Shown here: in pieces, positions 1 through 64,000 of the stretch
Layout of the letters: the number at the start of each line of letters is the position of its first letter
How positions within the stretch are numbered: the stretch's first letter is position 1
Source of the DNA: Bacillus sp. FJAT-45037
GTDB lineage: Bacteria; Bacillota; Bacilli; Bacillales; Bacillaceae_D
Assembly: GCF_002797325.1 (NCBI RefSeq)
Contig: NZ_KZ454938.1
Coordinates: 2,492,267 to 2,556,266 of the forward strand
Direction: 5' to 3'
DNA: 64,000 nucleotides
Translations under genes and position numbers: made by a program
The notes under the pieces: model-generated
What the model was told of the DNA's origin: nothing
Databases searched by the model: none
Seen by the model: only the letters and a program-made list of their open reading frames with translations

Positions 1-425
1 CTTCCTTCATGTTCTTCAAATGTGACCGAAGCGACATTGTTTAAATCTGACACATCATCAATTAAGACAAACTGTTGCTCTGGGTTACTAGTTGCCGTTG
101 ATTCGAGTGCTTCTTTAATCATAAATCCTAATCCAATGATAAGATCAAAATCTTCTGAAACGAGTTCCTCAAGACCTTGTTCATATGTACCTGATGTTTC
201 TAATTCTCGGTAATCAAATGTAATATCGAGCTCATCTCTAGCTCGAATAAGTCCTTGAAAAGCAGAGTCACTAAACGACTGGTCTCCAAGTCCGACGTCT
301 GACAACACAATTCCAACGCGTACACCTGATTGTTCTTCTGATTCTTGAACCGTCGCTTCATTCTGACAACCAAAAAGAATGAAGACGAATATTGTGATTA
401 AAAAGTGGTTAGTCAATGCCTTCAT
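1..425 (-). CDS. BMP-family substrate-binding lipoprotein, 3' end outside window
   Basis: Partial gene running off the left edge; 141 residues are visible. It opens with ATG behind a GGAGG site, a short hydrophobic signal peptide and a lipobox ending in FGC (Cys20), so it should be an exported lipoprotein. The mature part reads GIVLSDVGLGDQSF, then a segment like DLIIGLGFMIKEAL and a later FVLIDD. These match the ligand-binding fold of the basic membrane protein (BMP/PnrA-like) family, which binds nucleosides or related ligands for ABC import. The ligand cannot be told from this fragment and no permease lies in the window. Confidence 0.8.
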   Translation of the reverse strand, partial: MKALTNHFLITIFVFILFGCQNEATVQESEEQSGVRVGIVLSDVGLGDQSFSDSAFQGLIRARDELDITFDYRELETSGTYEQGLEELVSEDFDLIIGLGFMIKEALESTATSNPEQQFVLIDDVSDLNNVASVTFEEHEG

Positions 426-554
426 CTTGTCTTTTCCTCCATTCATTACAATATAACTAGTTTTTAATACCTATAGACCGTACCATATATATCGTCCGAA
501 TCAATTCCTTTTTTTACCCACATAAAATACATGGAATCTTCAGTCAATACATAA

Positions 555-586
555 TAAAAAAAGCCTCCCTTTCGTGTAAGGAAGAC
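555..586 (-). terminator. Intrinsic terminator of yuiB
   Basis: A short stem (GTCTTCCTT against AAGGGAGGC, with G-T wobbles) is followed by a run of T in the minus direction, just past the yuiB stop. Confidence 0.6.
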
Positions 587-592
587 TAACGA

Positions 593-910
593 CTAAAACA
601 TTTGATAACCTCGTACTCGAAGCATTTTTATGACGATACCAGCAATAATCGCACCAGCAAAACCACTTAATAAAATTAATATATCGACTAGTTTCAACGC
701 GATAAATGTTTGACCAAGATCGCCAAATGATGCGACAGGCGACGTAAAATATTCTGTAAATCCAACATTATCAATAATCAAAACAATAATCACCGGATAA
801 ACCACAGCCATAATCCAAGTCGAACGTAAGACCATATTTAATAGAAAGCCTATCCCGAAAAACAAAATAAGGAATAGTACCATAGAAATCAATAATTGCG
901 GCAAGTTCAA
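593..910 (-). CDS. yuiB: YuiB-like small integral membrane protein
   Basis: A 105-residue protein with at least two strongly hydrophobic segments (about residues 5-28 and 32-47) and a third near 76-97, so it is an inner-membrane protein. The sequence and the position beside yuiA and yumB match B. subtilis YuiB, whose function is not known. Translation starts at TTG with GGAGG eight bases upstream; no ATG fits as well. B. subtilis yuiC, expected between here and yumB, is absent. Confidence 0.75.
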   Translation of the reverse strand: MNLPQLLISMVLFLILFFGIGFLLNMVLRSTWIMAVVYPVIIVLIIDNVGFTEYFTSPVASFGDLGQTFIALKLVDILILLSGFAGAIIAGIVIKMLRVRGYQMF

Positions 911-1067
911 TCCTTACACCTCCATATCAACACTAGTTTACTGAATAGAAGGTATCATCGTCAACTCTACAATTGATGATGTTTGTGGCAATATCCGCAC
1001 AAGTAAATAAAGTAGCACCGAGGTACACATACTTTTTATATCTATGTACATATTGGGGGCGTGGGAA

Positions 1068-1799
1068 GTGGAGCTGACAATAGAATTACTCATTTTACTT
1101 GCACGAATTTTAACGATTATCCCATTAATGCTTTTTATTACACTAAAAATGGGTCGACGATCGATTGCTGAGTTACCCGTTTTTGACTTTTTGATCATCA
1201 TTACATTAGGGGCTGTAGTCGGAGCTGATTTAGCTGATCCGAGTGTTGGACATATTCATACGGCCGTAGCGGTTGTGCTAATCGGGCTCTTGCAAATTAC
1301 CGTTACTTATTTCAAACTAAACAAGCGGTCATTTGGTCGCTTGATTACGTTTGGACCAACAATCGTGATTCATAATGGGCAGTTTTTAGAGGGAAACTTA
1401 ACAAACATTCGTTATTCTATAGATAATGTACTCATGATGTTGCGGGAAAAGGATATTTTTAGCATAGAAGAGGTCGAGGTCGCTATTATTGAGGCAAGTG
1501 GAAACTTGTCTGTCCATAAGAAACCTGAAAAGATGCCTTTGACACGTGAGGATACGAATTACCCTACCCCTAAATCAAATCTTGCTTTTCCACTTATTCT
1601 TGATGGGAAGTTGCATCAAGAAGTTCTCTCTCACGTGAAAGTAAGTGAACAATGGTTAGAGGAACAATTAGCATTGTTAGGTATTAATGAAGTGGATTCC
1701 ATATTCTTCGCTTCGATTAATGATCATAAAGAATTGCATGTCTCCTTACGCGAAAACCAACTCTCTCTCTTTGAAGATACCCCTCCGATTTATCATTAA
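1068..1799 (+). CDS. DUF421 (YetF/YrbG-type) membrane protein
   Basis: About 243 residues. The N-terminal third is three transmembrane helices. The C-terminal part is cytosolic and carries the family signature around RSFGRLITFGPTIVIHNG and then LREKDIFSIEEVEVAIIEASG, typical of DUF421 proteins, which often occur in spore formers and have no settled biochemical role. GTG at 1068 is preferred because GGGGG lies eight bases upstream; an in-frame ATG at 1044 has no ribosome site. It is transcribed away from yuiB and ends in a strong terminator shared with yuiA. Confidence 0.8.
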   Translation: MELTIELLILLARILTIIPLMLFITLKMGRRSIAELPVFDFLIIITLGAVVGADLADPSVGHIHTAVAVVLIGLLQITVTYFKLNKRSFGRLITFGPTIVIHNGQFLEGNLTNIRYSIDNVLMMLREKDIFSIEEVEVAIIEASGNLSVHKKPEKMPLTREDTNYPTPKSNLAFPLILDGKLHQEVLSHVKVSEQWLEEQLALLGINEVDSIFFASINDHKELHVSLRENQLSLFEDTPPIYH

Positions 1800-1803
1800 A
1801 TAA

Positions 1804-1832
1804 GAGCAGACAGCTTCGGCTGTCTGCTCAAT
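1804..1832. terminator. Intrinsic terminator between the DUF421 gene and yuiA
   Basis: A ten-base perfect stem (GAGCAGACAG / CTGTCTGCTC) closes a TTCG-type loop, five bases after the DUF421 stop codon. It can serve the converging yuiA transcript as well. Confidence 0.85.
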
Positions 1833-1841
1833 TATTTATCC

Positions 1842-1979
1842 TTATTTTTTCTTGTTTTTTTTACCGTTGCCTCCGCAATGATCGCATGTTTCACTTCCGC
1901 CTAATAATAGTTGAAAGTACCCGACACCATTGCAATAAGGACAAGCTCCATCCTCTGTGAACCTGAATGAGCGCTTCAT
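1842..1979 (-). CDS. yuiA: YuiA-like CxxC...CxxC zinc-finger peptide
   Basis: A 45-residue gene that short-gene filters would miss. The ATG has AAAGGGGTG upstream. It holds two cysteine pairs, CPYCNGVG and CDHCGGNG, which resemble the zinc-binding repeats of the DnaJ central domain, and ends in a lysine-rich tail. Size, motif and position between yuiB and yumB match B. subtilis YuiA. Zinc binding is expected from the motif; the partner is unknown. Confidence 0.75.
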   Translation of the reverse strand: MKRSFRFTEDGACPYCNGVGYFQLLLGGSETCDHCGGNGKKNKKK

Positions 1980-2158
1980 TAGTCAACACCCCTTTGGTTA
2001 AGTAACGTATCTGATTGCCTTTTATATTATCAGAATATTTATACAATTAAAACCGTTCAAAAGCCTGGATTTTCTCCATGTAAGCGCAACCATACTTATT
2101 TATCTACTATTACCTCTTGATCTATCTCTTTTTGCGCTTTTTAAAAATAAATTAAAAA

Positions 2159-2188
2159 ACAAGTGTGCATCTGAAATGCACACTTGTT
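2159..2188 (-). terminator. Intrinsic terminator of yumB
   Basis: A 13-base perfect inverted repeat (AACAAGTGTGCAT and its complement) around a four-base loop lies 15 bases beyond the yumB stop. It is followed in the minus direction by T-rich sequence. Confidence 0.8.
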
Positions 2189-2202
2189 GGGAATTATTTA
2201 AA

Positions 2203-3405
2203 TTAGAAAGGATTTTTTCCTTTTTTCAGTACTAACCCTGGTCCACCTAATAGAAACAGGTAGCGGTTATCAATCATTTTCTTCATGAAGTTTGCTTGAG
2301 CACCGAATAGTTTACGTGTTCCAACAACTCCAATGGCTTCTTTCCCACCAAGTGATGCAACAGTTCCTTTAATGTCTGGTTTGAACGTCTTAAGTGAAGA
2401 TCCACCTTTAATGAGATGCTTGATATTCTCAGCACATACCTCAGCCATCTGCATTGCAATTTGTGCAGTTGGTGGGTATGGACGGTTAATCTCCTCATTA
2501 ATAAGAAGTGCACAGTCACCAATAATGAAAATATTGTCATGCCCTGGTGCACGTAGATCAGCTTCAACTTTAATACGTCCACGCATCGCTTCGAATCCAG
2601 ACTTCTCAATGATTGAGCTTCCACGAACACCCGTCGCCCAAACCACTGTCTCAGCCTTGATTTCTTCACCATCCGCAAGAAGAACACCTGTCTCTGTTAC
2701 TGCTTTAATTGGGCAGTTGATCTTGAACTCCACTCCACGAGATTCAAGAAGGTTCATGCCGTATTCAACAAGCTCAGGATCGAATCCTGGTAATGCTGTT
2801 GGTGCTGCTTCAATCACGTATAATTTTACTTTTTCACGAGGAATATCATAGTGACTGCAAAGCTCAGGTACACGTTCTGATAATTCACCGATAAACTCAA
2901 TACCAGTGAAACCAGCACCTGCTACGATAAATGTTAATAGCTCATCATGCTTGTCCTCTGTGTTGTTGTACTTAGCGAAGCAATATTCAATATGCTCTTT
3001 CACTTCACGTGCGCCATTTACTGTCCATTTACTGAAAGCATGCTCGTGAACACCTGGTACGCCAAATGTTTCAGCTTCTGCACCTAGTCCAACGACTAAG
3101 TAATCAAAATCAAGTTCGCCGTTTTCAAGAATAATTTTCTTTTCCTCACGCTTGATCTCAACAACTGTGTCTTTAACAAACTTGATTTTTTTGAAGTCTA
3201 GTACATCTTTGATTTGCATACGTGTTTTTTCTGGAGAAAGAGTTCCTGCAGAAGGCTCATGTAACCATGTTGTTTGGTAGTGGTACTCATGCTTGTTAAC
3301 AAGCGTGATGCTTGCCTCATTATGACCTAGTTGCTTAGCAAGACGTGATGCTGTAATCATTCCGCCGTACCCAGCACCTAAAAGGACGATACTTGGTTTT
3401 TTCAA
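2203..3405 (-). CDS. yumB: Type II NADH dehydrogenase-like flavoprotein YumB
   Basis: About 400 residues with two dinucleotide-binding folds: an N-terminal FAD site (VLLGAGYGGM) and a second GAGFTGIE motif near residue 170 for NAD(P)H, then the FAD-closing IFIIGDCA. This is the single-subunit NDH-2 type that passes electrons from NADH to quinone at the membrane face. TTG at 3405 is preferred: GGAAGTG lies six bases upstream and the protein then begins as in B. subtilis YumB. The ATG at 3420 has only a weak site. A Rex-like operator lies in the promoter. Confidence 0.88.
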   Translation of the reverse strand: MKKPSIVLLGAGYGGMITASRLAKQLGHNEASITLVNKHEYHYQTTWLHEPSAGTLSPEKTRMQIKDVLDFKKIKFVKDTVVEIKREEKKIILENGELDFDYLVVGLGAEAETFGVPGVHEHAFSKWTVNGAREVKEHIEYCFAKYNNTEDKHDELLTFIVAGAGFTGIEFIGELSERVPELCSHYDIPREKVKLYVIEAAPTALPGFDPELVEYGMNLLESRGVEFKINCPIKAVTETGVLLADGEEIKAETVVWATGVRGSSIIEKSGFEAMRGRIKVEADLRAPGHDNIFIIGDCALLINEEINRPYPPTAQIAMQMAEVCAENIKHLIKGGSSLKTFKPDIKGTVASLGGKEAIGVVGTRKLFGAQANFMKKMIDNRYLFLLGGPGLVLKKGKNPF

Positions 3406-3443
3406 ACTAATCACTTCCATTTTCTTATTTTTGACTTACCTTA

Positions 3444-3483
3444 ATTATACACTAGAAAAATGAGATTGTGATATCTTTCACGA
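3444..3483 (-). promoter_or_regulatory. yumB promoter with Rex-like operator
   Basis: A perfect TATAAT (minus strand, 3444-3449) is followed upstream by a palindrome at 3466-3483, TTGTGA-N6-TCACGA. It matches the Rex redox-repressor consensus at 12 of 14 fixed bases and overlaps the expected -35 region. Rex is known to release DNA when NADH is high and to control ndh and fermentation genes in Bacillus, so the placement fits. Binding itself is inferred. Confidence 0.6.
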
Positions 3484-3752
3484 TCTAAATTAAAAAGAAT
3501 ATGACGTATGAGATAATGTCGTAAAAAATTCACAAATACAATGTCTATCATATTTCTTTTCTTGTCAACTTTCAACTGTCTTTTTGTCTTTTCTTAATTT
3601 CACCTATTATAAGTAAGCGTTGTTTTCCTACTTTCTTAATGTCTGCTGCAGTGTGAAAATTATTCCTAAAAGAACAGGCTTGCTTGTCTTTCTTTTTCGA
3701 TTCTATTATGCATATAATGGGAAGAGATTTTAAATTTTTCGGGGGTGGAAGA

Positions 3753-4748
3753 ATGATAAATAACGAAAAAACGATGTATGACATTACGATTATTGGTGGT
3801 GGGCCTACAGGTCTCTTTGCTGCTTTTTATGCTGGAATGCGACAAGCAAAAGTAAAGATTATTGAAAGCATGCCACAACTCGGCGGTCAACTATCAGCCT
3901 TGTATCCCGAGAAGTATATTTATGATGTGGCAGGGTTCCCTAAAGTAAAGGCCCAAGATCTCGTTGATGGACTTGCTAAACAAGCGCAGCAATTCAACCC
4001 TAACATTGTGTTAAGCCAATCGGTAACGAATGTGGAAAAACAAGAAGATGAGACATTTAAGATTAAAACAGATAAAGAAGAACATTATTCAAAAGCCATT
4101 ATTATAACAGCAGGCGTAGGCGCATTCCAACCTCGTCGCTTAGAAGTAGAAGGTGCGACTGAATATGAAGGCAAAAATCTTCATTACTTCATTAATGATT
4201 TAACAAGCTTCACAGGTAAGCGTGTATTGATTTGTGGAGGCGGAGATTCAGCTCTGGACTGGTCACTTATGCTCGAACCTTTAGCAAAAGAAGTGACGTT
4301 GATCCACCGTAGAGACAAATTTCGCGCTCATGAACATAGTGTAGAATTATTAAACAACTCCTCCGTCAAAGTCATGACTCCTTTTGGCATTAAAGAATTA
4401 CATGGCGACGGAGAAGCGATCCATCAAGTCACTCTTCAAGAAGTCAAAGGCGAACGAGAAGAGACGTTAGATGTCGACGCCGTAATCGTAAACTTTGGTT
4501 TCGTCTCCTCACTTGGACCAATTAAGCAATGGGGTCTTGAGATTGAGAAAAATTCGATCGTCGTCAATTCAAAAATGGAAACCAATATTAAAGGCATCTA
4601 TTCTGCCGGAGATGTTTGTACGTATGACGGCAAAGTAAAGTTGATTGCAACTGGATTTGGTGAAGCACCGACGGCTGTCAACAATGCTAAAGCCTATATT
4701 GATCCCAATGCAAAGGTCCACCCTGGTCATAGCACAAGCTTGTTTTAA
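3753..4748 (+). CDS. yumC: Ferredoxin/flavodoxin--NADP+ reductase 2, YumC type
   Basis: 331 residues, thioredoxin-reductase-like. It has an FAD motif [11 protein letters not shown] near the start, the conserved [22 protein letters not shown] region, a second nucleotide motif GGGDSALDW near residue 165, [10 protein letters not shown] (which grips the NADP phosphate) and a C-terminal SAGDVC. No CxxC redox pair is present, as in this FNR class. It reduces ferredoxin or flavodoxin with NADPH. ATG at 3753 is chosen because GGGGGTGG lies just upstream; a longer in-frame start at 3684 has none. Transcribed divergently from yumB. Confidence 0.93.
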
Positions 4749-4880
4749 TCGACGCAAAAAATTATTAAAGTAAAGATGAAATTTTCAACATCCTAATAAG
4801 GTGAATAGCGGATTGTATTGCATTTGTGCGAAAACCAGATGAGAATGATAGAAAAGATCCTAACTGGAAGAAACTAAAAA

Positions 4881-4913
4881 AATACGCTCTGAGTATTTCA
4901 CTCAGAGCGTATT
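4881..4913. terminator. Bidirectional intrinsic terminator between yumC and yutM
   Basis: A perfect 13-base stem (AATACGCTCTGAG and its complement) with a seven-base loop lies between two converging genes, with A-rich sequence on one side and T-rich on the other. Confidence 0.85.
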
Positions 4914-5002
4914 TCTATTGCTAATTACAATGTTTTTACCTTACTCATTCGGTTTGTACTTAAAAACCAAACCCACTATCCTAAGCGGCTAAGGCTTTTC
5001 AT

Positions 5003-5356
5003 TTAGCAATCTTCAGGTGTTCCAGCATTCGCTGCTGTTCTAAATGAAGATCCGCATCCACATGATGCAATCGCATTCGGGTTATCAATTGTGAACCCGC
5101 CACCCATCATGTTCTGCTTATAATCAATCACGACACCCTTGATAATCCCTACACTCTCACTATCAATTAAGATAGGGAGTCCGTTGATCTCAAGTAAGGT
5201 ATCTTCTTCTGTCTTCTCGGTATCAAAACCCATTCCATAGGACAAGCCGCTACAGCCGCCGCCTTTAACTCCAACACGAAGCTTCAGACCTTCTTGATCT
5301 TCTGCTTTCATCATTTCTTTAATTTGGCTTACTGCCGCTTCCGTTAACGTAATCAT
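5003..5356 (-). CDS. yutM: A-type iron-sulfur carrier (HesB/IscA family), YutM
   Basis: 117 residues with the full A-type scaffold signature: Cys35 in GGGCSG and the pair Cys99/Cys101 in CGCG near the end. These ligate an iron-sulfur cluster that is handed on to target enzymes. The family is ErpA/IscA-like. B. subtilis YutM sits in the same neighbourhood. Likely clients encoded in this window include the radical-SAM enzymes LipA and MqnE (inference). ATG has GGGGTG upstream. Confidence 0.9.
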   Translation of the reverse strand: MITLTEAAVSQIKEMMKAEDQEGLKLRVGVKGGGCSGLSYGMGFDTEKTEEDTLLEINGLPILIDSESVGIIKGVVIDYKQNMMGGGFTIDNPNAIASCGCGSSFRTAANAGTPEDC

Positions 5357-5435
5357 TTAATCACCCCTATTAACGATTGCCTTCAGTATACCTTTTGTTC
5401 CCTTGAACCTCAAGAGACAAGTACTGACCCTTCTG

Positions 5436-5639
5436 TCAAAAGAAAGAAGCTGTCCTCTCGGTAGACTGATTATTTGAATCATGGAAAAACATCGCCACGT
5501 TATGCGCCCGGTCCAGTTCTTGACTATAATCTAAGACGAGAGGGTGAGACATGCCGTATTTTTTTGCTGCATTCATCATCTTCTCACGTAATTTTTCAAT
5601 TTTTTCAAGACATGCTTCATACGTCATTAATGTGTTCAT
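5436..5639 (-). CDS. Spo0E-family aspartyl-phosphate phosphatase
   Basis: 67 residues forming two helices. The second carries the Spo0E family signature SQELD, here followed by RAHN. Members dephosphorylate Spo0A~P and so delay sporulation; this role is known for the family and inferred here. The start at 5639 is chosen over the ATG six bases earlier because GAGGGGTG is then well spaced. It stands alone between yutM and mqnE. Confidence 0.8.
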   Translation of the reverse strand: MNTLMTYEACLEKIEKLREKMMNAAKKYGMSHPLVLDYSQELDRAHNVAMFFHDSNNQSTERTASFF

Positions 5640-5985
5640 CGTCATTCACCCCTCAAGTTATGGTTATTCTTCAATAGATGTTCGTACATCCGCATCTGTA
5701 TATTACTTACAGTTTAATCAAATTATGATTTGAAATCAACTACTAATCAACTAAATATAGACTATTTTCAATGTTTTTTACATTTTCGCTACTAGATATT
5801 CAATCTCCTTCTTTTTTTCCAAAAAGGTGCACTTTGTTTTCATTATCTTTATCTGATAGTATAATAGTGATTATCATAGTATCTATTTAAGAATCGTTAT
5901 AGCATAAGACTGTATTTCTTTAGTTAGAGTTACGAAAAAAAATGCACTTTACGTCTATAGTTAGACGGAATGGAGGATAAGGGAT

Positions 5986-7080
5986 ATGACAACAATCCTT
6001 ACTGATACAAAATTACAAGATATTGCAAGAAAAGTCCAAAATGGGGATCGCCTAACAATAGAAGACGGTCTTTATTTATATGACTCACCAGACCTTCTAG
6101 GAATTGCTCAACTAGCCAATCAAGTGAACTACCGTAAAAATGGAGACAATGTCTATTTCATTCAAAATATGTACATTAACCCGACCAATGTATGTGAAGC
6201 AAACTGTGGCTTCTGCGGCTTTAAGCGTAAGCCGGGTGAAGAAGGTGCTTACACGATGGATAGTGAAGCTCTTCTTAAATATGTAGAAGAGCGTTGGAAT
6301 GATAACATCCGCGAATTTCATATCGTAGGTGGTCACAATCATGAGGTACCATTTGATTATTACCTCGATACCATTCGCACATTAAAAAAACATTATCCTC
6401 AAGTAACGGTAAAAGCCTACACGGGAGCAGAAATTGAATTTTTCGCCCGTATTTCTGGTTTAACAATGAAAGAGGTTCTTCAAGAATTGATTAAAGCTGG
6501 ATTGGACACACTTCCTGGTGGCGGAGCGGAGATCTTAACCGAACGCTACCGTCTTAAGATGAGCCCAGATAAGGCTTCAACTGATCAATGGCTAGAAGCG
6601 CATGAAATCGCTCATAATCTTGGACTAAAAACGCATGCTACGATGTTGTATGGTTCAATCGAAACAAAAGAAGAACGATTGATTCACATGGATCGTCTCC
6701 GTCAGCTTCAAGATCGTACGAATGGGTTCATGGTGTTTATCCCACTCGCTATGCAGCCGCGTAGCATCAATGCAGGCTTAAAACGTCGAACCACTGCTTA
6801 TGATGATATGAGAACACTTGCCATTAGTCGTTTAATGCTTGATAATTTCGATCACATTAAAGCCTACTGGATTAACATCGGTGTTCAACTAACACAAATG
6901 GCTTTAACATTCGGCTCAAGTGATATTCATGGTACATTGATTGAAGAACGCATTTCTCACTCTGTCGGTGCTCTAACATCACAAGGTATTACTCGCGATG
7001 AACTTATTCACTTAATCAAAAGTGCAAATAAGATCCCCGTTGAGCGTGACACATTCTATAACACGATTAAAACATACTAA
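5986..7080 (+). CDS. mqnE: Aminofutalosine synthase MqnE (radical SAM)
   Basis: 364 residues. Cys70, Cys74 and Cys77 (CEANCGFC) form the CxxxCxxC cluster motif of radical-SAM enzymes. LPGGGAE near residue 178, FIPLAMQP and KAYWINIG are typical of the MqnE/MqnC/CofH group, and the C-terminal SRLMLDNF and PVERDT patterns favour MqnE over MqnC. The enzyme joins the 3-enolpyruvyl group to SAM-derived adenosine in the futalosine route to menaquinone. GGAGG precedes the ATG. It stands alone here, with a TATAAT-containing promoter region around 5860 and its own terminator. Confidence 0.88.
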   Translation: MTTILTDTKLQDIARKVQNGDRLTIEDGLYLYDSPDLLGIAQLANQVNYRKNGDNVYFIQNMYINPTNVCEANCGFCGFKRKPGEEGAYTMDSEALLKYVEERWNDNIREFHIVGGHNHEVPFDYYLDTIRTLKKHYPQVTVKAYTGAEIEFFARISGLTMKEVLQELIKAGLDTLPGGGAEILTERYRLKMSPDKASTDQWLEAHEIAHNLGLKTHATMLYGSIETKEERLIHMDRLRQLQDRTNGFMVFIPLAMQPRSINAGLKRRTTAYDDMRTLAISRLMLDNFDHIKAYWINIGVQLTQMALTFGSSDIHGTLIEERISHSVGALTSQGITRDELIHLIKSANKIPVERDTFYNTIKTY

Positions 7081-7094
7081 TCAAGCATACAAAC

Positions 7095-7133
7095 AAGAGC
7101 CGCAACTTCTATACAAGAAGCTGCGGCTCTTTT
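7095..7133. terminator. Intrinsic terminator between mqnE and ldh
   Basis: A ten-base stem AAGAGCCGCA / TGCGGCTCTT is followed by TTT and lies 14 bases after the mqnE stop and before the converging ldh stop. An inner CTTCT/AGAAG pair extends it. Confidence 0.85.
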
Positions 7134-7137
7134 CTTA

Positions 7138-8088
<951 letters not shown>

Positions 8089-8186
8089 TTACCCTCCTAG
8101 TCGAATATCCAAATCACTTCTACACCTATAAGTGTATGCAAATCTAGCGCTTAATTCCAGTTAAATTCCAAATAATTCATAAAAAA

Positions 8187-8423
8187 GAGCTGGAACAAAA
8201 GTGTCTTAACCATAAAAAATCCGAACAACTGATAGATCGTGCAAATAAACCGCTCCTGAAATATACTCCGCTTTCCGCGGGAAGCTGGTGAGCCTCCTCG
8301 TGCTCCGCACTGTGGGGTCTCACCGTTGCTTTACATCCCGCAGGAGGTCTACGTATATTTCATCCGCTAAATTTGTGCTCTATTCGGATTCTAAGTTAAA
8401 CACTTTTTCTATGTCCCAGCCTC
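8187..8423. repeat. 237-bp dispersed structured repeat, copy 1
   Basis: The 346-bp gap between ldh and dapF is mostly this element. Its outer ends are imperfect inverted repeats (GAGCTGGAACAAAAGTGT against the complement of ACACTTTTTCTATGTCCCAG). Inside, TGAAATATAC and GTATATTTCA form a second inverted pair and GGTGAG/CTCACC a third. A second copy of exactly the same length lies at 32705-32941. It starts nine bases beyond the dapF stop, so it would form the 3' end of the dapF transcript. Confidence 0.85.
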
Positions 8424-8431
8424 TTCTCGGC

Positions 8432-9286
8432 TTATTTTCGTTCAAATACCCCTTCACAAATGACTTCTGCAGCTCCTGTCATTAGTACATCGCCTGCTTC
8501 ATTCCATTCTATTTCGAGGTCGCCTCCTAATAAATGAACAACAACCTTCTCTCCTTTTTTCGAGTGATCATTTAAGATGGCTGCTACAACAGCGGCACAT
8601 GCGCCTGTTCCACAAGCTTGGGTAATACCAGAACCTCGTTCCCACACTCTAAAATGAAGCTCATTTTCACTAACCACTTCGACAAATTCGACGTTTATCC
8701 ACTCAGGGAAACGTGGATCTTTCTCGATAAAAGGACCTAATCGATCAACTGGCGCTGTCGTAATATCCTTAACAAAGAAGACTCCGTGCGGGTTACCCAT
8801 CGATACAGCGGTTAAAAATAGCTCTTCTTCATTGATTTGGAAAGACTCGTTTACAACTTCAATACTCGCGGGTCCAATCATAGGCAGACTTTGGCGCGAT
8901 AGATGAGGTTGTCCCATGTTCACTGTGACGGTATGAACGCGTTCGTCTTCTGTGTGAACGGTTGCTTCTACCAGTCCGCCTAGTGTCTCAATTTGAAAGG
9001 TCTTTTCGTCCACGTACTTATGCTCGTATGCAAATTTCGCGACACAACGAAGACCATTTCCACAATTTTTTGCTTCTGAACCGTCATTATTAAACACACG
9101 CATTTTTACAGCAGCTTTTTCAGATGGACAGATTAAAATCATCCCGTCTGAACCAATCCCTTTATTCTTATCTGCGACCTCAATCGCAAGTGGGCCTAAA
9201 TCTTCTTCTTTTAATGATTGTTGAAAGAGATCAACATAAATGTAACTATTACCAAGTCCATGCATTTTAGTGAATTTCATTTTCAT
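8432..9286 (-). CDS. dapF: Diaminopimelate epimerase
   Basis: About 284 residues. Both catalytic cysteines are in their motifs: [11 protein letters not shown] in the first half and ACGTGACAA near the end. It interconverts LL- and meso-diaminopimelate for lysine and peptidoglycan. The ORF opens at a GTG two codons earlier, but the ATG at 9286 (or 9280) fits the AAGGAAG site better. That site overlaps the stop of the upstream zinc-ribbon gene, so the two are probably cotranscribed. Confidence 0.95.
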
Positions 9287-9288
9287 CC

Positions 9289-9534
9289 TCACTTCCTTAA
9301 ACGTTCATTGGCCCAAAAATAATCTTCGTCGGCTTCAAGTATCGTAATCTTATTGTTGCAACAAGGCATAATCAACGCCGTCTTTACTCCATCTTTCGCC
9401 CTGTTAAAATCTCTTTCCTTCATATGAGTAAGTACTTGCTCCTCGTCACAAAAAGGGCATGTACTAATATAAATGTCATCGTATTGTCTCTCATAAGGCA
9501 ATGTGTTTTGAAATGGGATCACATCCACTCTCAA
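9289..9534 (-). CDS. Small cysteine-rich hypothetical protein
   Basis: 81 residues, unknown function. A CPFC pair near residue 26 and a CC pair near residue 57 could bind one zinc ion, in the manner of a split zinc ribbon. Its stop overlaps the ribosome site of dapF, so translation may be coupled. I do not recognise a named family. Confidence 0.6.
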
Positions 9535-9645
9535 TCCCCCCTCTTCTAAATTCTCGCAAGAAAAGGCTGTCTCATTGAAAGGTATTGAATCCTTAGGAGA
9601 TATACATATCTTCTAGGTTTAGCCCTTTGAGAAAGCCTTTTGCTA

Positions 9646-9882
9646 TTAAAACATTGGATTTTCTTCTAAGTAGGTGTAAATATTTTCAACGAGTTCTTCG
9701 TTTGTTTCACCAGCTATATATTCACCATTCACAAGGGCAAACGGAGTGACTGCACAACTTCCACAATTCCCTAGACAACCATACTCAATAATGTCTAGGT
9801 TTGGATCACGTTCAAGTTCTTCCATCGCCTTTTGCGAACCACTTGCAAGGTTACTTAAACAAAATTCAATAATCGGACGCAT
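9646..9882 (-). CDS. yuzB: YuzB-like DUF1450 protein
   Basis: 78 residues, starting MRPIIEFC, with four cysteines (FC, then CLGNCGSC). The spacing resembles thioredoxin-like ferredoxin folds, but metal binding is not shown. A longer reading frame reaches 10047, but GAGGTG lies just upstream of the ATG at 9882 and the protein then matches B. subtilis YuzB in length. Function unknown. Divergent from the TetR-yutJ gene. Confidence 0.8.
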
Positions 9883-10015
9883 AGCTTTCACCTCAAATTT
9901 CTTGTCTTTAATCCTACTCGCCCTCTTGCAAGAAGTCAATAAAATCAGTGATTTCCTCGAGTACAATTCATCAAAAATAGACGCTTGCTCTACTCTTAAA
10001 AAATTCACAAATTTG

Positions 10016-10067
10016 TTGTTATTTTCTGTATAACTCGTTATAATCAAAACTGACCGTGGTCATTTTT
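10016..10067 (+). promoter_or_regulatory. Promoter and palindromic operator of the TetR-yutJ gene
   Basis: A near-consensus promoter, TTGTTA (10016) - 17 bases - TATAAT (10039), is followed at once by a palindrome centred on TGACC-GT-GGTCA (10051-10062). Its flanking A and T runs also pair, giving 22 bases at 10046-10067. The site covers the start of transcription and ends right at the AAGGAG ribosome site. This is where a TetR-family autorepressor would bind. Confidence 0.7.
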
Positions 10068-10080
10068 AAGGAGCGACGAC

Positions 10081-11724
10081 ATGAGCGAGAAAGCAAAGAA
10101 AGAACAAACAAAAAAGAGGATTGAACACGCAGCTAGACAGCTTTTCGTTGAGAAAGGCTTCTCTCACACGACTGTTCAAGAAATTACGAAAGCTGCAAAT
10201 GTCGCAAAAGGCACGTTCTTTAATTATTTTCCTACAAAAGAATCCATTATGCAATCGCTTGCATTTGAACGCATCGAAGCGGCTCTTCCTTATGTTGAGC
10301 AAGATCATTTAAAGAATCTTCCTCTGATCGTCCGAATCCGTTCTTATTTACAGTTCATTTTAAGTGATTACGATATTCATCCTAGATTGACGATCCAAAT
10401 ATGGAAACATGTGATTGAAGAAGACCAAGCACTCCTTCCTCATTGGGAAACCCTACTGATCGATGCCAAGCAAAGAGACGATATTCAATCATCCGTTGCA
10501 CTTACGACTTGGAGTCACATTATTAATAGTCATGTATCTTACGGTTTACAAACATTTGCACATGAACCGACAAAGGCTCAGTTGCTTACAAAAGTCATGG
10601 CTTTGATCCATGCAAGCTTAGAAGCAATCACGGAACAAAGGAGACATTCACATATGAAAAAACTTGTCCTTTTAGGTGCTGGTTATGGGAATATGCGCAT
10701 TTTACAGCGTTTACTACCTAATGACCTTCCAGAAGATGTTGAAATTACTTTAATTGACCGACTTCCTTATCATTGTTTAAAGACTGAATACTATGCTCTT
10801 GCTGCCGGAACAGTAGCTGATCACCATTTACGTGTCCAATTTCCAGAAGATTCTCGTCTAACGATTAAGTATGAAACCGTTTCAGACATTCATTTAAACG
10901 AACGCACAGTCGAACTTAGCAATGGTGAATTCGTTCCCTATGACTCATTAATTATTGGGCTAGGTTGCGAAGATAAGTACCACGGTGTTCCAGGAGCCAA
11001 TGAACATACATATGGGGTTCAAACAATGGGCGCGACACGACGTACGTACGAAGCATTAAACAACGTCCGTCCAGAAGGTGTCGTTTCGATTGTTGGTGCA
11101 GGGCTTAGTGGCGTAGAACTCGCGAGTGAACTTCGTGAAAGCCGACCAGACCTTTCGATTAAATTATTTGACCGAGGCGAGATCATCTTATCCATGTTCC
11201 CTCTTCGCTTAAGTACGTATGTTCAAAATTGGTTTATCGACCATGGGGTAGAAGTAATCAACAAATCAAACATTACCAAAGTTGACGAAGATTCACTTTA
11301 CAACCATGATGAACGCATCGAAAGTGATGCAATCATCTGGACAGCAGGTATTCAACCTGTCGAAGTCGTTCGTAATCTTGATGTTGAAAAAGATAAACAA
11401 GGGCGTGTTCTATTAACTCCGCAACATTTCTTACCATCAGATGAGAATATCTTTGTTGTCGGTGACTGTGCGAGCCTTCCCCATGCCCCAAGTGCTCAAC
11501 TTGCGGAAGGCCAAGCCGAGCAGATTGTAACGATCCTTAAAAAACAATGGAACAACGAACCCCTTCCAGAAGAATTACCACGCATCAAACTAAAAGGCGT
11601 GCTCGGCTCCCTTGGTAAAAAACACGGCTTCGGCCTAATGGGTGAACGCACCCTCCTAGGCCGCGTCCCACGCGTACTAAAAAGCGGCGTACTATGGATG
11701 TACAAACACCACTCAGGGAATTAG
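10081..11724 (+). CDS. yutJ: TetR-family regulator fused in frame to YutJ-type NADH dehydrogenase
   Basis: 547 residues in one open frame. Residues 1-190 are a TetR/AcrR regulator: a helix-turn-helix with TTVQEITKAANVAKGTFFNYF, then a helical ligand domain. From Met192 (base 10654) it is a complete YutJ/NDH-2-like flavoprotein of 356 residues with VLLGAGYG, VGAGLSGVELASEL and FVVGDCASLPHAP. The join is in the same frame with no stop, but an AAGGAGA site sits nine bases before the internal ATG. Free YutJ could therefore also be made. A palindromic operator lies upstream. The pairing suggests a regulator that senses its partner's flavin or redox state (inference). Confidence 0.82.
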   Translation: MSEKAKKEQTKKRIEHAARQLFVEKGFSHTTVQEITKAANVAKGTFFNYFPTKESIMQSLAFERIEAALPYVEQDHLKNLPLIVRIRSYLQFILSDYDIHPRLTIQIWKHVIEEDQALLPHWETLLIDAKQRDDIQSSVALTTWSHIINSHVSYGLQTFAHEPTKAQLLTKVMALIHASLEAITEQRRHSHMKKLVLLGAGYGNMRILQRLLPNDLPEDVEITLIDRLPYHCLKTEYYALAAGTVADHHLRVQFPEDSRLTIKYETVSDIHLNERTVELSNGEFVPYDSLIIGLGCEDKYHGVPGANEHTYGVQTMGATRRTYEALNNVRPEGVVSIVGAGLSGVELASELRESRPDLSIKLFDRGEIILSMFPLRLSTYVQNWFIDHGVEVINKSNITKVDEDSLYNHDERIESDAIIWTAGIQPVEVVRNLDVEKDKQGRVLLTPQHFLPSDENIFVVGDCASLPHAPSAQLAEGQAEQIVTILKKQWNNEPLPEELPRIKLKGVLGSLGKKHGFGLMGERTLLGRVPRVLKSGVLWMYKHHSGN

Positions 11725-12150
11725 AAAAGCGGAGGTTGCCCGCTTAGAGGCGTGATGCAAATGTTCTGGCAGATTAAAAGCGCTCTTGGCTTTTACATCT
11801 GGCAGGTTATTTGACCACGAGCCTCTGGCAACCGCAGCTAGACAAGAAAAGCGGAGGCGACTGTTCTGGGTAGCGGGAAAACTAGGGGGAGCGATAAGAA
11901 GTCGCTTTTTGACTTCGTTCGATTCACCGGTTTTCCCCGCAACCCAAGGAGCCGCAGCTAGACAAAGAAAGGTGGAAGGGCTCGTTTAGTGGCGTATGAA
12001 ATGGAGGGAGCGACTGTTTTTCCATTTATTTGCTGCATTTGCGCGAAAACCTGCTTGTTTTGCGCGTAAATGACGCCATTTCGCTCGAAACCGTAAAGAT
12101 TTCGCGCGGAAACGGGTACAATTCGCGCGAAACCTGCTTACGAGCCCTAC
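11724..12150. repeat. Tandem array of ~121-bp stem-loop repeats
   Basis: The 490-bp gap after yutJ holds tandem units that begin GAAAAGCGGAGG (11724, 11846) and a diverged GAAAGGTGGAAGG (11967), about 121 bases apart. The first two end in CCGCAGCTAGACAA. Each unit folds on itself: GGTTGCC with GGCAACC in unit 1, GCGGGAAAAC with GTTTTCCCCGC in unit 2, GGGCTCGT with ACGAGCCC in unit 3. No credible gene is present. Confidence 0.8.
12038..12145. repeat. Five-unit 21-bp tandem repeat of a GCGCG-centred palindrome
   Basis: GCGCGAAA-like cores occur at 12041, 12062, 12083 (as GCTCG), 12104 and 12125, exactly 21 bases apart. The best units contain the perfect palindrome TTCGCGCGAA. The sequence between cores is not conserved. 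It lies in the loop of the third 121-bp unit. A lone relative, GCATTTGTGCGAAAACC, occurs near 4820. Confidence 0.8.
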
Positions 12151-12180
12151 CAAGAGCAGAATTCCAGCCCCGTCTCGATC

Positions 12181-12217
12181 AAGAAGCCGTTAGCTACGAT
12201 GCTAACGGCTTCTTTTT
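12181..12217. terminator. Intrinsic terminator before yuzD
   Basis: A perfect 14-base stem, AAGAAGCCGTTAGC and its complement, with a six-base loop and TTTT on the plus side. It can end transcription from yutJ and, on the other strand, from yuzD. Confidence 0.88.
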
Positions 12218-12524
12218 ATGATTTTATCGCTTCGATTTTCTCATAAATGGCTTTTAATCTCGGATTTCCTTCTGCTATGACTTCTCCATCTAACACAATC
12301 AACGGATAAAAATATTCATCATCGAGAATAGCTTGGATATACGCGTGATGATGATCTGGATTCACACCATGTATGTCTACATATTCAACACTAATTGCCT
12401 CTTGTGGATATTTTCTATTAAGCGCTGCTTCGAGCCATTCTTTCGTTTCGTAGGCTGTCGGTAAGTTAATACAGCTTGCGCACTTTTCCTCAGCCCCATA
12501 TACAACGAGTGTAATCTCCTTCAT
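12216..12524 (-). CDS. yuzD: YuzD-like DUF1462 protein
   Basis: 102 residues. A CASC pair near residue 15 lies after a first beta strand (EITLVVYGAE), consistent with the thioredoxin-like fold of YuzD. The family is conserved in Bacillaceae beside nifU-like yutI, which suggests a link to iron-sulfur or thiol chemistry, but no reaction is known. GAGGTG precedes the ATG. Confidence 0.8.
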   Translation of the reverse strand: MKEITLVVYGAEEKCASCINLPTAYETKEWLEAALNRKYPQEAISVEYVDIHGVNPDHHHAYIQAILDDEYFYPLIVLDGEVIAEGNPRLKAIYEKIEAIKS

Positions 12525-12583
12525 TCTGACACCTCACCTCTTCTAACAAAAGCATATCGAACTAACCATTAGGAAAGCAATGG

Positions 12584-13336
12584 TTATTTTAAAGAGTATC
12601 CTCCATCGGCAATTAGATTATGACCGGTTACATAAGAGGCGTCTTTTGAAGCTAAAAAATAAACAATGCCTGCTATTTCTTCTGGGCTTGCACTACTTCC
12701 TCTTGGATGTTTTGAACTCGCTTTTAAAAAAGCTTCCTCTCCTCCGTATAACCAATGAGCCAACGGGGTATCCACAGGACCAGGAGAAATCGAGTTGATT
12801 CGGATCTTTTGCTTTGCATACCGAACTGCCATCGTTTTTGTTAAGGAGACAAGCGCTGCTTTTGAGGCACTGTATGCTGCTAAGGCTGGAGGGAAGTTCG
12901 TCACACCAGCTGCTGCGGCGATGTTAATAATCGAAGCGCCCGTTTTATAATTCATGCTCCGCAACCCATGTTTCATCATAAAAAAAGCTGCCTTTACATT
13001 CGTTTGAAAGACATCATCCCATTCCATCTCTTCAATTCGTTGAATATTCCCTACTCCAGGCCTCGCTATGCCCGCGTTATTAACTAGGCTATCAATACGT
13101 GAAAACGTCATGGCCAATTCTTTATAGAGAGCTTCCACTTCTTGTTCTGACGCGACATTCGCTTGAAAAAAATCGACGTTCCCTCTATAGCCTAACGAGT
13201 CAATTTCTTTTATTAACTGAGTGCCCTTCTGTTGATTTCTTCCGACGGCAATAACATGATCACCTTCTTTAGCAAATCGATGAACTGTTGACTTTCCGAT
13301 ACCTGACGTTGCACCGGTAATAATCACCGTCCTCAT
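12584..13336 (-). CDS. Short-chain dehydrogenase/reductase with altered active site
   Basis: 250 residues, classical SDR. It has GATSGIGK for NAD(P), NNAG, the YSASK pair (Tyr and Lys), then SPGPVDTP and a C-terminal ADGG. The usual catalytic serine before the tyrosine is missing: the strand reads IINIAAAAG, with alanine where IxNISS is normal. The enzyme may be slow, use another residue, or act without catalysis. ATG at 13336 is preferred over the GTG nine bases earlier because AGGGGTG is better placed. Substrate unknown. Confidence 0.8.
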   Translation of the reverse strand: MRTVIITGATSGIGKSTVHRFAKEGDHVIAVGRNQQKGTQLIKEIDSLGYRGNVDFFQANVASEQEVEALYKELAMTFSRIDSLVNNAGIARPGVGNIQRIEEMEWDDVFQTNVKAAFFMMKHGLRSMNYKTGASIINIAAAAGVTNFPPALAAYSASKAALVSLTKTMAVRYAKQKIRINSISPGPVDTPLAHWLYGGEEAFLKASSKHPRGSSASPEEIAGIVYFLASKDASYVTGHNLIADGGYSLK

Positions 13337-13531
13337 TACCCTCACCCCTTACCACACCTTATAACTGTACATTTATTATACATAATATATACAAATTTTG
13401 CACGGGTTTGATTTTCACAAAAAATAAGCCAATTCAACAAAAGAAATCGCCCACTTTTCAAACATCGTAGCAGATTCATGGATTTTTTTTGCGTTGGCTA
13501 TTATAATATAAGTAGAAAGGGGTTGTTAATA

Positions 13532-13771
13532 ATGACAACAAGTACTGAAATGTTAGAGCAAGTACAGGAAGTATTAGATAAGCTTCGTCCTTTCTTGCTT
13601 CGTGATGGCGGAGATGTTGAGCTTGTAGAGATCGAGGATGGTATCGTTAAGGTTCGTCTTCTAGGAGCATGTGGCTCTTGCCCAAGTTCAACCATTACGC
13701 TTAAAGCAGGAATTGAACGCGCATTACTTGAAGAAGTTCCTGGCGTAAAAGAAATAGAGCAAGTATTTTAA
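13532..13771 (+). CDS. yutI: NifU-like iron-sulfur scaffold YutI
   Basis: 79 residues forming a single NifU C-terminal domain with [14 protein letters not shown] and the CGSC cluster ligands. It holds or transfers [4Fe-4S] clusters, as known for the Nfu family. The start is the ATG behind AGAAAGGGG; an upstream in-frame ATG at 13478 has no site. Confidence 0.93.
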
Positions 13772-13813
13772 TAGCACAAAATAGTATTTGCCCCGCAGAT
13801 ACTACCCATAACA

Positions 13814-13846
13814 AAACACCCGCGTTCATTGACGCGGGTGTTTTTC
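13814..13846. terminator. Intrinsic terminator between yutI and the SplA-domain gene
   Basis: A perfect 12-base stem AAACACCCGCGT / ACGCGGGTGTTT around a six-base loop, with T runs on the plus side. It serves two converging genes. Confidence 0.88.
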
Positions 13847-13853
13847 TTTATGT

Positions 13854-14084
13854 TCACATTAAGTATTGATCAAAGGAAGCCTCTGCTTCGTCATAGGAAG
13901 CAAAAATCGCATCATCATCTTCAATTGGATGATAATAGTCAAATAAAACAAGCGACATCTGTCCTGGGTTCATTGGATCGAATGCAATGGTTGCTTCTTG
14001 GATCGCAGAAACAGTCGGTGTGTGCGGATTACGATAAATCACATACACCTGCTGACCTTCTTGTAGCTCATTCACATCAAGCAT
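13854..14084 (-). CDS. SplA-domain small protein
   Basis: 76 residues. The pattern VYVIYRNPHTP near residue 13, then LVLFDYYHPIEDDDAIFASYDEAE, resembles SplA, the small regulator of the spore photoproduct lyase operon in B. subtilis. No splB gene is near, so the target may differ. GGAGTG lies upstream of the ATG. Family call from recall of the motif, not a search. Confidence 0.6.
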   Translation of the reverse strand: MLDVNELQEGQQVYVIYRNPHTPTVSAIQEATIAFDPMNPGQMSLVLFDYYHPIEDDDAIFASYDEAEASFDQYLM

Positions 14085-14154
14085 TGTCGGACACTCCTTT
14101 TTTCCTTAATGATACTGGTTTGCCCGACTTTTTCTGTTCTATTCACTAAACGAT

Positions 14155-15075
14155 CTACGCTTCTTTTAAAAAGCTAGGTTCACGTACTTGTATTCCATGC
14201 TTAGCAGGCGGAAGAACACTGACTTCAAATTCAGGGAAAAATCGCTGTAATACATTTTGGACACTGGGACCTTCATGAAGTGGAGCTAAACAGAAAACAG
14301 TCGGCCCAGCACCACTTAACGCTGCCCCGTAGGCTTTTGTTTCAGTCTTGACGACACGAATGACCTCATCTAAATGTGGCACGAGTTCTTGACGATATGG
14401 ATGATGAAACACATCAGCACTCATCATCTCACCAGCAGCTTGATAATTTCGTTGCAAAAGCGCTGAAACTAGAACATTTGCCACACTACTTCCTCTCACA
14501 GCCTCTTTAAAAGGGAGCGATTCAGGTAAAACCCCTCTTGCTTTTTTCGTTAGCAATTCATGTTTTGGTACAACGATAACGAGGTCTACTTCGGGAACGC
14601 CCCCATATAACACATGGGTGGACTCCTCTGTGTGCGTTCCTACAACTAACCCGCCGTAAATAGAAGCAGCGACATTATCAGGATGACCTTCCCATAGACT
14701 CGCTAACCGAACTTTTTCTTCAACAGATAAACGATTTCCCATTTGTTGATTAGCTAATTCGATTCCGGCTACAATTGCAGCTGCACTACTTCCTAACCCT
14801 CGTGTTAGTGGAATATCACTCGTCATCTCCACTTCACATGGAGCAAGTGTCTCCTCATACGTATCGGCGACATGACGAGCTACTTTATAAATTAAGTTTT
14901 GCTCGTCTGTTGGCACATCGGCTAAGTCAGGTGACGATGATGTGAATAACCATTTCTCCGCAGGCTTCACAATGAGTGTCAAATAGCGATCGACAGCAAG
15001 ACCTACAGAATCGAAGCCCGGTCCAAGATTTGCTGTACTCCCTGGCACCGTGATCATTACAGGCTCTTGATTCAC
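14155..15075 (-). CDS. thrB: Homoserine kinase
   Basis: 306 residues, GHMP kinase family. It has [18 protein letters not shown] at the start and the phosphate loop [11 protein letters not shown] near residue 92, plus [12 protein letters not shown] near the end. It phosphorylates homoserine for threonine synthesis. The start is GTG; its four bases GTGA overlap the thrC stop, so the two are translationally coupled. Last gene of the hom-thrC-thrB operon. Confidence 0.95.
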
Positions 15076-16136
15076 GATGTAACGCCTCCCTTAATATGGG
15101 TTAAGAATACATCTTTGTCATTAGGAAGAACGACGGGTTTTACAGCGACCGTATCCATGGCTGTTGCAGGATCCTTTAAGCCATTGCCAGTGAGAACACA
15201 GACAATCTTCGCTCCCTTCTTCAATTGTCCTGATGCTAATTGTTTTTTCACTCCTGCAAGAGAGGCACAAGAAGCAGGCTCTGCAAAAACACCTTCACGT
15301 TGAGCGAGCAACTGATATGCTTCTAGGATTTCATCATCAGTCACATAGTCAATCGCTCCGTTTGAATCATTCGCTGCGGTTACTGCTTGAGACCAGCTTG
15401 CTGGGTTGCCGATACGAATCGCAGTAGCTACCGTTTCCGGTTCTTCAATGACTTCATTCCGGACAATTGCAGCTGCCCCTTCCGCCTCAAATCCACGCAT
15501 CTCAGGAAGTCCTGTTCCTTTTTTCTCGTTGTATTCAACAAACCCTTTCCAATACGCTGTAATATTGCCCGCATTGCCAACAGGAATCGCTAACACATCT
15601 GGAGCTTGACCAAGTGCGTCACATACTTCAAATGCAGCTGTTTTTTGGCCCTCAATTCGATAGGGATTGACTGAGTTTACTAATGTGACAGGCTCCGTTT
15701 CACTAATTGTGCGCACAATTTCTAATGCATGATCGAAATTCCCTTTGATCTCAATGACCTCAGCTCCGTACATAACGGCTTGAGCTAGCTTACCAAGGGC
15801 GATTTTCCCCTCTGGAATAACGACAATACACCTCATGCCAGCACGAGCACCATACGCAGCGGCAGCCGCTGATGTATTACCAGTCGATGCGCATATAATC
15901 GTATCGCTCCCAGCCTCTTTCGCTTTAGCGACCGCCATCACCATGCCTCGATCTTTAAAAGAACCTGTGGGGTTAGCCCCTTCTACTTTCACATAAAGTT
16001 CAACGCCCCATTCTTTTGATAGGCTTTCGAGTGGAATCAATGGCGTATTTCCTTCTCGTAGTGATAATAAAGGTGTTTGATCATTTACCGGCAAGAATTC
16101 TTTGTACTCTTCCAGTAACCCTCTCCATTGACTCAT
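15072..16136 (-). CDS. thrC: Threonine synthase
   Basis: 354 residues, PLP fold type II. The lysine that binds PLP lies in [11 protein letters not shown] near residue 53, and the ligand loop is GNAGNI. It converts O-phosphohomoserine to threonine. ATG at 16136 is used because AGGAGG lies eight bases upstream. That site overlaps the hom stop codon, so the genes are tightly linked. Confidence 0.95.
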
Positions 16137-16137
16137 T

Positions 16138-17433
16138 TTATTGTCCTCCTTCAACTCGGTAGCTGCTTTCTACATTCTCTACTACATCAAGAGCTTCAAG
16201 TCGCTTATATAGTTGTTCATAGTTTTCTTTACTTGTATGATGAGTGATCACAATGACTTCAGCCGCCTCTACGCCCTCAATTGGCAATTGTAAAAGCTTT
16301 TCAAAACTCACTTCATGTTCGGCAAACAGTGATGTGATCGCTTGGAATGTCCCTGCTTTATCTGTCACTCTCATTCGGAAGAAGTATTTTGACTCAATCT
16401 CTCTGTCTTCTTTCAGTACTTTTTCATGCAAAGGAGCATGGACAGCATGACCATTGACACCGAGTTTCATGTTCTTCATGACGGTAATTAAATCGGAAAC
16501 GACAGCTGTTGCCGTTGGTAAAGACCCCGCTCCTGGTCCATAAAACATCGTTTCTCCAACCGCGTTTCCGTACACGTAGACAGCGTTGTATTCATTATGA
16601 ACGGACGCTAAAGGGTGTTCATTAGGTAGAAGGGTTGGACCTACACTTACCTCAATTCGATCATCATCTCGTTTGGCTAGGCCAATTAACTTCATTGTGT
16701 AGCCTAGCTGATCACAGTAATATAGATCACGATCTGATACAGATGAAATCCCTTTAACGGACACGTCCGCTAGCTTAACATCCATCGAAAACCCTAATGT
16801 GGCGAGAATTGCCATCTTTCTAGCTGCATCTAACCCTTCCACATCAGCAGTCGGGTCACTCTCTGCAAAGCCTAGCTCTTGCGCTTGGGCGAGCACGTCA
16901 TCGTACGAACTACCTTCTTGGGACATCTTTGTCAAAATATAATTGGTTGTTCCGTTGACAATCCCCATCATCTTTTTGATGCGATCGGCTGCTAATCCAT
17001 CAGCTAAACTTCGTAAAATAGGAATGCCACCTGCGACACTCGCCTCATAGTAGAGATCACTCCCATTCTCTGAAGCTATGCGTAAAAGCTCTGCACCATG
17101 TAACGCCATCAAATCTTTATTAGCTGTCACAACATGCTTCTTTTGTCTAAGGGCCTCTATTAAGTATTGTTTTGTATCTTCTACTCCACCCATCACCTCA
17201 ATCACTACATCAATGTCAGGGTTTTGACATACATCGTCTGGGTTTGTTGTTAACAAACTTCTATCTAAAGAAACGCCCCGTTTTTTTTCTAAATTACGAA
17301 CAAGAACTTTTTTGACATTCACTGAACAACCGACTTTATGTTGCAGCTCTTGTTGGTGTTGTTCGATAATTGAGATCACTCCCGTACCGACTGTTCCTAG
17401 TCCTAGAAGTCCTACATTGATTCCTTTTTTCAT
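16138..17433 (-). CDS. hom: Homoserine dehydrogenase
   Basis: 431 residues: an NAD(P) domain opening with [12 protein letters not shown], a catalytic domain with [11 protein letters not shown], and a C-terminal ACT domain (from about residue 350) that normally gives feedback control by threonine. The frame is open back to 17505, but ATG at 17433 follows a GGAGTG site and matches the family length. First gene of the threonine operon. Confidence 0.95.
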
Positions 17434-17491
17434 TTCACTCCACTCCAATCCATCCACCTCAATCTGTTTCTCTATAAAAAACAAATGTGTT

Positions 17492-17532
17492 TTTATAATG
17501 GACATTATAAAGTCGTTTCCAACTTATTACAA
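17492..17532 (-). promoter_or_regulatory. hom operon promoter with palindrome over the -10 element
   Basis: On the minus strand TTGTAA (17532-17527) and TATAAT (17509-17504) are 17 bases apart, a good sigma-A promoter. The -10 lies inside a 20-base perfect inverted repeat at 17492-17511 (TTTATAATG-GA-CATTATAAA), which could be an operator or a second -10. Confidence 0.55.
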
Positions 17533-17648
17533 GATGTTTTTTGTAAATGTTCTAATAATTCATACAACTAAATGATAACCTATGTCGAATTATTTTCGAT
17601 ACCAAACAATCAACTAAGTTCTCTAGTCCACTGAAAAAAAATTTTTCA

Positions 17649-17720
17649 TAAAATTAATACATCGCCTCTTCAGCAATTGTGAGAGAAGTTTTTTTTATTG
17701 TGGATTGAAAGAATCATGTT
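17649..17720 (+). repeat. Left copy of a ~70-bp direct repeat flanking the accessory island
   Basis: The 444-bp stretch between the hom start and the next gene contains this sequence, which shares ACATCGCCTCT, then TGAGAGA, TTTTTTATTGTG and AATC-TG with 29900-29971 in the same orientation. Here the hairpin is degenerate. The rest of the gap holds the hom promoter and a TATAAT near 17814 for the next gene. Confidence 0.55.
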
Positions 17721-17877
17721 ATAGATAAGTAAGAGTTACTCATTATTAAGAAAGCACTAGTTTTTTGGAGGAATTTGTCATACTAAAACACTATAAAAAT
17801 AGTCAATTATTACCTATAATAGAACATACATATAACATATTATCCATTTTGGCTTAATAACAGAGGAGGAATAAATT

Positions 17878-18357
17878 TTGTTTACTACTTTAGAAATCCA
17901 TCATAATGTCGAGGAGCATGCCGACTTATATTATGATGGCGAATTCACATTACTCCGTAAAAAAGAAGAAGATCAAGCTTTTTGGTTATTTTGTTTTCAA
18001 CGTGTGGATGAGATCGATAGTGGGGTAGAAGAATTGATGGCCAAAGGGGACACTCCTGAAGAAGCTATGAGACTTGGATTAGCCTACGATTTAAGTTACA
18101 TAGAAATCGAAGCTAAGATCTGGAATGACGTATATAACATAAATCATTTGTTCTACGCCACTATCATTGAAACAGAATTAGGGTTACCACTAGGGACTGT
18201 GAATGAATTATGCTGCAAGAAAAACGGAATACGAAATATGGTTTTAAACGGGCATCTGTTGAAAGAAAACGGGGTATGGATGGTGAGCAAGGAAATGAAA
18301 GAATTTTTAAAATCTAAATCTTCCGATGAGTTTTCTACTCTTATTTATTGTGAATAG
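17878..18357 (+). CDS. Hypothetical protein
   Basis: 159 residues, acidic, mostly helical by composition. The start is TTG behind a strong GAGGAGGA site. The last 45 residues (GTVNELCC, then GVWMVSKEM) have the look of a small helix-turn-helix, but I cannot assign a family. It is the first gene inside the accessory island and ends in its own terminator. Confidence 0.55.
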   Translation: MFTTLEIHHNVEEHADLYYDGEFTLLRKKEEDQAFWLFCFQRVDEIDSGVEELMAKGDTPEEAMRLGLAYDLSYIEIEAKIWNDVYNINHLFYATIIETELGLPLGTVNELCCKKNGIRNMVLNGHLLKENGVWMVSKEMKEFLKSKSSDEFSTLIYCE

Positions 18358-18364
18358 TCATGTA

Positions 18365-18391
18365 AAGAAGCTCAATTTGGGCTTCTTTTTT
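18365..18391 (+). terminator. Intrinsic terminator of the 17878 gene
   Basis: A stem AAGAAGC / GCTTCTT with an eight- to nine-base loop and a run of T, just after the stop codon. Confidence 0.75.
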
Positions 18392-18487
18392 GATTTCTGT
18401 GAATAAGACTTGGCCACCAATAAAATAAAAATGCTAATTTTTTCAAAACAAATAGAAAGGAACACACTTATTTTTCCGCAATTGAGT

Positions 18488-18558
18488 AGGAGGAGGCTTT
18501 TAGCCTCCGACCTCTCACACCACCGTACATACGGTTCTCGTATACGGCGGTTCAATCT
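18488..18558 (-). ncRNA. Group II intron domains V-VI
   Basis: Minus strand: AACCGCCG and GAACCGTATGTACGGT form the catalytic domain V hairpin. It is followed by a GGAGGCTAAAAGCCTCC hairpin (domain VI) ahead of the 3' splice site. Confidence 0.75.
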
Positions 18559-19861
18559 TTTAAGTAGCGCAGCTCATAAAGTGTGGATAATTCTTTTAAT
18601 CCCCACTTTATGAGTTTTTCTTTTGTGATTGCACGATGAATGATTTCCGACCTTGAAATACGCCAATATCCTTTTCGAGAATTGTCGATCTTGATGGCAT
18701 CCTCATGACTGATGCCATATTTACGAAGCATTTTAAATTTCGTTTTAACTTTCTTCCACCTTTTCCAAATGATTTGTCTGAGCCTATGATTTAACCATCC
18801 TTGAACTTCAAGGATAAACGTCTTCATCCTTGCGATTCCGTAATAGTTAATCCACCCAATTGTTACCCGGTTAATTTCTGTCATGATCTGTTTCCATGTC
18901 CCAGGTCTTTTCCGACTGGTTAAGTTTTTGAGTTTATTTTTGAAACGTTGTTTTGCCGACCTGCTAGGTCGGCTACCGACTTGCCCATTAAATTTTGAAT
19001 ATTGAACCCTAGGAAGGTTGCCGAAGTGGCACTACACACCTTGCTTTTATTTTGATTAATGGTTAATCCAAGGTCACTCTCAATGTAGTTTGAGATATTA
19101 TCCATGACTCTCTCGCCAGCTCGTTTGCTTTTAACGTAGATAACAAAGTCATCTGCGTATCGGATAAACCGGTGTCCGCGTTCTTCCAGTCTTCTATCCA
19201 GTTTGTTTAGATAGACATTGGCGAGGATCGGTGAAAGTGGACCACCTTGCGGAGTTCCTTCATTTGTCTCGATATAAATATCTTTATCAAGTATTCCGGA
19301 ACGCAAGAATTTCCATATCAGTTTCAGGACGATTTTATCAGAGATAAATTCCTCAAGATAAGCATGTACTCTTTGGTGATGGATCGTATCGAAGTAGCTT
19401 TTCAAGTCACAATCGACAACTGTTCGATATCCTTCCTCGTAGTATTGCTCAGCTAGCTTGATTGCTTGGTGTGCGTTCCTTCCTTTTCTGAATCCAAAGC
19501 TTTTTTCTGAAAAGTATGGGTCGATTTTCGGCTCAATAACTTGTAGGATAGCTTGTTGGACAACCCTATCCATGACACTTGGAATACCGAGGTATCTTTT
19601 AGAACCATCCGGTTTCGGAATGGCGACTCTTTTCACTGGCTGTGGTTGATATGTTCCGTCTAATAGCTTCTTTTTCAATGGTTGGTAATACTTACGCATG
19701 TGAGATTCGAGTTCGTACACAGTTACTCCATCAACTCCTGGAGCTCCTTTGTTTTTCTTTACTTTCTCATATGCATTTAAAAGATTTTTGTCGTCAATCA
19801 CTTGTTTAATTAATGCGTTACCATCTTGTTCTCTCATATCCATGTCGACATCCCTACGCAC
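18552..19861 (-). pseudogene. Group II intron reverse transcriptase-maturase, frameshifted
   Basis: The N-terminal frame (18920-19861, 313 residues) holds the RT domain: KPDGSKRYLGIPS, GFRKGRNAHQA, TPQGGPLSP and the active site YADD. The maturase part (NLTSRKRPGTWKQ, GWINYYGIA, then the C-terminal domain) continues in another frame down to 18552. Restoring one base in the AA of GGGCAAGTCGG, near 18981, joins the two. The whole would be about 420 residues, normal for IIC maturases. A real mutation or a sequencing slip cannot be told apart here. Confidence 0.85.
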
Positions 19862-20360
19862 TCTTATGTACCTTTGGTTTCCAACCTATCTCTCCATAAG
19901 TAGCCATCTATTCGGTCTTTACCACGATGTTTTCTGCGCTTTGGCGGCGATGTCTACACCTCCTTGTTTTCCAAGATTAAGATTGTTCGGCCCTTCATTT
20001 TATTGTAAAACTACTATGGCCTCTGCTGACTTCTCATGATTCATCAACCTATCACTAGGATGATTGTTACGTAAGTAACCCTCATGAGACCTCCCCGGGT
20101 AAGGATGATAACCTTCCTCCCATGTAACTGCTGTATTTACTGTATAGAATTCGGGCAGTATCGGACTTTGTTTTGTTTAGCAAACTCGTCCATTCCAATT
20201 CAGCCTTCTATACAATTTCTGTTCGTCAGTTCGGGATTTTGCCGCAGGCTTCCTTCAGATTCCACTTCGCAATGGACACCCTTGCCTTTAGCTAACAGTT
20301 CCTACTGCCAAGCCTGTAGCGGACTTTCACCACCAAGTTATCACCCATGCCGGGCGCACT

Positions 20361-20397
20361 AAAAAATCACATGAGACGACATTTCGCTCATGTGATT
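20361..20397 (-). terminator. Terminator of the calY-like gene; intron target
   Basis: An 11-base perfect stem AATCACATGAG / CTCATGTGATT with T run, 40 bases past the fibre-protein stop. The intron starts two bases beyond the T run. Confidence 0.85.
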
Positions 20398-20436
20398 CTA
20401 CTTTTCAGTTGTTTCAATACTCCACTTAAAGGTTAC

Positions 20437-21048
20437 TTAATTATTAGTGAACTGTGCACCCTCATCTGTTTGCTTAGCAAAAGCTTCGAAGTCTACAGAA
20501 AGTTCAGCACCTTGGTATTCATTGCCTGTAGTAGGGCCATCAAGAGAAACTTTTAGCTCAACCTCTACAATATCTCCACTTGCTAGTACAAAGTCTTCTA
20601 ATACATCTACATCTTCTAGGTGAGCTGCAGTACGTCTATCTCTAGAAGTCTCAGGACCTCCAAACACTGACTCCCCATCAACAAGCACTTCTACATCGTA
20701 ACCACTTAGTGTAGCTACAGTGTCAGTGTTTCTTAGTGGAGCTACAATGTTACTTAGAGTGAAATCAAATTCACCTGTTAATACAACAACCTCATCACCA
20801 GTATTCTCTATCGTCGCAATACCTGATGCCGTTCTACCTGGAGCAAGCGCACTATAATTATCACCATCTACAGTTAAATCAAAATTCGCATCTTCCCCAG
20901 CAGAAATCTTTAGTGTCGAGTTCTCTACAGATCCTGTTACTTCCGCACTTGATGTAAACCAAGAGAATGTTCCAAATCCAGCACCTACTACTACTGCTCC
21001 TGCTAATGCTGTTCCTAGTAAAGCCTTCTTTGTCTTGTTCATGTTCAT
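20437..21048 (-). CDS. calY: TasA/CalY (camelysin) family biofilm fibre protein
   Basis: 203 residues. The N-terminus is a SipW-type signal peptide with FGTFSWFTSSAEVTG at the cleavage region. The mature part is acidic and beta-rich, as in TasA and camelysin, the extracellular matrix fibre subunits of Bacillus. AGAGGAG precedes the ATG. It lies just after sipW, which would remove its signal peptide. A 111-base leader separates the two, so it may have its own promoter. The name is a family call; it could equally be called tasA. Confidence 0.85.
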   Translation of the reverse strand: MNMNKTKKALLGTALAGAVVVGAGFGTFSWFTSSAEVTGSVENSTLKISAGEDANFDLTVDGDNYSALAPGRTASGIATIENTGDEVVVLTGEFDFTLSNIVAPLRNTDTVATLSGYDVEVLVDGESVFGGPETSRDRRTAAHLEDVDVLEDFVLASGDIVEVELKVSLDGPTTGNEYQGAELSVDFEAFAKQTDEGAQFTNN

Positions 21049-21159
21049 GTTTAACCGACTCCTCTTTATGTTTTATTTTTTTTTGACGTTTGAAGTATGT
21101 AGACTGTTTGCCTTTAAATCTTCATCCGTCATCACTCCCCTCGTGAGCTGAGCTATTTA

Positions 21160-21711
21160 TTAGCTCGCTTGTTTGTCTTCTACTTTTTCTTTCTTGTTGC
21201 CGATGATACCTAAACGTTGGAATATTTCGATAATAATTACTGCTAATATAGGTACTGCTATTAAAATAAAGAACCCTATTGGACCCGCTACAAACTGTGC
21301 ATAGTAGCCAGCATTTGGAATGATATGTGTTTGGACTCCTAAAATGTCTTCGCGAGGGATGTTGATGTTATCTTCAACGTTGTTGTTATCCCCTTGTGCC
21401 CTGAACATCATCTGACCATTCGATTCATTTAGATCAATGGCTCTGTGAGTGACTAAGATTCCATCTGGATGCTTATATGTAATGACATCTCCGACACTTG
21501 GTTCCACCTTTTCATTGATGAGGATAATATCACCCGCATCGAAAGCTGGCTGCATACTGTTTGATAGAATCGTTAACGGCTTATATCCGAAAACGCTTGG
21601 AGCTTTTTCTACATCTCCGTCTGCTTGAATGACGAAATAAATGACTGCCGCCGCTCCTAGGGCCAAAACGATGAGTAATAGAGTTGATAAGTATTTTAAT
21701 AGTTTTTTCAA
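21160..21711 (-). CDS. sipW: Signal peptidase I, SipW (ER-type)
   Basis: 183 residues with an N-terminal transmembrane helix (about 7-28), the catalytic region LTILSNSMQP with Ser52, and VTHRA with His89. It has a second membrane helix near the C-terminus. A Ser-His pair instead of Ser-Lys marks the ER/archaeal-type peptidases to which SipW belongs. In B. subtilis SipW processes TasA and TapA. The start appears to be TTG behind AAGGGTGAG. It lies between the fibre gene and the SinR-like gene. Confidence 0.92.
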   Translation of the reverse strand: MKKLLKYLSTLLLIVLALGAAAVIYFVIQADGDVEKAPSVFGYKPLTILSNSMQPAFDAGDIILINEKVEPSVGDVITYKHPDGILVTHRAIDLNESNGQMMFRAQGDNNNVEDNINIPREDILGVQTHIIPNAGYYAQFVAGPIGFFILIAVPILAVIIIEIFQRLGIIGNKKEKVEDKQAS

Positions 21712-21760
21712 ATGCGCTCACCCTTACTATTGTTTTCTATAGCGAACTCTCTATGACCTT

Positions 21761-21790
21761 ATTGTACGTGTATTGTACGTGAATTACAAT
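21761..21790. promoter_or_regulatory. Doubled ATTGTACGTG motif upstream of sipW
   Basis: ATTGTACGTG occurs at 21761 and again at 21772, 11 bases apart (one helical turn). The second is part of an inverted repeat ATTGTA-N7-TACAAT. It lies in the 103-bp gap between the SinR-like gene and sipW. The 9-mer ATTGTACGT recurs at three other promoter-side sites of the island (24164, 28520, 28873, read on the minus strand). Confidence 0.6.
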
Positions 21791-21814
21791 ACTTTTTAAC
21801 TATTTTTTTCATTT

Positions 21815-22183
21815 TTATTTTTCTACAAATTCTGCATCACACCCTAAGTGATACTTTTCTACTAGTGAGCTCCCTTCAATAAATCGAATAAGCTCATTTT
21901 TCTTGATTCCTTTTTGGATTGCCATGTAAATAATCCTAATCCATTCCTCATCTAGCCTCACCTCTTGATCCCTTCCAAATATGAGGTGAGGCAATTGAAC
22001 GTCAAGCTCGTTAGCAAGCTTTGTGACGATTTTAATAGAAGGATTGTCTTTGTGATTACGTTCTATATCACTTAAATAACTTTTGGTAATCCCTGTTCGA
22101 TTCGCTAACTCAGTAAGTGATAAGTTTTTCAGTTTACGATAGTATGCAACTCTGTTTCCAAAAGTTGCTTCATGACTCGCCAT
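21815..22183 (-). CDS. SinR-like XRE-family regulator
   Basis: 122 residues. It has an N-terminal helix-turn-helix, LSLTELANRTGITKSYLSDIER, very close to the SinR pattern, and a C-terminal LDEEWIRIIYMAIQKG segment like the SinR region that multimerises and binds SinI. SinR represses matrix operons in B. subtilis; here the gene lies inside the matrix operon itself. ATG at 22183 follows GGGGAGGAG, which also forms the end of the upstream gene. No sinI is in the window. Confidence 0.85.
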   Translation of the reverse strand: MASHEATFGNRVAYYRKLKNLSLTELANRTGITKSYLSDIERNHKDNPSIKIVTKLANELDVQLPHLIFGRDQEVRLDEEWIRIIYMAIQKGIKKNELIRFIEGSSLVEKYHLGCDAEFVEK

Positions 22184-22184
22184 C

Positions 22185-22778
22185 TTACTCCTCCCCATTC
22201 TCAACTGTTTCTTTGATGTCTTTTACCTCTGGAGAAGCCTCTCTTTCTTCTTTCTTTGATTCGCTTACTTTTTCTGCTTGTGTTGCATTTACTTCTTTTG
22301 GCTCTGCAGGATTTTCAGCAGGTGTCTCAATGACCTCGACCTTTTCTTCTTGTTTTGACTCAGAAGCTTGCTCTTTCTTGTCATTTTCTTTAACTGGCTC
22401 TACTGCCTTTTCTGACTGTTTAGCTTCTTGTTCTTTAGGTTGTTTTTCTTCTTTTTTCTCATCTTTGACCTTTTCTTTAGCCTTTGAATCCTCGGTTTCA
22501 ACTGCCGATTCGTTTACTGCATCTTCTGAATTTGTGTCATTTTCTTCTTCCTCAACCACCTCAATTGTTTCCACTTTTAACTCTTCTTCTTTTTCAATCG
22601 GTATGGCTTGACCATGAACTTCTAAAGCTTGAGTAAAGTAAGAATGTGAGGAAGGAATGAGTTGATTCATACCACTTAGAATAAGAAAGCCAAACAAAAA
22701 CATAAAACTAACAAGATAAGTCGTTTTTCTATTTCGTTGGTTCCTTAATAATTGATACTTCCTTTTGCGAGAAAGCAT
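22185..22778 (-). CDS. TapA-like matrix protein with Glu/Lys-rich tail
   Basis: 197 residues. A basic N-terminus precedes one membrane segment (YLVSFMFLFGFLILSG) and then HSYFTQALEV, which resembles the cleavage region of SipW substrates such as TapA. From about residue 60 on it is a low-complexity tail of Glu, Lys, Ala and Ser, probably unfolded. ATG at 22778 follows AGGGGG and starts just after the preceding stop. TapA anchors TasA fibres in B. subtilis; the assignment rests on position and architecture, not on close similarity. Confidence 0.55.
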   Translation of the reverse strand: MLSRKRKYQLLRNQRNRKTTYLVSFMFLFGFLILSGMNQLIPSSHSYFTQALEVHGQAIPIEKEEELKVETIEVVEEEENDTNSEDAVNESAVETEDSKAKEKVKDEKKEEKQPKEQEAKQSEKAVEPVKENDKKEQASESKQEEKVEVIETPAENPAEPKEVNATQAEKVSESKKEEREASPEVKDIKETVENGEE

Positions 22779-22782
22779 GTCT

Positions 22783-23526
22783 TTACCCCCTATTCTCCGA
22801 TAGTCTTTCTGCAGCAAAGACCCGGATGATACCTGCAATAATAAGTAAGAGGCATCCTATTAATAAAAAATTGTACATATTTGTACTCGTTGAAGGTAAT
22901 TTATGATTCCCTTCTAAACCTGGATGCTTAAAGCTAGAAGGCTTACCTATTGGGAACATATGATCACTACTCTCTTGTTGCTCGATTGTAGTCGTAGATT
23001 CATTTTGTTCAGTTGGAGAAGTCGTTAGAACATCACCCTCAGATTCAGCACTCAATTTCCCATGAAGTACACCAGCTTGCATCTCATTGGGAGCTTCTTT
23101 CATTAAGTGAATATCAAAGCTAATTTTTAGTTGGTCGTTTTGTTGTAAGCTTAGATTTTGAAGCTTTGCATTAAACTCATATTGGAAGGTAGTAAGGGAA
23201 CTCCAATGAAACGTTTCTACATGCTTGCCGTTTAGAAGGACTTCTGAGAAAGCCTCGTAGTTAGCTAACATTCTGTTGTCTAGCTGGCCACCGGGATGAC
23301 GGTATTCAAATTCCAAAAATAGATCGGTCGTTAAACTCTCTTCCTGTTTGTTTGCTAAGGTGACTATATGCAAGCCAAGATTTCTAGAGGGGGCTAATCG
23401 TAGCCCCTCTTCAAAAAGACTTAATTCCCCTTGTTGATTTACATGAACTTCATTTGCAGCTATGTTGATTGGACTGAAAGAGTATAAGAAAACAGCTATT
23501 AAAAAGTAGATCCATCTGTTTCTCAT
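22783..23526 (-). CDS. Surface protein with LPSTS-type sorting signal
   Basis: 247 residues. It has a signal peptide (residues 1-24), a beta-rich extracellular domain of about 130 residues, a Ser/Thr/Glu-rich linker, and a C-terminal LPSTS followed by a hydrophobic helix (FLLIGCLLLIIAGII) and a charged end. This is the layout of a cell-wall sorting signal, with Ser in place of the usual Gly. The class D-like sortase at 29289 is the obvious candidate enzyme. AAGGAG precedes the ATG at 23526. I know no name for this protein. Confidence 0.7.
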   Translation of the reverse strand: MRNRWIYFLIAVFLYSFSPINIAANEVHVNQQGELSLFEEGLRLAPSRNLGLHIVTLANKQEESLTTDLFLEFEYRHPGGQLDNRMLANYEAFSEVLLNGKHVETFHWSSLTTFQYEFNAKLQNLSLQQNDQLKISFDIHLMKEAPNEMQAGVLHGKLSAESEGDVLTTSPTEQNESTTTIEQQESSDHMFPIGKPSSFKHPGLEGNHKLPSTSTNMYNFLLIGCLLLIIAGIIRVFAAERLSENRG

Positions 23527-23532
23527 ATGCAC

Positions 23533-24102
23533 CTACTCCTTACTATCAATCTGTTTTGCTTCAACTAGAATAGAAGGTTTGACCGATAAATTTCGAAATT
23601 TATTCCCTGGGTTCTTTTTAAGTTCCATTATCATTTCCACCTCGAAAGTTTCTTGTGTCTCCAAACCATTGGACAATTTCCTTAGGATATTTTTGTCTCC
23701 CATTTTATCCCCGGTCGTTTCAAACTTATCAATTTTGCCGTTATGTGTAATTTTCACTGTAACAAGAACATCCTTCAGTTTATTTTGGGGAGCATTCTTC
23801 CCATCAGAATGGATGAGTTCGATATCTAGTTTTCCTGATACCTTCATCGCTTCATCTCCACTATTTTCAAACACAAGAGGCTTGGATTTGACTTCCTTCC
23901 CTAATACGAGACGATCATGGTCACTTAAAAACTCGATTTCGGTGGCTCCGACGTTAATTTCTAGTTGTGCATTTTGGATTTTTCCTTCTACAAGTGCTGA
24001 AGATAAAAACCAAGAATAGGTGCCATATGTAACCCCGCCAATAATGAGACCCAATAGAGATACACTAATTAACCACTTCTTCAACTCACTTAAGCTTCTC
24101 AA
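23533..24102 (-). CDS. Second TasA/CalY-like SipW-dependent protein
   Basis: 189 residues with a SipW-type signal peptide (GGVTYGTYSWFLSSA) and a beta-rich body containing VFENSGDEAMKVSGKLDIE, the same pattern as the fibre protein at 20437 (IENTGDEVVVLTGEFDF). It is likely a minor fibre subunit or a nucleator. The start is TTG with AAGGGTGATG upstream. It is the first gene of the matrix operon, and its promoter lies inside the 238-bp duplicated cassette. Confidence 0.8.
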   Translation of the reverse strand: MRSLSELKKWLISVSLLGLIIGGVTYGTYSWFLSSALVEGKIQNAQLEINVGATEIEFLSDHDRLVLGKEVKSKPLVFENSGDEAMKVSGKLDIELIHSDGKNAPQNKLKDVLVTVKITHNGKIDKFETTGDKMGDKNILRKLSNGLETQETFEVEMIMELKKNPGNKFRNLSVKPSILVEAKQIDSKE

Positions 24103-24103
24103 T

Positions 24104-24341
24104 ACTCATCACCCTTGATTTCAGTTTTCACTATATCGAACAATCTAAATGTACACATAAATCACGTACAATTCAAGTAGTTTCTGATTATTCTTTTATT
24201 TTCTTCTCGACATTTAACGTCGAATTATAGTAATACATTGAAGTGAATCGATGGTTCATTGCCATTCCAGTTATAGGCCTGTCGAATCTCTTGTAGCTGC
24301 CAACTCACATATGTACGGTCTTTATACAACTCGATTGTTTT
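24104..24341 (-). repeat. 238-bp duplicated promoter cassette, left copy
   Basis: Nearly identical to 28460-28697, with only a handful of differences and no gaps. It contains the last ~38 codons of the small gene seen whole at 28581-28820, then the promoter region of the matrix operon with an ATTGTACGT motif (24164-24173), a TTCGATATAG element and the ribosome site. At 24341 the copy breaks off and joins a rok-like pseudogene. Confidence 0.92.
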
Positions 24342-24830
24342 GCACTAGAAGCTATTAGAGAGAGAATGCAAGAACTCAAGGAAGAAAAGAGAATGCTCCA
24401 AAACGAGTGGCATCAACTTCTCATAAGACTGGGAGACATTTACAGAGACAAAAAAGAAAACACTCGACCACTTCACATTATCGAGTACAAAGAAGACCAG
24501 CTGAATTACATAGAAGACGAGGAAAGCAAGAACACTCCTGTAATTAAAAAAGAATCTCACGGAAAGAAAAAGAAAAGCAAAAAATAAAAAATCAATGCGG
24601 CAATTGATTTCACACTTGATCTGTTCAAAAGTGAAGATTGAGCATTCACAGGAAAAGAAATTGCAAGGAATCTAGAAGGGCATGGACTAATGAAATGGAA
24701 GACACCCACTGCTTTTATGGATATTATGAAAAGAAGAGTTGATGGGATCGAGAAGCCTTATAAAGGATATTACTTACTGAATGCAGAGATTAATGAGGAT
24801 GAGTCAGAAGAGAAATTTTTAGAAAAATAA
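24342..24830 (+). pseudogene. rok-like repressor, truncated and interrupted
   Basis: Read in one frame, the stretch gives a charged coiled coil (LEAIRERMQELKEEKRML), a Lys-rich linker, and a C-terminal domain with AFTGKEIARNLEGHG, TPTAFMDIMKR and IEKPYKGYYLLNAEI. The layout and the KPYxGxY pattern recall B. subtilis Rok, the AT-rich DNA silencer. The frame has two stops, TAA at 24585 and TGA at 24639, and its first few codons are cut away by the repeat junction at 24341. The first intact piece is 24366-24587. Confidence 0.6.
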
Positions 24831-25044
24831 GGATCATAAAAACGTTTCATTCCTTTGATTTTGAAGGCTGATAATTTTGTTTGTGGTGCCATTAAATAGA
24901 ACAACCCCTACTTTTTTTCGATCAATATACATATTCGCTAGGGGTAATTATCCCTTCTCCCTACCTCAAGGATTTAGATATAAAATTTGGAGATACTGTT
25001 GATATAGTGGTCAACAATAATTTGAAATGTATCTCCATTAGCAA

Positions 25045-25092
25045 TAAAAAACGACACCCCCACTAGATCACCTTGATCAAGTGGGGGTGTCG
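25045..25092 (-). terminator. Intrinsic terminator of the coiled-coil gene
   Basis: A 13-base stem (CGACACCCCCACT) with an extra GATCA/TGATC pair inside and TTTTTT in the minus direction. The rest of 24831-25144, about 210 bases, shows no gene or clear signal. Confidence 0.85.
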
Positions 25093-25144
25093 TCGATAAG
25101 AAATTTAAGGAGAGAGGACTTTAATCCTCTCTTCTTCCTGTTAA

Positions 25145-26075
25145 TTAAGCTCCAGCTTTAATTGTTTCAACAGTCTTGCCGTTGTGATCTAACCAGCAAA
25201 CTTTAAGAGTTCCGCCTTTATCAGTTTTGATGAATGTCACTCCATTAGCATTGGCTACGATAGAGTCTGAGATATCTAATCCAGTAAATTGATAACTTAC
25301 AGCTACATCTACAGAGTTGTTATTAGTGATTCTCCAAATGCGATCTCACTCTTGGATGTTAAGATCAGGGTTCTCAGCGATAAACTGATCAGTGAGTTGA
25401 ATGTAAGTTAATTGAAGGTTAGAGATAGTTACAACTGAAGAAATTGTATCTATTGAAGTATCAATAGAGTTAATTTCTTCAGTTGTTTGTGGTACTAGAT
25501 CCTTAGTTGCCTCTTGAACTGCTGCATCTACAGAACCAAGCTCCTCAACTGCTTCATTGGCTTTTTCTACCTCTCCAGCTAAACGTTCCTTCTCGTTATA
25601 TGTAGAAGTATTTTCTTCCTTCAGCTTAGCGATTTGATTAGTAGCATCTTCAAGTTGTCAATTTACACTTTCTAATTGAGAAAGTGTTGCATCTAATTCA
25701 GTTGTAACAGCTAATAGCTCCATCTCAGTAAGTTCTAGTTGTTCGTTGCTTGCAGTTAAAAGATTCGATTTGATTCTTAAACTTGCGAATTTCTTTCTCT
25801 TTATGCTTAATGTTAGCGCTTAAATTTGCAATGTTAGCATTTTTAGATTGGATGAGACCATTTGCTTTTGCCACAGTTTCATTAGCAGAAGCCTTTGACT
25901 CCTCAATCTTAGCTAGTAGATTTTTCTCATTCATATCGTACTGAACAATCTTGTCTTTGTAGTTAACTAGATTGCTAGATACTGACTGAATCGTATCTCG
26001 ACCTGTAAATACTATCGCACCTGCCGTAACTCCACCCGCTAATAAAGCTCCTACAACTTTAGTTCCAACCGACAT
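25145..26075 (-). pseudogene. Membrane-anchored coiled-coil protein, frameshifted with two UGA stops
   Basis: It opens MSVGTKVVGALLAGGVTAGAIVF, a membrane anchor, then a long coiled coil. After about residue 107 the frame shifts by one base (near 25755-25790), and the other frame carries the coiled coil onward (ASNEQLELTEMELLAVTTE) to a compact C-terminal domain ending at 25145. Two in-frame TGA codons interrupt it, at 25658-25660 and 25347-25349. Restored length is about 310 residues. Function unknown; it follows the GT2 gene on the same strand with its own promoter region. Confidence 0.7.
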
Positions 26076-26130
26076 CCCAATGTTTAAGTCCCACCTTATT
26101 AAGTTTTTGTTTTTTATTACAAATTGAATG

Positions 26131-26150
26131 TTGTAACAACGTTATTACAA
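26131..26150. promoter_or_regulatory. 20-bp palindrome upstream of the coiled-coil gene
   Basis: TTGTAACAACGTTATTACAA is an inverted repeat with one mismatched pair. It lies in the 117-bp gap between the GT2 stop and the coiled-coil gene, with a further TTACAA half-site just before it. Likely an operator. Confidence 0.45.
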
Positions 26151-26192
26151 AATCAAGTATTATTTGTTTTTTTTAACAATGGCGCCAAAAGA

Positions 26193-27548
26193 TTATGATG
26201 CTTTTTCTAGATATTTGTTTCCTGTTCGTTGAACCTTATTCCACCCTTCTTTGTTGACAAAATATAGTAAGCTACCCACCATTACATAGAACATAAAGAC
26301 AAAGCGGAAAAAGAAGAGTTCACCTAGTATAGTCATTACTAAATGCTTTCTAGATCCATTAGCAATGTGCATCCCATGTCTCTTAATGATATAAAGAGCT
26401 GCCAAGCAAGAAATTAAGTTCAATGTCACAGATAAGGCAAGGTATAAACCTATAATGAAAAAGGATTTTTCGCTATATCCGAGGGTAAGAAGGTAAACGA
26501 GGTAAACCAGAGTAAAACTGGTTGCGAGGGTGCCTACAATAAAGGCATCTACAATAAAGAAAAAGGATACAGATCGTTTAAAGATAGATCTCAGCATCAC
26601 CCTGAAGTAGATAATCAAGCAATCAACAAAGGCTTTCTGCCAACGTACTCTTTGCTTGAATAGATCTCTCCAACTTTCAGGACATTCTGTATAGCAAATT
26701 GCATGTGGTAAAAACAAAATTTTTTTCCCTTTATTGTCTAGAACATACTTTTGAAACTTCATCGTAATATCAATATCTTCTCCAACTGTATTTCGATAAC
26801 CGCCGACTTCAAGAAGAATACTCTTTCTGAATATACCGAAAGCACCTGATATAACAGAGAGTGCATTAGAGCGAGCAAGAGATGTTTTATAGATCATAAA
26901 ACCTTTCAAATATTCAAATATTTGGAATCTAACGATATACTTGATCCCTAATGAAAGTCCTTTTCCGCTCATCTGCCCTCCCTGTATGATGTTGACAAGA
27001 CCACCGCCAGCAATAACGTTTTCATCTTCGAAGGCTGAATTAATGACATGAAGGGAGTTTTTCTCTAAGATGGTGTCTGCATCAAGAGTGACAATAATAT
27101 CATTAGAGGCAAAATCAATCCCAGCATTCAAGGAGTCTGCTTTCCCACCATTGTTCTTGTCAATAATATACGTGTTAGGTAATCTAGTTGATTTATATGT
27201 AGCAAGAACTAATTGGTAAGTAAGGCGTTTAGCAAATGATTTTAAAGAAATTTTGTTTCCTAATTCTTCGGTAAGAACATCTAGTGTACGATCAGAAGAT
27301 CCATCATTAATGAAGATAAACTCTGCATGCGGATAGACCTTGAGGATATCCCTCACTCCTTGAATGGTAGAGGATAAAATGACTTCTTCGTTATAACAAG
27401 GGACAAGAACAGAAATACCTTTCATGTTCTTAGTATCTTTGTGAAAGTTGTATTGGTCTTTTTCCCTTAAAGCACCTAGTGCGTTCATTACATGAAACAA
27501 TGGCAATGCGGTACAAATCGTAATCATAATGATAGTAAGCCATATCAT
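26193..27548 (-). CDS. Processive family 2 glycosyltransferase (exopolysaccharide synthase)
   Basis: 451 residues. An N-terminal membrane helix leads to a GT-A domain with VLVPCYNEE, INDGSSDRT, LDADT, the acceptor-site GED and QRVRW (the QxxRW motif of processive synthases). Three or four membrane helices follow at the C-terminus. It is of the IcaA/PgaC, hyaluronan or cellulose synthase type. The sugar cannot be told from motifs alone. It follows a GH16 gene by seven bases, as in polymer synthesis and trimming pairs. Confidence 0.85.
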   Translation of the reverse strand: MIWLTIIMITICTALPLFHVMNALGALREKDQYNFHKDTKNMKGISVLVPCYNEEVILSSTIQGVRDILKVYPHAEFIFINDGSSDRTLDVLTEELGNKISLKSFAKRLTYQLVLATYKSTRLPNTYIIDKNNGGKADSLNAGIDFASNDIIVTLDADTILEKNSLHVINSAFEDENVIAGGGLVNIIQGGQMSGKGLSLGIKYIVRFQIFEYLKGFMIYKTSLARSNALSVISGAFGIFRKSILLEVGGYRNTVGEDIDITMKFQKYVLDNKGKKILFLPHAICYTECPESWRDLFKQRVRWQKAFVDCLIIYFRVMLRSIFKRSVSFFFIVDAFIVGTLATSFTLVYLVYLLTLGYSEKSFFIIGLYLALSVTLNLISCLAALYIIKRHGMHIANGSRKHLVMTILGELFFFRFVFMFYVMVGSLLYFVNKEGWNKVQRTGNKYLEKAS

Positions 27549-27554
27549 GTTCGA

Positions 27555-28408
27555 TTAGTCCCTTCTTTTCATAAATTTGACTTCTTCTACAATCATGCTT
27601 AGAGGGAAAAGAGTGTCTTCACTTGGATCCTTGGCCCATGTTCCACCAATAGCAAGATTAATAACTAAATACATAGGTTCATGAGGGATACCTTCGGTCG
27701 ATGTGAAAATATGCTCTCCGTCTATAAGCCATTTGATTTCATCTTTTGACCACTCGATCGCATAGGTATGCGAAGCATAGGGGTCTTCTAAATGGTGAGA
27801 AGCATATGATCTTTTCTGCTTATTATCTTCAATCCAATGATTTACATAGTAAACAGCTGCGGGGTATCTCCCGATCGACTCATAGATATCAACTTCTGGT
27901 AGAGTATCTCCAGATTCAGGTAGAAGCCATACAGCTGGGAATGTTCCATCAGCATGACTTACTCGTAATGTGACCTCTATTTTTCCATATTCGATTGTGA
28001 ATTTATCTTGGGTAGTAAGTTTCCCTGACGTATAGTTGTGAGATTTATACATCTCTTCTTTAGCGGAAATTTCTAATGTACTATCAACAATCTGAACATT
28101 TTGAGGTAAATAATATTGCAACTCATGGTTGTAGTTATCTCCTTGTTCAATAACATTCCATTTGTTTTTATCTAAATATTCAAACGTTTCATGCCATAAT
28201 AAAACCCAGTCATCGTCAATAATTTCTCCATAGCCTCGATCTTCCTGGTAAAGAGGCAATCGCTCTCTCTCAAAAAGAGTTGTTTCTATGGAATCTTTTT
28301 GATTTCTTTGATGATGCTCTGTTTCAGTAAAGATCATAGCGATCGATAAAGAAGTGATAAAGGCAATAAGCACAGAAAATCCTAAAAGAATACGTTGAAA
28401 AAACTCAC
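27555..28408 (-). pseudogene. GH16 beta-glucanase-like protein, frameshift near the start
   Basis: The body (open from 28373) is a glycoside hydrolase family 16 domain with the catalytic EVDIYE motif (Glu160, Asp162, Glu165 of that frame) and FPAVWLLPE. This family cuts beta-1,3/1,4-glucans or related polymers. The ribosome site GGGAGGAGGTG lies seven bases before a GTG at 28408, but that frame stops after eight codons. One more T in the T6 run (28398-28403) would join it to the body and give a complete signal anchor. It is therefore either mutated, switched off by slippage, or a sequencing slip. Confidence 0.75.
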
Positions 28409-28433
28409 TTTATAGCACCTCCTCCCATATTTT

Positions 28434-28452
28434 GTTATAACATTGTTATAAC
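28434..28452. promoter_or_regulatory. Pair of GTTATAAC palindromes upstream of the GH16 gene
   Basis: Two perfect GTTATAAC sites at 28434 and 28445, exactly 11 bases apart, lie just upstream of the GH16 ribosome site and directly after the right copy of the 238-bp cassette. Confidence 0.45.
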
Positions 28453-28459
28453 TTTCCTA

Positions 28460-28697
28460 ACTCATCACCCTTGATTTCAGTTTTCACTATATCGAACAAT
28501 CTAAATGTACACATGATTCACGTACAATTCAAGTAGTTTCTGATTATTCTTTTATTTTCTTCTCGACATTTAACGTCGAATTATAGTAATACATTGAAGT
28601 GAGTCGATGGTTCATTGCCATTCCAGTTATAGGCCTGTCGAACCTCTTGCAGCTGCCAACTCACATATGTACGGTCTTTATACAACTCGATTGTTTT
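28460..28697 (-). repeat. 238-bp duplicated promoter cassette, right copy
   Basis: Matches 24104-24341. Here the right part is the intact 3' end of the 79-residue gene and the left part is the promoter region, now driving the GH16-GT2 pair instead of the matrix operon. It includes ACGTACAATT at 28520-28529. Confidence 0.92.
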
Positions 28698-28820
28698 CCT
28701 TGTAAGCTCGAAACTACATCTACCTTTGCATACTCCTCCAATAAAAAGAATTCCTACACCATTTTGATCATTTAAAAGAAAAACGGATGTTTTTTTAATA
28801 ATTGCTGTTACATGTTCCAT
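28581..28820 (-). CDS. Hypothetical small protein
   Basis: 79 residues, probably mixed alpha/beta. Two cysteines sit in GGVCKGRC near residue 30. AGGTGGTG precedes the ATG. I do not recognise the family. The last ~38 codons are duplicated in the cassette at 24104. A palindrome and a copy of the ATTGTACGT motif lie upstream, so it seems to share control with the matrix genes. Confidence 0.6.
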   Translation of the reverse strand: MEHVTAIIKKTSVFLLNDQNGVGILFIGGVCKGRCSFELTRKTIELYKDRTYVSWQLQEVRQAYNWNGNEPSTHFNVLL

Positions 28821-28835
28821 ACCGTCACCACCTAG

Positions 28836-28888
28836 TAGTTTGAATTATCAAACTAAAACTACCATTAAATAGACGTACAATTCAAGTA
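28836..28888 (-). promoter_or_regulatory. Palindrome and ATTGTACGT motif upstream of the 79-residue gene
   Basis: TAGTTTGA-ATTA-TCAAACTA (28836-28855) is a perfect inverted repeat 15 bases upstream of the start codon. Beyond it, ACGTACAATTCAAGTA (28873-28888) is the same 16-mer found in both 238-bp cassettes. Confidence 0.55.
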
Positions 28889-28984
28889 ATTTTTACACAC
28901 GAAACTAACTATATGTTTTTTTACTAGCTAAAATCAAGAGGTCTAACCTATTAAAATGCTGTTTATCCAAAGTATGTGTGATGG

Positions 28985-29027
28985 TATAATGTTCTTAACA
29001 GTCAACTAATTGAAAGTTAATATTAAC
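28985..29027 (+). promoter_or_regulatory. Promoter and palindrome upstream of the RHH gene
   Basis: TATAAT at 28985 is followed by the perfect 12-base palindrome GTTAATATTAAC (29016-29027), about 37 bases before the RHH start codon. Small RHH proteins often bind such sites in their own promoters. Confidence 0.45.
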
Positions 29028-29063
29028 AATCACACTAATGTGTAGAATGTTCTGGAGGACACT

Positions 29064-29228
29064 ATGAGAGTAAAAACACAAAGGATTGACATGAGAATTC
29101 CTGAGCAATTAATATTAAAAGTAGAAGAATATCAAGCACGAGAAGGCATCTCTACTAGAACAGCAGCTTTTATGGAACTCGTTCGAAAAGGTTTAGAAGC
29201 AGAAGAGAGAAAACAAAAGGAAAATTAA
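29064..29228 (+). CDS. Ribbon-helix-helix (CopG/Arc-type) regulator
   Basis: 54 residues: a short strand (TQRIDMRIP), then helix EQLILKVEEYQARE and helix TRTAAFMELVRKGLE, the ribbon-helix-helix layout of MetJ/Arc repressors. GGAGGAC lies upstream of the ATG. It sits 60 bases before the sortase gene on the same strand, with a hairpin between them, so it may regulate sortase or matrix genes (inference). Confidence 0.75.
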   Translation: MRVKTQRIDMRIPEQLILKVEEYQAREGISTRTAAFMELVRKGLEAEERKQKEN

Positions 29229-29230
29229 TA

Positions 29231-29262
29231 AAAATACAGGGTGTTATACTCTGTATTTTTTA
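29231..29262 (+). terminator. Terminator or attenuator between the RHH and sortase genes
   Basis: A nine-base perfect stem AAAATACAG / CTGTATTTT with an 11-base loop, ending in T residues, three bases after the RHH stop. It ends 27 bases before the sortase start, so sortase may depend on read-through or its own promoter. Confidence 0.65.
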
Positions 29263-29288
29263 GAACCGATTTATTAAGGGGGATTGTA

Positions 29289-29843
29289 GTGAGGTTCATC
29301 TATTATTCGTTGCTCGTTGTCGGATTAATCTTCATTGGATTTGCTGCGTTGGAGTTATCAGACAGTCGCATTAAAATTGCAGAGGGGTTAGATGAAGGGA
29401 AGCACATCGTAAGTCAACAAGCTTCAGCGATCTCCGGCTCTCCTTCTGACATTGGCGATACAATTGGCTTGTTATCTTTCCCCACACTAAATGAAGAACT
29501 TCCTATCATTTACGGCACTGACCCAGATGAATTAGAGCGAGGAGTGGGCCTCTATATCGGTTCGGCGTTACCAGGCGAAGGAGGACAAATCGTCTTATCA
29601 GGTCATCGCGATACAGTATTTCGCAAACTAGGGGAAATACAACCTGGAGATGAAATTATTATCCAACTACCAAATGGAGAATATAAATATGTAATATCCT
29701 CTTCCAAGGTTGTAAAAGCGGATGACCTCTCTATTGTGACTCTTCATAAAGACTATGAAGAACTAGTCATTACAACTTGCTACCCCTTTTCAATTATCGG
29801 GAATGCTCCCGATCGATATATTTTGTATGCAAAACCTTTATGA
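29289..29843 (+). CDS. Class D-like sortase
   Basis: 184 residues with an N-terminal membrane anchor (about residues 5-23). The catalytic set is present: His106 in SGHRDTVF, Cys164 in VITTCYPF and Arg176 in APDRYI. HRDTxF and TTCYPF are typical of the Bacillus class D sortases. GTG at 29289 is chosen because AAGGGGGA lies upstream; the frame opens earlier at 29241 inside the hairpin. It probably anchors the LPSTS protein at 22783. Confidence 0.88.
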   Translation: MRFIYYSLLVVGLIFIGFAALELSDSRIKIAEGLDEGKHIVSQQASAISGSPSDIGDTIGLLSFPTLNEELPIIYGTDPDELERGVGLYIGSALPGEGGQIVLSGHRDTVFRKLGEIQPGDEIIIQLPNGEYKYVISSSKVVKADDLSIVTLHKDYEELVITTCYPFSIIGNAPDRYILYAKPL

Positions 29844-29899
29844 TGAATTTTGAAAACAAAAAATGAGCACAAATGCAAGCTCACTAAAAAGTCCTTAAA

Positions 29900-29971
29900 T
29901 AAAATAAAAACATCGCCTCTGTCGTAATTATGAGAGACGATGTTTTTTATTGTGTAATGAAAAAATCCTGT
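29900..29971 (+). repeat. Right copy of the island-flanking direct repeat, with terminator
   Basis: Shares about 70 bases with 17649-17720. Here the hairpin is intact: ACATCG / CGATGT with an inner CTCT / AGAG pair and TTTTTT after it, so this copy works as the sortase terminator. Confidence 0.6.
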
Positions 29972-30072
29972 ATTTAATAATAGATCAGGTGAATAACTAC
30001 TTTTAGTTCTGTAACTTAGAGAACTTTAAATACATAAGTTCCGGAGCACCCAGCTCTCTAAGGTGATTTCAC

Positions 30073-31110
30073 TTATAACCATTCAACATTCGGTGTTTTT
30101 CCTGATGTTTTCGGAATTCGTACCATTTCTGAAAATTGTTTTAAAAATTGTTCATTCGTTTGCTCTTGTTCAATGATCGAGAAAAATGTTTGACCAAATT
30201 GTGTTCTTTCTTCATTGATTTGTGCTCGGTAATAATTTTCGATTGTTTCAAAATAATGAACAGGAAATAATAATCTGGCATAAGCGAGACGCCATGAATA
30301 CGTTGTTAGCGGTTCATGTGTTTCATAGCCTTCTATGAAGGAGTGAATATCCTCCCAATGATTTGAACGCTCAAGTGATAAATCGAATTTTTTTTGCCTA
30401 ATCCACTCTGCGACATCTCGACATGGATGGTCGTAGACAAGTTCAGTCGGCCTTTTAACGATTCCACCTCGGGGCGAGACCGTTAACCATGTCGAGTCCG
30501 TAAAGCGGCGATGACAGATCGTACCTTGTTCTTGCTCTCTCGCTGGATCATCTAGTCTTGCATCAACAGCATACTGAATCGCATTTTCTGTTAAACCCAT
30601 AAAATAAGGATACGAATACAAAAAAGCCTCATCTACATAGGATCTTGGCTTCTCGTAACTGATCTGTTGATGCCAACCTTCTAGTTGTTCTAACCGTTGC
30701 TCCCATAGTTTATGCCACTGCCCGAAGTAATCATATGTTTTACGTGGATGCGACAGTTGTTTTCCGTAATAATGAATGACCGACAAATGTTCTCCCTTTT
30801 CATAACTCGTATCAAGTCGTAACTCTGAGCGATTTTCTTGGTTAGGAAGTTCGAATAGGTACACTTCTTGACCATCTATTAGACCAAGATTGCCATTTTG
30901 TTTCGTTTTTCGTAAAGAGAGCATCGTCTCATCACCGACTGACCGATAATATTCCGCAAAATCAAGCATCTCTTGTTCAGAAGAAGCACATTCATCTTTT
31001 GGAAAAAAGACATAGGACTTCCCTCCAGCTTCAAACCCTTCGTAGTCTCCTATAGACAGTCTGACGTCACAATAGAGTCCGTATTGATCGTACACATTAC
31101 GTTCAAACAC
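30073..31110 (-). CDS. yutH: Spore coat-associated protein YutH
   Basis: 345 residues, similar in length and in its FERNVYDQYGLYCD start to the YutH/CotS group, which have a kinase-like fold. The middle holds CHRRFTDSTWLTVSPRGGIVKRPTE, matching the catalytic-loop region of that fold, and DHPCRDVAEW follows. It is expected on the forming spore. GTG at 31110 fits GGGAGG; a TTG 15 bases earlier does not. It is the first backbone gene right of the island; in B. subtilis yutH directly follows the hom operon. Confidence 0.85.
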   Translation of the reverse strand: MFERNVYDQYGLYCDVRLSIGDYEGFEAGGKSYVFFPKDECASSEQEMLDFAEYYRSVGDETMLSLRKTKQNGNLGLIDGQEVYLFELPNQENRSELRLDTSYEKGEHLSVIHYYGKQLSHPRKTYDYFGQWHKLWEQRLEQLEGWHQQISYEKPRSYVDEAFLYSYPYFMGLTENAIQYAVDARLDDPAREQEQGTICHRRFTDSTWLTVSPRGGIVKRPTELVYDHPCRDVAEWIRQKKFDLSLERSNHWEDIHSFIEGYETHEPLTTYSWRLAYARLLFPVHYFETIENYYRAQINEERTQFGQTFFSIIEQEQTNEQFLKQFSEMVRIPKTSGKTPNVEWL

Positions 31111-31253
31111 ATCGATCCCTCCCAACGCACACCTTCTTTTTTATAGTCTATGACCCACTCGCATAAAATGTGTTACTTTCCCGTAGACTAGTAGTAACCA
31201 TTTTGTCTTCACATCATATGCAGACAAGATGAATGACGGATGGAGGTGACACA

Positions 31254-31754
31254 ATGTCTGAAGAAAAGAACTATGATGAGGTAGAGAAAAGAGCACGCGA
31301 AGCTTTGGTAGAACGTGGGGTAACGATTAATGATATCGCTGATCTTGTGTTCTTCTTACAAGAAAAATATCACCCGAATTTATCGATGGACGATTGTATT
31401 CACAATGTGCATCGAGTACTCCGTAAAAGAGAAATTCAAAATGCCATCTTAACAGGTATTCAGCTTGATGTCTTAACGGAACAAAAAAAGATTGAGCAAC
31501 CTCTACAAGGAATTATCGAGCGAGATGAAGGGTTATATGGTGTCGATGAGATTATTGCTTTATCGATTGTTAATGTGTATGGTTCGATTGGTTTTACAAA
31601 CTATGGTTACATCGACAAGTTGAAACCTGGCATTTTAAAAAGACTGAATGACAAATCAACAGGAGAATGCCACACATTCCTAGATGATATTGTTGGCGCC
31701 ATTGCCGCTGCTGCTTCAAGTCGACTTGCTCATCGTGCGGCGAATGTTGAATGA
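31254..31754 (+). CDS. yutG: PgpA-family protein YutG
   Basis: 166 residues of the phosphatidylglycerophosphatase A family, with DLVFFLQEKYHP, then GVDEIIALSIVNVYGSIG and DDIVGAIAAAASSR. The family removes phosphate from phosphatidylglycerol phosphate in E. coli; the Bacillus homologue's activity is less certain. ATG at 31254 has GGAGGTGA upstream. Followed by a strong terminator. Confidence 0.85.
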   Translation: MSEEKNYDEVEKRAREALVERGVTINDIADLVFFLQEKYHPNLSMDDCIHNVHRVLRKREIQNAILTGIQLDVLTEQKKIEQPLQGIIERDEGLYGVDEIIALSIVNVYGSIGFTNYGYIDKLKPGILKRLNDKSTGECHTFLDDIVGAIAAAASSRLAHRAANVE

Positions 31755-31776
31755 ATGAAAAATTTCTCCACTAAAA

Positions 31777-31817
31777 AAAGATTCGAGCTGACCATCTCAG
31801 TCAGTCGAATCTTTTAC
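31777..31817 (+). terminator. Intrinsic terminator of yutG
   Basis: An 11-base stem AAAAGATTCGA / TCGAATCTTTT lies about 22 bases after the stop codon. Confidence 0.75.
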
Positions 31818-31852
31818 ATACGTAGAACGTAGATTGAGCGCACTTTCCCCTC

Positions 31853-31921
31853 TTAAATAAACGTTTAATTAAATACCCAAAATCATTTTTTTACGATCTA
31901 GTTAAATAAACGTTTAATTAA
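31853..31921. repeat. Perfect 20-bp direct repeat at the 3' end of yutF
   Basis: TTAAATAAACGTTTAATTAA occurs at 31853 and 31902, 49 bases apart. Each copy is itself a near-palindrome around AAACGTTT. The right copy covers the last codons and stop of yutF. Confidence 0.85.
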
Positions 31922-32681
31922 TCGTCCACTCTGATAAAGAACGAAGCATATAGGTTGGCTTTTGTTCGACTTCTTTTATATGCTCCTCTTTCGTTACTCC
32001 TGTTAAGACCATTAATGTATCAACATCCGCACGAATCCCAGCCAAAATATCTGTATCATAATTATCACCAATCATCAGTGCCTCTTCTTTTTTTATGCCG
32101 ATTTTTTCAAGGGCTTGTTCTATCATAATGGACTCGGGTTTACCAATGAATATCGGTTTCACTCCTGTCGTTGTTTCAATGACCGAAACTAATGATCCCG
32201 CCCCTGGTAACAACCCTCTTTCCGTCGGCAAAGCTTTGTCGCCATTAGTTGCGATAAACGTTGCCCCGCTTCGAATCGCTAAAGCAGCTTTCGCAAGTTT
32301 TTCGTACGTGATCTCACGGTCTAGACCCATGATGACATAATCAGGTTCTTCTTCTACGATTTCATGACCTTCATCAAGTAAGCTCTGCTTTAACCCTTCT
32401 TCTCCGATCATCAAGACACGAGCATTTGCTTTCTTTTCTGTCATAACGCTTGCCGCTGCCATACTCGTCGTAAACACATGCCCACTTGTTGCTGGTACCC
32501 CCATTTTCACTAACACTTCAGCCACTTGCTCTGGTGTTTTCGTCGAGTTGTTCGTCACAAATAAATAAGGGTATCCCTTTTTTTCGAGTGTTGAAACAAA
32601 CGCAATGGCTTCTGGAATTGGTTCTGTTCCTTTGTACATCGTTCCATCTAAATCAATTAAAAAACCTTTATATGATTTCAT
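31914..32681 (-). CDS. yutF: HAD-family phosphatase YutF (NagD-like)
   Basis: 255 residues. It has FLIDLDGTMYKG at the start (nucleophile Asp), VTNNSTKTPEQ, FIATNGDKALPTERG, a cap domain and IGDNYDTDI near the end, the full HAD subfamily IIA motif set. It dephosphorylates small sugar phosphates or related metabolites; the substrate is unknown. ATG at 32681 has AGAGGGAT upstream. The 237-bp repeat begins just before it. Confidence 0.9.
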   Translation of the reverse strand: MKSYKGFLIDLDGTMYKGTEPIPEAIAFVSTLEKKGYPYLFVTNNSTKTPEQVAEVLVKMGVPATSGHVFTTSMAAASVMTEKKANARVLMIGEEGLKQSLLDEGHEIVEEEPDYVIMGLDREITYEKLAKAALAIRSGATFIATNGDKALPTERGLLPGAGSLVSVIETTTGVKPIFIGKPESIMIEQALEKIGIKKEEALMIGDNYDTDILAGIRADVDTLMVLTGVTKEEHIKEVEQKPTYMLRSLSEWTIN

Positions 32682-32704
32682 CTTATCCCTCTTTCTACGA
32701 ACAC

Positions 32705-32941
32705 GAGGTTGGGACAAAAGGATTTTTACTTATGGAATTTCGAACATTACGGCTGCAGCTTTTGTAAACCGCTCCTGAAATATACTTCGCTTTTCGCGAG
32801 GAAGCTGGTGAGCCCCTTCGTGCTTTGCACTTCAGTGTCTCACCTATGCTAATACCCGCCAGAAGTCTACGTATATTTCATCCGCTAAATTAGCACTTCG
32901 TTCGTTTCCTGAGTTAAACACTTTAATTATGTCCCAGCCTC
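32705..32941. repeat. 237-bp dispersed structured repeat, copy 2
   Basis: Same length and orientation as 8187-8423. The shared blocks include ACCGCTCCTGAAATATACT, GAAGCTGGTGAGCC, GTCTACGTATATTTCATCCG and TATGTCCCAGCCTC. The ends GAGGTTGGGACA / TGTCCCAGCCTC are inverted. It occupies the yutF upstream region. The rest of the gap, 32942-33143, shows no gene. Confidence 0.85.
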
Positions 32942-33143
32942 GTTTTACTCAATCTTTTCAACATCCTGCAAAATATCTAATGAGAGATGACCATAATTTC
33001 TTGGAGAGCTCTCTTCACCTTGACTATTTATTAATCATGACTAAAACTACGTCTCGTGTGGAGTTGGTAGTATGACTCATCACCATCTTTACATCGATTG
33101 TAAGCGATGAGTGTTGTTATGTACATTTCATGTGTCAACCTAA

Positions 33144-33590
33144 TTACTTCTTATTCGGTAAGAACGCAGAAACCGGACCTAATTCCTCAACTAAGTAGCG
33201 ACGAACATTCGATGAAAACTGGGTAAGGACCGTTAATTCCTTTGTTACAACTTTGGAGATCTTATCATGGTCAAGACTCATGTAATATGTGACAAGTTCT
33301 TTTCTAAGAGCGACAACTTGTTTCAACGAGTTCGCATCTTGCTCATGAATCACCTTTTCATCATGAAGAATGTCAACGATGTCCTCATAACTACCTGGGT
33401 CGCGCATAATGAATCCATCAATCATGCTATTACCAACATCAATGATTGATTCGACGATGACAGTCACCATTCGTTCCATGGCAAGCTTGTCCTTTAGCGT
33501 GTCAAGAGATGGTCGTTCATCCCACTCATTCAATAGAAGATCCATATAGGCAAGTGTCTCATCAATTTTTTCACGGTTTACAAAGTACAT
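33144..33590 (-). CDS. yutE: DUF86 / HepT-like protein YutE
   Basis: 148 residues, all helical. It belongs to the DUF86 (HepT) group, whose toxin members are RNases with an RxxxxH motif. The matching segment here reads ALRKELVTYYM, without the histidine, and no MNT-type antitoxin is next to it, so a housekeeping role is more likely. Position near yutF and yutD matches B. subtilis yutE. Confidence 0.75.
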   Translation of the reverse strand: MYFVNREKIDETLAYMDLLLNEWDERPSLDTLKDKLAMERMVTVIVESIIDVGNSMIDGFIMRDPGSYEDIVDILHDEKVIHEQDANSLKQVVALRKELVTYYMSLDHDKISKVVTKELTVLTQFSSNVRRYLVEELGPVSAFLPNKK

Positions 33591-33717
33591 TCGCTACACC
33601 TTCTCTTTTTTAAATAGTATAACACATTAGACAGTAATACCTACTTCAGACAAACACAACAAAAGAAATGATTTATTCTTGAGCTCTTTTTTGTTATGAT
33701 AACAGACGTACATGATT

Positions 33718-33741
33718 CGACAAGGTCCTAAAAGGTTGTCG
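33718..33741. promoter_or_regulatory. Inverted repeat in the glpX leader
   Basis: CGACAA and TTGTCG flank a partly self-complementary centre (CCTaaaAGG), about 50 bases upstream of the glpX start and just after a TATGAT-type -10. Possible operator. Confidence 0.35.
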
Positions 33742-33790
33742 ATCAGATAAATAAAAACTAATTATGATACACAATTGGAGGAGAATCAAC

Positions 33791-34762
33791 TTGGATCGTG
33801 AACTAGCCTTAGAAATCGTCCGCGTAACGGAAGCCGCAGCATTAGCCTCATCACAATGGATGGGACGTGGCAAAAAAAATGAAGCTGATGACGCCGCAAC
33901 AACAGCGATGCGTACTATGTTTGATTCAGTCAACTGTCGAGGAACGGTTGTGATCGGTGAAGGTGAACTTGATGAAGCTCCAATGCTCTATATTGGTGAA
34001 GAAGTCGGTAGCGGGCATGGTCCAGAAGTGGACATCGCTGTAGATCCTCTTGAAGGAACAAGCATCGTTGCTAAAGGTCACCCGAATGCGATGGCTGTTA
34101 TTGCCGTTGCTGATAAAGGAACACTCTTACATGCTCCTGACATGTATATGGAAAAAATCGCTGTCGGACCGGAGGCCGCTGGACTTATCCGTTTAGATGA
34201 CCCTATTGAAAAAACGATCGATATCGTCGCAAAAATGACCAATAAGCGCGTCCGTGATGTAACCGTCATTATTCAAGAACGTGAGCGTCACGCAGAACTG
34301 ATTGATCGTATTCGCCAAAAAGGGGCACGAGTCACATTATTTGGTGATGGAGATGTCGGTGCATCAATCGCTACAGCTCTTCCTCAAACAGGAATTGATC
34401 TATTTGTTGGAACAGGTGGCGCTCCTGAAGGCGTCATTTCAGCTGCTGCACTGAAAGCTTTAGGCGGCGATATGCAAGCTCGTCTAGTTCCGATGAATGA
34501 CGAAGAACTAGAGCGCTGTAAGCAAATGGGTGTTGACGATCCGAGCCAGGTTCTTCAATTACATGATCTTGTCCGTGGTGACGATGCAATTTTTGCCGCA
34601 ACAGGTGTGTCATCCGGTGAACTACTCGAGGGTGTTCGCTTCTTAGGCGGCGATTTAGCAGAAACGGACTCCATTGTTATGCGTGCAAAAACAAGAACCG
34701 TTCGCTATATTAAAACACATCACCACTTAAATCATAAGCCACATCTAAAAATGAACGACTAA
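33791..34762 (+). CDS. glpX: Class II fructose-1,6-bisphosphatase
   Basis: 323 residues with the GlpX metal-site motifs [25 protein letters not shown] and DPLEGTS, and [17 protein letters not shown] in the second half. It removes phosphate from fructose-1,6-bisphosphate in gluconeogenesis. The start is TTG with GGAGGA eight bases upstream; the frame is open earlier. In B. subtilis the corresponding gene lies elsewhere, so its place in this cluster is a local difference. Confidence 0.93.
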
Positions 34763-34826
34763 CCTTCGCAATCCTTCTAGGTCATGGTATGATGAAACAA
34801 CATTATTTGACCTGGAGGGATCATAC

Positions 34827-35093
34827 ATGTCTGAACGTTTTTATTTATATGATGACATCGAAGAAACGCGCACCCGGTTCGTTAGTTTCATGGGTGAAGC
34901 GCAACGCTTTGATTTAGCGATTATCTCATCTTCTCGTTATTACGGAAAAAAACTTGTCTTAAACGTGCTATCAAATCGTTTTGCCATTATTGGCTCTGAT
35001 GATTTAGAAGAACCAGGTTATTTAGAACATGCGTATCAACTAGATGCCGAAGAAGCCGCTGAATTACGTTCGTTTCTTTATGAAGTTATTTAA
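34827..35093 (+). CDS. DUF3055 protein
   Basis: 88 residues with the conserved blocks FYLYDDIEETRTRFVSFMGE, FDLAIISS and NRFAIIGSDDLEEPGYLEHA, which I recall as DUF3055 of Bacillaceae. Function unknown. GGAGG precedes the ATG. Its terminator overlaps the ribosome site of the next gene. Confidence 0.75.
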   Translation: MSERFYLYDDIEETRTRFVSFMGEAQRFDLAIISSSRYYGKKLVLNVLSNRFAIIGSDDLEEPGYLEHAYQLDAEEAAELRSFLYEVI

Positions 35094-35100
35094 ACATAAG

Positions 35101-35144
35101 AACCATCTCCTAAGGTTAAGATAGACCTAGGAGGTGGTTTTTTT
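35101..35144 (+). terminator. Terminator whose 3' arm is the ribosome site of the next gene
   Basis: AACCATCTCCT (35101-35111) pairs with AGGAGGTGGTT (35129-35139), one pair being G-T. AGGT/ACCT extends the stem and seven T follow. The 3' arm is the perfect Shine-Dalgarno AGGAGGTGG of the gene at 35145, and the T run is its spacer. Confidence 0.85.
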
Positions 35145-35441
35145 ATGCCAAATTCACGTGATAAAGAAGAAGATCAGTATTCCGATTTCTCCAACGTGGA
35201 AACGATGCGTAATTTCATTTTGCCAGAGATCACACCAGAAGGACCTTATGGTTCACCGATCAACAAGGATACCCCTGTCGTAAACAAAAGTACTCCTTGG
35301 AAGCCTGGTCAACGTTATTACAGCGCTTTCAATTATGAATTCAAGTCTCTTCACCAAAACCTTCCACGCAAATATCCCGGACATCACCCCACCCATGATG
35401 ATCCTAATAAAAACGAGGAACCTCCCTATACAACAACTTAG
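35145..35441 (+). CDS. Conserved hypothetical protein
   Basis: 98 residues, Pro-, Tyr- and His-rich, with MRNFILPEITPEGPYGSP, STPWKPGQRYYSAFNYE and PRKYPGHHPTHDDP. No membrane segment. I do not recognise a function. Its ATG follows AGGAGGTGG by seven bases, but that site lies in a terminator stem, so translation may need the transcript to start inside the hairpin or the hairpin to open. Confidence 0.65.
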   Translation: MPNSRDKEEDQYSDFSNVETMRNFILPEITPEGPYGSPINKDTPVVNKSTPWKPGQRYYSAFNYEFKSLHQNLPRKYPGHHPTHDDPNKNEEPPYTTT

Positions 35442-35471
35442 CGTAGGCCCTGTAAGGGCTCTACGCTTTAT
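35440..35471. terminator. Intrinsic terminator between the 35145 gene and yutD
   Basis: AGCGTAG-g-CCCT pairs with AGGG-ct-CTACGCT across a three-base loop, with TTTATT after it. Confidence 0.75.
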
Positions 35472-35770
35472 TCTACGGTTTGTTTTACTGGAGACTTTTC
35501 TTTAACCCTCTTTAAAACAAAGTAAGCACAACCAAAATTACAGTATTCATACAAATAATCTGGAAGCGTACTAATTTTTGTATCGAATGTCGACTTTTTA
35601 TGGCGATCTTCAAAGAAGCCGCGTAAACGTAGTTGACTGTAACCCCAATCCCCTACAATATAATCGTATTTATTTAAGACATCACTATATCGAGCTGTAA
35701 ACTCTTCTTCGTTCCAACCTTCTTTTACATCATCAATGACTTCATATTGCATTCCTTGAATGCGAACCAC
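35468..35770 (-). CDS. yutD: DUF1027 protein YutD
   Basis: About 100 residues. The stretches RYSDVLNKYDYIVGDWGYSQ, LRGFFED and YLYEYCNFGCAYFVLKR are nearly the same as B. subtilis YutD. Function not established. The start is uncertain: GTG at 35770 follows GAGGTGAG closely, while the frame is open to 35812. Confidence 0.85.
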   Translation of the reverse strand: MVRIQGMQYEVIDDVKEGWNEEEFTARYSDVLNKYDYIVGDWGYSQLRLRGFFEDRHKKSTFDTKISTLPDYLYEYCNFGCAYFVLKRVKEKSPVKQTVE

Positions 35771-35906
35771 TGGGCTCACCTCACTTTTTATAGATTTATT
35801 ATACCATATCATGACTTGTTAACTGTATCCTGTGTACACATCATTTTCTAGAAATAAAAATCGTTAATTTGGGTCATTCTTTAACTAGAGGGGGGATTTT
35901 AGAATC

Positions 35907-36545
35907 ATGATAAAAAAAACACTGGTGATTTCTAGCGTCGCAGCAATGATGCTTATGACAGGTTGTCAAACGTATGATGCGGGTCAACAATCGAACATGC
36001 GGACATCGAACTCCACAAACGGACCGATGCAGCAGAACTACGGGTATTACCCAATGGGAACAGGGACGTCTGATGATTCTAGCTACAATAATTATGGCTA
36101 CACAAGGTATCAACAAGAACAAGTGGAGTCAAACGGAAGACAACAAATTGCTCCTATGTATGATCGCAACGAATTGGCTGATACCGTATCAAGAATGGTT
36201 CTTTCTAACGAAACCGTCAGTGAAGCCGCAACGTTAGTGACAGACAAATATGTACTTGTTGCTTATGACTCTAAAACAGATGATCGTGACTATGTAGCCG
36301 ACCAAGTGAAGCGTAGTGCCTTATCCGTTGTACCACGTTATTACGAAGTTTATATTACCGATGACCATGATCATTTTGAAGAGATAGAACGTTTCCAAAA
36401 CGGATCAACAACAGCCGGCAATAACGAAGGGACGTTGAAAGCGACCATTCAAGAAATGCGTCAGACCCCGCAAGGTTCTTATGATGAGGATGAAGATAAT
36501 AACATGAACATCATGAAACACAAGCAACAAGAATTAAAAAGGTAA
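35907..36545 (+). CDS. yutC: YhcN/YlaJ-type sporulation lipoprotein YutC
   Basis: 212 residues with signal peptide and lipobox LMTGC (Cys20). An Asn/Tyr/Gly-rich stretch follows, then a folded domain with VSEAATLVTDKYVLVAYDS and RYYEVYITDDHDHFEEI, as in YhcN/YlaJ proteins of the spore. The C-terminus is charged. GAGGGGGG lies upstream. It is expected on the forespore membrane (family knowledge). Confidence 0.82.
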   Translation: MIKKTLVISSVAAMMLMTGCQTYDAGQQSNMRTSNSTNGPMQQNYGYYPMGTGTSDDSSYNNYGYTRYQQEQVESNGRQQIAPMYDRNELADTVSRMVLSNETVSEAATLVTDKYVLVAYDSKTDDRDYVADQVKRSALSVVPRYYEVYITDDHDHFEEIERFQNGSTTAGNNEGTLKATIQEMRQTPQGSYDEDEDNNMNIMKHKQQELKR

Positions 36546-36554
36546 TCAAAAAGA

Positions 36555-36588
36555 AAGGAGCATCGTCTGTCGACGCTGCTCCTTCCTT

Positions 36589-36590
<2 letters not shown>
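36555..36590. terminator. Intrinsic terminator between yutC and metY
   Basis: AAGGAGC-at-CGTC pairs with GACG-ct-GCTCCTT around a four-base loop, followed by T-rich sequence. It serves two converging genes. Confidence 0.8.
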
Positions 36591-37881
<1,291 letters not shown>

Positions 37882-37985
37882 TTAAATTCCCCCAGCCTTC
37901 TTAGTACATGTATTATCCTCATAATATTCGGACTTTTTAGACTTGTCAACATTTAGATGACACTTACCAACACGAGAAATAAGAC

Positions 37986-38012
37986 AAAAAAAAGAGCGCC
38001 GAAGCACTCTTT
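37986..38012 (-). terminator. Intrinsic terminator of lipA
   Basis: Minus strand: AAGAGTGC and GCGCTCTT around TTCG, followed by a run of eight T, right at the lipA stop. Confidence 0.8.
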
Positions 38013-38921
38013 TTATAATTTTGCTACTTTATTTGCTTCTTCTCTTACTTGTGCTTGATTTACTTGCTCATCAGCATGATAAGAAGATCGTACTAGTGGA
38101 CCAGATTCACAGTGACTAAAGCCTTTTTCAAGAGCAATTTGCTTGAATTCAGCAAATTCTTCAGGTGTGTAATATTTCAACACTTTTAAATGCTTTTTCG
38201 TCGGTTGTAAATATTGACCAATCGTCATAATATCTACATTGTTTGCGCGTAAATCGTCCATTGTTTCAATGATTTCTTCACTTGTTTCTCCTAACCCAAT
38301 CATTAAGCTTGATTTTGTAGGGATGTCAGGATTCATTTCTTTTGCACGACGTAAGAATTCAAGTGTGCGATCATACGTAGCACGCGCACGAACTCTCGGT
38401 GAAAGACGACGAACGGTTTCAATATTATGGTTCATAATATTTGGTTTAGCATCCATTAAAGCTTTTAGGCTATCAAAATTGCCTAACATATCAGATGGAA
38501 GAACTTCAATTGTACAGAACGGATTACGACGACGAACCGCACGTACCGTTTCAGCAAACACTTCTGCTCCTCCGTCTTTTAGATCATCTCGGGCAACCGC
38601 TGTAATAACAGCGTGCTTTAGACCCATCATTTCAACAGACTCTGCAACGCGTTCTGGTTCTTCTAAGTCAAGTTCATTAGGCAGACCTGTTTTGACTGCA
38701 CAGAAACGACACGCTCTAGTACATACATCTCCTAAGATCATAAAGGTTGCTGTTTTACGAACAGCCCAACACTCATGAATGTTCGGACAGCGCGCTTCCT
38801 CACATACTGTATGTAAATTATTTTCACGCATCATTTTCTTTAATCCATTGTACGTTTCATTTGTATTTAATTTAATTTTTAGCCAATCCGGCTTGCGTAA
38901 ATGTTCTTCTTTTTTAGCCAT
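38013..38921 (-). CDS. lipA: Lipoyl synthase
   Basis: 302 residues with both cluster motifs: the auxiliary [12 protein letters not shown] and the radical-SAM [10 protein letters not shown], plus the C-terminal RSSYHAD with the cluster-ligating serine region. It inserts two sulfurs into octanoyl-protein to make lipoyl groups; GcvH (62127) is one such protein. ATG at 38921 follows GGAGTG. Confidence 0.96.
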
Positions 38922-39117
38922 ACTATTCACTCCATCCACTTTCCCTTATTCTGCATACGAAAATTGACAAACCTCGATGCAATTATCCTCCTATACTTTA
39001 TCATGTTTATCATAAAATGACCAAACCTCCGCTCAAAATTTCCATTGATTCACTCCGATTTTTTTTGCTTATCTCTGCAAACTAACAGAGAAGAGAATTC
39101 CTAGAGGAGGGAATATT

Positions 39118-40125
39118 GTGAAGCACGCACTACAACTTTTGATAATTTTTACTATTCTTATCACCTCCACACCACAACTTGCTCATGCCAGTAAAGAGGA
39201 GCTTACCGACGAAGAAATTTTCAAGGGGCGTTTGGAGCTATATCAAAAAATGGAGGCCCTCACTCAAGTTCCATGGCCGTACTTAGCGGCCGTCGATACA
39301 TATGAGCGCGGTTTGCGACGCGCTCAGCGTGATCGAGAGAATGAGGAAGGGCTGATCTCAATTTATTATGAGCCCGAGGTGTGGGCAGGCCCGCTTAACC
39401 CGGATAAAGAAGACACCGACCCTTTATCAATTAGTTTGTTTAACGGCGTTGGGCTTGATGGAGACGGGGACGGCATCGCGAGTCTAACAAATGATGAAGA
39501 TGTGCTATATACTTTCGCTCATTATTTAGAACAGTACGGCTTTGATGAAAGTGATTTCCGCATTGCCCTGTGGGACCATTATCAACGTGAGCAATCTGTC
39601 GCGATTATTCATGGTCACGCCAGCGTGTATGAGCATTTTGGTCATTTGGATTTAAATGATCATGCCTTCCCGTTTCCCCTTCGCTATAATTACAGCTATA
39701 AAAACACGTGGGGAGATCGTCGTGGGTGGGGCGGACGTCGCATCCATGAAGGAACAGACCTTTTTGCAGGCTACAATGTTCCCGTCCTCGCTACAGCCTA
39801 TGGAAAAGTAGAAGTCAAAGGATGGAACATATATGGCGGATGGCGTATCGGTATACGTGATCTCGATAATATTTACCATTATTATGCGCATTTAAGCGGA
39901 TTCGAAAAAGGGATTGAAGAAGGAAGTATTGTTTCGCCAGGGGATGTGATTGGTTACTGCGGAAGCTCTGGATACGGTAAACCTGGGACGCAAGGAAAGT
40001 TCCCACCCCATCTCCACTACGGCATGTATCGTGATAATGGGTATACTGAATGGTCCTTTGACCCCTACCCATCCTTAAAGTCATGGGAAAGAAAAGCTTA
40101 CCAAGAGCGTAAAAAACAAAAATAA
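39118..40125 (+). CDS. lytH: M23 peptidoglycan endopeptidase LytH (YunA)
   Basis: 335 residues with signal peptide (1-24). The M23 zinc site is complete: HEGTDLFAG (His, Asp) and HLHYGMY near residue 300, with YYAHLSG between. LytH in B. subtilis trims peptide side chains of the spore cortex under sigma-K. The start is GTG behind AGAGGAGGG. The same place next to lipA and yunB as in B. subtilis supports the name. Confidence 0.9.
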   Translation: MKHALQLLIIFTILITSTPQLAHASKEELTDEEIFKGRLELYQKMEALTQVPWPYLAAVDTYERGLRRAQRDRENEEGLISIYYEPEVWAGPLNPDKEDTDPLSISLFNGVGLDGDGDGIASLTNDEDVLYTFAHYLEQYGFDESDFRIALWDHYQREQSVAIIHGHASVYEHFGHLDLNDHAFPFPLRYNYSYKNTWGDRRGWGGRRIHEGTDLFAGYNVPVLATAYGKVEVKGWNIYGGWRIGIRDLDNIYHYYAHLSGFEKGIEEGSIVSPGDVIGYCGSSGYGKPGTQGKFPPHLHYGMYRDNGYTEWSFDPYPSLKSWERKAYQERKKQK

Positions 40126-40154
40126 GGAGCCAGCATTTGATTGCTGACTCCTTT
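40124..40154. terminator. Intrinsic terminator between lytH and metS
   Basis: AAGGAG-c-CAGCA pairs with TGCTG-a-CTCCTT, with T-rich sequence after it. Confidence 0.8.
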
Positions 40155-40160
40155 CTTTAT

Positions 40161-40274
40161 TTAAGAAGCTTTTTTCTGTTTAGCCACTCTGACTGCGTTT
40201 GTAATACTTAATGCCATCCCACCCCAGATAATCAAGATTCCAATGACCATCATTACTACTGCACTTGCACTCAT
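40161..40274 (-). CDS. MetS-type small subunit of an NSS transporter
   Basis: 37 residues, one membrane helix (AVVMMVIGILIIWGGMALSI) and a Lys-rich end. Its ATG shares one base with the stop of the transporter gene (TAATG), so it is translationally coupled to it. Tiny single-helix partners of this kind (MetS with MetP in Corynebacterium) are known for Na+-coupled amino-acid importers. The assignment rests on size, topology and coupling. Confidence 0.8.
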   Translation of the reverse strand: MSASAVVMMVIGILIIWGGMALSITNAVRVAKQKKAS

Positions 40275-41803
40275 TATAGCTCAACTCCTTTATCTTTAGA
40301 TTCTCCTGGTACATCGAGATCATTATTTTGCCATTTAAATGCGGCAAGAACAAATCCAATAACGATCGCACCAATTGCTACTCCCCAACCCCAACTTACA
40401 ACAAGCGATGTTGGATATTCTTCATAGTTCGTTGTAATGTTTGTGATCGTGTTCTGAATCGCCATATACCCTAAAACAATTGGTGTAATAATACTTAAAC
40501 AAACTTTCCACCATAGACCTGTTTTAAAGTCTGACACTGCATTGGCATGACCTTGCAACTCAGGAAGCTTACGAATAAACCATGAAACGGCAATAACTGA
40601 GACAAGACCCGCTAAGGCAACACCAAATTGGTTAATGAAATAATCAGCTGTGTCTAAGAAGAATAGACCACCTTGAGTCGCAAACAGTAAAGAAAGAACA
40701 GCTGAGAATCCACCACCAAATGCAACGGCTTTCGCACGTGATAACTTAAATTTATCTTGAATCCCTGATACAAAGGTTTCAACAATTGAGATGAGAGACG
40801 AAAGGCCCGCAAGAACAAGGGACCCGAAGAACAACACTCCGAAGAATCCATTGAATCCAGGGAACGTGTTAATGATCTCTGGGAAAACGACGAACGCTAA
40901 CCCAATTCCCGCACTTGCTACTTCCTCTACGCCCACGCCAGATGCTGTCGCCATAAATCCAAGGGCTGCAAACACCCCAATACCAGCTAGTAGCTCAAAA
41001 CTCGAGTTACTGAAACCAGTAATAAATGCGTTATTGTTAATATCCGCTTTTTTCGGAAGATAACTTGAATAAGTGATCATGATCGCAAAGGCTATCGATA
41101 AACTGAAGAAGATCTGTCCATAGGCAGCCACCCACACACCTGGTGACATGATTTCACTCCAGTTCGGTTTAAAGAATGCATCTAAACCAACTACTGCCCC
41201 TTCTAATGTTAATGCACGAATAACAATTAATAAGAACATCACAACGAGTAAAGGAATAAAAATTCGGTTAGCTACTTCAATCCCTCGCTTAACCCCTTTA
41301 AAGAGAACACCTAATGTCACTGCCCATACAACTAATAACGGTATAAAGACTCCAGGTACAAGAGAACCTACATCACCAATTGCACCACCAGATAGGTCAA
41401 TTCGTTGCAAATACTCTCCCATCAAGAACCCACCTGTGTCTTCTCCCCAACTTTGATTAAATGCAAAATACGTGTACGCAATCGCCCAAGCAATAATGAC
41501 CGCGTAGTATGTCGAGATGACAAAGGCAATCGCCACTTGCCACCACCCAATCCATTCTGCTTTCTTGTTTAATCTTGCGTACGATAATGGAGCTGATCCG
41601 CGATATTTATGACCTAATGTAAATTCTAAAATAAGTAACGGTATACCCGCAGTTAATAGTGCAAAAAGATAAGGTAAAAAGAACGCGCCCCCTCCATTTT
41701 CATAAGCTACATACGGGAAACGCCATATGTTTCCTAAACCGACAGCCGATCCAATTGCCGCTAAAATAAATCCTGCTCTTGTCCCCCATTGTTCTCTAGC
41801 CAT
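40274..41803 (-). CDS. Neurotransmitter:sodium symporter family amino-acid transporter
   Basis: 509 residues, 11-12 membrane helices. The start WGTRAGFILAAIGSAVGLGNIWRFPY is the NSS/SNF sodium-binding signature. It imports amino acids with Na+; methionine or alanine would be the guess from the MetS-like partner, but the substrate is not shown. The 328-bp gap upstream holds its promoter region and the terminator of the next operon. Confidence 0.92.
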   Translation of the reverse strand: MAREQWGTRAGFILAAIGSAVGLGNIWRFPYVAYENGGGAFFLPYLFALLTAGIPLLILEFTLGHKYRGSAPLSYARLNKKAEWIGWWQVAIAFVISTYYAVIIAWAIAYTYFAFNQSWGEDTGGFLMGEYLQRIDLSGGAIGDVGSLVPGVFIPLLVVWAVTLGVLFKGVKRGIEVANRIFIPLLVVMFLLIVIRALTLEGAVVGLDAFFKPNWSEIMSPGVWVAAYGQIFFSLSIAFAIMITYSSYLPKKADINNNAFITGFSNSSFELLAGIGVFAALGFMATASGVGVEEVASAGIGLAFVVFPEIINTFPGFNGFFGVLFFGSLVLAGLSSLISIVETFVSGIQDKFKLSRAKAVAFGGGFSAVLSLLFATQGGLFFLDTADYFINQFGVALAGLVSVIAVSWFIRKLPELQGHANAVSDFKTGLWWKVCLSIITPIVLGYMAIQNTITNITTNYEEYPTSLVVSWGWGVAIGAIVIGFVLAAFKWQNNDLDVPGESKDKGVEL

Positions 41804-42096
41804 TGTCGATAACTCCTCTCTCTACTTAGGATGTTTTTCTCTTCATAATATTCAGATAATTGAACAAATAGAATCTACACTACAATACTTTGTTAAAAAC
41901 ATTTCATTTTGAAAAATAAGTATTTTAGTGCGTCAACGCATCAATTCAGTTACCTAAACTGATTTTTTATTATTAAAATTATCTGACTATTCATTTTTTT
42001 ATTATAATGTTCCGATTGTTTTTTGTCAAAGTATATTTGAGGAAAAGGTCATACCACTTTATCTTCTGCATCAACTCTATAGGTAAAAAGCATGAA

Positions 42097-42126
42097 GAAA
42101 AGGCTCCTATCCATGATAGAAGCCTA
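42097..42126 (-). terminator. Intrinsic terminator of the NhaC-family gene
   Basis: Minus strand AGGCT-t-CTATC and GATAG-g-AGCCT with a short loop, followed by TTTT, just past the stop codon at 42132. Confidence 0.8.
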
Positions 42127-42131
42127 CTTCA

Positions 42132-43679
42132 TTATGCATCAACAGGAGTCGATAGCTTTTTCAAAATAAGAACGGTCACAGCGAGTAGAGCAAATGCTGC
42201 AATTAAACTTAAAATGACACTGCCTGTCGCACCTAATACGACATAAGAAATTAATGTAATCACCGCTGCTACGATTGCATACGGAAGCTGTGTGACCACG
42301 TGATCGATATGATGGCTTCCGGCTCCAGTGGAGGAGAGAATCGTTGTATCAGAAATCGGTGAACAATGATCCCCGAAAATCGCTCCCGCAAGAACCGCTG
42401 CAAGCATTGGTAACATCATTGTGACATCAATGACCGCTGCAATTTCACCAGCAATCGGAAGAATAAGTCCAAATGTTCCCCAAGATGTTCCCGTCGAGAA
42501 TGCTGCAAATCCGGCAATTAAGAATAAGATCGCTGGTAAGAACATCGGATGAATGTTTCCATCTACTAATGAAGCTAAATATTGTCCCGTTCCAAGATCA
42601 CTAATGATCGAGATAATTGTCCAAGCGAATAATAAAATATAAATCGCTGGAAGCATCGACTTAATCCCAGCCCAGATCGTTACACCAAGATCTTTTGCTG
42701 CTGTTTTCTTAACGATGTTTAAAAGAAGTGCGACAGCAAAACCAATGATTCCACCGTACAATAATGCTGTGGCGACATCTGTGTTTTCAAACGTAGAAAG
42801 AATCGTTGCATTTCCTTCACTTGCTTGAATACCTGTAATAATCATAAATGCGATCGTCCCGACAACAAGAGCGACGATTGGCCATACCAGATCACCAACA
42901 CGTCCTTTATCACTCACTTTTAGGTCCTCTTGGTCTCCAGGAATCGCACCTGATTCTGGGTTAACAAGTTCGCCAGTTCTGACGGCACGCTCTTCATGTA
43001 CGCGCATCGGACCAAAATCAAGCTTAAAGATCACTACCGCTAACACCAGACCAATAGCTACAAGAGCATAAATATTCATTGGCACCATTAACATGAATGC
43101 TTGCAAGCCTTCATATTGCGTTACTCCATGTGTGGCAAGGATACCGGCAATAATCGTGATGATGTAAGCACCCCAGCTTGATACAGGTGCAATCACACAC
43201 ATCGGAGCGGCTGTTGAGTCGACTAAATAGGCAAGCTTCGCACGAGAAACACGATGACGATCCGTTAACGGGCGACTAACATTTCCCACGGTTAAACTGT
43301 TAAAATAATCATCAATAAAGATTAAAATACCTAAAATAACAGTGACCATCTGCGCACCAACACGCGTTTTCACACGCTTCATGGCCCATTCTCCAAACGC
43401 ACGACTACCACCAGAACGTGTCACTAGTGCAGCCATCATTCCAAGTAAAAGTAGGAAAAAGATAATATAAAGTTCCCAATCATTGATCGCACCATCTACG
43501 ACAAAAATACCTGATACGATTGTTACAATTTCAGCTACACTGTCTACTGGATTGTATCCATTTAGCATCAGTGCACCGACAATAATTCCGACCCCTAATG
43601 ATAGCAGAACTCGTCTCGTTAACATAACCATGACAAGTGCTAACACTGGAGGAAGTAAAGATAATATTGAACCTTCCAT
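42132..43679 (-). CDS. NhaC-family antiporter, probable lysine transporter
   Basis: 515 residues, about 12 membrane helices, with the NhaC-family stretches FIDDYFNSLTVGN, FSTGTSWGTFGLILPIAGE and FGDHCSPISDTTILSSTGAG. The family includes Na+/H+ and amino-acid antiporters. A lysine riboswitch in its leader indicates that the real cargo is lysine or a related amine. ATG at 43679 has AAGGGGG upstream; the open frame runs on to 43772 through the riboswitch terminator and is not translated. Confidence 0.88.
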   Translation of the reverse strand: MEGSILSLLPPVLALVMVMLTRRVLLSLGVGIIVGALMLNGYNPVDSVAEIVTIVSGIFVVDGAINDWELYIIFFLLLLGMMAALVTRSGGSRAFGEWAMKRVKTRVGAQMVTVILGILIFIDDYFNSLTVGNVSRPLTDRHRVSRAKLAYLVDSTAAPMCVIAPVSSWGAYIITIIAGILATHGVTQYEGLQAFMLMVPMNIYALVAIGLVLAVVIFKLDFGPMRVHEERAVRTGELVNPESGAIPGDQEDLKVSDKGRVGDLVWPIVALVVGTIAFMIITGIQASEGNATILSTFENTDVATALLYGGIIGFAVALLLNIVKKTAAKDLGVTIWAGIKSMLPAIYILLFAWTIISIISDLGTGQYLASLVDGNIHPMFLPAILFLIAGFAAFSTGTSWGTFGLILPIAGEIAAVIDVTMMLPMLAAVLAGAIFGDHCSPISDTTILSSTGAGSHHIDHVVTQLPYAIVAAVITLISYVVLGATGSVILSLIAAFALLAVTVLILKKLSTPVDA

Positions 43680-43750
43680 TCGGTTCATCCCCCTTTTATT
43701 TAGTTTGTTGATATAGGGTTGTCTCTTATACCACTCAGACATGAGGGTAT

Positions 43751-43784
43751 AAAAAAAGACAGTAATGGTCACCCATTATTGCCT
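43751..43784 (-). terminator. Expression-platform terminator of the lysine riboswitch
   Basis: GGCAATAATGG pairs with CCATTACTGTC, then TTTTTTT, between the aptamer and the NhaC-family gene. It would end transcription when lysine is bound. Confidence 0.8.
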
Positions 43785-43789
43785 TTAAT

Positions 43790-43992
43790 AAGCACTGGTA
43801 TCCCCATCACAACAGTAGTCCTCCACAGCAAGATAGCTGTGACAGTGTTACACTTCTTCAGTGCAACCCCAGCAGAAAACGTTTGACTTCAATCTCCCAC
43901 TTCGGCAAATGAACCTTTTCACACTTTTCTCCGTTGTCATCCTCCAAGTGTGTACTCCTTGCATTTGCGCCTCTACCCCACCATGTTGATGA
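43790..43992 (-). ncRNA. Lysine riboswitch (L-box)
   Basis: Read on the minus strand, the leader shows the L-box core in order: GTAGAGGCGCAAATGCAAGG and AGTA, then GGATGACAACGGAGAAAAG, TTGCCGAAG, TGCTGGGGTTG, CACTGTCAC, and the closing TGTGGAGGACTACTG. These are the conserved elements of the five-helix lysine aptamer. A terminator follows, so it acts by premature termination. Confidence 0.93.
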
Positions 43993-44053
43993 GGCAACTC
44001 ATAATATTAAGTTTGCCGAATTATCTTATCATAGTTTTTCATAGTTGACAATG

Positions 44054-44839
44054 TTAATTTCCTCCACCTGATGTTGGGGTGTCTGATGGGATAATAACTC
44101 CCCCTCCATCAGAGAATACATCAGGCACTTTTCCTTGTACATACACATTCCCAACAGGAAACGTTGTTTTCACAGCTTCTGTTTTGGTCGCAAATGGAAT
44201 GACAATCTTCACATCGACCTCCATGTCTACATTAAGGAACAGCCATGAACTATTGATTCCTGCTCGCTCAATATCATAACTAAGTGTCGATTGTACATCT
44301 CCGATTGCGGAGAACCGAACGGGCACTTGGGGACCTAAATGAGCAAGTAATGCATTGTTTGTCGCTTGACCGAGTGGGATCGTGTAAATGATACTGCCTT
44401 GGCCATCTTGAGTGAACTCATTTTGGTCTGTGTGGTCGAGGTCAATATGATCAGCGATCGTCATATCATACGCCCTCCCTTGTTCAACCGCTCGTAAATA
44501 GCGTTGCGCACGACCAGTCGTTTCCGATAGAACACGATTATATACTTGAGTGTTAAATTGGATCGTTGTAACTTGCCCCTCGCTATCTCGTTCCATTAAT
44601 AAAATATCATTCACATCTAGCGAATCAGCAATTTTTTTGGAGACCGCATCATTGATCGCTTCACGTGCGATCTTTTTCGCTTCTGATGTAGCAATGTGGA
44701 CAAGTGTTGGCCTAACTCCCTTCTCAATGATCCACAATCCTTGCACAGTAAGGACAACAAAGATTAAAAAGGATAAGAGCAGCACATACCGAAAGGGTAA
44801 CGGACCTTTCCGGGGTCTCGATGGCTTCCCGAATCTCAT
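44054..44839 (-). CDS. yunB: Sporulation protein YunB
   Basis: 261 residues: a basic start, one membrane helix (about 18-38), and an outside domain containing EAKKIAREAINDAVSKKI and the GRAQRYLRAVEQG region typical of YunB. The C-terminus is Pro/Gly/Ser-rich. It is made in the mother cell during sporulation in B. subtilis. GGGGG lies eight bases upstream of the ATG, inside a terminator stem. Confidence 0.88.
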   Translation of the reverse strand: MRFGKPSRPRKGPLPFRYVLLLSFLIFVVLTVQGLWIIEKGVRPTLVHIATSEAKKIAREAINDAVSKKIADSLDVNDILLMERDSEGQVTTIQFNTQVYNRVLSETTGRAQRYLRAVEQGRAYDMTIADHIDLDHTDQNEFTQDGQGSIIYTIPLGQATNNALLAHLGPQVPVRFSAIGDVQSTLSYDIERAGINSSWLFLNVDMEVDVKIVIPFATKTEAVKTTFPVGNVYVQGKVPDVFSDGGGVIIPSDTPTSGGGN

Positions 44840-44843
44840 GATG

Positions 44844-44878
44844 AAAACCCCCTTTGCTTAATCTATATGCAAAGGGGG
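44844..44878 (-). terminator. dfrA terminator overlapping the yunB ribosome site
   Basis: A perfect ten-base stem CCCCCTTTGC / GCAAAGGGGG with an 11-base loop and TTTT. The 3' arm AAAGGGGG is the only Shine-Dalgarno of yunB, eight bases from its ATG. Confidence 0.8.
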
Positions 44879-44902
44879 TGGACAGTTTGCCTGCTATTTT
44901 CA

Positions 44903-45397
44903 TTAGATAATGTGACTTTTTCTCTCATACGTACAGAAAGAATGTGGATAACGATTTTTCGCATCAATCGTTCCTGATTCTTTGTGGATAAGTTTCCATT
45001 TCGATTGATCAATTTCAGGGAAGAAGGTGTCTCCTCCAAATGTTTCCTCAATATGCGTCACGTAAAGGCGATCGACTTGATTCCAAAAGTGCGTAAACAG
45101 CTCTGCCCCACCGATAATAAAAAATTCCTCTTCTTTTTCGGCAAGTGTTAACACCTCATCCGCTTGATGAAGAATGTCACAGCCTTCTGCTTCATATTGT
45201 TCATCTCTAGTTAAAATGACATTCCTACGTTTCGGTAACGGACGTCCAATCGATTCATATGTTTTACGTCCCATCACAATCGTATGCCCCATTGTAATTC
45301 GTTTAAAGTGAGCCAGATCAGCAGGTAAGTGCCACGGCAAATCATTGTCTTTTCCAATCGCGCGCTCTTGATCCATTGCTACTATGTAGGAAATCAT
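44903..45397 (-). CDS. dfrA: Dihydrofolate reductase
   Basis: 164 residues with [23 protein letters not shown] at the start (catalytic Asp/Glu and Trp loop), [13 protein letters not shown] and FIIGGAELF. It reduces dihydrofolate produced by ThyA. Its ATG overlaps the thyA stop by four bases, so the pair is coupled. Confidence 0.96.
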
Positions 45398-46188
45398 ACC
45401 GAGACCTCACCTTTAATATGTGGATGCGGATCATACTCTGTTAGTTCAAAGTCTTCAATCGTAAAGTCAAAGATCGAATCGACACTTGGATTGATGTTCA
45501 TCTTCGGCAAAGCTCTTGGCTCTCTTGTAAGTTGAAGCTTCACTTGCTCCACATGATTCGAGTAAATATGTGCATCTCCAAACGTATGAACAAACTCTCC
45601 AGGCTCAAGATCTGTTACTTGCGCAATCATCATCGTTAGAAGTGCATATGAGGAAATATTGAAAGGCACCCCTAGGAAAATGTCTGCACTCCGTTGGTAC
45701 AATTGACACGATAGCTTTCCATCGTTGACGTAAAATTGAAACAAACAATGACACGGCGCTAGCGCCATCTCATCGATTTCAGCTGGATTCCACGCACTTA
45801 CGATCATTCTTCTTGAATCAGGATTGTTCTTTATCTGATCAATCACATCACTAATCTGATCGATGACCTTTCCATTTGCACCTTCCCACGAACGCCACTG
45901 TTTACCGTATATAGGACCAAGATCACCTGACTCATCAGCCCATTCATTCCAAATTCGAACGCCGTTTTCTTGTAAATACGCTATATTGGTCTCACCTTTT
46001 AAAAACCAAAGGACTTCATGGATAATTGAACGTAGATGTAGCTTTTTTGTGGTGATGGCTGGGAAACCTTTTTGCAAATCAAAGCGCATTTGATAGCCAA
46101 ATGTGCTAATCGTTCCTGTCCCTGTTCGATCAGATTTTGTTTCTCCATTTGTGAGCACATGTTGACATAACTCTAAATATTGTTTCAT
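45394..46188 (-). CDS. thyA: Thymidylate synthase (ThyA type)
   Basis: 264 residues, the length of E. coli Thy[13 protein letters not shown] holds the catalytic cysteine near residue 146, [13 protein letters not shown] binds phosphate, and DAHIYSNH follows. It makes dTMP from dUMP with methylene-tetrahydrofolate. ATG at 46188 has AGAGGAG upstream. Confidence 0.97.
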
Positions 46189-46202
46189 TCCAATCACTCC
46201 TC

Positions 46203-47306
46203 TTACTTTATGCAACTAGCTAATGTCGCTTCAGTTTCCACGATCGTTGTATTAATATTCTCCATTAGATCAATGTCATACGGACTATCCACCTTCCGTC
46301 CATTCTCCTTAAAAATACGGATGACAGGATGCGTGCTCATATTTCTATTTTGTTTCACAACAATCCCTAAACGGCCATCATTCAGTTTTACAGTGAGACC
46401 GACGGGGTAAATTGAGATCGTCTCTCTAAATGCTTCAATTAATTTTTTATCAAATAAGCGATCGGCACCAGCATAAAGCAACTCTAATCCTTCATGCGGA
46501 AGCATCGGCTTGCGGTAGACACGATGAGATGTCACAGCATCAAACACATCGGCAATGCCGATAATTTTGGCATACGGATGAATGAGATCTGCGCTTAATC
46601 CGCGCGGGTAGCCATTTCCATCAAGACGTTCATGATGTTGAAAGGCACAATGAGCAGCTAGAAGTGGGATGTTAGGGATGTCTCGCAACAAATCAAACCC
46701 TGCCCTAGCATGTGTTTTCACCAAATCAAACTCTTCTTTCTCTAGTCGACCAGGCTTGTTTAATACTTCAACAGGAATCGCCACTTTCCCCACATCATGG
46801 AGTAAGGCGCCAAGACCAATTTCTTGAAGTTGTTTTCTAGAAAAGCCAAGCTTCACTGCCAAGCCGAGGGAATATATTGTTACATTTAACGAGTGCGTAA
46901 AAATATAATTATCATAAATATATGTATCAGACAGCATTCCGAGCGCGTCCGTATTCCCTTGAATATCTTCTAAAATTGAATCGACAATCGATGAAAAACT
47001 TTTACTAACATGGTCCAGGTTCATTGTTTTATTTAAGGTCGCTTGTTCACTAATCGTTTTAAATTCATGTTTAATTGATTGTAGAGCGCGTTGCTTTGTC
47101 TCTTCTCTAATGACTGAGTCCACCAAAATATCCTCAGTCAACTGATCTTCAATATAGATAAAAAAGACACCGACATCAATTAATCTATCAAGTAAACGAT
47201 CGGTTAAGACAGCTCCTTTGTAAAGAAGTATCTGACCATTGTCGCTATATATATCTCTACCTAGCCTCACTCCAGGCTCTACACTTTTCACCGTCACTAA
47301 TCGCAT
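46203..47306 (-). CDS. HD-GYP domain cyclic-di-GMP phosphodiesterase
   Basis: 367 residues. The N-terminal part is a short beta-rich domain ([27 protein letters not shown]). The HD-GYP domain starts near residue 130: [11 protein letters not shown], then [16 protein letters not shown], which is the HHExxDGxGYP motif intact. The C-terminus is a small PilZ-like or SH3-like tail. It should hydrolyse cyclic di-GMP, a signal that favours matrix production. It ends 14 bases before thyA and may be cotranscribed with it. Confidence 0.88.
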
Positions 47307-47544
47307 CCACTTCACCTAATCTCAATTATGAACTTTATTTTATTAAAAGTGTAACGTACTCCCAGCCTTAATAGAAGGGAAGAATGGAATATTTTGTGCC
47401 GATTTTTAGGAATGAGTGAAAAAGTATGACGCATCAAAACCATATAAAATACAGTGTTTCTAATTTAAGCTTGTCCCCAGATGGCAAAAGAAATAGCCTT
47501 GAAGAGGCCATCTATTCCTAAACTGCTTCTTCAAAGGCCCTAAT

Positions 47545-47853
47545 CTATTCGTATTTCATTTTAAGTAAAGCATCCTTGCCCTTCATCCCTGTTATAATGC
47601 CGAGTGCATTCGCTTCAAGCGTGACAGACTCCAGTGGGGCTTCTAGCAATTGTTCGATCGTACGCACCCCGACTGCGCGTCCTGCGACAATCTTACGGTC
47701 TTTTAATTTTGCATTTAATAAGGCGACGTCAAGCGCTCCACACATAATATAACCAACATCATTGGTCACCGCCATAAAATTTGTTTTCGGTAATTTTAAC
47801 GTGACAGCGATAAACGTCTCACCCTCTATCGTGATCGGGTTCATCTCAAGCAT
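47545..47853 (-). CDS. yunC: DUF1805 protein YunC
   Basis: 102 residues, mixed alpha/beta, with GYIMCGALDVALLNAKLKDR and AGRAVGVRTIEQLL, as in B. subtilis YunC. Function unknown. GAGTGG lies upstream. A weak hairpin (TTGAAGA / TCTTCAA with long loop) lies just beyond the stop. Confidence 0.82.
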   Translation of the reverse strand: MLEMNPITIEGETFIAVTLKLPKTNFMAVTNDVGYIMCGALDVALLNAKLKDRKIVAGRAVGVRTIEQLLEAPLESVTLEANALGIITGMKGKDALLKMKYE

Positions 47854-47930
47854 CTCTATCCACTCCTTTTCATCCAGTCATCGTTCTACATTATTACGAT
47901 ATGACTTGAAAAGAGAATGGGTGAACAGAC

Positions 47931-49301
47931 TTATGCCCAAATTTGTCCTAGCTTCCATGCCAAGATATCACGAAGGAGTTCTGGCATGAAATACTTCTTA
48001 TATTCTGAATCAGCAACCTCAGGGTAAAGATGTCCGAATGTGTACATATCTAGCGTCGCCAACGTGTATTCCTTCTGAAATTCAATGCTTCTTCCTTTAA
48101 CCAAAATATCTAACACTTGTTCATTTTTATCAAGCTCGACATCAATTCCAGTAAACATCATCCGACCTAAAATCTTTCCACGGAACCCAAAGCCTTTCAG
48201 TGCGAGCGTACGCATCTCTGATGTATAAGCCCGAAGGATCGTTTTATGCAATTGCTCTCCTGTGATCTTTACGACACATGGGTTAATCGGATGTGGACAA
48301 GACTGGTGGATGTCTCGTTTCGTAATCGGTCCTTTTTGAAATGACTGTAAGAGCACACCCGCGTTCATCATCCCGAGCTCTTCGTCACACCACTCAGTCA
48401 ACGCATCACATAATAGTTGCGTGGCGTCCGACTGTTCTTGCCATGATACCTCGAGTGGAAAAGGAATCGTCGCAACCTCATTCGCTAAAGCTAGGTTCGA
48501 TTTTTCTGTTAAATTCTCCAACAGGTCCTTCGTTCCCTGATCTTCTTTCAACATCAGACTAGGGTCGAGTAATAGCGCCTCATTAGCAACCACTGTTCGT
48601 GAATCGATATCAACATCGATCGTTACTTGTCCAAGATAGGCACCGTGCTTACCAGCTTGTGCAATCAGTGTTCCGTAACGACGCTTTCCTTTTTCCAGCA
48701 CATGATGGGTATGCGCGCCAAGAATCACGTCAATCCCTTCGACTTTTTCCGCTAGTTCTTCATCACGAAATAACCCTAAGTGCGACATCACAACAATAAC
48801 ATCGACTTCACTACGCAGCTCACTGACATAGCTTTTGATCGCATCAATTGGAGAAATAACCTCCCAATCTAATTGCTTGTAAAACTGTTTAAAAGGCGCT
48901 GTAGCCCCAATAAGAGCGATCTTGATCCCATTGGCTGTTGTATGGATTGTGTAAGGCTTTAGCCACTTGGGACGCTCTCCTTCAGTTGTATACAAATTGG
49001 AAATGAGCACCGAAAAATTCGCCTCATCATATAATGTATGTAGATCTTCATGAGAAAACGTAATGCCTTCATTATTCCCTATCGTTGCATAATCAACAGT
49101 TGCTTCGTTTAACAATTGGATATTCCCTTTACCTGATGTCGCTTCTGTCATCACATGACTTCGATCAGCGTGATCACCAATATCAACATAAATCGTATTT
49201 TTATCGCGGTGATCCTTGATGTAGGCAACGATCTTAGACCAAGTTTCAAACCCGCTATGAATATCATTTGTATGAAATAATGTCACTCTCTCTATCGACA
49301 T
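47931..49301 (-). CDS. yunD: Metallophosphatase / 5'-nucleotidase-like YunD
   Basis: 456 residues. The calcineurin-like domain has LFHTNDIHSGFE, VDIGDHADRS, IGNNEG, VVMSHLG and GAHTHH, all the metal ligands of the 5'-nucleotidase family. A C-terminal domain with MNAGVL and the substrate-stacking region follows. No signal peptide is seen, so it acts inside the cell. ATG at 49301 has AGAGGAG upstream. Confidence 0.88.
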   Translation of the reverse strand: MSIERVTLFHTNDIHSGFETWSKIVAYIKDHRDKNTIYVDIGDHADRSHVMTEATSGKGNIQLLNEATVDYATIGNNEGITFSHEDLHTLYDEANFSVLISNLYTTEGERPKWLKPYTIHTTANGIKIALIGATAPFKQFYKQLDWEVISPIDAIKSYVSELRSEVDVIVVMSHLGLFRDEELAEKVEGIDVILGAHTHHVLEKGKRRYGTLIAQAGKHGAYLGQVTIDVDIDSRTVVANEALLLDPSLMLKEDQGTKDLLENLTEKSNLALANEVATIPFPLEVSWQEQSDATQLLCDALTEWCDEELGMMNAGVLLQSFQKGPITKRDIHQSCPHPINPCVVKITGEQLHKTILRAYTSEMRTLALKGFGFRGKILGRMMFTGIDVELDKNEQVLDILVKGRSIEFQKEYTLATLDMYTFGHLYPEVADSEYKKYFMPELLRDILAWKLGQIWA

Positions 49302-49314
49302 CCTTAACTCCTCT

Positions 49315-50139
49315 CTAATTCCCATTAACGCCTTGATAAATTAATCGTAACGCAGCTAGCACTAAAAACAGACGAAGAATGATAAGTAAGGCCGTGCTTG
49401 ATAAACGTTTGTTAATCGCAGCTCCTACGATTCCACCAATATAAGCCCCTGGAATAAGGGCTAGTGCATAGAGCCAGTTCACATTCCCGAGTAAAATATG
49501 AGAAATTGAACTTAACATCGCCGAAAGTAAGATCATAAACATTGATGTCGCAATCGCTAGATGTGCAGGGAAATGAAAAAGGATAATCATCGCAGGGACC
49601 ATTAAAGATCCTCCGCCGATTCCAAATAACCCCGACAATATCCCCACCATCGCTGCGATCATTATCGCTACAACCGGACGATAACCATACACATTTTTCT
49701 GACCTTTGTCATCATTATAGACATACGTCATCGCTCGATTAGATAGCGGCCTCGGTTTCAAATAAGGTCTGATTGTTAAAATTGCTGCTACAACAAGCAT
49801 AAATAAGCCAAAATAAATCATAAACGGTTCGACTTCTAAAAAGCGGTTCAGCCAAACACCAACTAACGCTCCAGGTCCGCTCCCCATAAAAAAGAGGAAT
49901 CCACTTCTGTAATCCACTTTTCCTTGTTTAACGTAAGCGAACGTCGAGGATAATCCTGTGAAGATCATAATTAATAAAGACGTACCAACCGCCACTTGCG
50001 GAGTGATTCCTGCTAATATACCGACAGAACTACTTAGAAGTAGAAGTGCTGGTACGACAATAATCCCACCACCCAATCCGAGTAGACTGCCTATCGTCCC
50101 TGCAAGTAAGCCAACTAAAACGAGGATTCCCCACTCCAT
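49315..50139 (-). CDS. yunE: TauE/SafE-family membrane exporter YunE
   Basis: 274 residues, eight hydrophobic helices, with two family repeats that each carry a GxxSGLxGxGGG-like motif: TIGSLLGLGGGIIVVPALL and GILSGLFGIGGGSLMVPAMI. The family moves sulfite, sulfonates or other small anions. In B. subtilis it follows yunF in the same order. Confidence 0.88.
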   Translation of the reverse strand: MEWGILVLVGLLAGTIGSLLGLGGGIIVVPALLLLSSSVGILAGITPQVAVGTSLLIMIFTGLSSTFAYVKQGKVDYRSGFLFFMGSGPGALVGVWLNRFLEVEPFMIYFGLFMLVVAAILTIRPYLKPRPLSNRAMTYVYNDDKGQKNVYGYRPVVAIMIAAMVGILSGLFGIGGGSLMVPAMIILFHFPAHLAIATSMFMILLSAMLSSISHILLGNVNWLYALALIPGAYIGGIVGAAINKRLSSTALLIILRLFLVLAALRLIYQGVNGN

Positions 50140-50164
50140 GAAGCAGACACTTCCTTTACTACTA

Positions 50165-51013
50165 TTATTCCGAAAATAAATCGAGTTGTCTAGGGGCGAG
50201 CCCTATGTATTCGATCCCGAGTAATGAAATCATATCTTTGGCACTTTGAGCCGCATGACCACCAGAGTTATTATTAAAAATCATATAAATCTGCTTTGTC
50301 TCTTTCTCAAGCTGCCTAAGATACCCTTCCCACTCTTTTAACTCATGTTTCTTGTATTCATACAGGTAACGAACATCACGCCACGATCCGTTCCCAGGAT
50401 CATTCCAGCCATAACGATTGCGGCCGTGAAGACGGATGAGCGTTTTCTCTCTGTGCGTGGCATGTACCACCGTAGGAATCGATCCAACACCCGCATCCGG
50501 TTCATCACATATGCTGTGAATCCATTGTTCTTCTTCCATAAAGGAAAGAGTTCGTTCTCGCGTCTCAGGTGTAAACCAAGTTTGATTGCGAAACTCCAAG
50601 GCAGCAGGGACTGATAGCAACTTTTCTTTGACATACCGAACATACATCACATGCTCTTTTTTGCAATCAAACCAAGGTGGAAATTGAACGAGCACCATAG
50701 CAAGCTTATTGGACTCGATAAGTGGGACCAGAGAAGCTAAGAACGCATCAAACATTTCCTCTCTTGACTCAAAAGGCGCATACCCTTTCTGGTGACCCGT
50801 CATTCCTTGGTACGCCTTAACAATAAATTGAAAATTACTTGGCGTTTCACGGGCCCATTTTTCCATATTGCGCAAGGGTTGTACAGCATAAAACGAAGCA
50901 TCGAGTTCAACAATAGGAAAATGACTGGCATATGTTTGTAATTTCATATGACCTGGTATGCCTTCATATAAGTCATCATGATCTCCCCACCCTGCTAATC
51001 CAATTGTTATCAA
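50165..51013 (-). CDS. yunF: DUF72 protein YunF
   Basis: About 282 residues. It is a TIM-barrel-like DUF72 protein with GLAGWGDHDDLYEG, FPIVELDASFYAVQP, QFIVKAYQGMTGH, ALEFRNQTWF and IRLHGRN. Function not established. TTG at 51013 is preferred (AAAGGTGAG just upstream); a GTG three codons earlier is possible. Confidence 0.85.
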   Translation of the reverse strand: MITIGLAGWGDHDDLYEGIPGHMKLQTYASHFPIVELDASFYAVQPLRNMEKWARETPSNFQFIVKAYQGMTGHQKGYAPFESREEMFDAFLASLVPLIESNKLAMVLVQFPPWFDCKKEHVMYVRYVKEKLLSVPAALEFRNQTWFTPETRERTLSFMEEEQWIHSICDEPDAGVGSIPTVVHATHREKTLIRLHGRNRYGWNDPGNGSWRDVRYLYEYKKHELKEWEGYLRQLEKETKQIYMIFNNNSGGHAAQSAKDMISLLGIEYIGLAPRQLDLFSE

Positions 51014-51081
51014 CGAACTCACCTTTCCTTTATGTAGAAGATCCAATCATGTAAGGTTGGTTATTTTTTTATGTAGAAAAG

Positions 51082-51110
51082 AAAAGCGAATCCACATTGG
51101 ACTCGCTTTT
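51082..51110 (-). terminator. Terminator of the suf operon
   Basis: AAAAGCGA-g-TCCA and TGGA-t-TCGCTTTT pair across a short loop, 20 bases past the sufB stop, with T-rich sequence after. Confidence 0.85.
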
Positions 51111-51129
51111 CTGTCGTTCTAACAAGACA

Positions 51130-52527
51130 TTACCCGATAGAACCTTCCATTTCGAACTTAATGAGACGATTCATCTCAACCGCATATTCCATTGGAAGTT
51201 CTTTTGTAAATGGTTCGATGAAGCCCATTACAATCATCTCTGTTGCTTCTTGCTCAGAAATCCCACGGCTCATTAAGTAGAAGAGTTGATCTTCAGATAC
51301 TTTTGAAACCGTCGCTTCATGCTCAAGAGTGATGTTGTTATTTAGGATTTCATTGTATGGGATCGTATCAGACGTTGATTTGTTATCCATAATCAACGTA
51401 TCACACTCAATCTTAGATTTTGACCCTTCAGATTTGCGACCGAAGTTACAAATTCCACGGTACGTTACTTTACCGCCATGTTTTGAGATCGATTTTGAAA
51501 CGATCGTTGATGAACAATTAGGCGCTAAATGATGAACTTTAGCTCCTGCATCTTGATGTTGACCTTTACCTGCAATCGCGATCGAAAGGATGGTACCTTT
51601 TGCGCCTTCCCCACGCATCACAACAGCTGGATATTTCATTGTTAATTTTGAACCGATGTTACCATCAACCCATTCCATTGTCGCACCAGCATCTGCAACC
51701 GCACGCTTCGTTACAAGGTTAAAGATGTTTGGAGCCCAGTTTTGGATCGTTGTATAACGACAGTAAGCATTCTTTTTAACAATGATCTCAACAACCGCAC
51801 TATGAAGTGAGTTCGTTGAATAAACTGGCGCTGTACACCCTTCAACATAGTGTACGGAGCTATCTTCGTCCGCAATGATTAATGTACGTTCAAATTGACC
51901 CATGTTCTCAGAGTTAATACGGAAATAAGCTTGTAGTGGCGTATCTGATTTAACACCTTTAGGTACGTAGATAAACGATCCACCAGACCAAACCGCAGAG
52001 TTTAACGCTGCGAACTTGTTATCTGTCGGAGGAATAATCGTACCAAAATGCTCTCTGAAAATTTCTTCATGTTCACGAAGAGCATTATCTGTATCCGTGA
52101 AAAGAATTCCTTGTTCAGTAAGCTCTTCTTTCATGCTGTGGTACACAACTTCTGATTCGTACTGAGCCGATACCCCTGCAAGATACTTTTGCTCTGCTTC
52201 TGGAATCCCTAACTTATCAAACGTGTTCTTGATTTCTTCAGGTACTTCATCCCAAGACTTCTCTGATTTCTCAGAAGGCTTAACATAGTACGTGATCTCA
52301 TCAAAGTTTAGATCAGTAAGGTCGCCACCCCATTGAGGCATTGGCATTTTGTAAAATTGCTCTAACGACTTCAAACGGAAATCAAGCATCCATTGTGGTT
52401 CGCTTTTCATACGTGAAATTTCTTCTACGATCTCACGAGTTAAGCCACGTTTTGAACGGAAGATTGAGACATCGCGATCCGAGAACCCGTATTTGTATTC
52501 ACCGATTTCAGGCATTTTTTTAGCCAT
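51130..52527 (-). CDS. sufB: SufB, iron-sulfur cluster scaffold subunit
   Basis: 465 residues with the SufB core: [39 protein letters not shown] and PYNEI. With SufC and SufD it builds the cluster on the SufBC2D complex. ATG at 52527 has AAGGAGG upstream. Last gene of the operon. Confidence 0.96.
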
Positions 52528-52598
52528 TTCGGAAACCTCCTTAGATTTACGCTCGCACAAATTTTAATTAAATATTATGATCCGCGCGAGCGTTTATT

Positions 52599-55547
<2,949 letters not shown>

Positions 55548-55614
55548 ACATATCCACCCTTTACTGTTGATTCGTTCATTCGCTATTGTACTTGAACGTT
55601 ATGTTACACGTGAA

Positions 55615-56400
55615 TTAAGCTTCTTGGTTTACACGCTCGTCTTCAATGCCAAGTTCTTCTTTAATCCAGTCGTAACCTTCTGCTTCAAGACGCTTAGCTA
55701 ATTCAGAACCACCAGACTTCACAATACGTCCTTGCATCATTACGTGTACTTTATCAGGCGTGATGTAGTCAAGTAGACGTTGGTAGTGAGTGATGATTAG
55801 GCAACCAAACTCAGAGCTACGCATCGCATTAATACCTTTTGATACAACTTTAAGTGCATCGATATCTAAACCTGAATCAATTTCATCAAGGACCGCAAGC
55901 TTTGGCTCAAGCATCATTAGTTGAAGAATCTCATTACGTTTTTTCTCTCCGCCTGAGAAGCCTTCATTTAAATAACGTTGTGCAAATTGTTGATCCATTT
56001 CAAGAAGATCCATTTTCTCATCTAGTTTACGAATAAACTTCATCAATGAGATTTCGTCACCCTCTTCACGTCCTGCATTGATTGCAGAGCGTAAGAAGTC
56101 TGCGTTTGTAATCCCGCTGATTTCTGAAGGATACTGCATAGCTAGGAAAAGACCTGCTTTTGCACGCTCGTCTACTTCCATACTAAGAACATCTTCACCT
56201 TTCATCGTGACAGATCCACTTGTGATTTCATATTTAGGGTGACCCATAATAGCTGACGCTAGAGTTGATTTACCTGTTCCGTTTGGTCCCATGATAGCGT
56301 GGATTTCTCCACCGTTAACTTCAATACTGAAGCCTTTAAGAATTTCCTTACCTTCAATTGAAACGTGTAAGTTCTCGATCTTTAAGAATGGTACTGACAT
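55615..56400 (-). CDS. sufC: SufC, ATPase of the iron-sulfur assembly complex
   Basis: 261 residues, ABC-type ATPase: Walker [10 protein letters not shown], signature [11 protein letters not shown], Walker [13 protein letters not shown]. It is soluble and drives SufBD rather than transport. ATG at 56400 has GGAGGT upstream. First gene of sufCDSUB. Confidence 0.97.
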
Positions 56401-56585
56401 CTCTATGACCTCCAAATTATCTCGCTTTTTAAAAAAGCACTTTGATTTCGAATTATCTCGAATTATTCTCAATCTATTCTCATTACAATCTTATAACAAA
56501 TCCAAGATAAGTTCAAGGTAACAAGACTGCTTGAGTATAATCAACCTAAACAACTTACTTCATTATAATACATCTCTCTATACAC

Positions 56586-56622
56586 AAAGAGGGTGGCACC
56601 AGTTGACGGCACCCCCCTCTTC
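56586..56622 (-). terminator. Hairpin terminator of the 56643 small gene
   Basis: A GC-rich stem (AGAGGG-GGTGCC type arms) with a seven-base loop lies 20 bases past the small gene's stop and upstream of sufC. Confidence 0.6.
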
Positions 56623-56642
56623 TCTTTTCTAAAATAAATATC

Positions 56643-56828
56643 TTACGCGTGATGTTGATTGAATTCTTTGACCATTTCATTGCAGCGCTTGTATTCCTCG
56701 TCGCGAGCTTTCTCAATTTCCATTCTCTTATCGAGATTACGATTATACTCCTGGTAACCTACTCCATGTGCAGAATGCATTGCTTTTTCCATATCGCTCG
56801 TATACGCAGCGTCTAATGATTGGATAAT
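56643..56828 (-). CDS. Small helical hypothetical protein with possible ATT start
   Basis: 61 residues, charged and helical (YQEYNRNLDKRMEIEKARDEEYKRC read in two parts), no membrane segment. An in-frame TGA lies just two codons upstream of the reading frame's start. The only strong ribosome site, AGAAGGGA, points to an ATT codon at 56828, seven bases on. The first ATG is 12 codons later, at 56792, with only a weak GAGCG near it. Either start is possible. Function unknown. Confidence 0.55.
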   Translation of the reverse strand: MIQSLDAAYTSDMEKAMHSAHGVGYQEYNRNLDKRMEIEKARDEEYKRCNEMVKEFNQHHA

Positions 56829-57000
56829 GAATCAATCCCTTCTCTTCTGATGGACTAATCATACCATGAACGCTTTAATTGAACAAAGCGCAAAAAAGAG
56901 GCTGAGGTTCCTTTATCGGGATTCAGTACACCTATAGTATTGTCAGAAAACTTTACAGTAGAATACCTCTTGATAGCGACGTTTTTCTAGTAGTCCCATA

Positions 57001-57384
57001 TTAATTTTTCGATTTATTTCCATTTCCACCAAGCTCAGTCAATGCTTCTTGAACCAATGTAACAGCTTGACTCATCGCTGCTCCACCACCAAATGCGGCA
57101 GTGACACCGACTGCTTCTAAGATCTCTTCTTCTGTACATCCCTGGTCTAGACACCCTTTTGTATGATAAATAATGCAATATTCATCTTGGGAAAACACAC
57201 TAATTCCTAGTGCAATCATTTGTTTTTCTTTTTGTGTCAGCTTCCCCTTCGCAAAACAAGCCTCAGTAAAGTCATTATATTTTTTCGCGATGTCTGGCAT
57301 TTTCTCTGCAAAGTGGCCTAAGCCTTCTTTATAATCAAGTAACGCCATTTCAATGGCACCTGATTGTTGTTGCTCTTGATCCAT
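57001..57384 (-). CDS. yurZ: Carboxymuconolactone decarboxylase-family protein YurZ
   Basis: 127 residues of the AhpD-like fold: [34 protein letters not shown], then [18 protein letters not shown]. The family's usual CxxC before the histidine is reduced to a single Cys (CIIYH), so a peroxide-reducing role is doubtful. Same place as yurZ near sufC in B. subtilis. Confidence 0.82.
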
Positions 57385-57450
57385 TCCAATTCCCTCCTCG
57401 AATTAATTCTAGTTCAAGGGTAGTATCTGTGGATTACTTTTCCTTTATAC

Positions 57451-57480
57451 AAAAAAAGAGCACCACGAAGGTACTCTTTT
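57451..57480 (-). terminator. Terminator of metQ
   Basis: AAAGAG-t-ACC and GGT-g-CTCTTT around TTCGT, then a run of T, just past the metQ stop. Confidence 0.8.
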
Positions 57481-57487
57481 AAATCAA

Positions 57488-58351
57488 TTATTGGTCGGTT
57501 AATGGAATAACCGCTCCATCGTATCGCTCATTGATGAAGTCTTGGATTTGTTGTGATTGAAGAATTTCTTTTAATTTTAGAATTTCAGGACGCTCTTGAT
57601 CTTCAGAACGGACAACGATTAAGTTTGGTTGAAGAACATCTTCATGCTCAAACGCAATTCCGTATTGATCGATATCTACTCCACCTTCAAGTGCATAGTT
57701 CGTATTAATGACAACCGCATCTCCTTCGCCGCTCTCAAATGACGGAGCAAGCATGCGAGCTTCTACTTGAGTTGAACCGAATTGTAGGTCCTTTGGGTTT
57801 GAAGAAATATCATCAATTGTTGCTAGTTGACCTTCTTCCACATCAAGTTCGATTAATCCTGCACGTTCAAAAATCGGTAAGATACGTCCATGGTCACTAA
57901 TCGAGTTGCTCATAATGATGGTTGCACCTTCTGGAAGTTCATCTAAAGTCGCATATTCTTTTGAGTAGACGCCGATTGGCTCTGCATGAACAGCTCCAAC
58001 GCTCTCAAAATCATAACCATTTTCATCGATTTGCATTGCTAAATATCCAGGTGTTTGGAAGTAGTTTGCATCAATTTCCTCGTCACGTAATGCATGGTTA
58101 GGTAAAATGTAATCTTGGAATACTTCGATTTCTAAATCAATGCCTTCTTCAGCAAGTAAGCTTTGCGCTTCTTCAAGAATTTCAGCATGTGGTACGGCAG
58201 AAGCCCCAACGACTAATGTCGAGTTTTCTTCACTTGATGACCCACCGTCTACATTTTCTTCTGACGTTTCCTCTTCTGCTCCTCCACAAGCAACGAGTGA
58301 TACAGATAGTGCTGCAGCTGCAATGACACTTAAAAATTTCTTCATTTTCAT
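57488..58351 (-). CDS. metQ: Methionine-binding lipoprotein
   Basis: 287 residues, lipobox LVACGG (Cys22 region), an acidic linker, then VVGASAVPHAEIL, NYFQTPGYLAMQI and NTNYALEGG, typical of the NlpA/MetQ family. It captures methionine outside the cell for MetNP. Third gene of the metNPQ operon under SAM control. Confidence 0.92.
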   Translation of the reverse strand: MKMKKFLSVIAAAALSVSLVACGGAEEETSEENVDGGSSSEENSTLVVGASAVPHAEILEEAQSLLAEEGIDLEIEVFQDYILPNHALRDEEIDANYFQTPGYLAMQIDENGYDFESVGAVHAEPIGVYSKEYATLDELPEGATIIMSNSISDHGRILPIFERAGLIELDVEEGQLATIDDISSNPKDLQFGSTQVEARMLAPSFESGEGDAVVINTNYALEGGVDIDQYGIAFEHEDVLQPNLIVVRSEDQERPEILKLKEILQSQQIQDFINERYDGAVIPLTDQ

Positions 58352-58359
58352 TTCTCCCC

Positions 58360-59028
58360 TTATCGTTTATCTGTTTTATTTGTAAAATAATCACCAAACC
58401 ATTGGATCAAAAAGACGACCAATAGAATGGCAATCGTTGCTACTAAAGTAATTTGACTGTTGTTGCGCTGGAACCCTTCAAGGTAGGCATAGTGACCAAG
58501 TCCACCTGCACCGATCACGCCTGCCATCGCCGTGTAACTGACTAAGGCAATCGCCGTGACTGTGATACCTGAGATTAAAGCTGGCATCGATTCAGGAATC
58601 AACACTTTACGAATGATCGTCCAATTGCTCGCGCCCATTGATTGTGACGCTTCGATTACACCTTTATCGATCTCTCTAAGCGCAATTTCTACCATACGAG
58701 CATAGAAAGGAGCGGCGCCAATTATTAAAGCTGGTAAAGCCGCGTTAGCCCCCAGCATAGATCCTGTTAATGCTCTAGTGAACGGAATTAATAAGACAAT
58801 TAAAATAATAAATGGAATAGACCTAAACACATTGACAACAAACCCCGTCACACGGTTCACTAAGTAATTTTCCCACATGTGGCCTTTACTTGTCAGATAC
58901 AACACTAACCCTAAAATAATACCTATGATGAACGTTGCTAGAACGGAGATGGATGTCATATAAATGGTCTCCACTGTGGCATCCCACAAGCGATCCCATC
59001 TTACATCGCCAAGGAATTGATCAGGCAT
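58360..59028 (-). CDS. metP: Methionine ABC transporter permease
   Basis: 222 residues, five membrane helices, and the permease loop EASQSMGASNWTIIRKVLIPESMP that contacts the ATPase. Overlaps the end of metN by eight bases. Confidence 0.93.
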   Translation of the reverse strand: MPDQFLGDVRWDRLWDATVETIYMTSISVLATFIIGIILGLVLYLTSKGHMWENYLVNRVTGFVVNVFRSIPFIILIVLLIPFTRALTGSMLGANAALPALIIGAAPFYARMVEIALREIDKGVIEASQSMGASNWTIIRKVLIPESMPALISGITVTAIALVSYTAMAGVIGAGGLGHYAYLEGFQRNNSQITLVATIAILLVVFLIQWFGDYFTNKTDKR

Positions 59029-60046
59029 ATGTGATCACCTCCACTTCCACTTTTTTCTCTCGGATAAATTCAATCGCACGTTCAATCTCTTGTTTGTCAC
59101 CATTTAAAGCCACAAACAATGTTCCATATGAACCTTCATGAATTTTTGTAATCTTCCCTTGTACAATGTTTACTTCAATATCAAACGTACGAATAATTTG
59201 AGTGATAAGCGGACTTTCTGTTTCTTCCCCGACAAACGTCAGTTGAACAATCTGACCTTCAGGATAATCAACTAACATTTGCTTACTAGCATCCGTTGTT
59301 TCTTCTGGCTCGGTAATTTGTTTAACGAATTCTTTCGTCATTTGTTCTTTTGGTTTTCGGAACACCTCTAAGACAGGCCCTTGTTCAACCACTTTCCCCG
59401 CATCCATCACAGCTACTTGATGACAAATCTTTCGAATCACATGCATCTCATGCGTAATCAAGACAATCGTGAGCCCTAACTTCTTGTTAATGTCTACGAG
59501 TAAGTCGAGAATCGAATCGGTCGTTTTCGGGTCTAGTGCTGAAGTTGCTTCATCACATAATAAAACTTTCGGATTGTTTGCAAGAGCACGAGCAATTCCT
59601 ACTCGCTGCTTTTGCCCCCCACTTAACTGAGACGGATAACTCTCTCCGCGACCTTCTAATCCTACAAGCTCAATCAGTTCGTTCACTCGCGTCTCTCGAT
59701 CTTTTTTTGCAACTCCTGCAATTTCAAGCGGGAATGCAATGTTTTCACGAACCGTGCGTGACCACAGAAGATTAAAGTGCTGAAAAATCATTCCGATTTC
59801 CTGGCGAGCTTTACGTAACTCTTTCGTTGACAAGGTCGACAACTGTTTTCCTGCGACAATGACATCTCCTTCTGTTGGACGTTCTAGCATATTTAACATA
59901 CGAATTAACGTACTTTTACCTGCTCCACTATAGCCAATCACACCAAAAATTTCGCCTTCCCCAATCGTCAGATCGACTCCATCAACAGCGTGCACAGGGC
60001 CATTCCTTGTTTCGAATCGTTTACGAATCGCTCGTAACGAGATCAT
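59021..60046 (-). CDS. metN: Methionine ABC transporter ATPase
   Basis: 341 residues: Walker A GYSGAGKST, signature LSGGQKQRVGIARAL, Walker B VLLCDEATSALD, then a C-terminal NIL domain (from about residue 265) that senses methionine and slows import. ATG at 60046 has GGGGA upstream. The leader carries a SAM-I riboswitch. Confidence 0.95.
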   Translation of the reverse strand: MISLRAIRKRFETRNGPVHAVDGVDLTIGEGEIFGVIGYSGAGKSTLIRMLNMLERPTEGDVIVAGKQLSTLSTKELRKARQEIGMIFQHFNLLWSRTVRENIAFPLEIAGVAKKDRETRVNELIELVGLEGRGESYPSQLSGGQKQRVGIARALANNPKVLLCDEATSALDPKTTDSILDLLVDINKKLGLTIVLITHEMHVIRKICHQVAVMDAGKVVEQGPVLEVFRKPKEQMTKEFVKQITEPEETTDASKQMLVDYPEGQIVQLTFVGEETESPLITQIIRTFDIEVNIVQGKITKIHEGSYGTLFVALNGDKQEIERAIEFIREKKVEVEVITYA

Positions 60047-60159
60047 ATGAATCCCCACTTTCTTTCTTGTCTAGCATCTTCACCCAAATACCGCACTAAA
60101 GGGTTGAAAGTGTACATTGCTAACACTTTTATTGATTACGTGACAACTATTCAAAATAG

Positions 60160-60197
60160 AAAAAACCTTTCTGCATAAAGATGAGCAGAAAGGTTTG
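60160..60197 (-). terminator. Expression-platform terminator of the SAM riboswitch
   Basis: A perfect 12-base stem AAACCTTTCTGC / GCAGAAAGGTTT then T run, between aptamer and metN. Confidence 0.9.
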
Positions 60198-60204
60198 TGT
60201 TCAA

Positions 60205-60326
60205 TATACCTTCTCATCTATCAAAGCATACGCTCTGCAGGAATTAGCACCTTCTAAATCTTGTTAGATTTAGTGGTTGCTGGGTTTCATCGGGCCAGTC
60301 CCTCCACCTCTCTTGATAAGAGATTA
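60205..60326 (-). ncRNA. SAM-I riboswitch (S-box)
   Basis: Read on the minus strand the conserved S-box blocks appear in order: CTCTTATCAAGAGAGG, TGGAGGGACTGGCCCGATGA, AACCCAGCAACC, AAGGTGCTAATTCCTGCAG and GATGAGAAGG. When SAM is high the downstream terminator forms, so the metNPQ importer is shut off. Confidence 0.96.
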
Positions 60327-60393
60327 TACAGTTGTCCGTTCGTTTTTTTCATGAGTGAATCATAGCATGAGTCTATTTTTTCTGTCAACATTT

Positions 60394-61668
60394 TTAAACA
60401 GAAATATTCTCAGAAGATTTATCCGAAGGCTTTCTCTCTCGAAACACCACATAAAAATAGATCGCCCCAATCAAATAAAGAGTGGCTGTAATCGTGAACA
60501 CATAGGCATAGCCATAGTAGGAACCGTAGACCATCACCAATGTGGTCGATACAGGCCCCATAACCGCCCAACCAAGCTGAAAGACCATTTGACCAACTGA
60601 ATTCGCCAAGCCTTTCATCGAATCATCTACTTTTCTCATCATAAGTGCCATTTGAATAGGGTTTCCTGCATTCATTAACGCTTGCCTAAATAAGAAGCCA
60701 ATCACCGCGACCCATAAGACCTCTGTGTAAGCCGTGAGGAGGAGAAAAGGCAAGGAGGCGAGCTGTAAATAGACGACAGCTCTTACTTCCCCCACCTTCC
60801 GGACAACTGTAGGACCAATCATCAACGCGACCGCTGTCATCGCCTGACCAAGTGAGAGGATAATCCCAACTAAAGAATAACTAACATCAAAACGATCGGT
60901 AAAATACAGATTTAAATAAGGAATGACAAGACCAGAACCAAAGCCAATTAATAAGTTAGCGACAGCGAATAAGCCAATCACTTTTAAGCTAGAACGATGA
61001 GTCGTCAGCAACTTGCCTATAGAACTAATCCCTGTTTTTTCTTTTTTTATTTTTCGTTCTTCTTGAATTTTTAAAATGGGTAGTAACGCAAGAAAGAATA
61101 AACATGCTCCAATTAGCAAAACGATTCGAACACTTGTGAGCATCGTAAGCCCGAAGACCGCATGCAAGAGATCTGACATCGTTCCACCGAGTACATTCCC
61201 GATAACATTAGCGACCATGATTAAGGCAAAATTAAAACTAAATAAGTGGACACGCTCCTTTTCTGTCGAGTTTTCAGCAAGTAAAGGAATCGAAGATACT
61301 TGAATAAAAGCCATAAATAAACCAGTCATAAAAGCAGTCATTAATAACAACACTTCTGTTGTTACTATTCCACGAAGCATCAAACTAACTGCAGCAAACA
61401 ATGCACCGAGAAGAATGACTTTTTTCCGTCCTACTTTATCACTGAGAATTCCAGCGGGTAATAGCGCAAGGGCACTTGCTGTTGCTTGCATCGCGATTAC
61501 TTTCCCATTCACCGCGTCAACATAGCCCAACTCACGTATGTAATAATTATAAATGACCATAAAGATACCCATGCCAATATTAGCGAGTATCGAAGCAAGT
61601 AAAAACAAGCGAACATTGCGATTATAGGACGTAAGTTGTCCTGTCCAATCCTTAATGAGCTGCGTCAT
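60394..61668 (-). CDS. Major facilitator superfamily transporter
   Basis: 424 residues, 12 membrane helices. The loop between helices 2 and 3 reads GILSDKVGRKKVIL, the MFS signature. It is probably an exporter of small compounds; the substrate cannot be predicted. It is separated from the metN riboswitch by only about 70 bases but has its own start and faces the same way. Confidence 0.85.
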   Translation of the reverse strand: MTQLIKDWTGQLTSYNRNVRLFLLASILANIGMGIFMVIYNYYIRELGYVDAVNGKVIAMQATASALALLPAGILSDKVGRKKVILLGALFAAVSLMLRGIVTTEVLLLMTAFMTGLFMAFIQVSSIPLLAENSTEKERVHLFSFNFALIMVANVIGNVLGGTMSDLLHAVFGLTMLTSVRIVLLIGACLFFLALLPILKIQEERKIKKEKTGISSIGKLLTTHRSSLKVIGLFAVANLLIGFGSGLVIPYLNLYFTDRFDVSYSLVGIILSLGQAMTAVALMIGPTVVRKVGEVRAVVYLQLASLPFLLLTAYTEVLWVAVIGFLFRQALMNAGNPIQMALMMRKVDDSMKGLANSVGQMVFQLGWAVMGPVSTTLVMVYGSYYGYAYVFTITATLYLIGAIYFYVVFRERKPSDKSSENISV

Positions 61669-61733
61669 CAGCGACCATCACCTTCTTTTTATTTCGAACC
61701 CCTAAATAATAATAAGGTATTTTCAGAAAAATA

Positions 61734-61767
61734 AAAAGCCTTTCGTCAAAGTTTTCTGACGAAAGGT
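61734..61767 (-). terminator. Terminator of yusG
   Basis: AACCTTTCGTCA and TGACGAAAGGC-type arms (11 bases paired) with TTTTT after, 15 bases past the yusG stop. Confidence 0.85.
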
Positions 61768-61781
61768 TACATGTCTATCGG

Positions 61782-62018
61782 TTAGCACCAGCCCTCTTTA
61801 CAACTGTCGACAAAGGACGTTACTTGATTAGGGTCTTTGTTTTCATAACGATAAATTTTGTCATCCTCAAACACATAGCCTGCACTCATCGTATGTTGCA
61901 AGCCCGTAGCTGTTTCAATCACTTGACCGACGTGATGATCGTCAACATACAGGTTCATATTACCATTTTCATATTTGCCTTTCACTTGACTCGTCACATC
62001 TGCTTTAATTAGATCCAT
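61782..62018 (-). CDS. yusG: DUF2553 protein YusG
   Basis: 78 residues, beta-rich, with NLYVDDHHVGQVIET, GYVFEDDKIYRYEN and a cysteine pair near the end. Matches YusG of B. subtilis by position (beside gcvH) and length. Function unknown. GGAGGG lies upstream. Confidence 0.75.
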   Translation of the reverse strand: MDLIKADVTSQVKGKYENGNMNLYVDDHHVGQVIETATGLQHTMSAGYVFEDDKIYRYENKDPNQVTSFVDSCKEGWC

Positions 62019-62126
62019 ACCTCATCCCTCCAAACGTATGGTGTAGGTATAGTGTTCGCTCTACCCATGCTTTTAACCGAGGGAAAAGAAAGAGAAGGAG
62101 GGAATTCCCTCCTTCTCTACGTTACA

Positions 62127-62516
62127 TTAATCTTCACTAATCATTTCAGCATAGTCTTTATCAGACATTAGCTTGTCCACTTGTGATTTGTCAGACGGTT
62201 CAACAACAATCATCCATGCTTTCTCATATGGTGATTCGTTTACAAATTCAGGAGAATCATCAAGCTCTTCATTAATTTCAACGACTTTACCGCTAATTGG
62301 TGCATAAAGTTCTGATACAGTTTTAACCGACTCTACGCTTCCGAAAGGTTCGTCAGCTTCAATGTCATCTCCAACTTCTGGAAGCTCAACGAATACGATG
62401 TCTCCTAGCTCTGATTGAGCAAAGTGTGTAATACCGATACGGACTTTCTCTCCTTCAACTTTTACCCACTCATGTTCTTCTGAATACTTCAGTTCTTTTG
62501 GTAAATTTGTGCTCAT
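62127..62516 (-). CDS. gcvH: Glycine cleavage system H protein
   Basis: 129 residues. The lipoylated lysine sits in ESVKTVSE near residue 65. H protein shuttles the aminomethyl group between the glycine-cleavage enzymes and, in Bacillus, also hands lipoyl groups to other complexes. GGAGGG precedes the ATG. It stands without the other gcv genes, as is usual here. Confidence 0.96.
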
Positions 62517-62612
62517 TTGAAAATCCCTCCATCAATTTGGTACATTCTCACATTATTATACCTTTTTTCAGTCATAAACTAAACGTTTACGCCAAACATT
62601 TCATGCATATCC

Positions 62613-62969
62613 TTATTTCCATGTTTGTTCGAACTGATCTTCTTTAAATCCAACCGTAACTTGATTGCCATCGGTTGTGATCGGACGCTTGATCAACATG
62701 CCATCAGAAGCTAATAATTCAAGCTTCTCATCTTCTGACATATCGCCGAGCTTATCCTTTAAACCTAATTCACGATATTTTTGTCCACTCGTATTAAAGA
62801 ATTTCTTTAACTCGAGGCCACTCTTTTTGTAAAGAGCTTCTAATTCAACTTTTGATGGGGGTTCTTCAACGATATGTATGTCTTTAATCTCGGCACCATG
62901 TTCCTCTAACCATTTTTTTGCTTTGCGACACGTTCCACATTTCGGATAGTGATAAAAAGTGACTAACAT
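62613..62969 (-). CDS. yusI: ArsC/Spx-family protein YusI
   Basis: 118 residues of the arsenate-reductase-like fold with CGTCRKAKKWL near the start (CxxC), FFNTSGQKYRELGLK and LIKRPI, the pattern shared by ArsC, Spx and YusI. Substrate unknown; an arsenate role is not implied. ATG at 62969 has GAGGAG upstream. Confidence 0.88.
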   Translation of the reverse strand: MLVTFYHYPKCGTCRKAKKWLEEHGAEIKDIHIVEEPPSKVELEALYKKSGLELKKFFNTSGQKYRELGLKDKLGDMSEDEKLELLASDGMLIKRPITTDGNQVTVGFKEDQFEQTWK

Positions 62970-63010
62970 GCGAAAACACTCCTCTCCCATTATATGAAAC
63001 AACGTCATTA

Positions 63011-63175
63011 TTACTTATTTTTCTGATTTCGACAACTAATATGCTCGTTCTCTTCGGTCGCGCTTTCCCACATTTTTTGAATGGCCTCTTGCGTCGAATC
63101 ACCTGAAAGCTCTAAGGAAAATTCTTCTACGCCTGTTAGTGGACCTGTATACTCAATTTTTGGTTGCTTCTTCAT
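63011..63175 (-). CDS. Small hypothetical protein
   Basis: 54 residues, charged, soluble, with IEYTGPLTGVEEFSLELSG and a single cysteine near the end. Strong site GGAGGAGG upstream of the ATG. It ends 41 bases before the yusI start and is likely cotranscribed. No family recognised. Confidence 0.6.
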   Translation of the reverse strand: MKKQPKIEYTGPLTGVEEFSLELSGDSTQEAIQKMWESATEENEHISCRNQKNK

Positions 63176-63247
63176 GTTTGTTCCTCCTCCGTTCCTTCAT
63201 GGATGATCATAGGATGCGTTGTTTTTTGGGAACCATTCATACAATGA

Positions 63248-63277
63248 CAAAGAAGCCCTATAAATAGGACTTCTTTG
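63248..63277. terminator. Hairpin upstream of the 63011 gene
   Basis: CAAAGAAG-c-CCTA pairs with TAGG-a-CTTCTTTG across a short loop, after the acyl-CoA dehydrogenase gene. It may act as a second terminator. Confidence 0.6.
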
Positions 63278-63318
63278 TACTAGAGAGGAGAATGCTTCAT
63301 AAGAAAGGAGGTATATAA

Positions 63319-63342
63319 TTTTTGGGGCATATTGCCCCAAAA
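63319..63342 (-). terminator. Terminator of the acyl-CoA dehydrogenase gene
   Basis: A perfect ten-base stem TTTTGGGGCA / TGCCCCAAAA with a four-base loop, 14 bases past the stop codon at 63356. Confidence 0.8.
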
Positions 63343-63355
63343 TTAAGTAACAAAA

Positions 63356-64000
63356 TTATACGACGTAACGCTCTTCTTTTAGAACTTCAGCAGCAATTTC
63401 ACGCTTAACTGTAATCACATTAATTGGCGTATGACGCGTTAATTTGCGTAGGATGGAAAGCATCGTACGAAGTGTATCTCCACTTTCCATAGCCACTAAT
63501 GACTCTTTCGCATGTGCTTCGATGCGGTTAAACGCTTCTTGGCAGTATACTTGAGTCATACGAAGTTTTTGTGCAGCTTTATCTGCACCAGATTTGTTCA
63601 TTTGCTTTTCTGTACGTAAGATGACAGACTCCATATTAAAGACCTCACTTACGATATCAGCAACGTTTGATAGAAGCTCTTGCTCGTGTTGAAGCTTCTC
63701 ACCATATTTCTGAGCACCTGTTCCAGCAACCATTAGGAAGATCTTCTTCGCCATACCAAGCAAGTATTTTTCTTGCTCAAGTGGCTCATCACCAATTTCT
63801 TGTGGCATCATCATCATAAGCTCTTCTTGTAATGCTGTTGCTTTTTGAAGAAGTGGAAGTTCACCCTTCATTGCTTTACGCATGATCGTGCCAGGAACAA
63901 GAAGGCGGTTAATCTCATTTGTTCCTTCAAAGATACGGTTAATACGTGAGTCACGGTAGATGCGCTCTACTTCATATTCAGCCATGAAACCATAGCCACC
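63356..64000 (-). CDS. fadE: Acyl-CoA dehydrogenase, C-terminal part (gene runs off the window)
   Basis: The visible ~214 residues include GGYGFMAEYEVERIYRDSRI and IFEGTNEINR, the C-terminal FAD-site and dimer motifs of acyl-CoA dehydrogenases, followed by a long helical extension seen in the FadE/YusJ type. It starts fatty-acid beta-oxidation. The N-terminus lies beyond 64000; the ATG at 63985 is internal. Confidence 0.9.
   Translation of the reverse strand, partial: GGYGFMAEYEVERIYRDSRINRIFEGTNEINRLLVPGTIMRKAMKGELPLLQKATALQEELMMMMPQEIGDEPLEQEKYLLGMAKKIFLMVAGTGAQKYGEKLQHEQELLSNVADIVSEVFNMESVILRTEKQMNKSGADKAAQKLRMTQVYCQEAFNRIEAHAKESLVAMESGDTLRTMLSILRKLTRHTPINVITVKREIAAEVLKEERYVV

Follow-up and report, generated by a model that had tools for sequence, protein, structure and literature searches.

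A single gene in the window (the whole stretch of 64,000 nucleotides of Bacillus sp. FJAT-45037 DNA that was analysed) encodes a TetR-family regulator joined in frame to a YutJ-type flavoenzyme, and comparison with its relatives indicates that the fused gene has a dedicated putative operator, dependent on the TetR half, and an internal ribosome-binding site and start codon that are under selection inside the longer frame. The TetR half occupies residues 1–190 and the YutJ part begins at Met192, and there is no stop codon between the halves anywhere in the frame at 10081–11724 (+). The elements of the locus are as follows, in window coordinates.

10016–10021, plus strand: predicted −35 box TTGTTA, 17 nt from TATAAT.
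10039–10044, plus strand: predicted −10 box TATAAT, at a distance from the operator that is conserved in fused genes.
10046–10067, no strand assigned: putative operator palindrome, with core TGACCGTGGTCA at 10051–10062, proposed from sequence and conservation.
10068–10073, plus strand: Shine-Dalgarno AAGGAG of the fusion, 7 nt before the ATG at 10081.
10081–11724, plus strand: tetR-yutJ fusion gene, ATG start, 547 aa, ~61 kDa, a single open frame.
10126–10254, plus strand: TetR_N helix-turn-helix, residues 16–58 (Pfam PF00440, E 1.3e-14).
10255–10629, plus strand: TetR C-terminal helical domain of dimerisation/ligand type, residues 59–183, from AlphaFold2 helices and weak conservation.
10638–10643, plus strand: internal Shine-Dalgarno AAGGAG, in frame within the linker, with a 10-nt spacer to the ATG at 10654.
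10654–11724, plus strand: YutJ domain and probable free YutJ, 356 aa, ~39 kDa, from the internal ATG at 10654 (Met192).

The preliminary description had placed TetR and YutJ in one stop-free frame, with an internal ATG at Met192 and a palindrome at the promoter; its coordinates all match the sequence, and the joined frame is borne out both by the open reading frame and by its relatives. In the Pfam scan the TetR_N domain scores 54.1 bits against a cut-off of 24, as expected of a TetR/AcrR family helix-turn-helix, and Pyr_redox_2 matches residues 194–473 (E 3.2e-29).

The fusion is widely distributed. A search for this domain order across the Bacillaceae had been proposed at the outset, with a stop codon in related genomes as the finding that would speak for two separate genes. 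With the whole protein as query, the fusion was found to be kept free of stops in 34 of 36 genomes of the same family, an outcome that favours fusion, the YutJ part standing alone in the other two (G014 and G026); and it recurs in several other families of the Bacillales. Among the 397 genomes of the order these are six further families (f5, f35, f42, f45, and parts of f46 and f7), YutJ occurring alone in most of the remaining ones, and the fusion is also carried, at 52% identity, by a genome assigned to a different order (G497). In a first set of 57 fused loci, and again in an enlarged set of 90, every locus keeps the frame open. When the TetR half alone was the query, every one of the 39 genomes matching below E 1e-20 carries it in fused form, the next-best matches being partial and near 1e-16, and in the genomes searched the two halves were never found as adjacent separate genes. 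There is one match below E 1e-90, the level of YutJ, per genome, and the fusion is thus the sole YutJ and not a spare copy. Named carriers include Alkalihalophilus pseudofirmus OF4, Halalkalibacter, Alkalicoccobacillus, Shouchella, Salibacterium, Marinococcus, Sinobaca, Alteribacillus, Salsuginibacillus and Pseudalkalibacillus, names that give an impression of alkaline or saline habitats. A sequencing error, or a simple operon of two genes whose intervening stop was overlooked, has a negligible probability and is ruled out, since dozens of genomes sequenced independently, complete ones among them (e.g. A. pseudofirmus OF4, NC_013791.2), have the frame open as well; we found no point in its support. 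On plasmids the TetR half has only weak matches, at 36% identity or less among the matches listed. The open-access literature mentioning 'yutj', to which the search was confined yielded no description of a TetR-YutJ fusion, and the architecture may already be listed in domain databases.

The enzyme half is YutJ, to our knowledge an enzyme almost unstudied. In the PDB its nearest entry is 9a5s (titled YutJ-Fer), in which B. subtilis YutJ and ferredoxin are modelled together by an integrative crosslinking approach; chain 9a5s_A is 68% identical over 355 columns by sequence and aligns with Z 33.3 at 64% identity by structure, so that it was right to call the enzyme YutJ-type. Structures of NDH-2 (4nwz and 5na1) come next, at Z of about 27 over some 303 residues and 22–25% identity, with a sequence match to 4nwz at E 3.9e-30. 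The half has the two-dinucleotide-binding flavoprotein fold of NDH-2, with FAD and NADH sites, and the glycines of both glycine-rich dinucleotide sites (G199/G201 and G339/G341/G344) are invariant. The likeness to NDH-2 extends to the (S/T)AQ(I/L)A stretch, SAQLAEGQ aligning with PTAQIA; YutJ is however shorter (356 aa) and stops short of the greater part of the C-terminal membrane region. With regard to a possible membrane anchor and quinone site, the alignment ends at NDH-2 position 380 of 405, and residues 506–547 of the fusion are poorly modelled. The earlier designation as NDH-2 thus stands for the fold and not for the function, which is unproven and uncertain: because the nearest PDB entry models YutJ with ferredoxin, we do not use the name NADH:quinone oxidoreductase for this enzyme.

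The join between the halves has three conserved features. First, the span across it, residues 179 to 191, is 13 residues long in 57 of 57 loci and then in 90 of 90, constant in length despite residues that are mostly variable. Second, the linker of the fused genes runs in every case through a ribosome-binding site. Third, the codon for Arg187 is AGG in all 42 non-redundant sequences, against a background of 8.2% among the arginine codons of these genes, which is the most extreme codon conservation of the 218 columns, with no other column close; and Met192 is ATG in 43 of 43. The simplest reading of this pattern is that selection acts, within the longer gene, on the Shine-Dalgarno sequence and start of a free YutJ. 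Since both are kept at the nucleotide level, free YutJ is very probably produced as well, from the internal start; the earlier suggestions that a ribosome site and ATG remain at the join, and that fusion and free enzyme could both be made, are upheld, the second as probable on the strength of the codon-level conservation. In the mRNA fold predicted for this region, most of the internal Shine-Dalgarno sequence is paired, and free YutJ may therefore depend on upstream translation or be a minor product.

This same conservation lends itself to another explanation, in which joining of the frames is a side effect that the cell tolerates: the stop of a tetR gene lying upstream would have been lost, free YutJ would be the working enzyme, and the YutJ tail of the fusion would be passive. 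The join is indeed the Shine-Dalgarno and ATG leader of a free yutJ read as linker and kept at the nucleotide level, and the enzyme outlives loss of the TetR half. However, across the 90 fused loci the join shows neither a stop nor a frameshift nor any change in length, and with variable linker residues and synonymous sites near saturation between genera, neutral read-through should have regained stops somewhere. We regard this explanation as improbable.

Upstream of the fusion, a TTGTTG/TTGT run is kept at the −35 position across the fused genes. The palindrome reads AAAACTGACC-GT-GGTCATTTTT, its arms pairing at 9 of 10 positions around a TGACC..GGTCA core, and since it begins just past TATAAT it covers the expected +1. 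Immediately downstream of the −10 box, TGACC-NN-GGTCA occurs with no more than one mismatch in 57 of 57 fused loci, and the 700 bases before the start contain no exact copy in any of the 76 free yutJ loci, the lone near copy before a free gene in the first set being a two-mismatch relic in G014. The proposal that the fusion has an operator of its own thus gains support from comparative sequence, the putative palindrome tracking the TetR half and decaying where that half is lost, in the position near its own promoter that is usual for a TetR/AcrR operator. There are three exact copies in the genome from which the window was taken, one in the promoter and two within open reading frames; a wider regulon was considered and set aside, as one of those two falls within a pyrG-like gene and the other within a 772-aa ORF. 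With a slightly longer pattern, the only match in most of 16 other genomes is the fusion's own promoter. Separately, a conserved element, TTCACAAAWTTGTTG, starts just ahead of the −35 region and overlaps it in many fused genes (window ~10005–10021). Its TTCACAA half resembles half a Rex box, and dual control could be conceived.

Two natural losses of the TetR half bear on both operator and internal start, and provide ready-made comparisons. Halalkalibacter hemicellulosilyticus (L117) and G014 (L049) retain the promoter and the YutJ Shine-Dalgarno and ATG without the TetR half, and their operators have decayed to TGACAATATCA and TGACTAGGGTAA respectively. This decay ties the operator to the TetR half. 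In both lineages the surviving gene starts at the Shine-Dalgarno and ATG equivalent to the internal site, which can thus carry the gene alone. Free YutJ of Bacillus and its relatives is likewise the same enzyme behind the same kind of leader, differing in having neither TetR half nor operator. A profile search of six-frame translations of the free loci found no TetR remnants upstream of free yutJ; an apparent likeness in one locus (L081) is attributable to chance.

A tree built on the YutJ part places 43 of the 47 fused rows, together with three free ones (L117, L049 and L168), in a single supported group. Outside this group are Pseudalkalibacillus and a row titled Rossellomorea, as well as Bacillus taeanensis and G497. 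Six changes between fused and free are required, and one old fusion followed by several losses is the simplest reading of the tree, the counts alone not separating gain from loss; a single old fusion is suggested because G497, which clusters with its own relatives in the tree, has the join in common with the others along with a one-mismatch operator. The third free gene of the mainly fused group, L168 (G069), has a long branch and no operator. A record titled Pseudomonas sp. ISL-84 (L129) has a Cytobacillus-like yutJ that groups with Cytobacillus, and is probably mislabelled or contaminated.

Constraint is uneven along the protein. Mean pairwise identity is 67% in the helix-turn-helix (residues 8–58), the most conserved region of the TetR half, 35% in the TetR C-domain, where it drops to 12% at lowest, and 73.5% in the YutJ part. 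Values of dN/dS are 0.03–0.04 for YutJ and 0.06–0.25 for the TetR C-domain where estimable, low enough to indicate that the TetR half is under purifying selection. In an AlphaFold2 model built from 31 fused sequences the TetR part is confident (helices 53–72 to 165–184, pLDDT mostly 85–91) and has the all-helical C-domain of TetR/AcrR proteins, with putative ligand-binding and dimerisation roles; the linker at 185–190 is predicted to be disordered (pLDDT below 50), the NDH-2-like domain has poorly modelled parts at 229–253 and 506–547, and at a pTM of 0.50 the relative placement of the two domains is not fixed. A structure search was barely informative on the TetR half, its results being filled by flavoenzyme matches.

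We propose that the gene specifies an autogenous repressor-enzyme with two products, in which the YutJ domain serves as sensor, a reading towards which we lean by a narrow measure. The 61 kDa fusion would dimerise through its TetR part and, by binding its one TGACC-NN-GGTCA operator where transcription starts, block its own promoter. The state of YutJ (NADH-reduced FAD, NADH binding or engagement of an acceptor, for which ferredoxin and membrane quinone are candidates) would weaken operator binding, if the direction is as we suppose, and the supply of enzyme would track demand through relief of repression. Initiation at the internal site would give, from the same mRNA and in an amount that may be small, free YutJ as non-repressing enzyme, possibly in mixed oligomers with the fusion. 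A point against this reading is that many Bacillaceae do well with an unfused YutJ and no operator of this kind.

The main rival to YutJ as sensor is that the TetR half works as a conventional repressor whose C-domain binds a small molecule of its own (such as a quinone, a fatty acid or a phenolic compound), with the fusion serving only to couple the amounts of repressor and enzyme. TetR C-domains commonly bind small ligands of their own, which is the usual mode of most TetR repressors and counts against YutJ in this role; the C-domain here is complete, helical in the AlphaFold2 model and under purifying selection, and the predicted disorder of the linker means that tight allosteric coupling of the domains is not evident. 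Against this, an independent ligand alone leaves the never-separated halves and the constant 13-residue span unexplained, and with the C-domain at such low identity a widely shared pocket is not evident. The stronger conservation of the YutJ part over the C-domain fits YutJ better as sensor, a weak argument, and a diverging C-domain remains compatible with a ligand of its own. On balance we think this rival rather unlikely, and keep to the YutJ domain as the candidate sensor.

The nearest parallel in logic is trifunctional PutA, a flavoenzyme whose N-terminal DNA-binding domain makes it an autogenous repressor of its own genes, and in which reduction of the flavin by proline moves the protein from DNA to the membrane (PMC5293562). 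The parts differ, PutA combining a ribbon-helix-helix with PRODH and P5CDH domains and the fusion a TetR with a YutJ/NDH-2-like domain, and Pfam shows only TetR_N and pyridine-nucleotide/FAD-type domains in the latter; PutA-like logic with no shared descent is our best reading of the likeness. Set beside PutA, the fusion has a putative internal start for free enzyme and a proposed single-site autoregulation. Compared with TetR/AcrR repressors, it shares the TetR_N helix-turn-helix, the helical C-domain and a palindromic, here putative, site over the promoter start, and differs in that its repressor of ~190 residues runs on into a whole flavoenzyme. In Bacillus, control of ndh by Rex already lets the NADH state feed back on an NADH dehydrogenase gene, as is proposed here. 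Rex is a separate winged-helix NADH-binding protein, whereas the fusion's putative sensor would be the enzyme joined to a TetR repressor, and neither the DNA-binding nor the CoA/NAD-binding domain of Rex was seen in the Pfam scan or among the NCBIfam matches listed.

Taken furthest, the locus would be a one-protein redox switch, in which the catalytic state of an NADH-oxidising flavoenzyme sets the DNA affinity of its fused TetR at a single promoter, with non-repressing free enzyme made in addition: an evolutionary parallel to PutA, put together from parts of unrelated origin, that alkaliphilic and halophilic Bacillales have retained. We put this forward tentatively, at slightly below an even chance. 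If the enzyme domain does sense, it would be an example beyond PutA, with different domains, of a respiratory-type flavoenzyme directly controlling its own gene, and YutJ would gain a measurable read-out, the occupancy of a single operator reporting the state of the enzyme. The fusion is present in A. pseudofirmus OF4, a much-used model alkaliphile for which the oxidation of NADH at high pH is a topic of long standing.

Two neighbours of the fusion may be mentioned. A second NDH-2-like gene lies ~7 kb away (window 2278–3393, minus strand), is 33% identical to the YutJ part and is YumB/Ndh-like by similarity, and comparable second NDH-2-like matches occur close to yutJ in many relatives. About 200 bp from the fusion is a small divergent gene of YuzB type with cysteines (window 9646–9882, minus strand).
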